From a virus, in IMG/VR virus record IMGVR_UViG_3300042876_000073, positions 1-37,357 of that record: a DNA stretch of 37,357 bases. The stretch is one strand, 5' to 3'. This document shows, in pieces, positions 1 through 37,357 of the stretch. Each line of letters starts with the position of its first letter. The stretch's first letter is position 1. The notes below the pieces were generated by a model, which saw nothing but the letters and a program-made list of their open reading frames with translations, made no database searches and had not been told where the DNA came from. Both the position numbers and the translations under genes were made by a program.

Positions 1-127
1 TGGATAGCCTAAGACTTTTCCTAGTGTGTTCAGCTTACCCATGTCACGAACACGCTTGATGTTCATGACTGCGGCGTAGAACACGAAAAGCCCGTAGGTT
101 AGGCCTAGGGCGAGCAGGATGGCATTA
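1..127. repeat. Terminal direct repeat, left copy
   Basis: Bases 1-127 are identical to 37231-37357. The match begins TGGATAGCCTAAGACTTTTC and ends GGCATTA in both copies. A membrane-protein reading frame continues smoothly through the join, so the sequence is circular or circularly permuted with a unit length of 37,230 bp. Exactly 127 bases is a common assembler k-mer length, so the repeat is more likely an assembly overlap than a genuine phage terminal redundancy. Confidence 0.95.
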
Positions 128-132
128 AGCAC
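1..132 (-). CDS. Small phage membrane protein, N-terminal part (gene continues at 37230)
   Basis: This is the 5' part of a 116-residue membrane-protein gene that crosses the circular junction, complement(37012..37230 joined to 1..132). The start is a GTG at 132, placed inside the last codons of the gene at 125-328 and preceded by GGAG at a suitable distance. The N-terminus (VLNAILLALGLTYGLFVFY) is a clear transmembrane helix. The rest is described under 37012-37357. The overlap with the previous gene suggests translational coupling. Confidence 0.75.
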   Translation of the reverse strand, partial: MLNAILLALGLTYGLFVFYAAVMNIKRVRDMGKLNTLGKVLGYP

Positions 133-328
133 TTGGCTGCTCCGGTGCGTCAGCAACGCTATCGCTGGGCAGCGGCTCGTTGCCTTCGGCCAGCCATTTC
201 AGGTAGGCCTGATAGTCGGTATTAGCGGGGTCGAAAAGAAAGCTGGTCATCGTGCCGTCGCCGTTGTCGCGCAAGACTCCGTACTCCTTGTTCTCGATGC
301 CGCCCTTGAGAAGTTTGTAGGTAACCAT
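125..328 (-). CDS. Small tail-fibre partner protein (67 aa)
   Basis: A 67-residue acidic protein whose ATG directly follows the TAA of the tail-fibre gene (stop 329-331, start 326-328). A GGAG lies in the end of the fibre gene. The C-terminal half has the pattern DPANTDYQAYLKWLAEGN, which I recognise from small proteins encoded next to phage tail fibres. It may be a fibre assembly partner or just a fibre-linked protein of unknown role. It has no signal peptide or membrane segment. Its last codons overlap the GTG start of the membrane protein that follows. Confidence 0.7.
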   Translation of the reverse strand: MVTYKLLKGGIENKEYGVLRDNGDGTMTSFLFDPANTDYQAYLKWLAEGNEPLPSDSVADAPEQPSA

Positions 329-2035
329 TTACAGCTCCGCAGTAAAAAGCAGATACGATGTGATGTTGTTGTTGGACATCAAAGCTCCCGCACTGCCTTG
401 CGTCAAACCCGAAGAAACAGTCGTATTCACGCCGCCAATTGATGGCGAGCTTCCGTCTCCGTTAATTGTTACCGCAGTACACGCTACTAAAGTCACTCGG
501 CTGTAGACTGAATAGAGGCTAGCAGTGTTTACAGTCAACGAAGGGACCGTTCGCATTGGCGTAAACAAATTGACGTTTGCAGAAAATCCGGTGGAGGTGA
601 CGCATTCTCCGTATGCGTACCGCAAGTAAAACCCGTTGCTTTCCGCAGCGCGGATGTTTTGGCAATACCGATGACACAGCGCCAGCTCTGTCCCATACGG
701 CCTGCGCTCAAACGGCGTGGCGACAGTGCCAGCTTCCAGTTGGACGCCGGTGATGTAGAAGGTGGCTCCGTTGGTGCCGACTACGCTGGTTGCGCCGGTT
801 GCGGAAATGAAAAAACCAGAAGCCCATGAGCCAGCGGTTGTGCTCAACGTCGAGCCAACACCGAGACCAAATGAAAGACGGATTCCAATTCCGTTATCAG
901 TCACCCAAGTCCCGGATGTATCCCCGGCGATGGTGATCGTCTTTTGCTCCCAAGTGTTCGCCGCGCTGACCGTGTAACTGAACGGATAAGAACGGTTGAT
1001 TGCGCTGTTAATAACAGAGCCGCCAAAAGTTCCGGTAAGAGAACTGCGAACCCAGAAAGACAATGTTACGGCTTGTGCGCTTGCCGTCCCCCACCCAAGA
1101 TCGGCTACGTTGAAGCCTTCAATGTTCTGACTCAGTGTGAAGTTCTCTGAAGAACCGACAGAGTACGCGGACAAAGATGTCGCCCCAATGTAGTTGCGAA
1201 ACCCGGTCGGCGGTGTAACAGCTCCTGCGTTTTGCTGGACGCTAAACCTTGAAGCGTTTGAGCCATAAGCAGCCCAGCGATCAAGTACATAAGTCGTTGC
1301 CGCAGTGTTCGTAATCGTCACACTCGCCCCAGCATTCCTCTGGTCGATCCGCATGTCGCCGTTGATGATGCGGTTGCGCGGGCCGAGTTCTTGACCACCG
1401 TTGGCAAGGTCAACAGGAAGGACGGCACCCGCAGCAATTTTTGCGGAAGTGATCGCGTTGTCGGCGATCTTTTCGGTAGTGATGCTACCGTTAGGAATAA
1501 GCGCGGGGATAACCACGCACCAGCCATCTGCAACTCCTAGGGTGGCTTTGGGAATGGCAATGAGGATATCCCCTGCGGTAGTGGTGTAGTTAGCGCCGCC
1601 TTGAAGGATTAGGTTAGCCCCGTTCGTCAGGGTCACAGCACCCGCAAACCGCAGGAATCGTGGGCCGCGATAGTTCGTCCCAAACGAGGTGATCGTGGTG
1701 GTGCCGGTTACTCGCAAAAAGTTGGAGTTTTGTGCGCCGATGTCTACCGTTGCAGCTGAGGCAATGTCGGTTTCAGTGCCTTGGCTAAAAAGCTGTTCCC
1801 ATCGAAGGGACTGCCCCACAGCCGACCCAGCACCTAGGCCAGTAAGGACGTTTCCGCCCATTGGGAGGTTGCCAGTAAGGACGGTTTGACCATCTTTGGA
1901 AACCGATTGCGTAAGCGCAGCGGCAAGATCATCCAAAAGCTGTTGCCAATCAGCAGTAGTTGCAAGCACACCGTTTATGGCGGGTGACCATGTATTTGTT
2001 GGCGGCGTGTACTGCCCAGACCCGTTTCTCGACAT
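329..2035 (-). CDS. Tail fibre / receptor-binding protein (568 aa)
   Basis: Likely receptor-binding tail fibre. The start at 2035 has a good ribosome site (AAAGGA, 7 nt before ATG). The N-terminal 90 residues look like a tail-attachment region. The centre is rich in Thr, Ala and Gly with short beta-type repeats and the fibre motif ITTEKIADNAITSAKIAAG near residue 190. From about residue 220 a block starting NRIINGDMRIDQRNAG and ending VQLEAGTVATPFERRPYGTE matches the beta-sandwich found in many phage fibres. The last 110 residues are a variable head. It ends a long minus-strand late operon and diverges from the HNH gene at 2174. There is no adjacent reverse transcriptase, so no sign of a diversity-generating system. 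Confidence 0.85.
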   Translation of the reverse strand: MSRNGSGQYTPPTNTWSPAINGVLATTADWQQLLDDLAAALTQSVSKDGQTVLTGNLPMGGNVLTGLGAGSAVGQSLRWEQLFSQGTETDIASAATVDIGAQNSNFLRVTGTTTITSFGTNYRGPRFLRFAGAVTLTNGANLILQGGANYTTTAGDILIAIPKATLGVADGWCVVIPALIPNGSITTEKIADNAITSAKIAAGAVLPVDLANGGQELGPRNRIINGDMRIDQRNAGASVTITNTAATTYVLDRWAAYGSNASRFSVQQNAGAVTPPTGFRNYIGATSLSAYSVGSSENFTLSQNIEGFNVADLGWGTASAQAVTLSFWVRSSLTGTFGGSVINSAINRSYPFSYTVSAANTWEQKTITIAGDTSGTWVTDNGIGIRLSFGLGVGSTLSTTAGSWASGFFISATGATSVVGTNGATFYITGVQLEAGTVATPFERRPYGTELALCHRYCQNIRAAESNGFYLRYAYGECVTSTGFSANVNLFTPMRTVPSLTVNTASLYSVYSRVTLVACTAVTINGDGSSPSIGGVNTTVSSGLTQGSAGALMSNNNITSYLLFTAEL

Positions 2036-2081
2036 TTTCAGTCCTTTCTGAGATGAAGCTATTTTATACTTTTAGGCTTTA

Positions 2082-2090
2082 TGGTACAAT
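2082..2090 (+). promoter_or_regulatory. Extended -10 promoter (TGGTACAAT) before RNA leader copy A
   Basis: TG-G-TACAAT is a good extended -10 element, and the -35 region is weak. The predicted start falls about 7 nt downstream, just before the conserved GGCTAG of the leader at 2099. The same spacing (8 nt from -10 to GGCTAG) is seen at copy B on the other strand near 22.9 kb. It would drive the HNH-AP2 gene. Confidence 0.6.
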
Positions 2091-2098
2091 TTTTTTAT

Positions 2099-2157
2099 GG
2101 CTAGCCCGACGGGGCGAAAAGCGGACTGAATCCCCGCCTGCCATGTCCTTAGGATTC
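2099..2157 (+). ncRNA. Structured leader RNA, copy A
   Basis: A 59-nt element that begins at the predicted transcript start. Order: GGCUA; hairpin 1 GCCC-GACG-GGGC (2103-2114); GAAAAGCG; hairpin 2 GAAUCC/GGAUUC (2128-2133 with 2152-2157). The 18-nt loop of hairpin 2 contains CUGCCA and UCCUU. The same order with different stem sequences occurs at 22833-22889 and 29690-29764. The invariant GGC at the 5' end could pair with GCC in the loop as a pseudoknot. The UCCUU in the loop is complementary to a Shine-Dalgarno sequence. No known RNA family is recognised. Confidence 0.75.
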
Positions 2158-2173
2158 TCATGAAAGATTCATC

Positions 2174-2665
2174 ATGACCGATCAAGAACTGTACATCCGC
2201 GCCCACGAGTTTTTCACCTACAAAGACGGTGCTTTGTATTGGAAAATTGACAGAAAACATACGACGTGCAAAGTTGGAATGAGGGCTGGTGGCTTGTCAA
2301 AGTCAAGCATTTATCGCACTGTTTCCATTAACAACAAGCAGCGTTTGGAGCATCGCATCATCTTTTTGATGTGCAACGGCTATTTGCCTGAGATGATCGA
2401 CCACAAAAACGGCGACAAAACCGACAACAGAATTGAAAATCTCAGGGCTTCAGACAAGTATACAAATCAGCAAAATGTTGGCGCTTCAAAGTATGGATGC
2501 GGCTTAAAAGGCGCAAAACGCGACCGATCTCGCAACAAATGGGTGGCATCTATTCGCGTCAAAAAAACAAGGCTTTTCCTTGGTCGCTTTGATACAGCAG
2601 AAGAAGCCCACGAAGCGTACAAAGCCGCCGCAGTCAAATACCACGGCGAGTTTGCAAGGTTTTAA
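2174..2665 (+). CDS. HNH homing endonuclease with AP2 DNA-binding domain (163 aa)
   Basis: Freestanding mobile endonuclease. The HNH core lies at about residues 55-95 ([13 protein letters not shown], then [17 protein letters not shown]), the layout of the HNH_3 type. The C-terminal 50 residues form an AP2-like DNA-binding domain ([17 protein letters not shown]). It is on the plus strand against the surrounding late genes, is visibly AT-rich, and has its own promoter and structured leader, so it looks like a later insertion. The ATG at 2174 overlaps the stop of a five-codon leader reading frame as ATGA. The gene ends convergently in a 4-bp overlap with the gene at 2662-3027. Confidence 0.88.
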
Positions 2666-3027
2666 GCCAAATTCTTCAATTTGTACAAAGTTTTTAAGTA
2701 CAGCGCCACGATCTCATCGATGATGTTTTGCAGCGCGGTGTCGTCTTTGGAAACGGCCTTGTAGCGGTTGTTCTCGATCCAGTCCAGCTGTTTCTGGATG
2801 CTGCTGACAATTGCGCCGGGGAATTCGTTTTCGAGGAGGGGAACATTTTTGATGATCCCGTGTCGACCTTGATACGCTTCGGCCAGAGAATCGGCAAAGT
2901 CTACAATGCCTTCGTAAAAACCCCCTAGAGCCATGTGACGAGCGTAAGAACCTGGGCCACTGACCTTAAGATGCTCACGGTGAGCAATGTCGCGGGCTAG
3001 AAACAGAACGGCGATGAATTCACCCAT
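2662..3027 (-). CDS. DUF5856-like helical protein (121 aa)
   Basis: Mostly alpha-helical, about 121 residues. The pattern [13 protein letters not shown], then [22 protein letters not shown] resembles phage proteins of the DUF5856 family, which look like ferritin- or Dps-fold four-helix bundles. The assignment is from memory of the pattern. The start has a strong ribosome site (GGAGGTTCT before ATG). It is transcribed away from the exported pair at 3125, with a TAGGG-N5-CCCTA dyad and a TAAAAT box between them. The role is unknown. Confidence 0.65.
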
Positions 3028-3044
3028 AGAACCTCCAATAATGC

Positions 3045-3070
3045 TTGATTTTACCTAGGGTTTGTCCCTA
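3045..3070. promoter_or_regulatory. Divergent control region with TAGGG-N5-CCCTA dyad
   Basis: The dyad TAGGG-TTTGT-CCCTA spans 3056-3070, between the divergent starts at 3027 (minus) and 3125 (plus). Read on the minus strand, CTAGG-TAAAAT resembles the CTAGGGTAAA elements at 25.3, 26.8 and 28.5 kb. It could be a repressor operator, an extended -10 for the 3027 gene, or both. A small hairpin (AACAC/GTGTT) follows near 3076-3093. Confidence 0.45.
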
Positions 3071-3124
3071 TGGCAAACACGAATTTTTGTGTTCAAATTT
3101 GCTCATCTTAACCACGGAGCAACC

Positions 3125-3397
3125 ATGAAATCACTTATCGCAGTCATTTTGTTGTCAGCAGGCATAGCAAACGCCCAATGCGTTTTCGTGCCCGGCAAAA
3201 TCAATTGTGTTGATCAAGATCAGCACGTCCGAGACTTTCAAGAGCGCCAGCGCCAGCAGCAACAAATCGAGCAAATGCAGCGGCAAATTGAGCAGCAGCG
3301 CAGGCTTAACGAAATGAACGCCCACCAAGCCCAACAACCGCCTGGTATGCGTCAGCAGTGTTTTGTCAACGTCTTTAACGTCATGGAATGCCGATAA
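3125..3397 (+). CDS. Exported Gln-rich small protein (90 aa)
   Basis: Begins with a signal peptide (MKSLIAVILLSAGIANAQ; probable cleavage after ANA). The mature part has two Cys near its start and two near its end (QCVFVPGKINC and QQCFVNVFNVMEC), separated by a Gln/Arg-rich helical stretch. Disulphide closure in the periplasm is plausible. The ATG at 3125 was chosen over an upstream in-frame start because of GGAG 7 nt before it and the clean signal peptide. Its TAA overlaps the ATG of the Rap1a-like gene (TAATG), so the two are probably translated and used together. The family is not known to me. Confidence 0.75.
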   Translation: MKSLIAVILLSAGIANAQCVFVPGKINCVDQDQHVRDFQERQRQQQQIEQMQRQIEQQRRLNEMNAHQAQQPPGMRQQCFVNVFNVMECR

Positions 3398-3732
3398 TGA
3401 AATACTTAATTCTCGCTTTTGCTTTGCTGTCTGGTTCTGCTTTTGCTCAAACAAAACAGGACGGCAATCAACTTTTGATCGACATTAAAGCCCCGTCATC
3501 ATTTTTTCGAAACGGGGCTTCTTTTGGATATGTTATTGGAATTGCAGATAATTTGACTGTGCAAAATGAAATTTGTTTTCCCGACGGTGTTACACACGGG
3601 CAAATGGTTGATGTTGTCCAAAAATATATTGAAGAAAATCCGGCCATAAGGCATCTTCATCGTCTTATTTTGGTTCGCGCATCATTGATTTTTGCATTTC
3701 CTTGCAAGCAAGAAAACAAAAGGTCAAGTTAA
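3397..3732 (+). CDS. Exported Rap1a/Tai-like immunity-family protein (111 aa)
   Basis: Signal peptide MKYLILAFALLSGSAFAQ followed by a domain with the Rap1a/Tai pattern: a Cys after a hydrophobic strand (EICFPDGVTHGQMVDVVQKYI), a Pro-x-x-Arg-x-His segment, and a closing FAFPC. Members of that family neutralise periplasmic peptidoglycan amidase effectors of type VI secretion; phage relatives have no known role. The start at 3397 is coupled to the upstream gene by TAATG, which is better than the ATG at 3388. It lies on the plus strand inside the minus-strand late region. A role in controlling a cell-wall amidase or in excluding other phages is inference. Confidence 0.68.
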   Translation: MKYLILAFALLSGSAFAQTKQDGNQLLIDIKAPSSFFRNGASFGYVIGIADNLTVQNEICFPDGVTHGQMVDVVQKYIEENPAIRHLHRLILVRASLIFAFPCKQENKRSS

Positions 3733-5294
3733 TCAGCTGCCACCACTGGTGCGCCACGGTAAACACCTTGACGCAAAGCGGCTGCCATTGGGTTGGGCCG
3801 TGTCAATTTTCCGACAGCAAAAGCGGCCTCTCCCATTAACCTGGGCGATGTAGCCGGCAGCGCGGCCAGTGTTGCAGGGTTAGCCAAACCAAAGCCGCCC
3901 AAGCCAGTGGCGGCGACACCTTGCATACCTCTTGGAGTCCATGAGTTCAGCGCCTGTCCAGCAAGTGCAGGCATGATTTCTTGGCCACCAGCCATTTCAA
4001 GCTGACCGGCCAAATTCAGGCGATTGCCATAATTCGTATTGACGTTATTACGCATCAGGCTTTGCAGCTTGCGCATGGAGGTGTCGGCACTGGCGCGATT
4101 ACCCAGAGACAAAGCACGCTCGATCTCTTTTGTGAGTTCGCTTGCCTCTTGGTAGGCCTTCATTGTGTCGGCATACTTTGGCGCTTGGGTCTTGATCTCG
4201 TTTTTGATGCCGTTGTAAACATCTCCAACCGCTGCACGGGCGGTTTTTTGCTCAAACGGGATCGACTCAAGAATGTCACCGACTTTTTGCTTGAGAGCGT
4301 CCAAGCCTTCGGGAGTGTGAAACTCGGAAGGATTTAGCTTTTTCCAGTTTTCAATTTCTGCCTGGGCTTTACCCAAGTAATTGGCCGCGCCTTCGTTTTT
4401 GACTTGACCTTTAAACGTCACTTTATTGAGTGCGTCATTTACGGACGAATCAATGCCGTTAAAAGACAAAACCGTTTTATCGGTCTTGAGCGCGGACATG
4501 TCTGAGCGATATGCGGCCTGTTTGGCTGCGTTCATTTCGGCAAGGTTGGATTTTGCAACGTCCAGCACTTCCGTCATGTCAGCGCCGCCACGCATATTCT
4601 TTGCAAAGGTTTCGGCGGTTTGACCACCTGCACGGCCAGCACGCACGGCTTGCAGCAATGCGGCATCGCCTGCGCCAGTTGTTTGACCAATGACTTTAGA
4701 GGCGACATTTCCAACGCCACGGACAACAGGCCCAGCCATAGGCAGGGCTGCACCAATAGCAGCGCCCGTTCCTGCGTCTTCAGGGTTAACAAGTCCAGCC
4801 GATGCGCCACCAGTAACAGCGCCACCAGCAGCACGAGTTGCCAGATTGCCACCGCTCATGCCGCCCGTTCGCAAGGCTTGGGCCAATTGTGTAGCGCCAG
4901 GTGCAGCAGCTTTTACGCCGCTTGCCAATACCCCGCCCACAGGCAGTGTGGCCGCAATGTTTCCACCAAGACGCGAAGCACTTGCCAAGGCAGAATCGCC
5001 ATAATCTTGTTCAAACCGTTGACGATTGGCCTGCACAGCCCTGTCCACAGCAGCACGTGCCGTAGGATTTGCGGACAGCATATCCACAAGGCTTGCACCG
5101 CCTTTGGCAAGCGTATCCGTTACATCCTGCACCCCGCGATATACACCGCTGGGGATCGTCATAAAATCTTTGGCAGCTTGCTGAAGCGTATACCCGCCAA
5201 TCTTTGTGCGTTTTTCGGTTGGCGCATTAGCCAAATAAGCATCCGGGTCAAAAGCCGGTGCGCTTTTCAGATAAGCATCAGGATCAAAAGCCAT
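3729..5294 (-). CDS. Probable ejection (internal virion) protein, 521 aa
   Basis: The third of three consecutive genes that look like DNA-ejection proteins. It starts with a tandem FDPDAYL motif (residues 3-9 and 15-21). A Gly/Ala-rich hydrophobic central part (about 100-210) could enter membrane, and the C-terminal part is helical. Such Ala/Gly-rich, helix-rich proteins next to tail genes are typical of podovirus internal proteins delivered with the DNA. Its ATG overlaps the stop of the previous gene (TAATG). The 3' end overlaps the convergent Rap1a-like gene by 4 bp. Confidence 0.65.
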   Translation of the reverse strand: MAFDPDAYLKSAPAFDPDAYLANAPTEKRTKIGGYTLQQAAKDFMTIPSGVYRGVQDVTDTLAKGGASLVDMLSANPTARAAVDRAVQANRQRFEQDYGDSALASASRLGGNIAATLPVGGVLASGVKAAAPGATQLAQALRTGGMSGGNLATRAAGGAVTGGASAGLVNPEDAGTGAAIGAALPMAGPVVRGVGNVASKVIGQTTGAGDAALLQAVRAGRAGGQTAETFAKNMRGGADMTEVLDVAKSNLAEMNAAKQAAYRSDMSALKTDKTVLSFNGIDSSVNDALNKVTFKGQVKNEGAANYLGKAQAEIENWKKLNPSEFHTPEGLDALKQKVGDILESIPFEQKTARAAVGDVYNGIKNEIKTQAPKYADTMKAYQEASELTKEIERALSLGNRASADTSMRKLQSLMRNNVNTNYGNRLNLAGQLEMAGGQEIMPALAGQALNSWTPRGMQGVAATGLGGFGLANPATLAALPATSPRLMGEAAFAVGKLTRPNPMAAALRQGVYRGAPVVAAD

Positions 5295-6511
5295 TATTGC
5301 CCCAATCGTTGACGAATTGCCGCTGCTCGTGGGTCACCTGGGTTTGCGTTAGCCCATTGCAGTGCCGCAGCATCTTGCGGGTTCATTGGCGGTTTGTTGG
5401 CTTGTGGGCCAGCATATCGCGCTTGAATTTCCTTGATGGTTTGCAGCGCCGCCTGTTTAGTCGCCACGGGAATTGTCGGATCTCCGATCTGACCAGCCAT
5501 TTGACGATACAGCTGCACGTCTTTGTCGGATTGCGGGCCGCTCATCTTGGGCATTTTGGAGACCAAATCACCTTCCAAGGCTTTAAGCTGGGCGGCGGCT
5601 TGTGCGCCAGGGGTGGACATACCAATCAATCGAGCGGCCTGATCTACACCAGCGCCAGCATAAGAGCTGGTTGACTTGGGGATGATCTTTTCTGCTTGCT
5701 GAATGGTTGCCAGTGCGGCATTTGCATCATTCAGACGCTGTTGAGCCTCAGGGGTTTTAACCCCGGAAATCGGCTGCCCAGTTGGCCCCATGATCGGCAT
5801 GGCCTGACCATTAACCAATTGCATTGGGCCGTTGTCCGTTTGGATAATCTGGGCTTGCCGCTCCGGTCGGTTGGCTGCATTCATTTGCGCCATCTGCACT
5901 TGGAAATCACGCTGAGCCTGCGCCATTTGTTGACGGGTAGCGTTTTGCTCTTGCATCATCTGCATACGTGCATCATGCTGCATTTTGAGCTGCTCCATCC
6001 GAGCTTGGCGGTTGGCTTCGGCTTCCTCGCGGCGGAAATCACGGGCAGCTAGTCGCTCCTCTTTTGCGGCTTCCAGTTGTGGCATCTGCGCAAGACCGCT
6101 CAGGCCAGCACTGCGCAAAGATGCATCCGGCGCGTTCAAAAGTGCCGTGTAAGCGTTACGCATGTTGCCCGGCTGGGCTGCGACTTGATACCCGCCCGAC
6201 TGGTCTTGACCTTCCGGCGCAGGGCCAGCGGCTTGGTATGCAGGTGCTCCGGCTGCTTCGGTTTGGAATCCCCTAAGCGCATCAGCGATAGCTTGTTTGC
6301 GTTGACCTTGCAAATCTTTCATTTGCTGTTCGGTCTGGTTCATGCCTTTGATAGAACCATACCCACGAAGGGCCGCAGCCACGTGTTGCAAAGGGTTTGC
6401 GCCTACGTATATATCGCCGATCATTTGCCCTCGCGGGGCTTCGTATTGCTGCCCTGCATATTGCTTGTAGCGGTTTTGCAGTAACTGCTGTTCCAAATCA
6501 AAATCAGTCAT
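5294..6511 (-). CDS. Probable ejection protein with long coiled coil (405 aa)
   Basis: Residues about 145-220 form a long Gln/Met/Arg-rich coiled coil (QMMQEQNATRQQMAQAQ). The rest is Ala/Gln-rich, and the C-terminus ends NPGDPRAAAIRQRLGQ, a tail I associate with phage ejection proteins. It starts within an ATGA overlap with the previous gene and ends within a TAATG overlap with the next, so the three ejection genes form a coupled block. The function is inferred from composition and position; no catalytic motif is visible. Confidence 0.62.
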   Translation of the reverse strand: MTDFDLEQQLLQNRYKQYAGQQYEAPRGQMIGDIYVGANPLQHVAAALRGYGSIKGMNQTEQQMKDLQGQRKQAIADALRGFQTEAAGAPAYQAAGPAPEGQDQSGGYQVAAQPGNMRNAYTALLNAPDASLRSAGLSGLAQMPQLEAAKEERLAARDFRREEAEANRQARMEQLKMQHDARMQMMQEQNATRQQMAQAQRDFQVQMAQMNAANRPERQAQIIQTDNGPMQLVNGQAMPIMGPTGQPISGVKTPEAQQRLNDANAALATIQQAEKIIPKSTSSYAGAGVDQAARLIGMSTPGAQAAAQLKALEGDLVSKMPKMSGPQSDKDVQLYRQMAGQIGDPTIPVATKQAALQTIKEIQARYAGPQANKPPMNPQDAAALQWANANPGDPRAAAIRQRLGQ

Positions 6512-7518
6512 TTGATAAGACCTTTAATACCTTGAACAATTGACCCGTTGGCACCAGGCAAGCCCGCCAATCCAAGGCCAACACCAGCAATCCCGCCAAA
6601 CAAGCCGCCCATTTGTGCATTTTCAGCGTTGTATGCGCTCAAATCTGCGCCATATTGAGCTTGTGCCGCCCGGAGCATATCGGGCCCCGCAGTCGTGGCT
6701 TGTTGTGCATACGGTTGGAATTGCGGATTTTGAACCTGCGCGCCAGTGCGAAGAGCATTAATCAAATTCAATGGCCGGTCGGCTTGCATTGTTTGTTCTT
6801 GCAGCATTCGAGCACGTTGATCTGCGGTATTGCCGTAAATCAGATTTTGCTCACCCAATGCTTGCTGGCGTGCAGCTTGATCCAGAGAAATGCCTTGCGC
6901 AGCGGCTTGGAGCCTCAAGTCGTTAGCACGTTGGCCTTGCAGAGCCATTTCGCGGTTGTACGCTTCAGAACCAAGTGCAATGCCCTGATTGGCAAGACGC
7001 TGGCGGAGAGATTCTTCGTCCCTCTGGAGGGTAGGATCAAGCCTAGACATAATGGCTTGTTGCGCCGTTGTCCCTGCATTGATTACGGACTGGGGGAGCC
7101 TGCTTTCGTCAATCCCTTGCAGCTGCGGCAGCTTGGAAAAATCCAGATTCGGGTTAGACAGCGTGCCTTGTGCAGCATTTAAACCACTTTGCGCCAAATC
7201 GGCATACTGGTTAGACATCGCCATTTGTTTGTTCAGCGTGGCCTGAGCTTCTGGCGTCAGGTTCATGCGCTGCGTCCAGCCTGCGCCAGTCTCTTTGCCG
7301 CTTGCGTCATATTGCGGCGTGTAGTCGTAAGTAAGCGACCCGTAAGGCGTAAGCTGATTGATGCGGTTTGCTTTGGTGGCGTATTCCGCAGCCTCTCGGT
7401 TGCCTGCTGCTGTTTCTTTTGCGGCGGCAGAATAGTCTGGTGCGGCTGGTGCAGATGACTTGCCGGGATAAAGCCTGATACCCGCTTTGTATCCCTCAAA
7501 TTTAGATCGAATCAGCAT
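6508..7518 (-). CDS. Probable ejection protein (336 aa)
   Basis: Ala/Gln-rich helical protein. It contains an early LTPYGSLTYDYTP segment, a long helical middle (about 100-260) and a Gly-rich hydrophobic stretch near the end (GGLFGGIAGVGLGLAGLPGA), which could insert into a membrane. This fits a small internal virion protein. The start at 7518 has AAGGG before ATG and lies inside the end of the GNAT gene (17-bp overlap). It is the first of three consecutive candidate ejection genes. Confidence 0.62.
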   Translation of the reverse strand: MLIRSKFEGYKAGIRLYPGKSSAPAAPDYSAAAKETAAGNREAAEYATKANRINQLTPYGSLTYDYTPQYDASGKETGAGWTQRMNLTPEAQATLNKQMAMSNQYADLAQSGLNAAQGTLSNPNLDFSKLPQLQGIDESRLPQSVINAGTTAQQAIMSRLDPTLQRDEESLRQRLANQGIALGSEAYNREMALQGQRANDLRLQAAAQGISLDQAARQQALGEQNLIYGNTADQRARMLQEQTMQADRPLNLINALRTGAQVQNPQFQPYAQQATTAGPDMLRAAQAQYGADLSAYNAENAQMGGLFGGIAGVGLGLAGLPGANGSIVQGIKGLIK

Positions 7519-7921
7519 ATTTACCCTTCAGATACTTACAGTCATCTTTAAAAAGACGATACAACAAAAGATCAGAGTCAAGGGTAGCTTGTTCTAGCCT
7601 TGATTCTAAGACAAAACCCATGTGCTCTACAAGTTTTTGACTCTTGATATTCTTTCCGTCAACCGGCACAGTAATCCTGCGGACTTTGAGTTGGTTAAAC
7701 GGATAGTCAAAAATCACTGCCAAAAACCTACGGTCAGCCCATTGGCCTTTACCGGCAATGTGGCAGACAACATTGGCTCCGTTGAAATCCTCATACAGCA
7801 CTCCGGCCACGAGCTTTCCGTCTGTCAGTTTGCCAATGGCTTGCCCACGTCCTGCGCACCATGTGCCGCCTGTTTTTTCAGACACCCAAGGCCCAACAAT
7901 GGATGCGTCAAAAATCAGCAT
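7502..7921 (-). CDS. GNAT-like acetyltransferase domain protein (139 aa)
   Basis: Short protein with the layout of a phage GNAT-fold domain: a central FLAVIFDYPFNQLKVRRITVPV strand-helix, then NIKSQKLVEHMGFVLESRL, the usual N-x-x-S-x-x-x-x-x-x-x-G-F helix and strand near the end of acetyl-CoA-binding folds. Such proteins are commonly encoded near podovirus ejection genes, and the substrate is unknown. The start overlaps the stop of the tail protein (TGATG). The acetyl-CoA loop is not a textbook Q-x-x-G-x-A, so catalytic activity is uncertain. Confidence 0.65.
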   Translation of the reverse strand: MLIFDASIVGPWVSEKTGGTWCAGRGQAIGKLTDGKLVAGVLYEDFNGANVVCHIAGKGQWADRRFLAVIFDYPFNQLKVRRITVPVDGKNIKSQKLVEHMGFVLESRLEQATLDSDLLLYRLFKDDCKYLKGKYADSI

Positions 7922-9438
7922 CAGTAATTCAACAGCCCACCAGGTTGATACACAACAGACCAGTTCATAAACCGAGTGTCTGAGCCGTTATTTTGCACTT
8001 TGAGCCGAAGCGCGGCAGCGTTGGCAACCACGCCAACAGTGTGCCAGCCCCCAGAGATTCTTTGCACAGAGCCGCCCCATTTCATCTGGCCCCAATACAT
8101 AGAACCCCAGACCATACCCGTGGGAGGCTCATAGTTGAATTCGCCTTCTGGGTCAGCCTCAACAAAATCAGCGTTTAGGCCATACAAAATAGACGGGGCT
8201 CCCGTACTCATAAGGTACGGCTTAACCATCGTGAAATACTTGTTATTGGCTAGACTTCCGTAATACTGGAATGACGGGAGTACGTCAGCAGTAATAACAG
8301 ACAGATTATCTAAATGGCCTTCCCATGCTTTTTGAACGGAATTGCTATCGCCATAAAATAATCCGTCTTTTACAGATAACCAAACCGATGCATTCCAACC
8401 AGTAAATTTAGTCCAAGCGCCAGTAATGGTATTTTGAACATACTGGAAATTGGCTCCATTACCAGCGGGGATATTCAAAATCAACATATTGTTGTCAGGA
8501 TACAAGCAAACCTGCCAACCGAAGTTATTGATATATGCCCCCGCCGCAAGAGAAACGGAGTTTTGGATTTTGTCTGTAATGGCGTTTTGTCGGTTTACCG
8601 TGGCCGACAACAATGCAGACGAAAGCGGGAAAACGCCTTCCAAGGTGTTGAGAATCAAATCACCAGCGTATTTAACGCCACACCTGCGAGAAATTGGAGC
8701 GCCAACATAGAACACCCCAACAAGCGACCAAGTGTTGACGCTAGATGGATCAGTCCCGGCATAAACCGCGATTTCCCCATTCGTGGTGATAACGACAAAT
8801 TTATCGTCTACGCCATCGCCAGCGTCAATTGACCAGTTATAAACGGCCATGACCGAGCCGCCATGCTGAAACACAGCGCCCAAATCAAGCTCACTAGCTT
8901 GCCCGCCGATAGAGTTGACCGGCAGATAAAAGACCTTGAGCGAGTTTTTCTGAGCAAAGAAAAGCCGGTTTTTGAACAGAGTAACGTGGACAAACGTGGC
9001 CGAATCAACCGAGTTAACCGTGGGCGTGGTAAATGTCGTGCCGTTATAGGCGTGCATTTTGTCCGTGCCATTAACGAACATGAGATAAGACCCGCCCGGG
9101 GTCGTCATCATGGCTTCTTGGCATTCGTCGTTGGTCAACCCAGTGTGAATGGGCGACCCTGCTACGCCTTGGCTGGTCACGTCATAAACATTACCAGAAC
9201 ACACCGCCAGCAATTTAGCGTTACCAGAGGCAGGCGCATATTCCATCAAGGTTTTGACGGTGCTAGGCAGCCCCGTGACCCACGGCTTACGCCCTTTGCG
9301 GATAGAGCAGTAAGTGGGATAAGGCCACCAGTTATCCAAAACCAGTGCCTCGTTGGGCTTCATCTCAACAATCGAATCCCGATCATTGAGACCGCCCACC
9401 GGGGCTGGCATGGAAGTATGCTTGCCTGGCGCTGCCAT
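7921..9438 (-). CDS. Tail hub / DNA-stabilisation-like beta-propeller protein (505 aa)
   Basis: Beta-rich structural protein. The N-terminus reads GGLNDRDSIVEMKPNEALVLDNWWP, then a series of propeller-like strand repeats (KLLAVCSGNVYDV, SYLMFVNGTDKMHAYNG, DKFVVITTNGEIAVYAGTD). The N-terminal block and repeats resemble the family that includes P22 gp10-like packaged-DNA stabilisation proteins, which close the head-tail channel. The start overlaps the stop of the previous gene as TAATG. Position after the adaptor fits a tail hub. Confidence 0.68.
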   Translation of the reverse strand: MAAPGKHTSMPAPVGGLNDRDSIVEMKPNEALVLDNWWPYPTYCSIRKGRKPWVTGLPSTVKTLMEYAPASGNAKLLAVCSGNVYDVTSQGVAGSPIHTGLTNDECQEAMMTTPGGSYLMFVNGTDKMHAYNGTTFTTPTVNSVDSATFVHVTLFKNRLFFAQKNSLKVFYLPVNSIGGQASELDLGAVFQHGGSVMAVYNWSIDAGDGVDDKFVVITTNGEIAVYAGTDPSSVNTWSLVGVFYVGAPISRRCGVKYAGDLILNTLEGVFPLSSALLSATVNRQNAITDKIQNSVSLAAGAYINNFGWQVCLYPDNNMLILNIPAGNGANFQYVQNTITGAWTKFTGWNASVWLSVKDGLFYGDSNSVQKAWEGHLDNLSVITADVLPSFQYYGSLANNKYFTMVKPYLMSTGAPSILYGLNADFVEADPEGEFNYEPPTGMVWGSMYWGQMKWGGSVQRISGGWHTVGVVANAAALRLKVQNNGSDTRFMNWSVVYQPGGLLNY

Positions 9439-9776
9439 TATTTCCTCAAAGCGTTAGCAAGGCTTCTAGCGCCCTTAACACCAAGGCCACCCAGCTGATA
9501 AACACCAAGAGGCGCCATAGCAGCACCAGCAGCCTCCCAACCGTCAACTGGGAGGCCACGGCTTATGTTGTCGGCGGTTGCCGCAACGCTTGGAATGCCA
9601 ATAATATGGCTAGCCATATTACCAACCACATTGGGATTATTTGGGTCGCCGCCTTGTAGAAAGCTATGAGCTTTGTACGCAGCATCTGCCACTTGCCCGC
9701 TAAGGCCTCGATCACCTTGATTTGGGGCATGTTCAATTCTCCGCAGTGCGTCAATCAATTCTTCTTTGGTCGGCAT
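9438..9776 (-). CDS. Small structural-region protein (112 aa)
   Basis: Unrecognised. The first 50 residues are polar and helical (TKEELIDALRRIEHAP). The second half is Gly/Ala-rich and hydrophobic (WEAAGAAMAPLGVYQLGGLGV), a composition shared with the ejection proteins downstream. It may be a minor virion or ejection-linked protein. The ATG at 9776 has AAGG upstream, and the stop overlaps the start of the tail hub gene. Confidence 0.6.
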   Translation of the reverse strand: MPTKEELIDALRRIEHAPNQGDRGLSGQVADAAYKAHSFLQGGDPNNPNVVGNMASHIIGIPSVAATADNISRGLPVDGWEAAGAAMAPLGVYQLGGLGVKGARSLANALRK

Positions 9777-9785
9777 AAATTAACC

Positions 9786-10688
9786 TTACTGGCTTGGGAA
9801 AGAACCGTCAATGATATTTCTGTTAGTCAGCAGAATGTTTCCGCTGGCCTGGCTCAGATACATCTTGGCGGCGCTCTTGTCTTGTGCTTTGGCCTGTTCC
9901 AGCAGTGTTCTGAACTCGCCAAGGTCAAACGTGAAATCCAGCCCTTTGGCTTGCTTCCACTGGGTTTTTAGGCCCGTAATGATGAGCGAATCACCAAACA
10001 CATTTTTGTCGGTGTCGGCAGTGAAAGCCGTTTTGTAAGTGCCATCGGCCCCAATAACCCAAGCGTTAGAGATGTACTCATAAGAGACCATCTGTCCGGG
10101 CGGAGGAGACGGGTTAATCGTCAGACTGTTGCCAAGAATACGGAAACGCTGACGAGGGCCAGCAGAGACAATGCCCGACTTGAAGGTTTGCCATTCCTGC
10201 GCTGACCGTGGGCCCAGCAACGGCCATCTCGTAGTCCTGTTCCACTCAGTCTGTGGAACTTCCCTATCCCAATCATCGGGAAGGGTGTATTCGTTTTGCG
10301 TGAACTCAAGCGAGACCGTGCCCGATTGGGTCGCGGCCATGTCCATCGTCACTTGTGTCGGATTATCGACAGTCACGATCTGGGCAAAAGGCATGATGCC
10401 TTCGCCCAAAACCGTGAATTGGTTGGTCAGCCCCGTGGTGGAGGAAAGACCAGTGATGACCTTGGAACCGGCTGTGATCGTGCCGGTATAGGTGTACTGA
10501 ACGGTTGTGACCAGATACTCTTTATCGAGCTTCTGCCATTCGTACTGCTTAACGATATCGCGCCCCAGACGGTTCAGGAGGGCTGTCATTTGGCGCACCT
10601 GCGGGTCAGTGGTTGAAATAACCACCGAAGGCCGCGACAGTGCTAACTCATCACAAGTGTCCTGAATGATCTGGAGCAGCGTTTTCAT
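9786..10688 (-). CDS. Head-tail adaptor / tail accessory protein (300 aa)
   Basis: Starts MKTLLQIIQDTCDELALSRP, with VRQMTALLNRLGRDIVKQYEWQKL soon after. This helical opening is typical of podovirus adaptor proteins of the P22 gp4 type that sit below the portal. A beta-rich insert follows (about 65-130, with GTITAGSKVITGLSSTTGLT), then the conserved YTLPDDWDREV and a C-terminal helical part. It starts in an ATGA overlap with the previous gene. Confidence 0.7.
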   Translation of the reverse strand: MKTLLQIIQDTCDELALSRPSVVISTTDPQVRQMTALLNRLGRDIVKQYEWQKLDKEYLVTTVQYTYTGTITAGSKVITGLSSTTGLTNQFTVLGEGIMPFAQIVTVDNPTQVTMDMAATQSGTVSLEFTQNEYTLPDDWDREVPQTEWNRTTRWPLLGPRSAQEWQTFKSGIVSAGPRQRFRILGNSLTINPSPPPGQMVSYEYISNAWVIGADGTYKTAFTADTDKNVFGDSLIITGLKTQWKQAKGLDFTFDLGEFRTLLEQAKAQDKSAAKMYLSQASGNILLTNRNIIDGSFPSQ

Positions 10689-11236
10689 TCAACAGTTTCT
10701 TTCCGTGGTCGGCCTACCTTTTTGTCGCTCAGGTCGGCCATTTGCGATTGAAGGTCGGCAATCATCTTGCGCAGTTGCTCATTTTCTGCGGCTTGAGCGG
10801 TCAGGCTGGCAGTGCCTTGGGCAGCTTGCAGCCATGCCTTAGCTTTTGTCCGCAGGTCGGTAAAGCCCATGCCCATACGAGCAATATGTGCGTCACTGAT
10901 ACCAGCGAGGGCTTCTACCGTGTGAATCTCGAAATACTTGCACTCTTTAAGCAAAGAGCGGGTAATCTGGGGCCACTGTTCAAGAGGCGTGCCCTCTTGT
11001 GCCTCAGTTTCAGACGCTTGGAATCGCGCCCATGCCTTTGGGAATCGTTGCTTATCGTTTTCGTCGGCCATCCGTTCAATGATGTTGTTGGTGTCACCAG
11101 GGACAATGATCCTAATGAACGGAACGTCTTTAAAGATGGGGCGGCCTTCTTTTTCGGATTGTGCTTTCAGTTCGATAGCATCACTGTAAAACGAAACGAA
11201 CAGGTTAGATTCTTGGGACATCTGAGGTTGGCTCAT
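10685..11236 (-). CDS. Conserved phage structural-region protein with basic AT-hook-like end (183 aa)
   Basis: The region VPFIRIIVPGDTNNII, DKQRFPKAWARFQ and GTPLEQWPQITRSL matches a protein found next to capsid genes in many podoviruses, with no assigned function that I know. Residues about 140-170 form a coiled coil (AENEQLRKMIADLQSQM). The end KKVGRPRKE resembles an AT hook, so DNA contact is possible. The start has AAAGG 7-8 nt before ATG. Confidence 0.7.
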   Translation of the reverse strand: MSQPQMSQESNLFVSFYSDAIELKAQSEKEGRPIFKDVPFIRIIVPGDTNNIIERMADENDKQRFPKAWARFQASETEAQEGTPLEQWPQITRSLLKECKYFEIHTVEALAGISDAHIARMGMGFTDLRTKAKAWLQAAQGTASLTAQAAENEQLRKMIADLQSQMADLSDKKVGRPRKETVE

Positions 11237-11292
11237 GATTTACCTTTGGAGTTAAAAGGGAGACAGGGCCGAAGCCCTGCCTTGATTCTACT

Positions 11293-11643
11293 TTAAGCAG
11301 TGGTCCAGTTCAAACTGTCCCGACCGATAAACCATTGGAAAGCGTTAGCAGCAATGGTCACGGGGGCGTTTGTGGTTCCGCCGTTAAAGTTTCCACCCAC
11401 GGGCGGGTAGACGTTCAGGGTGTTAGCACCCAGGTTACGGACAAACACCTCAGCCGAAGGCTCCGACCGCATCAGCCGAACACCAGTGCCAGAGGCAGCG
11501 GTGGTCACGATGGAGTACACAGCATTGATCTGAAAAGCATCAGCCTGCGTGGTGCCGGTAGCCGTGATGTTGTCTTGCAGGTCGCCGCTGATACCGATAA
11601 CCACGGTCTCGGGGGTTGCAATAATGCGCGATGGGATAGCCAT
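11293..11643 (-). CDS. Small capsid-associated beta protein, possible decoration (116 aa)
   Basis: All-beta small protein rich in Thr, Ala and Asn, with patterns QADAFQINAVYSIVTTAASGTG and FVRNLGANTLNVYPP. It lies just after the major capsid gene and a similar 98-residue protein, where capsid decoration or stabilising proteins are usual. The function is inferred from position and composition only. Confidence 0.6.
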   Translation of the reverse strand: MAIPSRIIATPETVVIGISGDLQDNITATGTTQADAFQINAVYSIVTTAASGTGVRLMRSEPSAEVFVRNLGANTLNVYPPVGGNFNGGTTNAPVTIAANAFQWFIGRDSLNWTTA

Positions 11644-11698
11644 GTCTAATCCTTTCAGGAGTTAAGCCCCCAACCTTGTGAGTCGGGGGCTACGGGGG

Positions 11699-11995
11699 TT
11701 AGACGCTAGCTGCGCTCACCCAGCCACGGTCACCAGTAGCCATGGCCACGGCGGGGGACAGGTAAGAACCACCAGACGAAGTGGCAATGAAGGTCGTAGT
11801 GTTCACGGTGCAGACAGCGGTAGATGCGGGGATCGCACCACCGGCCTGAATGTAAACATAGCGACGGCCATTAGAGCCAAAACGCTGTTCACCCAGACGG
11901 GCATCAGAAATCTTACCGTTTGCCAGATCAGCGGCAAGGGTAATCGTGTTGAAGTCAGCCCCAATATTGGGGGTTACGCTAAACGGAGCAGCCAT
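11699..11995 (-). CDS. Small capsid-associated protein (98 aa)
   Basis: A 98-residue protein beginning MAAPFSVTPNIGADFNTITL, with a beta-rich Ala/Gly/Thr end. It is the first gene after the major capsid gene, about 40 bp apart, with a ribosome site (GAAAGGAATTG) before the ATG. Likely capsid decoration, or a head component of unknown role. Confidence 0.6.
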   Translation of the reverse strand: MAAPFSVTPNIGADFNTITLAADLANGKISDARLGEQRFGSNGRRYVYIQAGGAIPASTAVCTVNTTTFIATSSGGSYLSPAVAMATGDRGWVSAASV

Positions 11996-12036
11996 TTTTC
12001 AATTCCTTTCAAAGTAGAAGGGCCGAAGCCCTTTCA

Positions 12037-13029
12037 TCAAGCCGACAGAACACCCTGGAACTGAGCGCCAGAGCAGGTCAGGTTGCCAGCCCACCCCATA
12101 AGTTTGACCACTGCATCCTGGTTGACAGACTGACGGTCGCCGCCGATTGGCACGAAGTTACGATCCTTGTGCGGGCGGAAGAAGATGTACTTGCTGTTCA
12201 GGAAGTACATACGGTTCGAGGGGATAGAGCCGCCGATACCGCCGTCCAGATACACGTCACAGTTCAGGCCCGCACCCAGATACTTGATCGAGGTGAAGCC
12301 AGCGGCTGCGCTGTCTTCCGAGGTCACACGCTGGATAGCTTGCAGGCTTTCCAGGTAGAAGCGGTAGTAGTTATTGTCAGCAACAATCATGTCCGGGCGG
12401 TCGGTGCCACGAACCAGCTGGACGGCCAGACGGTTCATGTAGGACTGGATGTTGGTGGTAGACACAGCGCCGCCGCCATCGGTCACACCGCTGAAAGCAG
12501 CGTTACGCCAGAAAGTCCAGTTAGCACGGTTGATACCGCCGTAGGTGCCGGTGGTCGGGGTGGTGGACACAGCAGCCTGAAGGCCGGTAATGTCCTTGCC
12601 GCCGTTGCCGGTGCCGTCACTGTAAATACCAGCGGAAATCTGGTTCATCAGCTGGGCTTCAGCGATCTGAATACGGCCTTCCAGCATGTCGATGATCTGC
12701 TCTTTGCCGCTGTTTTGCAGCAGTTCAAAGCCAGAAATCGACACAGCAGCGGCGTATTGCTTCAGGTCAAACTGAGCAGCACTGATCGGGCTGTTGGGGG
12801 TGATGTCAATGGTGTCGTAGCCAGAGTACGAACCAGCATTCAGGGTCGATGCATCGTTGTACATCAGTTCCTGCATGATGACGTTACCGCCGGAAACGGT
12901 TTTGACGTTGCCACGGCCCTTGAGTTTCAGCAGAAGGGCGTTGTTACGGGTTACGCTGTCGGCCAGTTGGCCCGAGCGCGACTGAATCGTCGTGCTGACG
13001 ATATCAGAAAGGTTAGCAAAGGTTGCCAT
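12037..13029 (-). CDS. Major capsid protein (330 aa)
   Basis: HK97-fold-type major capsid protein by sequence pattern and context. The N-terminal part FANLSDIVSTTIQSR leads into NNALLLKLKGRGNVKTVSGG and VIMQELMYND. Next comes an E-loop-like stretch (YSGYDTIDITPNSPISAAQF) and a body helix (LEGRIQIAEAQLMNQIS). The C-terminal half ends with KDRNFVPIGGDRQSVNQDA. It lies directly downstream of a scaffold-like gene. The length of about 330 residues suits a short-tailed phage capsid. Confidence 0.85.
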   Translation of the reverse strand: MATFANLSDIVSTTIQSRSGQLADSVTRNNALLLKLKGRGNVKTVSGGNVIMQELMYNDASTLNAGSYSGYDTIDITPNSPISAAQFDLKQYAAAVSISGFELLQNSGKEQIIDMLEGRIQIAEAQLMNQISAGIYSDGTGNGGKDITGLQAAVSTTPTTGTYGGINRANWTFWRNAAFSGVTDGGGAVSTTNIQSYMNRLAVQLVRGTDRPDMIVADNNYYRFYLESLQAIQRVTSEDSAAAGFTSIKYLGAGLNCDVYLDGGIGGSIPSNRMYFLNSKYIFFRPHKDRNFVPIGGDRQSVNQDAVVKLMGWAGNLTCSGAQFQGVLSA

Positions 13030-13049
13030 TTTTGATCCTTAAAAGGTTT

Positions 13050-14039
13050 TCACTTGTCGAATTGAGCTTCGAGAATATCTCTCAGACTCCCGGTTACAGG
13101 CTGACTACCAGTTGAACTTGGCGAACTTCCACGGACACTAATTGAAGCGGCTTTCGCTTTCTGTGCTCGCTGCTGTTCCTCATAATTCTTCCGGGCTTCA
13201 ATCTGTTGCTGTTCGATAAGGGTTTGCCTAATATCAGGACGCATCCAGACAGCCATTTCGTAGGCTTGTTCTAACGATTGGGCTTTGCCGGTTTCCAGCA
13301 AATCTGCCATATCGTTCCGCACTGCCTCGAAGTGCGTTTTATCAGCAGAAGCAAACTGGGCTAATTCTTGATTGGCTTTTGCTTGCTCTTGCTGCTGAAT
13401 ACTATTTTGCCACATCTGCTGTGTTTGGCGCAACTCATTTAATTGCTGCATCAAATACTGCGTTTGCGGGTCTTGTTGGGGGATATTCTGAGCCTGGCCG
13501 AGATCAATGCCATATTCACGGGCCAGATTCTGGAAATACTGCGCTTTTTGAATCGGGTCAGCGTGTCGCAAAGTATGGTCGGCTTGCAACAGCTTGGAAA
13601 TGGCCGTAGGCGCGTCAACGCCCAATTGCTGAAGGGTTTGCTGATATGGAGCGATGACCTGCTCGTAAGTCCGAGCTTTTTGTGCGTGGCCTTTAAATTC
13701 CTCAAGACCCTTCAGAAAGTCCGATTCCCGCCGATTGGCTTCAGCCGTCAGGACTTTGATTTCCTGCGGGGTTAGAGCTTCACCACGTTCAGCCTTGATG
13801 TAAGCAGCCTTTGCCTCGGGCTTCCAGCTTGATGGGGCTTTAATCTCCGGAGCTTCAGGAGCACTTTCAGGCTGGGCAGGGGGCGCTTCATCGCCAGAGC
13901 TAAAACGGCCTTGTTCATCGCGATTACGCTCCACGGCAGCGGTTTCTGGCTCGGGAGCTTCTTGCGTGATTTGCGGTTCATCTTTGGGGGCTTCATCGGC
14001 TGCAAAAGCGGATTCAAGGGCTTCGCGGAGGTCACTCAT
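13050..14039 (-). CDS. Scaffolding-like protein (329 aa)
   Basis: Acidic, Gln/Glu-rich helical protein directly before the capsid gene. The first 70 residues are disordered and rich in Pro and Glu (AADEAPKDEPQITQEAPEPE). A middle helical section includes SSWKPEAKAAYIKAERGE, common in phage scaffolds. A coiled coil lies at about 195-300, and a short Ser/Gly linker precedes a final helix (GSLRDILEAQFDK), as in scaffolds that bind coat through a C-terminal helix. Assigned by composition, position and these segments. Confidence 0.78.
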   Translation of the reverse strand: MSDLREALESAFAADEAPKDEPQITQEAPEPETAAVERNRDEQGRFSSGDEAPPAQPESAPEAPEIKAPSSWKPEAKAAYIKAERGEALTPQEIKVLTAEANRRESDFLKGLEEFKGHAQKARTYEQVIAPYQQTLQQLGVDAPTAISKLLQADHTLRHADPIQKAQYFQNLAREYGIDLGQAQNIPQQDPQTQYLMQQLNELRQTQQMWQNSIQQQEQAKANQELAQFASADKTHFEAVRNDMADLLETGKAQSLEQAYEMAVWMRPDIRQTLIEQQQIEARKNYEEQQRAQKAKAASISVRGSSPSSTGSQPVTGSLRDILEAQFDK

Positions 14040-14066
14040 AGGGTTTTCCTAAGGGTTGTTGAGAAA

Positions 14067-14453
14067 TCAGTATCCATGCCGTTGCAGGGATTCATGGATA
14101 GAGCGCCGAATGCCCTCTCTGTCCACTTTTTGTGCCGGTTTGGTCATGTGGGCTTTGGTTTCGTTGCCAATCTCCACAAGCCGATGTTGTTTTAGGTGTT
14201 CACGATGCTGTGACCGCGAGCCGATCCACTCACCCGTTACTTGAGATTGATAGCCCTGAATATCGGGCAGCACCATAGGCGCATTGACCTCACCAGAGGC
14301 ATAAAACTCGTCTTTAGGAACTAGTTTGCCAGTCTTGGGGTCTTGGATATAAGAGCCACGTTTCGGGCCACCGGAGAAAATCCGGTCAAAATTGCTTGCG
14401 AAAGCATCGTAATCAGTTGGGCGTTGCTTATCGCCCTTGCCGCCATCACTCAT
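14067..14453 (-). CDS. Conserved phage head-region protein (128 aa)
   Basis: Begins MSDGGKGDKQRPTDYDAFASN. The second half carries PDIQGYQSQVTGEWIGSRSQH and EHLKQHRLVEIGNE, a combination I recognise from small proteins encoded just before the scaffold in many phages. No function is known to me. The Arg/His-rich C-terminal half could bind nucleic acid. It sits between the 121-residue gene and the scaffold. Confidence 0.7.
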   Translation of the reverse strand: MSDGGKGDKQRPTDYDAFASNFDRIFSGGPKRGSYIQDPKTGKLVPKDEFYASGEVNAPMVLPDIQGYQSQVTGEWIGSRSQHREHLKQHRLVEIGNETKAHMTKPAQKVDREGIRRSIHESLQRHGY

Positions 14454-14464
14454 CAGGGTTTTCC

Positions 14465-14830
14465 TTATGAAAGTAAAAGCATTTCGATGAAGTCGTTTTC
14501 CTCATCTTCCAACCGCTTTAGCTCGATTTTAATCAAAATCTGCTTAGCGATGAATTCCTGCATTATCGCATTATTACGAATGGCCGAATAATCAATCTCT
14601 TGGAAATGCTTTTTGGCTTGCGGTACGGCTTTTAATGCCTCTACGGGGTTTTCCTGTACCGCCTCGATTACTTCCTCTAGGGTCGGCTCAGCCTTTTTCT
14701 TTTCGTGGAGCTTTTTCCACCACTTATAGTAGAACTCAGACGCGCCGCCATCGTGCTGATCGCGGCCACCAATCGGCCCCCAGCTATTAAGCCAAGAACG
14801 CGCCCAACTGCCGCCCCATGCGCTTGCCAT
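14465..14830 (-). CDS. Small Trp-rich protein following the spike (121 aa)
   Basis: The N-terminus is strikingly repetitive (ASAWGGSWARSWLNSWG), a signature of small phage proteins placed after large tail-appendage genes. The rest is charged and helical, with coiled-coil character (IELKRLEDEENDFIEMLL). Its ATG follows the spike stop codon without a gap, so it is probably co-translated. It may be a spike-associated virion protein; function unknown. Confidence 0.65.
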   Translation of the reverse strand: MASAWGGSWARSWLNSWGPIGGRDQHDGGASEFYYKWWKKLHEKKKAEPTLEEVIEAVQENPVEALKAVPQAKKHFQEIDYSAIRNNAIMQEFIAKQILIKIELKRLEDEENDFIEMLLLS

Positions 14831-17800
14831 TTAGACAGGCCCCCATTCGTTTCCTTCTTCCCCTGTGCCTTTTACTTGAACATCGTTCACATATTGGATA
14901 TTGGCATCCAACACGTTCGGCACGGTAAAGGTCAAATTATCAGTCTTGGCTTGGATTGCATCCACGTCAATCTGCATAATTTCCACCTTCGTCAGAATCT
15001 CTGTCACTTCTGGAGCTTGTGCGAGCTGAATTTGCTCGCCTACATAGAAAGACTGCGTATACACGCCCTTTGCCATGCTGGTGCGGCGGCGAATGTTGGA
15101 GTTAATGTCCACGCCGATAATGTCGAATCCGGCCACACCGATGAAGCGATATGTGACGTTTCCGACAGTTGCCAGCAATGTGCCGGTAGCGTAATCAGCG
15201 GTTGGGGTGGAGGTCGTCACCTTCCAGAGTTGGAAAGTACCGTCGCCGCCGTTGATCGTCAGCTGCGAGTTGCCGTTTGCGTCCTCGATGGCAATCGTAA
15301 TCACTTCGGTGCTGTTTGCCGTGATCGTTGCAGGAGGCGTGGCAATCTCGGTGGTGTATTTTGCGTCACCAGCGTAAGAGGTCGACTTTGTTGTGATCGT
15401 GCTGCCGACAATCGCGTAAACCGATGCCGCATCCTTGTTAATCACATGGCTGAAAGAGCCGATTTCAATAGCAGTACCGGAGCGAGTGGCGATCTGACCC
15501 AGCTTAATGCCTTGCTCGGTCAGCCTGAAAAGCGCCGTCCTGTCGTAGAACTTACTGGCAGTCTCAATGGCCGTATAAGCCGCCACCGTGGATTGGTTAG
15601 TTTGGCTGATACCCACATCCTCAACATACAGCGGCGTGTAGAAAAGCAGACCGCCAGTGTTGGCCGCAAAGCTACCGGATTCGCGCTGTTTGCCGTATTT
15701 CTCTACTGCCCAGAAATAAGTTCCGGTGGTGCCAGAGGTGATGTACAGCGTGTACGTTCCCGCCGTGGTCACAGAGCCTTGGAACAGCTTGGTAACGTTG
15801 GAAGAATCATAAACAACGATGGACGAGCCGACCTGAACCCCTTGGAATTGCCAAATGGTCGAGGTGCCCCGGCTATCGGTCACGGAAATATCGTTAGTCG
15901 CAGCGTTAATCAGGCCAGTCGTGCGAACCGTGGTCAGCAGGTCGGTGGAGTTGCCCGTGGTAAATCGCAGGTTTGCGTCGGTGTTGTAGTCGCCAAGGTT
16001 CAGCGTAGAACCCGAAGTGGCAGACAGGAAGTCCGTGTTGCTTGCGTAAGTGGCCCACCAGACTTTTAGGGCGTTATACAAACGCTGCGGGCTCCATGAC
16101 AGCGAACCCGAAACAGGTGCGATTGTCTTGGTAACGGTGTTGACCGTAATCAAAGCAGCATCGGCCACAGCGGTAGATGCGTTGACATAGTTGGAATCCA
16201 CTGCGCCGCTGAATGTGCTTGTAATGAGCCCTTTCTTTGCGGTTGCTGCGGTGAACGTAACCGTTTGGTCAATCCATCCAGCTTGACGGGTTTCGACAGT
16301 CCAGTTGATCGTGTTGAGAGCCGTTTTGTCATCTAAGCTATCAAGGAACGGCAAGAAACCGTCCGTGGTCGGCATGAAGGTCGGATCACGGAAGAAATTG
16401 GACAGCGCAATGGTGGAAAGCTCTGTCGCCTGCACTTGGAAACTGGGATAGCGCGATGCCATTGCCGAGGGCGTAAATCGCACCCGAGGCGCAAAACCAG
16501 CTTTGTCAATGGTGAAGGTCGGGCGGAAGCCAATAACGCCGTAGAAGCCGCTGCTGCCCGTTGGTGTGCTACCTGCCGCCCAACGGAACAGGCCACCAGC
16601 AGTCATCACCGGATCAACCCACCACCATTTATTCGCAGAGCCAAACGTATTGGGAATGGTGGTCAACGAACCCGTGTAGGTGTAGGTGTCCATCAGGATG
16701 TTGGACGTACCGTTGCCAAAGATAGCGCCGCCGTAAGTAAAGCCCACCATTTTGGAGTTGTTGCTGGTGAAGCCCATCTGCCAAATCACGTTCGTGGCCG
16801 TGCCGTTGACCGTGAAGTTGCTGATGTTTGATGCCGGTACAAAATAAGCATGGATGGCAACCTGCGCACCGTTGGGGCAGTTGAGCGTCAGCGTCGAGTT
16901 GCTGATGTTCCAAGTCGCGCCAGCTTCCGTGTTGCTGAATACCGTGCCCGACTGACTTGCGAGAATGTTGTAAGTGACAGTTGAATTGCTCATGTTCAGC
17001 GTAGAGCCGCTGCGGAATTCGCTTGTCGTGGCAGAGCCGTATCCAAGGCCAGCTGTCGGACTAACCGTCAGCGTCGAGCCGTTGGTGATGTTGAACGTAG
17101 AGCCATTTTGGAACTGGAACAGGTCAGCACGAGCGCCGGGCGTCCAAACCACATCATCCTTATCCAGATTCAGCGATGCAGTGCTGCCAAACGTCCAAGC
17201 GGTCGAACTGTTGAAGGTGTTGTTGTAAGTGCCCATTGTTAGAGCACCAGCCGTTACAGCCATTTTCCAGGGGCTTGTTAGAGCGTATTTACCGCCCACA
17301 CTGGTCTGGAAGTCTGCCTGTGCGCTGTTTGCTGTCAGGGCTTGGCTGTACTGACCAAAGGCATAAATCTGATCCAAGTTCCGCGCCGCCGAAACGGTGT
17401 AGACCTTGTTTGTGTAGTCGAGGCTTAGGCCGGTCAGTGTTGCCGCTTGTGCCGGGGTGACAGAGCCATAGGCCGGGTCGGTCAGCATGAAGATTGGCTG
17501 CGAGTAGGCGGCGTTGTTCAAGCTGTACGAAACAGTTTGGGAGATATAGCCGTTCTTGCGGAACTGCGCCACTTGGCTGATCGTGTTGGTGTTTGTGTCA
17601 GCAAAACGATAACTGCCACTACCAGTCCAATTAAGCACCAAAGCAGGGGTCAAGGCTGAATAATCGCCAGCTTGCACTGCGTTCAAAACGGTCGTGGTGC
17701 CGCTGCGGATATACAGGGTCACGTCCGTCAGGTTGGCGGCATTGCCATCGTTCAGTTCAAACGACACAGTACGAGGAAAGCGGATTTCGTTTGGCCCCCC

Positions 17801-18853
17801 GAAGCGCTGATATTTTGTGGGCAAATCACTCAGACCCCAACCCGGAGAACTCAAGTCAATGTTTGAGTATGTTTCGGTAGTGTTGGACTGAAAGCCGCCG
17901 ATAAGCTGCGCGTTCGTCACCTGCGGCGCGTAGCCGTCCATGATGAAGTTGTTAGGGATGGCGAACTTGGCATTGGGCGAGTCACCAAACAGTCCGAGGT
18001 AATACAGGCCGGTGATCGTGCCGATGCTGTTTGCGTTGGTGCGGGTGATACCGCTGTTGGCCTTGATGATCTTGGGGTTCAGGATCGTGCCGAATCCGCA
18101 GCCGATAGAAGCGTTTGGCCCTGCATCGCCCTCATAGTCGAGGATCAAGTTCTCGACAATCATCAGGTCTCGGACACTGGTGAAAGCGGGGCACATATTG
18201 TTGCCAGTGCGTACCACAAAACGAGCGTCGTGCATGCGGAACGTGCCGCCTTGCGTCAACAGGCCACCAGTGTTCAGGAACATGGACGATCCACCAGCTG
18301 CGCCGTTGTTCCAGTTGTTGAACACAAAGGTCGGGCCGTCTGCCTTAATCAGCAGCGAACCAGCAATCATGTAGCCGCCGCGCTGTTCACCAGCCAGCAG
18401 GCCAGAGTCAAACAACATTCGACCACCTGTGCCGAATTCAACCGTCCAGTCTTGGTGGTCAAATCGAGCGCCTGAAACAATCGAGCCGAAAGTGATGGTT
18501 AATGCGCCGGGGTGTAGCAGAGAACGAGAACCCTGAAGCGAACCGAATCCAGCGTTGAACACGTTTTGCCATGTGCCCACGTCACCGGATGCAGTCAGGG
18601 TGATGGTCAGGTTGGAGCCGTAGACGCTGGAAACGATGACGTTCGTTGCGCCAGTCGTGCCCGTAAAGTTGTTGCTGAACACCGCGCTGGTGTTTGCCAC
18701 GAAGCTCACGATCTTGGTGCCAGCAGCCCAGCCGGTGCCTTGAATGGTCGCGCCGACCACCCAGCCCGCAGTGCTTGCCACGGTGACGTTAGGGGAGCCG
18801 TTAGTAGCGTTTACGCTTTGGTTTGTGCCCGTCAGTGTTGCTACAAAAGCCAT
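14831..18853 (-). CDS. Giant beta-rich tail spike / appendage protein (1340 aa)
   Basis: The largest gene. The N-terminal 100 residues are Thr/Val/Gly-rich strands (VTVASTAGWVVGATIQGTG). Residues about 130-800 show repeating short strands with Asn/Gly turns (WNISNSTLTLNC, STLTVSPTAGLGYGS), typical of a right-handed beta-helix that could hold polysaccharide lyase or hydrolase activity. Several Ig-like beta segments follow. The last 60 residues form a trimeric-type coiled coil (VEIMQIDVDAIQAKTDNLTF) and the end segment IQYVNDVQVKGTGEEGNEWG, shared by many phage tail proteins. A trimeric, possibly glycan-degrading spike is likely; no active site can be named. Confidence 0.78.
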   Translation of the reverse strand: MAFVATLTGTNQSVNATNGSPNVTVASTAGWVVGATIQGTGWAAGTKIVSFVANTSAVFSNNFTGTTGATNVIVSSVYGSNLTITLTASGDVGTWQNVFNAGFGSLQGSRSLLHPGALTITFGSIVSGARFDHQDWTVEFGTGGRMLFDSGLLAGEQRGGYMIAGSLLIKADGPTFVFNNWNNGAAGGSSMFLNTGGLLTQGGTFRMHDARFVVRTGNNMCPAFTSVRDLMIVENLILDYEGDAGPNASIGCGFGTILNPKIIKANSGITRTNANSIGTITGLYYLGLFGDSPNAKFAIPNNFIMDGYAPQVTNAQLIGGFQSNTTETYSNIDLSSPGWGLSDLPTKYQRFGGPNEIRFPRTVSFELNDGNAANLTDVTLYIRSGTTTVLNAVQAGDYSALTPALVLNWTGSGSYRFADTNTNTISQVAQFRKNGYISQTVSYSLNNAAYSQPIFMLTDPAYGSVTPAQAATLTGLSLDYTNKVYTVSAARNLDQIYAFGQYSQALTANSAQADFQTSVGGKYALTSPWKMAVTAGALTMGTYNNTFNSSTAWTFGSTASLNLDKDDVVWTPGARADLFQFQNGSTFNITNGSTLTVSPTAGLGYGSATTSEFRSGSTLNMSNSTVTYNILASQSGTVFSNTEAGATWNISNSTLTLNCPNGAQVAIHAYFVPASNISNFTVNGTATNVIWQMGFTSNNSKMVGFTYGGAIFGNGTSNILMDTYTYTGSLTTIPNTFGSANKWWWVDPVMTAGGLFRWAAGSTPTGSSGFYGVIGFRPTFTIDKAGFAPRVRFTPSAMASRYPSFQVQATELSTIALSNFFRDPTFMPTTDGFLPFLDSLDDKTALNTINWTVETRQAGWIDQTVTFTAATAKKGLITSTFSGAVDSNYVNASTAVADAALITVNTVTKTIAPVSGSLSWSPQRLYNALKVWWATYASNTDFLSATSGSTLNLGDYNTDANLRFTTGNSTDLLTTVRTTGLINAATNDISVTDSRGTSTIWQFQGVQVGSSIVVYDSSNVTKLFQGSVTTAGTYTLYITSGTTGTYFWAVEKYGKQRESGSFAANTGGLLFYTPLYVEDVGISQTNQSTVAAYTAIETASKFYDRTALFRLTEQGIKLGQIATRSGTAIEIGSFSHVINKDAASVYAIVGSTITTKSTSYAGDAKYTTEIATPPATITANSTEVITIAIEDANGNSQLTINGGDGTFQLWKVTTSTPTADYATGTLLATVGNVTYRFIGVAGFDIIGVDINSNIRRRTSMAKGVYTQSFYVGEQIQLAQAPEVTEILTKVEIMQIDVDAIQAKTDNLTFTVPNVLDANIQYVNDVQVKGTGEEGNEWGPV

Positions 18854-18996
18854 TATTTATCATCCTTAGGAGGCGGCGTTTCGTCAGGTTTCGGCGGTGC
18901 TTTGCGCCCGTAATACCTGCCAATCAAACCAAGAGCGCCCAGACCAATTGCGGCTGGTACGCCATAAATCACAATGTCTGCGATTATCGCGGCCAT
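18853..18996 (-). CDS. 47-residue single-span membrane peptide
   Basis: Short gene read from the DNA: MAAIIADIVIYGVPAAIG, then a Gly-rich hydrophobic span (about residues 4-28) and a polar Pro/Lys/Asp tail (RKAPPKPDETPPPKDDK). One transmembrane helix with the tail probably cytoplasmic. Its stop overlaps the start of the spike gene as TAATG, so the two are coupled. It could be holin-like or a membrane factor for spike assembly; nothing decides between them. Confidence 0.6.
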   Translation of the reverse strand: MAAIIADIVIYGVPAAIGLGALGLIGRYYGRKAPPKPDETPPPKDDK

Positions 18997-18998
18997 TA

Positions 18999-19289
18999 TT
19001 AGACCTCGGTGAACATTTGTGTTTTCGGTGCGGTGATTTCTAGGCCGATACCCTGGGCAACGATGGTATAAGCGCCCTCTGCACTCGCGTCCCAGGTCAG
19101 GTAGGTTTCGCGGCCATTAAGCTCCCACACGCTCTCGCCTGCCCACACCATGTTTTCGTCAAACAAAGTGTATTTAAACACCACGTGATCAAAAAGATTG
19201 TCCTCGATGCTCACCACGTTAAATTGAGTGGCCTCCATGCGTTTGCCATTGGCAAAAGCGGTTTGCGGTGCGATTTGTACTGTTCTCAT
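18999..19289 (-). CDS. Small beta-rich protein upstream of the spike (96 aa)
   Basis: Starts at the ATG at 19289 (MRTVQIAPQTAFANGK) with GAGGA 7 nt upstream, inside an ATGA overlap with the previous membrane-protein gene. The protein alternates short strands, and its second half (VWELNGRETYLTWDASAEGAY) resembles small tail-region proteins seen in other phages. No signal peptide or membrane segment. Function unknown; probably a virion or tail-assembly component. Confidence 0.6.
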   Translation of the reverse strand: MRTVQIAPQTAFANGKRMEATQFNVVSIEDNLFDHVVFKYTLFDENMVWAGESVWELNGRETYLTWDASAEGAYTIVAQGIGLEITAPKTQMFTEV

Positions 19290-19579
19290 GCTGTCCTCTT
19301 GTGCACAAAGGCGAAGTAATAGATTGCCAACATTATCCCAATATCCTTCGTGAGCCACATTGGGAAATATCTATCAATAGGGTAAAACCCATTGTCTAGA
19401 TAATGGATGGAGCGGACGATTTGCACCACCATTCCGAAAACCATTGATGCAAAACCGATTTTGAGCAATATGTGCAAGCCTTCAGGTTTGGCAAACACAT
19501 AGATAAAAGCAATGAAAATTGAAATGACTTGGAAAACAAGTGCAATGGTTAGCCAAACTGCAACTTGTGCGTCATTCAT
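19286..19579 (-). CDS. Integral membrane protein, 3 spans (97 aa)
   Basis: Hydrophobic protein with transmembrane segments at about residues 6-28, 36-58 and 74-92, and a short basic end (FVHKRTA). Size and topology suit a holin or a phage inner-membrane protein. It overlaps both neighbours by ATGA, inside the group between portal and spike. A separate 3TM holin is encoded at 35.5 kb, so this may be a second holin-like factor. No family recognised. Confidence 0.6.
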   Translation of the reverse strand: MNDAQVAVWLTIALVFQVISIFIAFIYVFAKPEGLHILLKIGFASMVFGMVVQIVRSIHYLDNGFYPIDRYFPMWLTKDIGIMLAIYYFAFVHKRTA

Positions 19580-19998
19580 TTTGCCACTCGCTTTTTAGCA
19601 GGTGTTTTCTTGGCGGGGGCTTTTTTTGCGGGCGGGTTCTTTACAATGCGCATCTCTTGAACCACTTGCACAATGTCTTTGTCCTTGGTGCGGTCAAAGA
19701 AATTGGCCAGCCAGCTAACGATTGCCACAGCGGTAAGACCAATACCACCACCCACGGCAAGGGCTGTATTTGCGTCGTTGGGGTTCATGCCCAGATAAAC
19801 CGCCAAAGCACCACCAAAGATAACGCCAGCCCCTACAGAAACACCGCCAATGATTGCACCCGCTGCGACTGGCGTGTGCTTTTTAAGGCGGTCAGGCATC
19901 CAGAAAAACGAAAGCATAAATCCACCAAACAAGGAAGATAAGCCGTAATAGATTTTAGATACTGCGAATCCCGTGGCGGCTGTCGAAGTCGGTTCCAT
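19576..19998 (-). CDS. Membrane protein with histone H1-like Lys/Ala/Pro tail (140 aa)
   Basis: Gly/Ala-rich hydrophobic segments at about 15-35, 45-70 and 80-105 are followed by a tail of repeated PAKK units (KNPPAKKAPAKKTPAKKRV). Such tails bind DNA or acidic surfaces in histone H1-like proteins. The start at 19998 was chosen because AAGGG sits 6 nt before it; an in-frame ATG at 20004 would abut that site. It follows the portal gene. It could tether DNA or virion parts to the membrane, or be holin-like; this is inference. Confidence 0.62.
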   Translation of the reverse strand: MEPTSTAATGFAVSKIYYGLSSLFGGFMLSFFWMPDRLKKHTPVAAGAIIGGVSVGAGVIFGGALAVYLGMNPNDANTALAVGGGIGLTAVAIVSWLANFFDRTKDKDIVQVVQEMRIVKNPPAKKAPAKKTPAKKRVAK

Positions 19999-20018
19999 TT
20001 CCATCCCTTTTGGCTATT

Positions 20019-22331
20019 TTAATCGGTAACTTCGATGGCGGCCACTGCTTTCCCGTTTGCGTCACGCTGAATGACCCTCTTTTTGGGGCGTTTCATTTCG
20101 TCAGCGGTCATCATCAAGACCTGAGCCATCTGACCCAGTTGATTGACAGCGTCAGCAATACCCGCGCCGTGGGCGTTGGTGACTTCTTTCAATGTGTCAG
20201 CAATACCGTCTAGCTTGCCTTCGGTGTCCATCTGGATCACGTTCTGGGGCTTTTCGGCTTGCTTGGCTTGCATGGCAGCGATTTGCAGCTTGGTCTCAGC
20301 ATCCAGTTGGGCACGATAAGCCTGGCGCTGGGTTTCAGCGTCTTGCTTCATGCGCTCGATTTCCAGAGCCTGCTGGGCCTTGAATTGCTCAATCTGGGCT
20401 TGTGCTTGCAGTTTGACCTGTTCGGCTTGCTGTGCGGCTTGGAGCTTAATTTGCTCCAGTTGCTGCTGTTGTGCGGCCATTTGCTGCTCTTGCTGCATCT
20501 TGGCCTGCTCCATCTGCTGCTGGGCCTGTGCCTTTAGCATTTCCGGGTTAGGTTGCTCAGGTTTGGGCTGCTTCATCTGCTCGATGGTGCTTTCGAGCGT
20601 GTTTTCCAGCGTTCTGCCGCCTTTGAACGTGCGCACCACAAACATGAGGGCCTCCCCAAGCAACGGCCCCATCTCGGGCGATTGCTGGATGACCGGGAGT
20701 GCATCGCGCATGGCCGACCCAAAAGCGGTCAGGAATTCCGTCCTGCTTTGTTTTTCGACCTGTTCGTCCATCTCGGCCAGGCTATCCGCTGCCACTTCAA
20801 TCCTGAAGTTACGCATCGGCTCGGACTTGAGCAGTTGAATGGCTTGCTCGGCATACATCGCATCGGGAGTTCCCTGAATGCCGGACATAGCGATAAGAGC
20901 TTGAGGGCTGTACAGGTCAGCCATTAGCTGAGCTTTGATCCGCAGCACATCCGAAGTGAACACGGCCACGGCGTGCTGCATATTCTTCAGGCGCATCGAT
21001 GCATATTGCCCTTTGATCTGCTGCGCCGTAGCGGTTTCCGAGGCCATGCTAGAACCGCGGATGATGTCAGACAGGCCGGTCACATCGTAGACCACCTGTT
21101 TGGCTTGCTCACGGGCTGCATAGCACTGATTCAGGGCTTGGATAACCTGATCCAGAGGCAGGAAGTCCACCGTCCCTTTAATGCCGCCCTTTTCAGAGAA
21201 TGCCGCCCATGTGTCCACGGGAATCAGGACGTTATCCACGCCTTCGTTGAGCATTCGCTGAATAGCCGGTTGGCTGGCGTCATAAACACCCACCACCTTG
21301 ATAGCATCAACCAAAAGACCAATACGCTTGGTCAGGTCGTCAATCTCATCGGCTTGGTCTTGATACAGAGCGTAATCAGGAACAGGGACAAGCGTGTCCG
21401 TGGTCTGAGTAGCGTAAAGGGGTTTCGGGCAAGGCCAGAAGTTGTCCAGACCGTAGGGGTCGGATTTGTGGTCGAGCATCTGGTCATAGCCTTCAGCCAC
21501 CCAATAGACGCATTCCGACGATTTGCACCAGATTTCCCAGACCTGAGCCTTTTTCAGCGCATCCATGTCGGATTGGCTGGCCCCTTGGGTTTTCATCTCG
21601 TCCAGACCGATAGGCTCGTGGGTCAGGGGCACTTTTTTGGCCGCATCCTCACCGAATCGGGCTTCGATCTCTGAGCGGGTCATATACACCCGACGGGCAA
21701 CCCATGTCACCTCATCCCAGCACCGAGCCGGGGAACACCGGAAGTCTTCCCAATAGACGTAATCCACCGGGGTGGTTTCGAGCTGCATCTCACCGACGCC
21801 GGTCGGCAGGCTCATTTGGTTTACGGGAGTTTCAGAGGATTCGGGGTCAGCCGTGTATTCTTCCTCGCCCTGCGGCTCAAAGGTCTCGATCTCTTTGGCC
21901 TCAAAGCGAACCCAGACCGTGCCGCGACCAGGTAAGAGGCGATCCAGCACGGCAGCGCGGGTAGCGTTCTCATAATCCCCGTAATGGTCAATCTCGTACT
22001 GAAGCGCACGCTCCAGAATGATCGCAGCTGTACGGCCAACGGGGTCTTGGTCTTTCCACCGACGCTCAACCTGTGCACGGGGTGTTTTCCCGTACAGGGC
22101 AGGCATCATGGTCTGGATATTCGACCAAAGGATGTTGTACCGCTTGTTGCCGTCATAAGACGATGAACGGTCATCCCGGTAGCGTTTAACGATCTTTTTT
22201 CCGCGCTTCGTCCATTTGTCGTCCTCTTTCTTGGCGAGGCGAAGTTCGTTAAGCCAAGAGGCTGCTGATTTGAGGCTTTTGTCTTTGTCCATATGCGGGC
22301 ACTTTTTCAAGTAAATTTCCGATATTTTCAC
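20019..22331 (-). CDS. Portal protein (770 aa)
   Basis: Head-to-tail connector through which DNA enters and leaves. The N-terminal third (YNILWSNIQTMMPALYGKTP, DPVGRTAAIILERALQY) and centre (YDVTGLSDIIRGSSMASETA) follow podovirus portal patterns. Residues about 590-700 are an extreme Gln-rich helix, as in portals with a long C-terminal barrel. The reading frame opens with a GTG at 22331 overlapping the HNH stop (GTGA). An ATG at 22292 (MDKDKSLKS) is an alternative start and may be the original one if the HNH gene was inserted here. It follows terminase and HNH and precedes the spike module. Confidence 0.88.
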   Translation of the reverse strand: MKISEIYLKKCPHMDKDKSLKSAASWLNELRLAKKEDDKWTKRGKKIVKRYRDDRSSSYDGNKRYNILWSNIQTMMPALYGKTPRAQVERRWKDQDPVGRTAAIILERALQYEIDHYGDYENATRAAVLDRLLPGRGTVWVRFEAKEIETFEPQGEEEYTADPESSETPVNQMSLPTGVGEMQLETTPVDYVYWEDFRCSPARCWDEVTWVARRVYMTRSEIEARFGEDAAKKVPLTHEPIGLDEMKTQGASQSDMDALKKAQVWEIWCKSSECVYWVAEGYDQMLDHKSDPYGLDNFWPCPKPLYATQTTDTLVPVPDYALYQDQADEIDDLTKRIGLLVDAIKVVGVYDASQPAIQRMLNEGVDNVLIPVDTWAAFSEKGGIKGTVDFLPLDQVIQALNQCYAAREQAKQVVYDVTGLSDIIRGSSMASETATAQQIKGQYASMRLKNMQHAVAVFTSDVLRIKAQLMADLYSPQALIAMSGIQGTPDAMYAEQAIQLLKSEPMRNFRIEVAADSLAEMDEQVEKQSRTEFLTAFGSAMRDALPVIQQSPEMGPLLGEALMFVVRTFKGGRTLENTLESTIEQMKQPKPEQPNPEMLKAQAQQQMEQAKMQQEQQMAAQQQQLEQIKLQAAQQAEQVKLQAQAQIEQFKAQQALEIERMKQDAETQRQAYRAQLDAETKLQIAAMQAKQAEKPQNVIQMDTEGKLDGIADTLKEVTNAHGAGIADAVNQLGQMAQVLMMTADEMKRPKKRVIQRDANGKAVAAIEVTD

Positions 22332-22813
22332 ATAAATTCTGAAAATTTATTGCTTTTTTTCCGGTTTTCCGCCCTTGTGATGACTTTTAAGTTGAACTCA
22401 TTGTGAAGGCCGCACACAACATGATTGCCATCCTCATCTACGCCTTTGAGTGGGACTATGTGATCTACGTTATAAGGTAGGCCCGTCCACTTTGTGATCG
22501 CAATACGGTTTGCATATATTTTTTCGCAAGCCTCCCTATTAGCCCACGAAACTGCCGCTGGACCCGCACGGCAGGCCGCACTTACGTTTTGTATTGATGG
22601 GGCATTTTTTTTGGAGTACGCAACAATTCTGTTTTGTACGCGAGTTTGTTCTCTATATTTTGCTTGTCGTCTTGCGGCGTTGGCTTTGTCTTGTTCTGTA
22701 AGTTGATTGACACATGTTTTGCATCGACTGCGAATTCCATCCTTCTTTCTAGTATCTTTATGGAATTCAGTAAACAGCTTTACACAGCCGCACTTAGCGC
22801 ATTGTTTTTGCAT
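22328..22813 (-). CDS. HNH homing endonuclease between terminase and portal (161 aa)
   Basis: N-terminal Cys zinc-binding segment (CAKCGCVKLFTEFHKDTRKK, then CKTC) followed by a C-terminal HNH core (YNVDHIVPLKGVDEDG, then HNEFNLKVITRAENRKKSN) with the DHIxPL, N and N-x-x-K positions of the fold. The start at 22813 (MQKQC) has AAGGAA 5-6 nt upstream; the longer frame upstream is the structured leader, not protein. The gene has its own promoter and leader RNA, overlaps the portal start by 4 bp and is AT-rich relative to its neighbours, as expected for a mobile endonuclease. Confidence 0.88.
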   Translation of the reverse strand: MQKQCAKCGCVKLFTEFHKDTRKKDGIRSRCKTCVNQLTEQDKANAARRQAKYREQTRVQNRIVAYSKKNAPSIQNVSAACRAGPAAVSWANREACEKIYANRIAITKWTGLPYNVDHIVPLKGVDEDGNHVVCGLHNEFNLKVITRAENRKKSNKFSEFM

Positions 22814-22832
22814 TTGATTTCCTTGGTCAAAT

Positions 22833-22889
22833 TTCCTATAAAAGTTGTGGCAGCTTGTAGGAATCAAGTTTTCGGGAGCTACCCTAGCC
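22833..22889 (-). ncRNA. Structured leader RNA, copy B
   Basis: A 57-nt element on the minus strand. Order: GGCUA (from 22889); hairpin 1 GGG-UAGCU-CCC; GAAAAC; hairpin 2 UUCCUA/UAGGAA with a 19-nt loop holding CUGCCA and ACUUUUA. It starts 8 nt after a perfect TATAAT. The stem sequences differ from copies A and C but remain paired, which is covariation. It leads the transcript that runs into the HNH and portal genes. Confidence 0.75.
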
Positions 22890-22897
22890 ACACACTA

Positions 22898-22903
22898 ATT
22901 ATA
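22898..22903 (-). promoter_or_regulatory. TATAAT promoter overlapping terminase stop codon
   Basis: A perfect -10 (TATAAT, minus strand) contains the TAA stop codon of the large terminase gene. No good -35 is visible at normal spacing; upstream reads CAAAAAGGTCTGATAGGA. The predicted start is about 7 nt on, at the GGCTAG of leader copy B. It would drive the HNH, portal and downstream structural genes independently of terminase. Confidence 0.6.
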
Positions 22904-24248
22904 TCCTATCAGACCTTTTTGGCATGTCTTTCCATAGTGTATCCAATGGTGCGGTGACGATGCGCCCGTTTGTCACGCCCTTTACTGGGAAGACTGGCGG
23001 CACGTCTTTTGACTCAGTTTTGGCCTCAGACATCTTCTGCGCACCGTACGCAAAAGCATCAGCAGGGTGTGAAGCCCAGTTATGGTTAGGTTCACGGCTA
23101 AATACCCCATTCTCCTCGTTATAGACAAACTCCCACGCTCTCAAGCCGTCCAATCCTGCCTCGCACAAATCAGCGTTAAAAGCGCACTTTTGTATCACCG
23201 TCCTAGCAGCTTCAATCTGGTCTTGCTTTTTAGACTGCGGCACGATTTCACATGACCCAGCCCCGAAAGCGGCCAGAAACTTCTCTAGGGTCGTGTGCTT
23301 GCTCTGGAATGTCTTGGCCCGTGCGTCATGGGGTAGCCATATCTTTGGCGACTTTCCCAAAAGATCGCTAATGCTGTCTTGAATACGTGGTATCCACTCG
23401 TCGGCATCTAAGCCCGAATCGCCTTCATATTTCAGAAGGCTATACCCGCCAGGCACTCGTTGCCAGTACCAGAATGACGCTGTGTCCCTGAAACCCAAGT
23501 CAGCGGACACCCGGATGCCCTCGCCTTCAGGGTCGTAAACCACGCCATTGTGGATGCGGCCATCCCGTTCGGCTTGGTTCACCCACTTGGCAAGGATAGC
23601 GCCCTGAGACGAGCCATAAGCCCCATTCCAGACGTGTTCGGCCTTATCAGGGTCAATGTCAAAGTCCTTGAGCATGTCCTGATACAGCGGGGTCTTCTTA
23701 AACCACGGGTTGTCGTACCAGTTTGCGCGGACAGTCACCATGTCGTCCCGCTGGCCTGATCTGAAAAACTTGTCCACCGCATCGGTTTTGTAGCGCGGGT
23801 TCCAAGCAAATAGAAGCTGGCTTCCTTCCTTACGGAATGTCGGCCTAAGCAGGTCTAGGCTGTGCTGGCTCAGGGTTTGGGCTTCCTCCACCCATGCCAA
23901 ATCAAAACCTTCCAGAGACTTGATGTTGGCAGCGTTGTATGACTGCATACCCTTGAACACAATCAAAGAGCCTCGTGGCCCCCTGATTTCCTGCTCAAGT
24001 ATTTCAAACATGGATTCAAGCCCATGCCCAAGGATTTTGTCCGTAATGAGTTGCTTGACCGAATCCTTGATTGAGTTTTGCACCTCACGAATACAAGCAA
24101 TCCTAGCCCCTGCTATTGCTTTGGCTATGACGTATTCAGCGCAGAAATGAGACTTGCCCGAGCCACGGCCTCCGTACACGCCTAAATAGCGTTTTGGCTC
24201 TAACAGGGGGACGAATACTTCGGGGACTTCAATTCGAAGGCTTGACAA
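22899..24248 (-). CDS. Terminase large subunit (about 449 aa)
   Basis: DNA-packaging motor ATPase-nuclease. Walker A is GGRGSGKS (about residues 26-33) and Walker B is DLAWVEEA (about 116-123). The coupling segment LLFAWNPRYKTDAVDKFF follows, and the nuclease half starts near RVSADLGFRDTASFWYW with acidic residues expected for the RNase H-like fold. No ATG is available: an in-frame TGA lies just upstream. TTG at 24248 has GGAG 7 nt before it, so it is preferred to the TTG at 24254. The gene overlaps the small terminase gene, and its stop codon lies in a promoter. Confidence 0.9.
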   Translation of the reverse strand: MSSLRIEVPEVFVPLLEPKRYLGVYGGRGSGKSHFCAEYVIAKAIAGARIACIREVQNSIKDSVKQLITDKILGHGLESMFEILEQEIRGPRGSLIVFKGMQSYNAANIKSLEGFDLAWVEEAQTLSQHSLDLLRPTFRKEGSQLLFAWNPRYKTDAVDKFFRSGQRDDMVTVRANWYDNPWFKKTPLYQDMLKDFDIDPDKAEHVWNGAYGSSQGAILAKWVNQAERDGRIHNGVVYDPEGEGIRVSADLGFRDTASFWYWQRVPGGYSLLKYEGDSGLDADEWIPRIQDSISDLLGKSPKIWLPHDARAKTFQSKHTTLEKFLAAFGAGSCEIVPQSKKQDQIEAARTVIQKCAFNADLCEAGLDGLRAWEFVYNEENGVFSREPNHNWASHPADAFAYGAQKMSEAKTESKDVPPVFPVKGVTNGRIVTAPLDTLWKDMPKRSDRI

Positions 24249-24516
24249 CAGCAAACTCCACTTTGGTCAGAACTGTAAGCGGGTTGTCTGGGTCACTAGC
24301 CACCTGAATCGGCAGCAGCTTAGGGTAAATGGTAGACCAGAATACTTTTTCGTTTGCTGGGTCTTCTAGCGCCCATTCATAAAGGCGTTCACCACCGCCC
24401 AATTGTTGGGCCGCGTATTCAATGGCCTCTTTGGCGGCTCGGGTTGTTTTGTTCTGAGCGCCTTTTGGACGTCCTGCGCGATTAGCAGTATTCCCATTCT
24501 TTATTTTATCCATCAT
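24229..24516 (-). CDS. Terminase small subunit (95 aa)
   Basis: Small protein immediately before the large terminase, overlapping it by about 20 bp. The N-terminus is basic (RAGRPKGAQNKTTRAAKEAIE), the DNA-binding opening of small terminases of the GRPKG type. The middle EKVFWSTIYPKLLPIQV is also characteristic of this phage family. Two ATG codons in a row begin the gene after GAGG. Confidence 0.82.
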   Translation of the reverse strand: MMDKIKNGNTANRAGRPKGAQNKTTRAAKEAIEYAAQQLGGGERLYEWALEDPANEKVFWSTIYPKLLPIQVASDPDNPLTVLTKVEFAVVKPSN

Positions 24517-24560
24517 TATCCTCGGGTTTGCCTAAGATAAGCAGATTATATGCCTATTGG

Positions 24561-24761
24561 CTATTTAGCGATAACTGCCCCGTTTTTGATGTGGAAATCA
24601 AGTTCATCTCTGTGCAGTTCTAAATACTTGTTGTCGTCCCATACCCCTATGGCAAGTTTGAATGATTGCTTTGGGTAATTTATTTGCGCGTAATCGATCG
24701 TTTTCTTTGTTGGGGCTTGCTCGCCGTCTTTCAAAGACCAATAAAGTTGTTTATCAATCAT
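24561..24761 (-). CDS. Small unknown protein (66 aa)
   Basis: A 66-residue protein starting MIDKQLYWSLKDGEQAPTKK. Its ATG at 24761 overlaps the end of the previous small gene, with GGGGG about 6 nt upstream; an in-frame ATG 15 nt earlier lacks a better site. Mixed charge, no signal peptide or membrane span. Part of a chain of overlapping small genes ahead of the terminase genes. No family recognised. Confidence 0.55.
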   Translation of the reverse strand: MIDKQLYWSLKDGEQAPTKKTIDYAQINYPKQSFKLAIGVWDDNKYLELHRDELDFHIKNGAVIAK

Positions 24762-24906
24762 GCTGCCCCCACCCATACGGGAAATCTCTGACCATAAACG
24801 GGAATACGGCTACAGCGTTACCATAATCGTCTATTTGCATGGGTGTCCAGCCTTTGCCATACCACGTGGCCGGAAGTCCTAGACTGCTACCGCACCACCA
24901 AATCAT
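24754..24906 (-). CDS. 50-residue Trp-rich small protein
   Basis: Read from the DNA: starts MIWWCGSSLGLPATWYGKGW and ends FPYGWGQHD. Trp, Tyr and Gly are abundant. The ATG is coupled to the previous stop by ATGA, and the stop overlaps the next gene by 8 bp, which supports its being translated. No known family. Confidence 0.6.
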   Translation of the reverse strand: MIWWCGSSLGLPATWYGKGWTPMQIDDYGNAVAVFPFMVRDFPYGWGQHD

Positions 24907-25052
24907 TTTCTCAGAGCCTTAATGACTTCTTTTTTAACCCCCTCACTTGCCATTTTTTTGGCTTGGTCTTGGGGGATGCCTACACGCTGCGCCACTTTGG
25001 GATTGTGGGCAGCGGCTTGAAATAAGCGGTGTTGTGCAGGCGTATATGGCAT
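24903..25052 (-). CDS. 49-residue phage protein (MPYTPAQHRLF type)
   Basis: The sequence MPYTPAQHRLFQAAAHNPKV and the following helix with GIPQDQAKKMASEG match small phage proteins I have seen near terminase genes. The helix pair around VAQRVGIPQDQAKKMA resembles a short helix-turn-helix, so DNA binding is possible. Linked by ATGA overlap to the next gene, and by close spacing (TAATATG) to the exported peptide before it. Confidence 0.65.
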   Translation of the reverse strand: MPYTPAQHRLFQAAAHNPKVAQRVGIPQDQAKKMASEGVKKEVIKALRK

Positions 25053-25053
25053 A

Positions 25054-25203
25054 TTAAAAACAGTTTGTGGTGCAGTTTGTACCGTAACAACAAGTTGTGC
25101 AAGTAATCATGCGGCCATTTTGAAAATAAGTATGGGTTGTGCAGCTTGCCCAAACCATAGTTGTGCTGGCAGCGATCCAGAGTCCGATGAGTGCTTTTTT
25201 CAT
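25054..25203 (-). CDS. 49-residue exported Cys-rich peptide
   Basis: A signal peptide (MKKALIGLWIAASTTMVWA) is followed by about 30 residues with five Cys, including a CTTCC and two NC pairs, rich in Thr and Asn. Probably secreted to the periplasm and disulphide-bonded. Similar small exported proteins occur in other phages as far as I recall, without a known role. The next gene starts at the end of this one (TAATATG), so both are probably on one transcript from the motif near 25.3 kb. Confidence 0.65.
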   Translation of the reverse strand: MKKALIGLWIAASTTMVWASCTTHTYFQNGRMITCTTCCYGTNCTTNCF

Positions 25204-25248
25204 GGTGTTTTCTTTGGTTAGATTGTCAATTGGTTGTTGATTGGTGTC

Positions 25249-25276
25249 AACGTGGGTTATTTTGCCCCACGTTTTT
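25249..25276. other. 8-bp perfect hairpin followed by T-run on plus strand
   Basis: AACGTGGG (25249-25256) pairs with CCCACGTT (25266-25273) around a 9-nt loop. A T-run follows on the plus strand, which would make a terminator there, but no plus-strand gene leads into it. On the minus strand it lies in the leader between the promoter-like motif at 25.3 kb and the exported-peptide gene, without a U-tract. Confidence 0.4.
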
Positions 25277-25284
25277 GGTTTTGG

Positions 25285-25304
25285 TATAGGTGTTTACCCT
25301 AGTG
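25285..25304 (-). promoter_or_regulatory. CTAGGGTAAA-type element overlapping a stop codon
   Basis: Minus strand CACTAGGGTAAACACCTATA. The TAA is the stop of the 25294-25497 gene (ending L-G-stop). The same 20-nt layout with few changes recurs at 28456-28475 (CACTAGGGTAAATCCCTATT). It lies about 85 nt upstream of the exported-peptide start. Likely a phage promoter or operator. Confidence 0.5.
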
Positions 25305-25497
25305 TTTTTATTTTTTGCGCGTCAATGTTGCAATGACGGCCAATAATTTCCTTGAGAATTTGCTCGGCGTCATCTTTTGATCGCTTTGTTACGCTTACGG
25401 GAAGAATGCCAATTTTGGATTGGGCCTGCCAAAGAGTTCCACCACCACAATGCAACTTGACTTCTGTAATTGTGATTGGCTCGTAATTCATAGTCAT
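25294..25497 (-). CDS. Small unknown protein (67 aa)
   Basis: Sequence MTMNYEPITITEVKLHCGGG at the start; beta-type first half, helical second half (DDAEQILKEIIGRHC). A likely real start is the ATG two residues in (MNYEP). It overlaps the MazG-like gene end by 4 bp and its last codons contain the CTAGGGTAAA element. No family recognised. Confidence 0.6.
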   Translation of the reverse strand: MTMNYEPITITEVKLHCGGGTLWQAQSKIGILPVSVTKRSKDDAEQILKEIIGRHCNIDAQKIKTLG

Positions 25498-25793
25498 TTC
25501 ACATCCTTTACAAAAATACCCTCTGGCGTCATGTGGCCGGTGCGCTTGGTCACAATCTCAGCGGCCTCAAAGAAGCATTGCCTTACGTCATTGTCGGTCA
25601 GCAAGCCAATCATGACCAGGACAACCATGCAGTCACCAATGGCATCTCTAATCTCTTTCTTATCGGCTTTGCGGTAAGCGTCCCGCAGTTCTTTTAGCAG
25701 GCCTTCTACTGTTCCGTATTTTGTGATCCCGACCTTATCGGCCCACTGGGTCACTTTAAATTCGGTCATTGCAAAGCTGGCGGTTTCTTTCAT
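25494..25793 (-). CDS. MazG-like nucleotide pyrophosphohydrolase domain protein (99 aa)
   Basis: All-helical protein with the acidic layout of MazG-type NTP pyrophosphohydrolases: GTVEGLLKELRDAYRKAD, then EIRDAIGDCMVVLVMIGLL, giving the metal-binding E-x-x-D type motif around DAIGD. The C-terminal TGHMTPEGIFVKD is shared by phage MazG-like proteins. It probably hydrolyses a (d)NTP, altering the nucleotide pool or alarmone levels during infection. Linked by 4-bp overlaps to both neighbours. Confidence 0.75.
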   Translation of the reverse strand: MKETASFAMTEFKVTQWADKVGITKYGTVEGLLKELRDAYRKADKKEIRDAIGDCMVVLVMIGLLTDNDVRQCFFEAAEIVTKRTGHMTPEGIFVKDVK

Positions 25794-26068
25794 GTGTTCT
25801 CCACGGTTTTAATCATTCGGATGGCCGCTTCTGGCCCGTCTACCCGGCACAGGGTTGCCCCTGTCCAGTTTTTGAAAAAATCTTCTTGCAGCTTGGTTAG
25901 CTTCTTTTTGGGGCCGTCTTTGACTTCCATCAGGAAAGTGTAACCTTTGTAGCCTACCAATAAATCAACAGGTAGGCCAATAATCCAGACATAAGCCCCG
26001 TATGCTCTTAAGGCGCTTACGATTTGTTCTTGGTTGGCGTCTACCCTTGCTGCGTATCTCACGCCCAA
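25790..26068 (-). CDS. VRR-NUC-like PD-(D/E)XK nuclease (92 aa)
   Basis: Compact nuclease fold. RVDANQEQIVSALRAYGAYV forms the first helix, LPVDLLVGYKG carries the catalytic Asp, and FLMEVKDGPKKKL holds the E-x-K. This matches the small phage VRR-NUC and Holliday-junction-nuclease-like proteins. It may process recombination intermediates along with the ERF and SSB proteins of the early operon. It overlaps the HTH gene upstream by 10 bp. Confidence 0.75.
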   Translation of the reverse strand: MGVRYAARVDANQEQIVSALRAYGAYVWIIGLPVDLLVGYKGYTFLMEVKDGPKKKLTKLQEDFFKNWTGATLCRVDGPEAAIRMIKTVENT

Positions 26069-26427
26069 AGCCCCCCACCAACAAAAGTGGTCTTTACCGG
26101 CTGGCGCATTTCAGCCAGTTTTCTTTCTTTCATCTTACGATAGCGTTTGGCGTCACGCTCCCGTTGGGTCTGCCTTGGCGGTCTTGGCTTGTCCTCACCA
26201 ACACCAAGCGTAAAAATCTCTTGTTGATAGCGACCAGTTATGTCTGCTTTCCAGCCAATAACGTAGACGCATTTCTTTTCACGCAAGGCTACCAACATCC
26301 GACTGACGTAGTTTCGGTGCAGTCCAGTGCGTTCTGCCAGTTCGTAACGGGTTCCTTGCCCCTTCACAAGCTCTGCCATCAATGTGGCGACTTGTCTATG
26401 CGTTTCGCAAGGGGTGATTACTCTCAT
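26059..26427 (-). CDS. Winged helix-turn-helix regulator (122 aa)
   Basis: Residues about 10-65 form a helix-turn-helix (GTRYELAERTGLHRNYVSRML) with a following wing (KKCVYVIGWKADITGRYQQEI). The C-terminal 45 residues are strongly basic (RQTQRERDAKRYRKMKERK). Probably a DNA-binding regulator. The start has GGAGA 4-5 nt upstream. It sits directly after the 340-nt gap that holds the pseudoknot element, so it may be controlled by that leader. Confidence 0.72.
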   Translation of the reverse strand: MRVITPCETHRQVATLMAELVKGQGTRYELAERTGLHRNYVSRMLVALREKKCVYVIGWKADITGRYQQEIFTLGVGEDKPRPPRQTQRERDAKRYRKMKERKLAEMRQPVKTTFVGGGLWA

Positions 26428-26767
26428 TTTCTCTCCAGTTAGTTAGATGCTGGCCTTTTACATCGCCAGCGCGGATGGACACAAATGGCGTCCGCTACGC
26501 AGCTACCACTTAATTTTGATGGCTCCCGGTGTGCGGCCCCGGTTGCTGTTTGCATCTTCTGAGCCTGTCACTAGACAGGGGATTAAAGATAGCCAAAGCG
26601 GCCCAGACTTTGACACCATCACGGCTGGAAACTGGTTTCTCTTTGTGGGCCATGTCCGGATCATGTACGCCAATTTCCATTCATGATAGTGCCCGGTTAC
26701 GCCTGAAACCATCCACCGGGCAGGACGGTCTAACCGGGGGAGATTCCCGTCAGGCGCTGTTTGTATT
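26428..26767 (-). other. 340-nt gap with structured RNA candidate, no convincing gene
   Basis: This gap interrupts a run of overlapping minus-strand genes. It holds the pseudoknot at 26691-26756, a 6-bp hairpin CCTGTC/GACAGG (26564-26579) and a 6-bp hairpin GCTGGC/GCCAGC (26449-26470) just upstream of the HTH gene. Open frames of 69 (minus) and 79 (plus) codons cross it but lack ribosome sites and family resemblance. The whole gap may be one structured leader RNA. Confidence 0.5.
26691..26756 (-). ncRNA. Pseudoknot RNA candidate
   Basis: Two perfect 7-bp helices interleave: GCCCGGT (26691-26697) with ACCGGGC (26715-26721), and CGCCTGA (26700-26706) with TCAGGCG (26750-26756). The 28-nt span between contains two 4-bp hairpins, CGGT-CTA-ACCG and GGGA-GAT-TCCC (plus-strand letters). 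On the minus strand it starts about 8 nt after a TAAAAT box. Both strands can fold, but flanking genes favour minus. It is not a tRNA and no family is recognised. Confidence 0.6.
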
Positions 26768-26779
26768 TTACCCTAAAAG
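26761..26779 (-). promoter_or_regulatory. TTAGGGTAAAAT element overlapping the HNH stop codon
   Basis: Minus strand CTTTTAGGGTAAAATACAA. The TAA is the stop of the Ref-like HNH gene (ending L-L-G-stop), and TAAAAT is a good -10 candidate. The pseudoknot starts 8 nt after it. It resembles the elements at 25.3 and 28.5 kb. Confidence 0.5.
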
Positions 26780-27025
26780 CCTTGAAAGTGTGACATTTAG
26801 AGCATCCATTTCATCCATTTTTTTGATCTTCCACATCCGTTTTTGTCCATGCCATCCAAGGATTCCGTCTCGATGGCAACTGGGGCACAAAGCAATGCAG
26901 GTATATTGAAGCCCCTGGACAACGTGATGCGCCTCCGAGCCTTCTAGGCTGTCGCATACGCTACATGGAAGCTCTTTTACCCGCCCCAAGTGGCGCCGCT
27001 GTTTTTCAGTCAGTTTGTTGTTCAT
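26768..27025 (-). CDS. Ref/DUF968-like HNH nuclease (85 aa)
   Basis: Small HNH protein with Cys pairs for zinc (PCSVCD and ALCPSCH) around SEAHHVVQGLQYTC, then WHGQKRMWKIKKMDEMDALN. This matches the phage family related to P1 Ref (DUF968), RecA-dependent nucleases or recombination enhancers. It overlaps the upstream gene by ATGA. Its last codons contain a promoter-like motif. Confidence 0.8.
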   Translation of the reverse strand: MNNKLTEKQRRHLGRVKELPCSVCDSLEGSEAHHVVQGLQYTCIALCPSCHRDGILGWHGQKRMWKIKKMDEMDALNVTLSRLLG

Positions 27026-27345
27026 CGCATCACCTTATCAGTCTGTCGGTTGTTTGCTTGCTCAGTGCGCCACACTTCAATCCTTGCCTGAGCAGCTATC
27101 AAATCCCATTTCAGCTTTTCTTCTACCTCTACGGCGGCTTTTAAGCCGTCTAGAAGCGCCAAATATTCGTCATGGCTATATGCGTACTGCTCACGGGCGT
27201 TTACCGTTTTCTCGTCGCATATGTTCATCAGGGCGGCTTTTTTGGATTTCCTGAATTCTTCTAGGTAAACTCGGTTTGCCTTGGCCTCTGCAAACTTCTG
27301 AGCATTGGCAAGGATGTAGTCAATGGCTTTGTGTGGATCAGTCAC
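27022..27345 (-). CDS. Conserved small phage protein, helical (107 aa)
   Basis: Helical and charged (ANRVYLEEFRKSKKAALM, then DGLKAAVEVEEKLKWDLIAAQARIEVWR). I recognise this from phage replication regions but know no function. It starts with GTG at 27345, directly after the stop of the alternative reading frame at 27346 (TAAGTG) and inside the end of the methyltransferase frame, so it can be coupled to either. Confidence 0.7.
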   Translation of the reverse strand: MTDPHKAIDYILANAQKFAEAKANRVYLEEFRKSKKAALMNICDEKTVNAREQYAYSHDEYLALLDGLKAAVEVEEKLKWDLIAAQARIEVWRTEQANNRQTDKVMR

Positions 27346-28039
27346 TTAGCAATCTCCAAGCTTCTGCTGCACAGAGTGGGACTTGACCGTTTCCAATGGC
27401 TTTAAGTCTGTCCACCCTAGCGGCCACCCCATCAGCCACTCGACCCACGTTGGGTTCAGTTGTCCACCAGCGTGCGTCGCTAGCGTAGGCGTATTTCTGT
27501 TGTATTCCGATGGATGCGCCCCCTCTTTGGCATTGTGGCAAGTTGGAGTCGGTAGCAACAATCCAGATTCTGTCTCGCTGGTGATTTGCCCCAACATCGG
27601 CAGCTCCCATAACAGTCCATTTCGTGTCATACCCGAGCGCGGCAAGGTCGCCAATGACTCGTTCAAGTCCTCTAGTAACGAGCATTGGGCTGTTCTCCAC
27701 GAAGACGTATCGGGGTCGTACTTCGCTAACCACCCGCGCCATGTGTCGCCACATTCCTGATCGTTCTCCGTCAATTCCTGCGCCTTTCCCTGCTGAACTA
27801 ATGTCCTGGCATGGAAACCCGCCAGATACAACGTCAACAATTCCTCTCCACGGTCTTCCGTCAAAGGTTTGAACGTCATCCCAAATCGGGAAAGGCGGGA
27901 GAAAGCCGTCATTTTGTCGGGCGCACAATACGCTTGCTGGGTAGGGTTCCCATTCAACGGCGCAGACGGTTCGCCATCCGAGAAGTTTTCCCCCAAGTAT
28001 TCCGCCACCAGCGCCTGCGAATAAAGCCAACTCATTCAC
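27338..28039 (-). CDS. dcm: DNA cytosine-5 methyltransferase (233 aa)
   Basis: Transfers a methyl group from S-adenosylmethionine to C5 of cytosine in DNA. Motif I is FAGAGGG (7-13), motif IV GGFPCQDIS with catalytic Cys 77, motif VI ENS (115-117, usually ENV), motif VIII QRDRIW (154-159) and motif X GNGQVP (216-221). The target-recognition stretch between VIII and X is short, so the enzyme is compact. It starts with GTG at 28039 overlapping the previous stop. It probably protects phage DNA from host restriction. A second long frame lies across nearly all of this gene (27346-28035). Confidence 0.87.
   Translation of the reverse strand: MNELALFAGAGGGILGGKLLGWRTVCAVEWEPYPASVLCARQNDGFLPPFPIWDDVQTFDGRPWRGIVDVVSGGFPCQDISSAGKGAGIDGERSGMWRHMARVVSEVRPRYVFVENSPMLVTRGLERVIGDLAALGYDTKWTVMGAADVGANHQRDRIWIVATDSNLPQCQRGGASIGIQQKYAYASDARWWTTEPNVGRVADGVAARVDRLKAIGNGQVPLCAAEAWRLLSD
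27346..28035 (-). CDS. Overprinted 229-residue protein in alternative frame of the methyltransferase gene
   Basis: An open frame of 229 codons lies within the methyltransferase gene on the same strand. It begins MSWLYSQALVAEYLGENFSD and includes SRLSRFGMTFKPLTEDRGEE, KYDPDTSSWRTAQCSLLEDL, LLLPTPT and NPTWVEWLMGWPLGWTDLK. I recall very similar proteins annotated in other phages, some with no neighbouring methylase assignment, so the frame looks conserved in its own right. It has its own ATG right after the upstream TGA, and its TAA abuts the GTG of the next gene. The function is unknown; a role beside the methylase is a guess. Confidence 0.6.
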   Translation of the reverse strand: MSWLYSQALVAEYLGENFSDGEPSAPLNGNPTQQAYCAPDKMTAFSRLSRFGMTFKPLTEDRGEELLTLYLAGFHARTLVQQGKAQELTENDQECGDTWRGWLAKYDPDTSSWRTAQCSLLEDLNESLATLPRSGMTRNGLLWELPMLGQITSETESGLLLPTPTCHNAKEGAHPSEYNRNTPTLATHAGGQLNPTWVEWLMGWPLGWTDLKPLETVKSHSVQQKLGDC

Positions 28040-28218
28040 ACCATCTCCCCATTTTTCATCTGTCCCATATATTCCCGCACCCGATCAGCCGCCCCACGCC
28101 CGTAAACCTTATTCAGCCAAGCAATTCTGGTCGTGGTCAACACTTTTTCTTGTGTTGCTTGCCAGGTTGCGTACAGTTCACGGGCGCAGGCTTGCTCCAA
28201 AATTACTCGGTCACTCAT
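28036..28218 (-). CDS. Small phage protein (60 aa)
   Basis: Helical protein MSDRVILEQACARELYATWQ ending VREYMGQMKNGEMV. The pattern (ARELYATW, then WLNKVYGRGAADRVREYM) is familiar from small genes before phage methyltransferases, with no known function. Its start overlaps the end of the 36-residue gene by 8 bp (ATGAGTGA), and its TGA is next to the starts of both methyltransferase-locus frames. Confidence 0.68.
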   Translation of the reverse strand: MSDRVILEQACARELYATWQATQEKVLTTTRIAWLNKVYGRGAADRVREYMGQMKNGEMV

Positions 28219-28321
28219 GTAAGTCGCCTGTCAGTCTCAAAGCCTCATCAACAATATGCGCTGGGTAGCACTTTCCGTCTTTTAGGCCGTCCAGTATTTG
28301 CATGGCTTTTTTGTGGGTCAC
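28211..28321 (-). CDS. 36-residue micro-gene
   Basis: GTG start overlapping the stop of the 30-residue gene (GTGA), with GGGAG and AAGG upstream. The product VTHKKAMQILDGLKDGKCYP then HIVDEALRLTGDL is a short helical peptide. The nested 4- and 8-bp overlaps on both sides argue that it is translated. Function unknown. Confidence 0.6.
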   Translation of the reverse strand: MTHKKAMQILDGLKDGKCYPAHIVDEALRLTGDLHE

Positions 28322-28410
28322 CTTGCCATCTCCCAAGCTCGTTTAATCGACTTCCTGCGGGAATAACCAATGTCCCTGTAGAACCGATATAACCGGATAA
28401 ATGTTTTCAT
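28318..28410 (-). CDS. 30-residue basic micro-gene
   Basis: ATG at 28410 with a perfect ribosome site (AAAAGGAGATCAC). The product, MKTFIRLYRFYRDIGYSRRK with the end SIKRAWEMAR, is strongly basic and helical. It is the first gene after the CTAGGGTAAA-type element at 28.46 kb, so it probably opens a new transcript. Function unknown. Confidence 0.6.
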   Translation of the reverse strand: MKTFIRLYRFYRDIGYSRRKSIKRAWEMAR

Positions 28411-28455
28411 GTGATCTCCTTTTGATAGATTGTGGGGCGGTTTTGTGTGGGGTGG

Positions 28456-28475
28456 AATAGGGATTTACCCTAGTG
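28456..28475 (-). promoter_or_regulatory. CTAGGGTAAA-type element with TAGGG-N5-CCCTA dyad
   Basis: Minus strand CACTAGGGTAAATCCCTATT, which contains a perfect dyad TAGGG-TAAAT-CCCTA at 28458-28472. The TAA is the stop codon of the upstream replication gene (ending A-L-G-stop). It lies about 50 nt before the 30-residue gene. Closely similar to the element at 25285-25304. Confidence 0.5.
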
Positions 28476-28908
28476 CCTCTCGTGCAAATCGCAAAGAAAC
28501 AGCGTTAACGTGGCCGCCTGCGTTATGGTTGGCAATGATCGCCTTGGCCCATGCCTTGTGATCCCTGCCGGATTTTTGGGCTATCGCTTTTCTTGCCTCG
28601 CCAAGTTTTGCCAATTCTGCTTTCAGCCGCTCGGGGTTAGCCTTTGGCTCTGGCAAACGTGGGACTTCCTTTTCTGGTGCGCGGCGGCAAAGGTTGCGAA
28701 ACTCAATCACGTTCAGGCATCGCTCGGGCAAATTCTCAAGCCCCCAAGCCAATGCCTCTAGGTGGCCCTCAAAACCAGCCAATTCGTGCGCCCAGGCACT
28801 TTTAACGTCATTGATGGGCACATCTGCCCACTGGCGTGTCCAAGCGGCTCCATAGGTCGCAGAAAGGCGCTCAAAAAGACGGTCAATTGCTTTAACGGGC
28901 AAGCTCAT
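28465..28908 (-). CDS. Replication-region protein, P-like (147 aa)
   Basis: Begins MSLPVKAIDRLFERLSATYG, followed by WADVPINDVKSAWAHELAG and LENLPERCLNVIEFRNLCR. This is a pattern of phage proteins coupled to DUF1376 replication proteins, possibly a helicase-loader partner like lambda P by position. The C-terminal 50 residues are basic (AKLGEARKAIAQKSGRD). It overlaps the upstream gene by ATGA. Confidence 0.68.
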   Translation of the reverse strand: MSLPVKAIDRLFERLSATYGAAWTRQWADVPINDVKSAWAHELAGFEGHLEALAWGLENLPERCLNVIEFRNLCRRAPEKEVPRLPEPKANPERLKAELAKLGEARKAIAQKSGRDHKAWAKAIIANHNAGGHVNAVSLRFAREALG

Positions 28909-29678
28909 TTCTCAATCTCCAAAGTGGTCGGGGTTACGTCAATGAAATTGGGCTGGTCAGCTTCGGGCCATTTTCGGCCAGTCATCTCCTCCCAGCGTTT
29001 GCGCCGTGCCAGTTCATCCTGTTGGGCAAAGCTCATCGGCTGGTTTCGCGGCTTTGTGCCTTTGGGCGGCAAAACAGCGGCGATCCATTCAAGCGGCTGC
29101 AAAGGCTTGGCGCGGATGCACTCCCGCAAGGTGTTGACCAAGGCTTCGTCGCCGTGAGCCTTCCTCAGTCCACCAAGGAACGAACGGGCTTGCTTGTCAG
29201 GTGTGCCTGCATTGGTAAGCAAAGGAACCCCGTAACCAAAGATGATTTCGTCTGTCGTAAGCGGCGACCTGTCGCCCGTAGCTTTAGCTACGGAATTAAT
29301 TGGTTCATGGTTACTGGTTACTGGTTCATGGTTACTGGTTGGTTGAACGTCCGTTGAACGGGCGTTGCTCCTCCGTTCGGCAGATGCTTTACCGGCGCGT
29401 GACGCTTGCTCAATTTTTGAGTGGTAGTGAGCAATTTCTTTGTCTGCCCTTGGGTTAACAAAGCCAGCATCGGTGGAAATGAAGAACTCATTTAGCACCG
29501 TGAGAACGTCTTGCTCATGATCGCGCATACCAATCTGGCGAGCAATGTCTCGCTGCTTTATTGGCTGCTCATGAAGATAATAAAAATCCAATAGACGGCG
29601 AAATGCCAAATCTTCCATCAAAGAAAGATGCCTAGTGTGGGACATATAGTCCCCAATGTGGAAACCGTAATAGTGCAT
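28905..29678 (-). CDS. DUF1376-type replication protein (257 aa)
   Basis: Phage replication initiator-like protein. The N-terminal DUF1376 region runs from MHYYGFHIGDYMSHTRHLSL through LEDLAFRRLLDFYYLHEQPI and is a winged-helix-like domain. A low-complexity linker with a tandem SNHEP repeat follows (about 117-130), and the C-terminal half resembles primosome-type domains. The start at 29678 has AGGAAG 6 nt upstream; a TTG 15 nt earlier lacks support. The leader RNA copy C lies immediately upstream and could occlude this ribosome site. Confidence 0.78.
   Translation of the reverse strand: MHYYGFHIGDYMSHTRHLSLMEDLAFRRLLDFYYLHEQPIKQRDIARQIGMRDHEQDVLTVLNEFFISTDAGFVNPRADKEIAHYHSKIEQASRAGKASAERRSNARSTDVQPTSNHEPVTSNHEPINSVAKATGDRSPLTTDEIIFGYGVPLLTNAGTPDKQARSFLGGLRKAHGDEALVNTLRECIRAKPLQPLEWIAAVLPPKGTKPRNQPMSFAQQDELARRKRWEEMTGRKWPEADQPNFIDVTPTTLEIEK
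29301..29340. repeat. Tandem 19-bp repeat in the replication gene linker
   Basis: TGGTTCATGGTTACTGGTT occurs at 29301-29319 and again at 29322-29340 (period 21). In the protein it encodes the repeated SNHEP motif of the linker between the two domains. It keeps the frame, so repeat number could vary by slippage without breaking the gene. Confidence 0.9.
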
Positions 29679-29689
29679 CGCACTTCCTC

Positions 29690-29764
29690 GCAAACCCTCC
29701 AGAAGGAAACCAGCGGCAGGCGGGAGGTTCGCTTTTCGGTCTGCTCATGACTTCAGACCTAGCC
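29690..29764 (-). ncRNA. Structured leader RNA, copy C
   Basis: A 75-nt element on the minus strand. Order: GGCUA (from 29764); hairpin 1 GGUCUG/CAGACC with a 10-nt loop; GAAAA; hairpin 2 GCGAACCUCC paired with GGAGGGUUUGC (one bulge, one G-U) around a 22-nt loop carrying CUGCC and UUUCCUU. It ends just before the ribosome site AGGAAG (29683-29688) of the replication gene. The loop UUUCCUU could pair with that site in an alternative fold. Same order as copies A and B. Confidence 0.78.
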
Positions 29765-29776
29765 GGGTTTCGGATC

Positions 29777-29782
29777 ATTTTA
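29777..29782 (-). promoter_or_regulatory. TAAAAT promoter before leader RNA copy C
   Basis: A TAAAAT box on the minus strand immediately follows the stop codon of the 48-residue gene and precedes GGCTAG by 12 nt. The -35 is not obvious. By analogy with copies A and B it should start the replication-operon transcript at the leader RNA. Confidence 0.45.
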
Positions 29783-29929
29783 TCACTTTTTCACGCAAGT
29801 GCAATTCCTGCCCTGATTGCAGTCACCCGTGCAGATAGTTCTGCTTTCTTCTGGCCGTGTCAGGACGTACAAAATAACCCCAAGCGCACCAAAGGCAGCG
29901 CCGAAAAGGAATCCGCAAAAGAAAATCAT
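29783..29929 (-). CDS. 48-residue membrane peptide with Cys-rich tail
   Basis: ATG at 29929 with GGAG 6 nt before it, overlapping the previous stop (ATGA). One transmembrane helix (MIFFCGFLFGAAFGALGVIL) is followed by a polar tail with three Cys (ICTGDCNQGRNCTC). Longer in-frame extension upstream is not needed. Function unknown. Confidence 0.6.
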   Translation of the reverse strand: MIFFCGFLFGAAFGALGVILYVLTRPEESRTICTGDCNQGRNCTCVKK

Positions 29930-30105
29930 AGTGTCTCCATCATGTGTGCCATTACTCGGCGGGTGGTTAAGCGTTCCAGGCATACCGTCAGCAACGCTAT
30001 GGTAGCTGCATCGTGGTCGTCTGGTTCTGTGTAAGTTGACGTGATGTTTTGAGCGTGTGCCAACAGAAGGTCTGCGGCTTCGGCTTCGATTTGGTCGGGG
30101 GTCAT
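29926..30105 (-). CDS. 59-residue helical protein
   Basis: Read from the DNA: MTPDQIEAEAADLLLAHAQN at the start and LTVCLERLTTRRVMAHMMET at the end. Helical and acidic at the start, more basic at the end. Linked by ATGA overlap on both sides. No family recognised. Confidence 0.6.
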   Translation of the reverse strand: MTPDQIEAEAADLLLAHAQNITSTYTEPDDHDAATIALLTVCLERLTTRRVMAHMMETL

Positions 30106-30386
30106 TCTTTGTTCCTTGCTCGGATGGCTTCTGCAACTCTGTAACCAAATGGGCTGCGTCCTCTCGTTAAAAAATCCTCCGCTGTCTTTGCGCAGGCTTC
30201 GCGCTCTACTGCAATCAAAGCTGGCAGCATGATGCGCTCAAAGTCTGCTGCGCCATCGTCCATGCCTTTTTCGTACATTGCTGCGGCAAAGGCGATGAGC
30301 TTTGATTTTTGATCGTCGCTCAAAACCATCCATTCTTGGATCAGTCCGGCGTCTTGCGCCATGCGAATAGCGTCTTCTATGTTCAT
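30102..30386 (-). CDS. Small helical phage protein (94 aa)
   Basis: Helical protein. The C-terminal part (ALIAVEREACAKTAEDFL, then YRVAEAIRARNKE) matches a motif common to small hypothetical phage proteins, the EREACA-AIRAR type. The first part is helical without a DNA-binding motif I can see. Coupled to both neighbours by ATGA overlaps. Function unknown. Confidence 0.65.
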   Translation of the reverse strand: MNIEDAIRMAQDAGLIQEWMVLSDDQKSKLIAFAAAMYEKGMDDGAADFERIMLPALIAVEREACAKTAEDFLTRGRSPFGYRVAEAIRARNKE

Positions 30387-30577
30387 TTTTTCACCTTTTC
30401 AAAGCTGATCGGAATGTAGATACAAGCCTCATCGCGGCTGTCTTTTACTGTTACGCAAGGGCTTCCAAGCGATCCCCATGTCTGTTCAGGATGTGCCGCC
30501 CAGCGTTTGCAGTTCTTGCAATACTGGTCTGGTTTCAGTGCGTCACATCGGGCGTAATCAAATGGTAGTGGTGTCAT
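30383..30577 (-). CDS. Small Cys-containing protein, possible zinc knuckle (64 aa)
   Basis: Contains CDALKPDQYCKNCKRW and later PCVTVKDSRDEAC, so it could bind zinc with four of its five Cys. Strong ribosome site (GGAGG 5-6 nt before ATG at 30577). It is the first gene of the minus-strand early operon and diverges from the plus-strand operon. Confidence 0.62.
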   Translation of the reverse strand: MTPLPFDYARCDALKPDQYCKNCKRWAAHPEQTWGSLGSPCVTVKDSRDEACIYIPISFEKVKK

Positions 30578-30599
30578 GGTTCCTCCGTTAGACCCGCAA

Positions 30600-30627
30600 A
30601 GCGTAGCGTGTAAAAAATGTTTGTCAC
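30600..30627 (-). promoter_or_regulatory. Possible minus-strand early promoter
   Basis: GTGACA (5 of 6 to TTGACA) on the minus strand at 30627-30622, followed after 16 nt by TACGCT, a weak -10. It would start a transcript about 25 nt before the ribosome site of the 30383-30577 gene. Confidence 0.35.
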
Positions 30628-30646
30628 CTAGGGAAAATACTTAGAA
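30626..30646 (+). promoter_or_regulatory. CTAGGGAAAATAC element in the divergent early region
   Basis: CTAGGGAAAATACTTAG on the plus strand resembles the CTAGGGTAAA elements elsewhere, with one T missing. It lies between the two divergent early operons, about 65 nt before the plus-strand start at 30707. Confidence 0.35.
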
Positions 30647-30653
30647 AAAAACC

Positions 30654-30681
30654 TTGTTGTGTGGCATTTGTGTGGTATGAT
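30654..30681 (+). promoter_or_regulatory. Plus-strand early promoter
   Basis: TTGTTG at 30654-30659, a 16-nt spacer, then TG-G-TATGAT (30673-30681), a strong extended -10. The transcript would begin about 20 nt before the AAGGAG of the first early gene. It probably drives the whole operon from 30.7 to 35.0 kb. Confidence 0.65.
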
Positions 30682-30706
30682 TCAGCCATCTAACCAAGGA
30701 GCACAC

Positions 30707-30949
30707 ATGAACGGAACACTCGAAACCACCATCGGCTATGACGACGCTTACGTCACGGTCAATTGGGTTGCCACATCAGATTCGGATGACGGCGCTACCT
30801 GGTGGGACATTGATTGGGAAGCTACCTCCGTTTACTACAACGGCGTAATGGTCAATCCGATCCTTGACCAGCCCCAGTGGGACAAGATTGAGGAAGCCAT
30901 CAACGAGCAGCTGCCCAAAACCACCCCGCATTCTTACCGACCCCTCTAA
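30707..30949 (+). CDS. Acidic unknown protein, first early plus-strand gene (80 aa)
   Basis: ATG at 30707 with AAGGAG 7 nt upstream. The product (MNGTLETTIGYDDAYVTVNW, then ATWWDIDWEATSVYYNG) is acidic, rich in Trp and Tyr, with a beta-type first half and helical end. First in the early operon, a position often used for host-takeover or anti-defence proteins. The acidic character would suit a DNA mimic, but that is speculation. Confidence 0.65.
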   Translation: MNGTLETTIGYDDAYVTVNWVATSDSDDGATWWDIDWEATSVYYNGVMVNPILDQPQWDKIEEAINEQLPKTTPHSYRPL

Positions 30950-30963
30950 CCAAAGGAGAAACC

Positions 30964-31536
30964 ATGAAAGCAATCGCTTCAGCCTTCGTCAAAGCCCAGC
31001 GCGGCTTTTCCCCAGCCCTTAAAACCAGCACCAATCCCCATTTCCGCAGCAAGTATGCAGACCTGTCTGCCTGTGTGGAGGCGGTGATTGATGCCCTGAA
31101 CGATAACGGCATCGGACTTATCCAGCGCACCAGCGAGGACGCTACTGGTGTGACCGTGGAAACCGTGTTCATCCATGAATCCGGCGAAATGCTGGAATGT
31201 GGCAAGCTGCACGTACCTGCTGCCAAGCAAGACCCGCAGGGATACGGTTCTGCCCTCACATACGCCCGCAGGTACGCTCTTATGGCCGCTTGTGGCATTG
31301 CCCCCGAGGACGATGACGGAAACGCCGCCAGCCGCCCACAAAGGGCCCCTACGATCACTGACGAACAGATCGCCAATCTGGAAGCCCTGATCGACGAAAC
31401 CAAATCCAACAAAGCCGACCTGCTGAAATGGGTTAGCCAAAACACCAATACGGATGTGAAAACGCTGGCGCAAGTGCCCAATGTGGCGTATTCGCACCTG
31501 GTTAAGCTGCTGGAAAAGAAAAGGGCACAAGCATGA
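30964..31536 (+). CDS. erf: ERF-family single-strand annealing protein (190 aa)
   Basis: Recombinase that anneals complementary single strands. The N-terminal ERF domain has ASAFVKAQRGFSPALKTSTN, then SKYADLSACVEAVIDALNDN, then DPQGYGSALTYARRYALM, the family's most conserved stretch (about residues 96-113). The C-terminal part (KADLLKWVSQNTNTDVKTLA) is helical. Ribosome site AAAGGAG. It works with the Gp157 protein and SSB encoded downstream, for phage DNA recombination and repair. Confidence 0.87.
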   Translation: MKAIASAFVKAQRGFSPALKTSTNPHFRSKYADLSACVEAVIDALNDNGIGLIQRTSEDATGVTVETVFIHESGEMLECGKLHVPAAKQDPQGYGSALTYARRYALMAACGIAPEDDDGNAASRPQRAPTITDEQIANLEALIDETKSNKADLLKWVSQNTNTDVKTLAQVPNVAYSHLVKLLEKKRAQA

Positions 31537-32042
31537 GCCTTCCCGCCCTTTACCAATTGCGTTCGGAATACGTTGAACTGCTTAACAAGCTGGCCGATGC
31601 CGATCTGGACGCACAAACCGTCGCAGATACCCTTGAAGGCTCCGGCCTTCAGGAATCAATTGCCGAAAAAGCGCAAAACATCGTCGCTGTGCTGACCCAG
31701 ATGGACTCCAACTGCGAGGCTATTGATGCGGAAATCAAGCGCCTGAAAGAGCTTAAAGACCGCCGCAAGGCTAACGCTGAAAAGCTAGAGGAATACCTGA
31801 TCTTCAATATGGAGGCAGCTGAGATTCAATCTATCGAGGCTCCGCTGTTCACAATCAAGATTCGCAACAATCCTGAGTCTGTAGAAGTATTCCAAGAGGA
31901 GCTGATCCCGGAGGAATATCTCGAATGGCCAAAGATTCCTGCGAAGAAACCCAATAAGACGGCCATTAAGACCGCTATCAAGACTGGCGTTGACATTCCA
32001 GGTGTCAAGCTGGTGCGTTCTAAATCCATTCAAGTGAGGTAA
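31533..32042 (+). CDS. Gp157-family protein (169 aa)
   Basis: Coiled-coil protein of the siphovirus Gp157 type, commonly found beside ERF. Starts SLPALYQLRSEYVELLNKLA, then a long helix (IDAEIKRLKELKDRRKANAE) and a beta-type end with the conserved IPAKKPNKTAIKTAIKTG. The family has been linked to phage resistance and recombination regions, but its activity is unclear. It overlaps the ERF gene by ATGA. Confidence 0.82.
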   Translation: MSLPALYQLRSEYVELLNKLADADLDAQTVADTLEGSGLQESIAEKAQNIVAVLTQMDSNCEAIDAEIKRLKELKDRRKANAEKLEEYLIFNMEAAEIQSIEAPLFTIKIRNNPESVEVFQEELIPEEYLEWPKIPAKKPNKTAIKTAIKTGVDIPGVKLVRSKSIQVR

Positions 32043-32044
32043 AC

Positions 32045-32263
32045 ATGAGCAACAAAACAGGCGGCCCCGCTTTTCCGTGGTGCGGCGATTTAAATGATTG
32101 CCCGACCATCAATCTCGGCATGACCTTGCGCGACTACTTTGCGGCCAAGGCGATGCAGGGGATCATCGCGTCACTTCAAGAGGGCGAGGACTTTGATGAT
32201 CGTGGTTGCGAGTGGGCCTACAAAGTGGCCGACGCCATGCTCCGTGCAAGGGAGGTCAAATGA
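32045..32263 (+). CDS. Small conserved phage protein (72 aa)
   Basis: Contains GGPAFPWCGDL and GMTLRDYFAAKAMQGIIASL, a combination widespread in small phage proteins of unknown function. The end is helical (EWAYKVADAMLRAREVK). It starts 2 nt after the Gp157 stop and overlaps the next start. Confidence 0.72.
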   Translation: MSNKTGGPAFPWCGDLNDCPTINLGMTLRDYFAAKAMQGIIASLQEGEDFDDRGCEWAYKVADAMLRAREVK

Positions 32264-32451
32264 GCCAACTGGAAAAACTCAAGAAACTGCTTCAGCGCAA
32301 ACAAGGCGCTACCAGCATGGAAATCATCTCAATCGTGGGGACTGTATGCCCACATAAACGAATGGCCGATCTCAAGGAGCAAGGCTACACAATACTCAAA
32401 AAGCCCGTGCTGGGCAAAAACTATCACCGTTACTTCATCACGAAAGGTTAA
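32260..32451 (+). CDS. Helix-turn-helix protein (63 aa)
   Basis: A short winged-helix-type protein. The second helix pair (GATSMEIISIVGTVCPHKRM, then ADLKEQGYTI) and the strand ending follow the small phage wHTH proteins encoded near SSB. The ATG at 32260 has GGAGG 5 nt upstream and overlaps the previous stop. Likely a regulator or accessory DNA-binding factor. Confidence 0.65.
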   Translation: MSQLEKLKKLLQRKQGATSMEIISIVGTVCPHKRMADLKEQGYTILKKPVLGKNYHRYFITKG

Positions 32452-32454
32452 TCA

Positions 32455-32844
32455 ATGAACATCATCACAATCGCTGGGCAGCTGGGAAAAGACGCTGAGG
32501 TGCGCTATTTGCCAAAAGGCGATGTTGTCGCTCAATTCAGCGTGGCAGACAGCCAAGGCAAAGACAAACCGACTATCTGGTGGAACTGCGGTATTTTTGG
32601 CAAGCGTGCCGAAAGCCTAGCGCCTTACCTGGTCAAAGGCCAAGCCGTAACCGTTACCGGGCAAGTTACAGAGCGCGAATGGCAAGACAAAGAAGGCAAC
32701 AAACGCAAGAGCATGGATGTGCGTGTTATTGACGTGGCTTTGCAGGGTGGCCGCAAGGAAGGCTCGACATTGGCAAACAACCCAGCTAAGGCACAGCCAA
32801 AGTCAACCGGCTTTGATGACATGGACTCAGACATCCCGTTTTGA
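32455..32844 (+). CDS. ssb: Single-stranded DNA-binding protein (129 aa)
   Basis: OB-fold SSB. N-terminal MNIITIAGQLGKDAEVRYLP, core WWNCGIFGKRAESLAPYLVK and GQAVTVTGQVTEREWQDKEG, linker about 105-118 and the acidic C-terminal tip DSDIPF that recruits partner enzymes. Shorter than the cellular SSB, as usual for phage. It covers single strands made during replication and works with the ERF annealing protein. Confidence 0.9.
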   Translation: MNIITIAGQLGKDAEVRYLPKGDVVAQFSVADSQGKDKPTIWWNCGIFGKRAESLAPYLVKGQAVTVTGQVTEREWQDKEGNKRKSMDVRVIDVALQGGRKEGSTLANNPAKAQPKSTGFDDMDSDIPF

Positions 32845-32853
32845 GGCTTTCAC

Positions 32854-33024
32854 ATGAAAGAAAAAACCCTAAACACCTACCTCACCATCAGGATTGACCC
32901 GCGAACCCTTGCAGACCTCAAGAAAGAATCTGCAAAGCAGGAACTCACTCAGTCAAAGCTGGCCCTGCACTACATCCGTGAAGGACTAAGGGTAAGTCCT
33001 AATAAACAAATCTCTGGTGTGTGA
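32854..33024 (+). CDS. Ribbon-helix-helix (Arc/CopG-like) DNA-binding protein (56 aa)
   Basis: Short gene read from the DNA. LNTYLTIRIDPRTLADLKKE gives the beta-strand and first helix, and ELTQSKLALHYIREGLRV the second helix, as in dimeric ribbon-helix-helix repressors. A promoter-like CTAAGGGTAAGTCCTA lies in its last codons, ahead of the next gene, so it may control its own operon. Confidence 0.72.
   Translation: MKEKTLNTYLTIRIDPRTLADLKKESAKQELTQSKLALHYIREGLRVSPNKQISGV
32985..33003 (+). promoter_or_regulatory. Degenerate CTAGGGTAAA-type element
   Basis: CTAAGGGTAAGTCCTAAT on the plus strand, inside the end of the ribbon-helix-helix gene and about 55 nt before the start at 33057. It resembles the minus-strand elements at 25.3 and 28.5 kb. 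This is the weakest of the six sites. Confidence 0.3.
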
Positions 33025-33056
33025 TACATTGGAGTCGTTCTAACAAAGGAGTAACC

Positions 33057-33233
33057 ATGAAACCATCTCACATTCAAACCCCGCGCACAATGGCCGACTG
33101 CACCTTTTCACAGGGTTACGCGGAGGTTCGGCCTATGGGTGTAGCTCGTTGGGAAGTGTTTGCAGATTACGCCCTGGCTTTTGTGCTGGGTGTGGTTTTT
33201 GCGGCACTCTTGTTCTTTGGGTTGTCGGCATGA
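33057..33233 (+). CDS. Tail-anchored membrane protein (58 aa)
   Basis: ATG at 33057 with AAAGGAG 7 nt upstream. A polar N-terminal half (KPSHIQTPRTMADCTFSQGY) and a C-terminal transmembrane helix (ALAFVLGVVFAALLFFGL) at the very end. Overlaps the next gene by ATGA. Function unknown. Confidence 0.65.
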   Translation: MKPSHIQTPRTMADCTFSQGYAEVRPMGVARWEVFADYALAFVLGVVFAALLFFGLSA

Positions 33234-33337
33234 CCTGGCCCTTCCCGAAACCCACAGGCCCCGTGCCGTGGACACCAGCACAAGAAAAAGCATATCAGCA
33301 GCAACAACGTAAACAATGGGAGGAAGCACCGTGGTAA
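33230..33337 (+). CDS. 35-residue Pro/Gln-rich micro-gene
   Basis: MTWPFPKPTGPVPWTPAQEK followed by a Gln-rich end and EEAPW. I recognise this as a type of very short protein present in other phages. ATGA coupling to the previous gene, and overlap of its TAA with the GTG of the next, support its translation. Confidence 0.62.
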   Translation: MTWPFPKPTGPVPWTPAQEKAYQQQQRKQWEEAPW

Positions 33338-33801
33338 ATCAGATTGAAGCAATGAAGCAGGCGCTGGAGGCGTTGGAAAAATATCCAGAAGACCCCAGCC
33401 CTTTCACATATAGGAATGTTAGGTATCAATCACAAAAAGCCATCACAGCACTCCGCACCGCCATCGCGGAGGCTGAAAGCCGAGCAAATGAGCAAGCAGC
33501 CGTGCCGGAGGCGCATAAGAAGCAGAAGCCATATGCATGGGAGTTCGCTGGGGCGCTGTTTCACAACAAAGACGAGGTTTTTGAATGGGCCAAAGACACG
33601 GAAATAAGTTCAACGCCTCCGCTTGCCCTCTACACGCACCCAGCACCCGCAGCACAGCGGCAATGGGTTGGGCTGACAGATGAGGAAATAAAAAACGGTT
33701 GCGACTTGCATGGTTTCAGCGGCAGCGCCGTAAGCGCGTTTGCCAGCGGGGCCGAGTTTGCCTTGATAAGGCTGCGCGAGAAGAACGGAGGTGCAGCATG
33801 A
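33331..33801 (+). CDS. Unknown early protein with YTHPAP linker (156 aa)
   Basis: GTG start at 33331 chosen for GGAGG 7 nt before it. The N-terminal helix (NQIEAMKQALEALEKYPEDP) and a second segment ending ALYTHPAPAAQRQWVGLTDE follow a mosaic arrangement common to phage early proteins, in which the YTHPAP linker joins variable parts to a C-terminal helix (SAVSAFASGAEFALIRLREK). Function unknown. Its last 30 bp are repeated at the end of the gene at 34061-34285. Confidence 0.65.
   Translation: MVNQIEAMKQALEALEKYPEDPSPFTYRNVRYQSQKAITALRTAIAEAESRANEQAAVPEAHKKQKPYAWEFAGALFHNKDEVFEWAKDTEISSTPPLALYTHPAPAAQRQWVGLTDEEIKNGCDLHGFSGSAVSAFASGAEFALIRLREKNGGAA
33771..33800 (+). repeat. Gene-end direct repeat, copy 1
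   Basis: GCTGCGCGAGAAGAACGGA followed by GGTGCAGCATG. The same 19 bases plus GGCAGCATG occur at 34252-34280. Each copy encodes the C-terminal LREKNG of one gene and carries the start codon of the next, so it is a gene-junction module that has been duplicated. Confidence 0.85.
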
Positions 33802-34064
33802 ATCAACCTTGGTACATCCGATTGGGCTGGTGGCTTTGCGAAAAGTTTGGACACCCACTGCCACGCAAAGGCTGGATTTATGACGGTCAATACCACCGCG
33901 ACTGCCGACTGTGCGGACGTATCGTGAATGAGTCGTTACATGAGAAGAGCGAAACACAGCGACAGCACATAACAGACGGATCGCCTTGCTGGTGTGAACC
34001 AGAAACCAGTTACACAGACCCTGAAACTGGTGCGTCTGTGATTGTTCACAAGGAGCCGCAATGA
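33798..34064 (+). CDS. Cys-rich small protein (88 aa)
   Basis: Starts MNQPWYIRLGWWLCEKFGHP, followed by CRLCGRIV and DGSPCWCEPE, giving five Cys that could bind zinc. The ATG has GGAGG 7 nt upstream within the repeat module. ATGA overlap with both neighbours. Function unknown. Confidence 0.62.
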   Translation: MNQPWYIRLGWWLCEKFGHPLPRKGWIYDGQYHRDCRLCGRIVNESLHEKSETQRQHITDGSPCWCEPETSYTDPETGASVIVHKEPQ

Positions 34065-34285
34065 CAACACCAGAGCAACTGATGACGCAGGAAGAGCTTG
34101 CGTTCCGCTGGAAGATCAGCGAGGCGACACTGGAGCGCGACAGGTCACTTAAGCAGGGCTGTCGATACCTCAAGCTAGGCGGTCTGATCCGTTACCGCAT
34201 TCAGGATGTGTTGGATTATGAAGAGGCCTGCACGCATGAGCCGAAAGCCAAGCTGCGCGAGAAGAACGGATGGCAGCATGGATAA
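34061..34285 (+). CDS. MerR/excisionase-like helix-turn-helix protein (74 aa)
   Basis: Helix-turn-helix of the HTH_17 (excisionase or AlpA-like) type: LMTQEELAFRWKISEATLER, then the wing LKLGGLIRYRIQDVLDYEEA. Probably a small DNA-binding regulator. There is no integrase, so an excision role is unlikely. The C-terminus LREKNGW comes from the duplicated repeat. Confidence 0.75.
   Translation: MTTPEQLMTQEELAFRWKISEATLERDRSLKQGCRYLKLGGLIRYRIQDVLDYEEACTHEPKAKLREKNGWQHG
34252..34280 (+). repeat. Gene-end direct repeat, copy 2
   Basis: GCTGCGCGAGAAGAACGGA followed by TGGCAGCATG, matching copy 1 at 33771-33800 with one base fewer. It carries the start codon of the 35-residue membrane gene at 34278. 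Confidence 0.85.
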
Positions 34286-34385
34286 GCAAAACACGATTGA
34301 TTTTTGGCTTGGCTTTGCTTGGACGCTATACCTTGTCAATGTGGGCGGCTGGATTGGATACTTTATTTGGAGGGCTTTGGCATGA
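34278..34385 (+). CDS. 35-residue membrane micro-gene
   Basis: MDKQNTIDFWLGFAWTLYLV then VGGWIGYFIWRALA is a single hydrophobic span of about 25 residues. Its start overlaps the stop of the helix-turn-helix gene by 8 bp, and its stop overlaps the next start as ATGA. Function unknown. Confidence 0.6.
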   Translation: MDKQNTIDFWLGFAWTLYLVNVGGWIGYFIWRALA

Positions 34386-34798
34386 TCCAACCATGGCGCG
34401 ACCGCCTAGACTGGACAGCCGAGCGCAGCCCAGACGGGGCGGCTATCCGCAAGGCCATGCAAGCCGAGATCAACGACTTGCGCAAAGAACTTCGCGGTGT
34501 AGATCGCAAGATTGCGTCAGCAAACAACCGGGCTTATCGACTCGTAGCCGAAGCCCGTCAACGTGCAGACGAATGGCGCTCTGCCGCCAATCGCTATCAA
34601 AAAGAACTTACCCAAAGGATTAACAATGAAAGAAAGAATACTCAGCCTGATCCAGCAAACCTCGTATCTGACTGCGGGGGAGATTGCCGAACACCTGAGC
34701 GAGGACGTGCAAACGGTGGAGCGGCAACTGTCACATTTGCTAGTTTCTGGCAAAGTAAAACAGTTCAATCGCCAGTATCGGATCAATTACGAAGGTAA
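34382..34798 (+). CDS. Coiled-coil protein with overlapping 3' extension (138 aa)
   Basis: N-terminal MIQPWRDRLDWTAERSPDGA, then a long coiled coil (EINDLRKELRGVDRKIASAN) to about residue 80. The last 57 codons run out of frame across the next gene and read like non-coding translation. A TAA lies in another frame just before that gene's ATG (GATTAACAATG), so the original stop may have been lost by a one-base shift. The likely functional part is about residues 1-81. Confidence 0.55.
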   Translation: MIQPWRDRLDWTAERSPDGAAIRKAMQAEINDLRKELRGVDRKIASANNRAYRLVAEARQRADEWRSAANRYQKELTQRINNERKNTQPDPANLVSDCGGDCRTPERGRANGGAATVTFASFWQSKTVQSPVSDQLRR

Positions 34799-34982
34799 AG
34801 CCGCTATCCCGCGCAGGATGCCCATGCAAGGGGTCTACAACGGGAATGAGCTGAAACCGTACATTGGTCGGCCAGGTGCTATGGATGCGTTTTCACTGCC
34901 GTCTCTGGCCGCAGGAAAGCGAATCCCTCGATCCGCCCCTGTGGGTATGCTGGCAAAAAAACACCCCGCCGAAGCGAGGTGA
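34626..34982 (+). CDS. Winged helix protein, last early gene (118 aa)
   Basis: N-terminal winged helix (MKERILSLIQQTSYLTAGEI, then HLSEDVQTVERQLSHLLVSG, then the wing KVKQFNRQYRINY). The start has AAAGGA 7 nt before ATG. A C-terminal Pro/Gly-rich part (about 65-118) is less clear. Probably a DNA-binding regulator ending the early operon. Its last ten codons also form, on the other strand, the terminator of the lysis operon. Confidence 0.72.
   Translation: MKERILSLIQQTSYLTAGEIAEHLSEDVQTVERQLSHLLVSGKVKQFNRQYRINYEGKAAIPRRMPMQGVYNGNELKPYIGRPGAMDAFSLPSLAAGKRIPRSAPVGMLAKKHPAEAR
34955..34980 (-). terminator. Rho-independent terminator of the lysis operon
   Basis: On the minus strand ACCTCGC-TTCG-GCGGGGT forms a 7-bp stem (one G-U) with a UUCG tetraloop, followed by G and seven T. 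It comes 12 nt after the end of the endolysin gene at 34993. On the plus strand the same bases are the last codons of the winged-helix gene. Confidence 0.8.
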
Positions 34983-34992
34983 ACTTCCATTT

Positions 34993-35493
34993 TCAAAGGA
35001 GGCGGGTGGATTTTACATCCTCAACCCGTCTTGTCCAGCCCCTACCAAATGTCGGAAAAGTGGGCAGGCTTTGAAGGAATTTGAGCCGCTTATCGCAGTA
35101 ATCTGACTGAAGGTCGCCGGGGTAACTGTTCACAGCTTGGAGGGTTTTTGGCCCTATTGCACCGTCAGCAGCCACCCCGACACATTCTTGCAGCCACCTA
35201 GCAGCCCTGCCGGGGCCAGAGTTGACCGCAGCGTCGAAGACAGCGTAATCAACACCGGAGGGAAGTTCGTCGGCTTTGACGCGATCCCAGAAGCGGGCTT
35301 TGTATAGCGGGGCCACCATTTCGGGCGTAAGGGAGCGCATTTCGGCCTCATCTGATGAATTGCCCGTCCATTCTTCCCACGTGGTCTTTGTCACGCCAAG
35401 GTTGGTCATGCCGCCAGGGTCTTTGGGGTGGTTGACAAAACCCCCTTCGTGCTTAAGCACCAGAGCTAGGCATTTATCAAAGTTGGCTTTCAT
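34993..35493 (-). CDS. Endolysin, GH108 family (166 aa)
   Basis: Muramidase-type lysin. Residues 14-19 (KHEGGF) carry the catalytic Glu16 of the GH108 signature, followed by NHPKDPGGMTNLGVTKTTW and LYKARFWDRV. The C-terminal half (VDYAVFDAAVNSGPGRAARW, then GVAADGAIGPKTLQAV) is the peptidoglycan-binding part usual in this family. No signal peptide, so it needs the holin. It overlaps the holin gene by ATGA and is followed by a terminator. Confidence 0.88.
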   Translation of the reverse strand: MKANFDKCLALVLKHEGGFVNHPKDPGGMTNLGVTKTTWEEWTGNSSDEAEMRSLTPEMVAPLYKARFWDRVKADELPSGVDYAVFDAAVNSGPGRAARWLQECVGVAADGAIGPKTLQAVNSYPGDLQSDYCDKRLKFLQSLPTFPTFGRGWTRRVEDVKSTRLL

Positions 35494-35960
35494 TTTTTCA
35501 GCATTGCCTCGGTTTTGTCTTTGCTGGACTTACTCGAACCAAAGAAAAACTGCATGATCGTGGCAATCACCGTTCCGAGAAGGAAGCCCAAAATCGTATC
35601 GGCAAATCGGATATTGGCCTCTGGAATCGAGCCAAAGGTGATAAACCCAATGTAAACCGCCGCGCAAAATGACCAGAAAGATGCGTAGTAGTAAATGAAC
35701 CGCTTGCTAAACACATCGTCTTGAGCAAGGGCAGACATTTGCATTTTCCGTGCGCTGTCACGATCTGCTGCCTCTAGTTTTTCTATCTCTAGCTCATGCT
35801 CACGCAGTTTCTGCACGTCCTCGGGGGCCATGTCTGGTTTGAGTTCCATGCCCGTTTTTTCTTGGACGTAATCAACCCCTTTGTCCAAAACCGCCTGAGC
35901 AAGTTTTGGCAGGTTATTTTGCACCAGGCTTGTCAGAATTCCCGCTATCAGTGGAGCCAT
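35490..35960 (-). CDS. Holin of the 3TM superfamily (156 aa)
   Basis: The N-terminal amphipathic part (MAPLIAGILTSLVQNNLPKL) and a charged helix (LREHELEIEKLEAADRDSAR) precede two or three membrane segments at about residues 85-105, 110-128 and 120-140, then a Lys/Ser-rich end (GSSKSSKDKTEAMLKK). This matches the phage holin 3TM family. It releases the endolysin by permeabilising the inner membrane at lysis time. Confidence 0.8.
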   Translation of the reverse strand: MAPLIAGILTSLVQNNLPKLAQAVLDKGVDYVQEKTGMELKPDMAPEDVQKLREHELEIEKLEAADRDSARKMQMSALAQDDVFSKRFIYYYASFWSFCAAVYIGFITFGSIPEANIRFADTILGFLLGTVIATIMQFFFGSSKSSKDKTEAMLKK

Positions 35961-36150
35961 TTTCTACCTTTACGTTAACAGTGATATTCCCAACGGCAGT
36001 CAATATCAATTGACCCATCCATTTTATAAACTCCACCTTAGCAGTGGCCCCGCCTATTCCGTCAGCGTCTTGGGCTTCTTCTGGCAGGTCAATGGGCGCA
36101 GCACAAGCCGCAACAACCACAGACACGGCCAGAATGTGCCAAAGCTTCAT
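35914..36150 (-). CDS. Small lipoprotein, possible outer-membrane spanin (78 aa)
   Basis: Signal peptide with a lipobox (LWHILAVSVVVAACAAP; VAAC) for lipid attachment at Cys16. The mature part is short, acidic and Ser/Gly-rich at the end. It overlaps the holin gene by 47 bp, the sort of overlap seen in lysis cassettes, so a spanin-type role is plausible. No clear inner-membrane partner is present, which keeps this uncertain. Confidence 0.62.
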   Translation of the reverse strand: MKLWHILAVSVVVAACAAPIDLPEEAQDADGIGGATAKVEFIKWMGQLILTAVGNITVNVKVENGSTDSGNSDKPGAK

Positions 36151-36160
36151 ATATAAACCA

Positions 36161-37003
36161 TTATAATTTTTTTGCGTACAGCCAGCTATAACCGTAAGCA
36201 GTTTTGATTTTGCCGCTTGCGGCTTGACATATTTTTGTATTTTGGGCTTTGGGATTTATTGATGATTGAACCCATCTAACCGCTTCTGAAACTGAATTAA
36301 AACTTTGCCCGGTTTCAACACATAAAACCGGTTTTGCTATGACTGCATTTATTGCGGCTCTAACTTTAGGATCAGTCGCCACTTTTCTTGCGCATTCCGC
36401 TCGCCTTTTGGCTTCTTCTGGTTGCTTCATCGCATGAATAGCGGCTTGCGTCATTTTTGTTTGATGGTCGCGGTCAAACAAAATTTTTGCCCTTTGCGAC
36501 ATTTGCAATCTTGCATCTGGGTTTTGCTCGTAATATAGCTTTAATTTTTTGGAAACGTCATTCCTTGCATCGTTGCTGTTCATTCTTTTTTTGGCCGCAA
36601 CGGACATTTTTTGACGAATTTCGGGTTTACTGACTGCTTCAATAATTTTTTGTCTATGCTTTTCAGCGGTCTGTTTTGAGTACCCAGACCCAGTATCGCC
36701 ACCCATCAAAAGGTTGTAGCCATTGGGATGAAGTGTCTCGTTAAACTCAATTAGTGTGCGTTCAGCCCTAAAACAAATAGCTTGGCTGTTGATGCCCGAT
36801 GCCTCAAAAATCACCTGATGTTTAAAATTTTCAGCGCCGTGCTTGCGTATTGCACGATGAAAAGCCAATTCACTACCGCGCTTTGCTGCAAGCTGGTGAT
36901 GCTGCCATCGTCTTTGTGGGTCTACCGAAACGCCAATGTACGACCTGCCGGTGGGAGAGGTCGCCATGTAAACAAAGCAAGATTGATGTTTGACAGCACG
37001 CAT
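36161..37003 (-). CDS. GIY-YIG homing endonuclease (280 aa)
   Basis: Mobile endonuclease. The GIY-YIG domain begins CFVYMATSPTGRSYIGVSVD (first and second signature strands), with catalytic Arg in PQRRWQHH and Glu in FRAERTLIEF. The following basic helices (residues 120-230) hold NUMOD-type DNA-binding repeats, and the end IKTAYGYSWLYAKK is the usual NUMOD tail. AT-rich relative to its neighbours. It interrupts the lysis region between the lipoprotein and the membrane-protein gene. Confidence 0.87.
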   Translation of the reverse strand: MRAVKHQSCFVYMATSPTGRSYIGVSVDPQRRWQHHQLAAKRGSELAFHRAIRKHGAENFKHQVIFEASGINSQAICFRAERTLIEFNETLHPNGYNLLMGGDTGSGYSKQTAEKHRQKIIEAVSKPEIRQKMSVAAKKRMNSNDARNDVSKKLKLYYEQNPDARLQMSQRAKILFDRDHQTKMTQAAIHAMKQPEEAKRRAECARKVATDPKVRAAINAVIAKPVLCVETGQSFNSVSEAVRWVQSSINPKAQNTKICQAASGKIKTAYGYSWLYAKKL

Positions 37004-37011
37004 AACAGTGC

Positions 37012-37357
37012 TTATTTTAAATGCGAACCGTCGGGGTCTAGCGGATCGAGCAAAGGCTCAAAGAATTTCACCACAGCCAGCCTCCAGCGTCCCAAATAGC
37101 TGCCGTCAGATTCACGATTGTGGCGTTTAAGCCGCGCAGTTACGGTGTACTCCCGGGGGAATTCAAGGAGGATAAACGTAACCACAAACCAGTTCACAAT
37201 GACATCCAAAACGATGCCAATAAATAGAGTTGGATAGCCTAAGACTTTTCCTAGTGTGTTCAGCTTACCCATGTCACGAACACGCTTGATGTTCATGACT
37301 GCGGCGTAGAACACGAAAAGCCCGTAGGTTAGGCCTAGGGCGAGCAGGATGGCATTA
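37012..37357 (-). CDS. Small phage membrane protein, main part (start at 132 across the join)
   Basis: A two-helix membrane protein of 116 residues. The first span is near the N-terminus, encoded around the circular junction, and the second is GYPTLFIGIVLDVIVNWFVV. A conserved LLEFPREYTVTARLKRHNRE follows, with a basic helix and the end LLDPLDPDGSHLK. This pattern is familiar from phages of Burkholderiales, without a proven role; a lysis or membrane function fits its place next to the lysis genes. It starts at GTG 132, so complement(37012..37230,1..132). Confidence 0.78.
   Translation of the reverse strand, partial: NAILLALGLTYGLFVFYAAVMNIKRVRDMGKLNTLGKVLGYPTLFIGIVLDVIVNWFVVTFILLEFPREYTVTARLKRHNRESDGSYLGRWRLAVVKFFEPLLDPLDPDGSHLK
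37231..37357. repeat. Terminal direct repeat, right copy
   Basis: Identical to 1-127. See the left copy: the unit genome is 37,230 bp, and the 127-bp length suggests assembly overlap. Confidence 0.95.

Follow-up and report, generated by a model that had tools for sequence, protein, structure and literature searches.

int-alpA-family RNAs in a phage genome as probable cis-acting translational switches

Phages and prophages commonly carry RNAs of the orphan family int-alpA, and these RNAs, with which a short mRNA leader begins, probably act in cis as bistable translational switches. Sequence comparison among relatives brings out the fold, the joints, the co-variation of one loop with two downstream sites and the position of the element, and it is this architecture that points to a switch. 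The two-site loop rule and a palindromic-loop rule for hairpin 1 turn an orphan 'sRNA' into a concrete model that is open to a few point mutations. As far as we searched the literature, the founding paper being outside that search, neither the switch model nor the palindrome rule has been described; pairing with the tail may appear in the founding paper.

Three int-alpA-type RNAs in one phage genome

The window, meaning the whole stretch of DNA analysed, comprises 37,357 nt (positions 1 to 37,357 of IMG/VR record IMGVR_UViG_3300042876_000073). Its ends form a 127-nt direct terminal repeat (1-127 = 37231-37357), which makes it likely that the record represents a whole phage genome, circular or terminally redundant. 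Three copies of the RNA were located:

2095-2146, plus strand: copy A, int-alpA-type RNA (Rfam RF02996, 39.4 bits; R1 E = 3.8e-12; R2 E = 1.2e-9)
22845-22893, minus strand: copy B, int-alpA-type RNA (R1 E = 5.2e-10; R2 E = 1.3e-8)
29711-29768, minus strand: copy C, int-alpA-type RNA (Rfam RF02996, 38.1 bits; R1 E = 8.2e-12; R2 E = 4.5e-7)

All three are members of int-alpA, a known orphan family, with B as a divergent relative. The Rfam matches span 2097-2144 (+) for copy A and 29695-29769 (−) for copy C, both above the RF02996 gathering score of 35.8 bits, which is also exceeded in 16 of 20 other sources carrying elements identified in this analysis; a reading of the sequence without database searches (the sequence-only reading) had known of no named family that fits, and these matches supply one. 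Copy B gave no Rfam match at E ≤ 1 in the Rfam scan despite having the same layout as A and C. We class it as a divergent relative because it is found, despite missing the Rfam cut-off, both by R1 and by R2, a covariance model built from 30 relatives from other records with zero window sequence. R2 picks out exactly three places in the window, copies A, B and C (next best E 0.4), and all three share the CUAG, CGAAAA and CUG three-way junction of int-alpA.

The family reportedly originates with Weinberg et al. 2017. Its name presumably derives from the int/alpA context of E. coli satellites, where the RNA lies behind an integrase gene and ends ~25 nt before the next start codon, that of an alpA-like HTH gene. 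The window copies instead precede HNH, endonuclease VII-like and DUF1376 genes, the name-giving location being non-defining. Rfam catalogues the family without a function, under the type line 'Gene; sRNA', and the literature searched contained a single passing mention, in a table of putative small RNAs of E. coli published in 2025.

int-alpA RNAs are present in sequenced phages of Enterobacter, Salmonella, Klebsiella, Edwardsiella, Pantoea and Vibrio. In two proteobacterial orders sampled with R1, the RNA was found in 21 of 399 genomes (~5%; order of an Acidovorax genome) and in 6 of 395 (~1.5%; order of an Enterobacter genome). Among 5426 E. coli genomes, one blastn query detected it in at least 199 and a second query in 50. 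Against phages, copy A as a blastn query returned no useful match, and a relative from another phage used as query did return matches. A 6.3-kb contig of a Brocadiia MAG, which by label falls outside Proteobacteria, holds three int-alpA-type elements (817-869, 3186-3239 and 5626-5677).

Fold, leader position and downstream genes

The RNA folds as a three-way junction of an outer stem, hairpin 1 and hairpin 2, linked by the near-invariant joints CUA, GAAAA and CUG. In the window, its parts are:

2097-2100/2141-2144, plus strand: copy A outer stem
2101-2103, plus strand: copy A joint CUA
2104-2115, plus strand: copy A hairpin 1 (GACG loop 2108-2111)
2116-2120, plus strand: copy A joint GAAAA
2121-2137, plus strand: copy A hairpin 2
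2138-2140, plus strand: copy A joint CUG
22874-22884, minus strand: copy B hairpin 1, GGGUAGCUCCC, following outer stem UGUGG/CCACA and CUA and followed by GAAAA
22854-22868, minus strand: copy B hairpin 2, CUUGAUUCCUACAAG, followed by CUG
29738-29759, minus strand: copy C hairpin 1 (palindrome UCAUGA 29745-29750), following the outer stem and CUA and followed by GAAAA
29720-29732, minus strand: copy C hairpin 2, followed by CUG

Viral contigs were scanned with CTAG-gap-CGAAAAGCG-gap-CGCCTG and with a version without GCG, each giving at least 120 matches; in bacterial genomes, many exact-pattern matches were rejected by the covariance model and regarded as chance occurrences. Among 88 aligned sequences, the outer stem, hairpin 1 and hairpin 2 all co-vary, with a covariation score of 0.565 against 0.151 ± 0.011 in shuffles and 0.08-0.13 in slid versions. 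Double-changed cells numbered 317 versus 116, double changes not having been required by the selection; paired cells reached 82% versus 59% when shuffled, although pairing percentages in alignment A1 are partly by construction, and inflated, because its members were filtered for stems of ≥3 bp. The joints were assessed in 43 members aligned by covariance model, themselves mostly selected by such a model from genomes: CUA is present in 43 of 43, as are the U and G of CUG, and GAAAA is altered in three, as single exceptions. Hairpin 2 is closed by GCGG/CCGC in copy A, CUUG/CAAG in B and GCG/CGC in C. Minimum-free-energy folding recovers the three helices in A and B but favours a nested alternative in C, which counts against the proposed fold there; nested folding has no means of scoring a pseudoknot. 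The observation behind the sequence-only reading, a covarying leader RNA in three copies, is thereby confirmed: R2 finds all three copies, and covariation in a larger alignment exceeds that in shuffles. Its interpretation is partly supported. The pairing of the 5′ GGC with GCC that it had suggested is right and corresponds to the outer stem.

The promoter-like boxes and downstream genes of the three copies are as follows:

2085-2090, plus strand: −10-like box of copy A, TACAAT, read from the sequence
22898-22903, minus strand: −10-like box of copy B, TATAAT, read from the sequence
29777-29782, minus strand: −10-like box of copy C, TAAAAT, read from the sequence
2174-2665, plus strand: copy A gene, HNH endonuclease with AP2-like DNA-binding domain (Pfam HNH_3 1.7e-13, AP2 1.9e-7; phrog_99 3.5e-53)
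22328-22813, minus strand: copy B gene, endonuclease VII/HNH-like protein (phrog_1035 endonuclease VII, 6e-13)
28905-29678, minus strand: copy C gene, DUF1376 protein, PHROG primosomal-type (Pfam DUF1376 3.5e-19)

Each box stands 8-12 nt before GGCTA, as had been noted from the sequence. Across 158 relatives, −10-like hexamers are over-represented in the interval 16-21 nt before CUA, by as much as ~tenfold, a value reached at −20; transcription should therefore start at the outer stem, so that the RNA begins the transcript. Of 222 elements, 211 are followed within 90 nt by the start of an ORF of at least 50 codons (median distance 38 nt).

The genes behind the element are diverse. Those of 151 elements fall into 74 clusters, the largest of which, with 52 elements, is DUF1376, a relative of which matches primosomal PHROGs. 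When 28 other cluster representatives were scanned singly against PHROGs, 11 matched HNH, endonuclease VII, homing or resolvase-type nucleases, and the remainder matched a Rha-type regulator, a primase-like protein or a methyltransferase, or were unknown. In the window, the copy B gene sits between the terminase large subunit and a portal-like gene, and the segment 22328-24254, combining copy B, the endonuclease VII-like gene and its own promoter, resembles a free-standing homing-endonuclease-like cassette. A GIY-YIG endonuclease-like gene (36164-37003; Pfam 4.9e-6) has no int-alpA copy upstream.

One loop and two alternative downstream sites

In viral relatives, the hairpin-2 loop is complementary to two tandem downstream sites and co-varies with both. 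The segments concerned in the window are:

2128-2133, plus strand: copy A loop segment GAAUCC, pairing with site 1
2127-2132, plus strand: copy A loop segment UGAAUC, pairing with site 2
2152-2157, plus strand: copy A site 1 (putative decoy), GGAUUC, overlapping the AGGA Shine-Dalgarno of a five-codon ORF at 2160-2177
2166-2171, plus strand: copy A site 2, GAUUCA, immediately 5′ of the start codon at 2174
22833-22838, minus strand: copy B site 1, UAGGAA, pairing with loop UUCCUA
22817-22824, minus strand: copy B site 2, AAGGAAAU, Shine-Dalgarno region, pairing with loop UUCCU
29693-29700, minus strand: copy C site 1, GGAGGGUU, pairing with loop AACCUCC (GGAGG contiguous)
29683-29689, minus strand: copy C site 2, GAGGAAG, Shine-Dalgarno region

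For 116 de-duplicated elements whose start codon is clear, the profile of loop-to-tail complementarity is bimodal: one peak lies near −21 and the other near −10 relative to the start codon, and the median spacing is 13 nt. Of these elements, 85% contain two disjoint sites matched over at least 4 bp, versus 28 ± 4% with loops swapped between elements, and 58% versus 5% contain two of at least 5 bp; ~10-15% of elements have no second site of at least 4 bp. Swap counts, like the palindrome counts given below, were redone per protein cluster or per distinct loop to lower relatedness. With one element per downstream-protein cluster (n = 62), the values were 90% versus 29% at ≥4 bp and 61% versus 5% at ≥5 bp; among DUF1376 leaders with distinct loops (n = 39), they were 90% versus 34% and 64% versus 9%.

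The duplexes of the loop with site 1 and with site 2 differ in calculated energy by a mean of 0.13 kcal/mol (bare values that leave out loop and geometry costs), whereas the 16S anti-Shine-Dalgarno favours site 2 (−7.0 versus −4.3 kcal/mol for site 1). Because the loop is thus about isoenergetic with both sites while the anti-Shine-Dalgarno prefers the downstream one, we take site 2 as the ribosome-binding site, with site 1 serving as a decoy. When bound to site 2, the hairpin-2 loop would hide the ribosome-binding site and block initiation (OFF); when bound to the decoy, it would leave the ribosome-binding site free (ON); and an input recognised by the conserved junction, by hairpin-1 pairing or by both would tip the balance. 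In the window phage, the genes under such a switch would be those of two HNH-type endonucleases and a DUF1376 gene of primosomal type. As a Shine-Dalgarno sequence, site 2 of copy A is poor. The five-codon ORF there (ATGAAAGATTCATCATGA, 2160-2177) has its own AGGA and ends in a stop codon that overlaps the HNH-AP2 start; this may couple translation, in copy A only.

Hairpin 1, GAAAA and the complementarities GAAUCC/GGAUUC, UUCCUA/UAGGAA and AACCUCC/GGAGGGUU were all recognised in the sequence-only reading and are all present. It had, however, taken the last three for a nested second stem of the main fold. Co-variation of hairpin 2 and of the outer stem speaks against this, and the pairing of the hairpin-2 loop with a downstream site is better read as an alternative state or, if all helices coexist, a pseudoknot. 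Among the roles that the sequence-only reading listed, translational control fares best, given the co-variation of the hairpin-2 loop with both the Shine-Dalgarno region and the upstream decoy. The Rfam description of int-alpA already has the three-way junction and the letters CUAG/CGAAAA/CUG, its cmscan structure line being without the hairpin-2 loop/tail pairing; our analysis adds the two-site pseudoknot and a palindromic hairpin-1 loop.

Structures that sequester the ribosome-binding site are known for the homing endonucleases I-TevI, SegB and MobE of T4 and Aeh1 (PMC2988022), which likewise involve phage HNH or GIY-YIG endonuclease genes whose Shine-Dalgarno is masked by upstream RNA (PMC2988022). 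Those masks are simple hairpins on read-through early transcripts, escaped via an internal late promoter, whereas the window RNAs lie directly behind their own promoter and have a conserved junction and a decoy site; their −10-like box is upstream of the entire element rather than internal as in T4.

Hairpin-1 loops and competing readings

What the input would be depends on how the junction and hairpin 1 are read. A riboswitch-like leader, with the CUA/GAAAA/CUG junction as the binding pocket for a small molecule or protein, the two-site loop as expression platform and hairpin 1 in a purely tertiary structural role, is possible, if on the doubtful side. It would suit joints that are near-invariant in members selected by covariance model while every stem varies, and a gene leader that combines a conserved core with alternative pairing at the Shine-Dalgarno, as in Shine-Dalgarno-occluding riboswitches; a pseudoknot over the Shine-Dalgarno is the expression platform of preQ1 riboswitches (PMC11625349). 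The int-alpA-type RNAs differ from these in their unrelated junction letters and two alternative targets, and their downstream genes (DUF1376, HNH, GIY-YIG, Rha, tail proteins, aminotransferase) are unrelated and so lack a metabolite theme; palindromic hairpin-1 loops would also go unexplained. That the element is a trans-acting small RNA, as the Rfam type line has it, is quite unlikely for all its compactness and own promoter: an ORF start nearly always follows 25-50 nt downstream, the same short distance to the next start codon recurs in the E. coli satellites, and, since the loop tracks the sites downstream of it and fits its own Shine-Dalgarno region far better than other elements' loops do, we reject a trans-acting main role. 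The arrangement thus does not support the 'sRNA' type, and the comparative evidence favours a cis leader. Less probable still are put-like antitermination, attenuation or a self-cleaving ribozyme, the first and last of which the sequence-only reading had also listed. A T-rich run often follows the outer stem, but such runs are not universal (L009, L011 and L036 are without one), and the co-varying partners lie at the ribosome-binding site rather than at a terminator; in Rfam, the window elements matched no put RNA and no family other than int-alpA. In topology, the joint order CUA-stem-GAAAA-stem-CUG matches a type I hammerhead, a candidate that we rejected: the alignments contain no CUGAUGA core, no Rfam hammerhead match was obtained, and the joint is CUA throughout the 43 aligned members.

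As an addition to the bistable switch rather than its opposite, two leaders might kiss through a palindromic hairpin-1 loop, the monomer or dimer state selecting the downstream site and being set by leader concentration, hence by gene or phage copy number; we regard this as rather unlikely. Its main attraction is the loops themselves. Palindromes of at least 4 nt occur in 53 of 75 distinct hairpin-1 loops, versus 21.3 ± 3.6 in shuffles, and of at least 6 nt in 20 versus 2.6 expected, with at least nine different tetramers represented, whereas in the control hairpin-2 loops they are rarer than chance (11 of 161 versus 23 expected). In long hairpins, the self-complementary columns co-vary (AU/CG/GC), with 27 double-changed cells versus 8.9 and none of 500 shuffles equalling the score. 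Unbiased scans with fixed frames and open loop letters returned CATG/AATT in 90 of 90 matches, AGCT/AATT/CATG in 69 of 85 (the remainder TGCT), TAGCT in 63 of 91, with variants that retain a central GC, AU or GU, and GACG in 54 of 55. GACG, the commonest non-palindromic loop and that of copy A, is a tetraloop that takes part in retroviral loop-loop dimer contacts (PMC5874298). Two near-identical paralogues in a Mailhella genome (L406 and L407, each at 301-364) differ mainly in their palindromic hexamer, UCGCGA versus UAGCUA. Homodimerisation by kissing would be the simplest reading of palindromic or GACG loops, yet we put only limited trust in it because of exceptions among the five-nucleotide loops, where only the central GC/AU/GU is constant (UAGCA, UCGCU and UAGCC are seen), and because a kiss of 2-4 bp is weak at mRNA concentrations. 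The outer pair is also broken in UUGCU-type long loops, and loops of relatives are non-independent events.

A still more speculative and improbable elaboration would make int-alpA RNAs dimerising translational switches in which kissing through private palindromic loops toggles the hairpin-2 loop between Shine-Dalgarno and decoy, each gene sensing the concentration of its own message, and thereby the stage of infection or the copy number; the loops of co-resident copies would often differ. If the dimer reading were true, the element would be an mRNA leader of an unusual kind, one able to gauge its own concentration. Kissing through palindromic or GACG loops is known from retroviral dimerisation (DIS, GACG tetraloops; PMC5874298); among phage and bacterial RNAs, OLE, ROOL and GOLLD are homo-oligomeric, and self-assembly through kissing loops is described for phage-encoded RNAs (PMC12286853). 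Compared with these, int-alpA-type RNAs are far smaller and form an mRNA leader, and their dimerisation is a prediction from sequence. Among multi-copy genomes, inspected by eye and small in number, hairpin-1 loops mostly differ between copies and are identical in two genomes.

Follow-up and report, generated by a model that had tools for sequence, protein, structure and literature searches.

The promoter and structured RNA at the end of the terminase gene, here termed copy B, are best read as belonging to a selfish nuclease cassette, inserted at the terminase stop codon, whose gene they equip with a promoter and a 5' leader; this leader probably serves as a bistable, cis-acting switch of translation. 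Copy B was compared with two further copies in the window, i.e., the whole stretch of 37,357 nucleotides that was analysed, and with related leaders from phages and bacteria. The window ends (1-127 and 37231-37357) are identical over 127 bases, so that the contig probably represents a whole phage genome of 37230 bp, either circular or with terminal redundancy.

Copy B overlaps the terminase stop codon and precedes an HNH-type gene

The gene upstream of copy B encodes a Terminase_3 protein, and the minus-strand sequence around the site reads ...AGG TCT GAT AGG ATA TAA TTAGTG TGTGGCTAGGGTAGCTCCCGAAAACTTGATTCCTACAAGCTGCCACAACTTTTATAGGAAATTTGACCAAGGAAATCAAATG. According to the preliminary description, a TATAAT hexamer includes the terminase stop codon and is followed, 8 nt later, by an RNA motif ahead of the HNH and portal genes. 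The overlap with the stop codon was borne out (Table 1), and together with the candidate -35 box the promoter reaches 10 of 12 consensus positions. A structured RNA is also present downstream, but the gap past the -10 box is about 6 nt and not 8; the lower bound given for the element, 22833, is the exact end of UAGGAA, a pairing partner of the P3 loop. The order of the following genes was likewise as described, with an endonuclease VII/HNH-like gene and then the portal gene. The former gave no match in a Pfam search, and its stop codon overlaps the listed start of the portal gene (GTGA). A terminator was looked for between the two genes and none was found, so that transcripts from copy B may reach the late genes; such read-through may be a by-product. 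A promoter-like site (TTGACA-17-GACAAT) at 25250-25222 on the minus strand, upstream of small genes preceding the terminase, is a candidate for the main late promoter.

The number of TATAAT hexamers in the window was dropped as evidence, since four were seen where 7.1 are expected and a single occurrence is not rare. The non-random part is the placement of the hexamer relative to the RNA.

Table 1. Positions of the elements of copy B, its downstream gene and the two other leader copies in the window.
Feature	Position	Strand	Details
Candidate -35 box	22920-22925	minus	ATGCCA, spacer 16; weak, by consensus match only
-10 box	22898-22903	minus	TATAAT; holds terminase stop TAA (22899-22901)
Copy B leader core	22847-22891	minus	P1 5 bp, P2 3 bp, P3 4 bp; junctions UA, GAAAA, CU
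P1	22891-22887 with 22851-22847	minus	GUGGC/GCCAC
P2	22884-22882 with 22876-22874	minus	GGG-UAGCU-CCC
P3	22868-22865 with 22857-22854	minus	CUUG-AUUCCUA-CAAG
P3 loop (putative switch strand)	22858-22864	minus	AUUCCUA
First partner of P3 loop	22833-22838	minus	UAGGAA; pseudoknot, 6 bp; duplex -6.0 kcal/mol
Second, competing partner of P3 loop (Shine-Dalgarno)	22819-22823	minus	AGGAA; 5 bp; duplex -5.4 kcal/mol
P4 hairpin	22812-22832	minus	AUUUGA-CCAAGGAAA-UCAAAU; loop holds Shine-Dalgarno
HNH / endonuclease VII-like gene (cassette cargo)	22328-22813	minus	PHROGs endonuclease VII and HNH families
Copy C	2084-2144	plus	TACAAT (2084-2089) and core 2097-2144; RF02996 39.4 bits, R2 52.1 bits
Copy A	29713-29782	minus	TAAAAT (29782-29777) and core 29766-29713; RF02996 38.1 bits, R2 29.1 bits

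Copy B is a diverged relative of int-alpA RNA

A search of the window with Rfam 15 identified int-alpA RNA (RF02996) at 2097-2144(+) and 29769-29695(-), in both cases above the curated gathering score of 35.8 bits; copy B was not listed in this search, even at E 5. With R2, a covariance model built from 22 training sequences, none of them from the window, copy B scored 39.6 bits (E 7e-9 in 0.95 Mb; copies C and A, E 8e-13 and 2e-5). A structural scan of 950 kb of window and terminase-relative sequence matched the three window copies only, and reversed and shuffled controls gave no matches. Copy B shares the three-helix plan of int-alpA RNA, including its UA, GAAAA and CU junctions, while its P3 (CUUG/CAAG) is non-consensus, and it sits between the terminase and the HNH gene and not at the int-alpA location, from integrase to alpA-type genes. 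Because it remains below the RF02996 gathering score, we regard copy B as a diverged relative of int-alpA RNA and not as an Rfam member.

The minimum free energy fold of copy B corresponds to the family structure, but P1 to P3, taken without the pseudoknot, have an ordinary folding energy (z 0.29), so that the evidence lies in homology, not stability, and covariation was used in place of energy. In P1 to P3, 99.3% of cells were paired and two-sided changes occurred in 12 of 13 pairs, in a training set preselected for pairing but with a search pattern that excluded P1, which makes the pairing of P1 the independent part of this evidence. Sequence comparison thus shows the core to be a three-helix RNA, with P1 enclosing P2 and P3, homologous to int-alpA RNA.

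Copy C precedes an HNH_3/AP2 gene at 2174-2665(+) with an HNH_3 match; leader and gene (2084-2665, plus strand) are adjacent to the tail fibre gene, in antisense orientation relative to the late genes, and occupy the same position in two further loci (L167, L168). Copy A, which has a longer P2, precedes a DUF1376 primosomal-like gene (28905-29678, minus strand) and not an HNH gene. The combination of leader and DUF1376 recurs in L312, L325 and L326, indicating that a replication gene also carries the putative switch.

Occurrence of the leader and position of its promoter

The core pattern matched 37 viral and 53 bacterial or archaeal stretches, and two patterns for the phage form gave 33 and at least 120 further matches. 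RF02996 was present in 40 of 369 sampled genomes of Gammaproteobacteria, the class of Methylomonas sp. LW13 (about 1 in 10), and a similar leader occurred in 199 of 5426 Escherichia coli genomes. In one locus, a RAGATH-18 RNA (RF03064; L344:3144-3205) lies about 2 kb from the int-alpA leader.

Two forms of the leader were distinguished. The prophage form begins shortly past an upstream stop codon, mostly without a -10 box; the upstream gene is an integrase in E. coli, and outside E. coli the upstream stop usually lies 12-30 nt before the C of CUA. The phage form has a promoter of its own. A pattern without any promoter element retrieved 24 non-redundant leaders; in 23 of them, a hexamer with at least five of six TATAAT positions starts 15 or 16 nt upstream of the C of CUA (16 in copy B), and such matches were almost absent at other positions of the same leaders. 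The -10 box of the phage form is thus locked in position: at the usual spacing, transcription is predicted to begin with the first base of P1, which places the predicted start of the copy B transcript at or next to 22891.

In 42 contexts, a long gene precedes the leader on the same strand; in 14 of these, its stop codon and the -10 hexamer overlap, and the stop positions show a clear peak there. The overlap of promoter and terminase stop seen in copy B therefore recurs in the family. At the terminase end, where the window has ATATAATTAG, the closest relatives read ATATGATTAC, suggesting that part of the -10 box of copy B may derive from the former end of the terminase gene.

Two competing targets for the P3 loop

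The leader ends at a start codon, which was found 26-42 nt past P1 in 55 of 57 cases and 26-40 nt past P1 in 22 of 23 cases of a later set, with start codons picked by rule except in annotated records; the RefSeq-annotated starts in two E. coli prophages are located 33 nt past P1. The arms flanking the Shine-Dalgarno sequence pair above permutation (z 11), indicating a small hairpin, P4, that carries the Shine-Dalgarno in its loop. In copy B, the first two bases of the start codon, A and U, form part of the 3' strand of P4. Rfam files int-alpA as an sRNA (Gene; sRNA), whereas these data point to a cis leader. A trans-acting small RNA, for which the Rfam type assignment speaks, is highly improbable, as the motif includes no terminator and a Shine-Dalgarno and start codon belong to the structure in nearly all cases.

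A view with a single pseudoknot partner for the P3 loop was abandoned because many of the best matches fell on the Shine-Dalgarno, and was replaced by one with two partners. The longest Watson-Crick helix of the P3 loop with the stretch from P1 to the Shine-Dalgarno region had a mean of 5.10, compared to 3.18 +/- 0.10 after permutation of the loops, and that with the Shine-Dalgarno region itself a mean of 4.79, compared to 3.39 +/- 0.10. The permutation z-scores were about 19 and 14, respectively, in a set of 82 leaders built from the loci that had prompted the idea of dual pairing. Both helices reached at least 5 bp in 39 of the 82 leaders, where 2.5 were expected and 7 was the maximum in 300 permutations. 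The finding was replicated in 23 further instances, fetched later by covariance-model searches that ignored the downstream region (z 7.7 and 6.4; both helices in 14 of 23, 2.7 expected). Leaders were counted as non-redundant on the basis of k-mer similarity; their relatedness may make the permutation z-scores too high. The negative controls, in which the P3 loop was compared with codons 2-7 and the P2 loop was used, remained flat (z -0.6 to 1.3). The median duplex energies were -6.9 kcal/mol for the first segment and -6.6 kcal/mol for the Shine-Dalgarno, the two differing by more than 2 kcal/mol in one third of the leaders. Taken at the level of sequence, the P3 loop is thus complementary to two mutually exclusive targets, both kept by covariation and one of them the Shine-Dalgarno, as in riboswitch-like elements.

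If the leader is a switch, pairing of the P3 loop with the first segment would leave the Shine-Dalgarno free and allow translation of the nuclease, while its pairing with the Shine-Dalgarno, a contact between the P3 and P4 loops, would turn translation off. This assignment of the ON and OFF states is a guess, and pairing with the Shine-Dalgarno and its display by P4 could instead form one kissing contact that aids initiation. The conserved junction is the likely site at which a signal would set the balance; candidates are a ligand, a protein, the order of folding, or a ribosome terminating at the upstream stop codon. As the leader often lies just past such a stop, a terminating ribosome could, hypothetically, keep P1 from forming.

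The leader might also be a constitutive translation enhancer or mRNA stabiliser with one compact fold in which nothing is switched, the 5'-terminal helix protecting the mRNA, P4 presenting the Shine-Dalgarno and the pairings of the P3 loop only holding the fold together. The start of P1 at the predicted first transcribed base and the display of the Shine-Dalgarno in the P4 loop would agree with this, and no trigger is known. However, more than 100 leaders keep two near-isoenergetic pairings for the same loop, the Shine-Dalgarno being one of the partners, which is hard to explain without an alternative state; we therefore consider a constitutive role unlikely and favour the bistable switch.

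Copy B as a probable part of a mobile nuclease cassette

The preliminary description had left two origins for promoter and leader, a processive antitermination or late-gene control site of the structural operon, or arrival together with the HNH gene, and had proposed to compare relatives lacking this gene. In 80 terminase relatives, some of whose records cover the terminase-portal junction incompletely, neither the leader RNA nor this HNH gene was present at that junction. Terminase and portal overlap in several of these relatives, and in others they abut or are separated by small unrelated frames. The leader is hence missing together with the HNH gene, which argues for a mobile origin, and ownership by the late operon was rejected. 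Arrival with the HNH gene is also in line with the occurrence of the unit before mobile-nuclease genes in many phages, at many sites and in both orientations. With an HNH-type nuclease gene that is absent from the same site in close relatives (0/80), the unit shows two features of a homing endonuclease cassette. A nucleotide search with the terminase-portal region gave only short distant matches to named phages.

The position of the leader at the predicted 5' end of the transcript, its two hairpins and its presence in three operons of one phage would also suit antitermination of the kind known for HK022 put RNA, in which the leader, at the head of the late operon, would bind RNA polymerase and allow read-through of terminators; putL likewise lies just downstream of its promoter (PMC9378689). 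We regard this as very unlikely. Besides being absent from the terminase-portal junction of relatives, the leader shows covariation with the Shine-Dalgarno, and a start codon follows at a fixed short distance, which points to translation of the next gene. In addition, the prophage forms mostly lack a -10 box and are situated between the integrase and the gene that follows. Finally, put is described as two stem-loops (PMC9378689), whereas in the leader both hairpins are enclosed by P1 and followed by a pseudoknot. Put RNA resembles the leader in forming phage RNA hairpins at or near the transcript start, but its effect is on RNA polymerase and extends over kilobases (PMC9378689), and it is not linked to a start codon.

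The genes behind the leader differ between its two forms. In the phage form, the next gene matched HNH_3 in 29 of 52 cases, and matches to HNH, HNH_5, NUMOD4, OrfB/TnpB, DUF1376, T5orf172 and Cas12f1-like_TNB were also found; PHROGs agreed with this assignment. In the set that did not have the phage form, HNH_3 was matched by one of 50 next genes. The association with nucleases is therefore strong only in the phage form, which, as judged from these matches, mostly precedes mobile nucleases of unrelated folds, whereas leaders of the prophage form precede other genes.

Deposited phages include antisense or junction insertions of such cassettes, and Enterobacter phage ENT1 and Vibrio phage 1.211.A are among the cultured phages that carry the leader. 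In a Vibrio phage, the leader lies between the genes for terminase and portal and is followed by a T5orf172 (GIY-YIG-like) protein, and in a siphovirus from bat faeces it precedes a NUMOD4 gene antisense in the tail operon. In a simple open-frame neighbour test, 35 of 55 cassettes were on the same strand as their neighbours on both sides, suggesting that antisense insertion is possible, not usual. In Vibrio phage 242E40-1 (L443:3059-3739), a leader-borne protein without Pfam match (CAH9016304.1) is encoded antisense in the tail operon, and its label as 'putative portal protein' is probably wrong. One relative (L068) carries the leader elsewhere, before a zinc-binding-like gene without Pfam match.

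A tie of the leader to the HNH-B family as such was rejected, since among 47 relatives of this family a clear leader was found only in L121; L120 had two weak copies. The two diverged leaders of L120 (3163-3207 and 3435-3481) are 272 bp apart and each precede a related small protein with a predicted membrane anchor, representing a tandem duplication that includes the leader.

TnpB-like genes (OrfB / Cas12f1-like_TNB) were located behind promoter and leader in two loci (L367:3049-4269(-) and L362:977-2623(-)). Omega RNAs are the RNA partners of IscB or TnpB, and the location of the leader directly upstream of HNH and TnpB-like genes might suggest that it is the RNA partner of the nuclease. This is extremely improbable: the cargo consists mostly of small HNH proteins, the others being GIY-YIG-like or DUF1376 proteins, no guide segment is evident, and the variable loop matches the leader's own mRNA. 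The cis-acting leader of a nuclease cassette thus remains the preferred reading.

Relation to known RNA elements and implications

RNA control of the ribosome binding site is already known for homing endonuclease genes of T4-like phages (I-TevI, segB and Aeh1 mobE; PMC2988022), as is the pseudoknot operator near the 5' end of the T4 gene 32 mRNA, which controls translation (PMC3014915), and the RNA core is present in Rfam. The T4-like systems share with the leader cassettes the selfish phage endonucleases, a ribosome binding site controlled by RNA structure and, in some cases, an own promoter. There, however, a gene-specific hairpin covers the ribosome binding site in read-through transcripts only, and seven free-standing T4 endonucleases are described as promoterless cassettes (PMC2988022). 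In the cassettes reported here, unrelated nucleases share a single conserved RNA family that combines a pseudoknot with a competing anti-Shine-Dalgarno loop. The gene 32 operator likewise is a pseudoknot near the mRNA 5' end, but belongs to a single autoregulated gene and is bound by its own product (PMC3014915), whereas the leader is modular and associated with many genes, and for the leader control of translation is a proposal.

Compared to int-alpA RNA, the phage form has the same P1-P3 architecture, UA, GAAAA and CU junctions and a pseudoknot-compatible loop, and differs in its own promoter and in the mostly nuclease genes downstream. Translational riboswitches with an anti-Shine-Dalgarno pseudoknot combine a conserved junction with mutually exclusive pairing of the Shine-Dalgarno. 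The leader shares both features, although no ligand is known. A limited search of open papers yielded almost nothing on int-alpA, and no account of the dual-partner loop, the link to the start codon or the association with nucleases.

It is conceivable, if somewhat doubtful, that these leaders represent a widespread riboswitch-like class filed as an orphan sRNA, in which a signal acting through the UA/GAAAA/CU junction would toggle the loop between pairing with the true Shine-Dalgarno and pairing with a mimic of it, and which was taken up separately by HNH, NUMOD4, GIY-YIG and TnpB-like nucleases and by prophage integration modules as a portable promoter-plus-switch. Such a module would allow expression of the nuclease in doses at any insertion site.

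The results suggest that the sRNA label of int-alpA is wrong, and this orphan Rfam family would gain a concrete, testable mode of action; since the leader is carried by 40/369 of the gammaproteobacterial and 199/5426 of the E. coli genomes, the putative switch is testable in common laboratory strains. The recurrent overlap of upstream stop codon and -10 box suggests a simple rule by which cassettes may insert at gene ends without harm. Nucleases of unrelated folds share one promoter-leader module, which accounts in general terms for the expression of a selfish gene at whatever site it enters.
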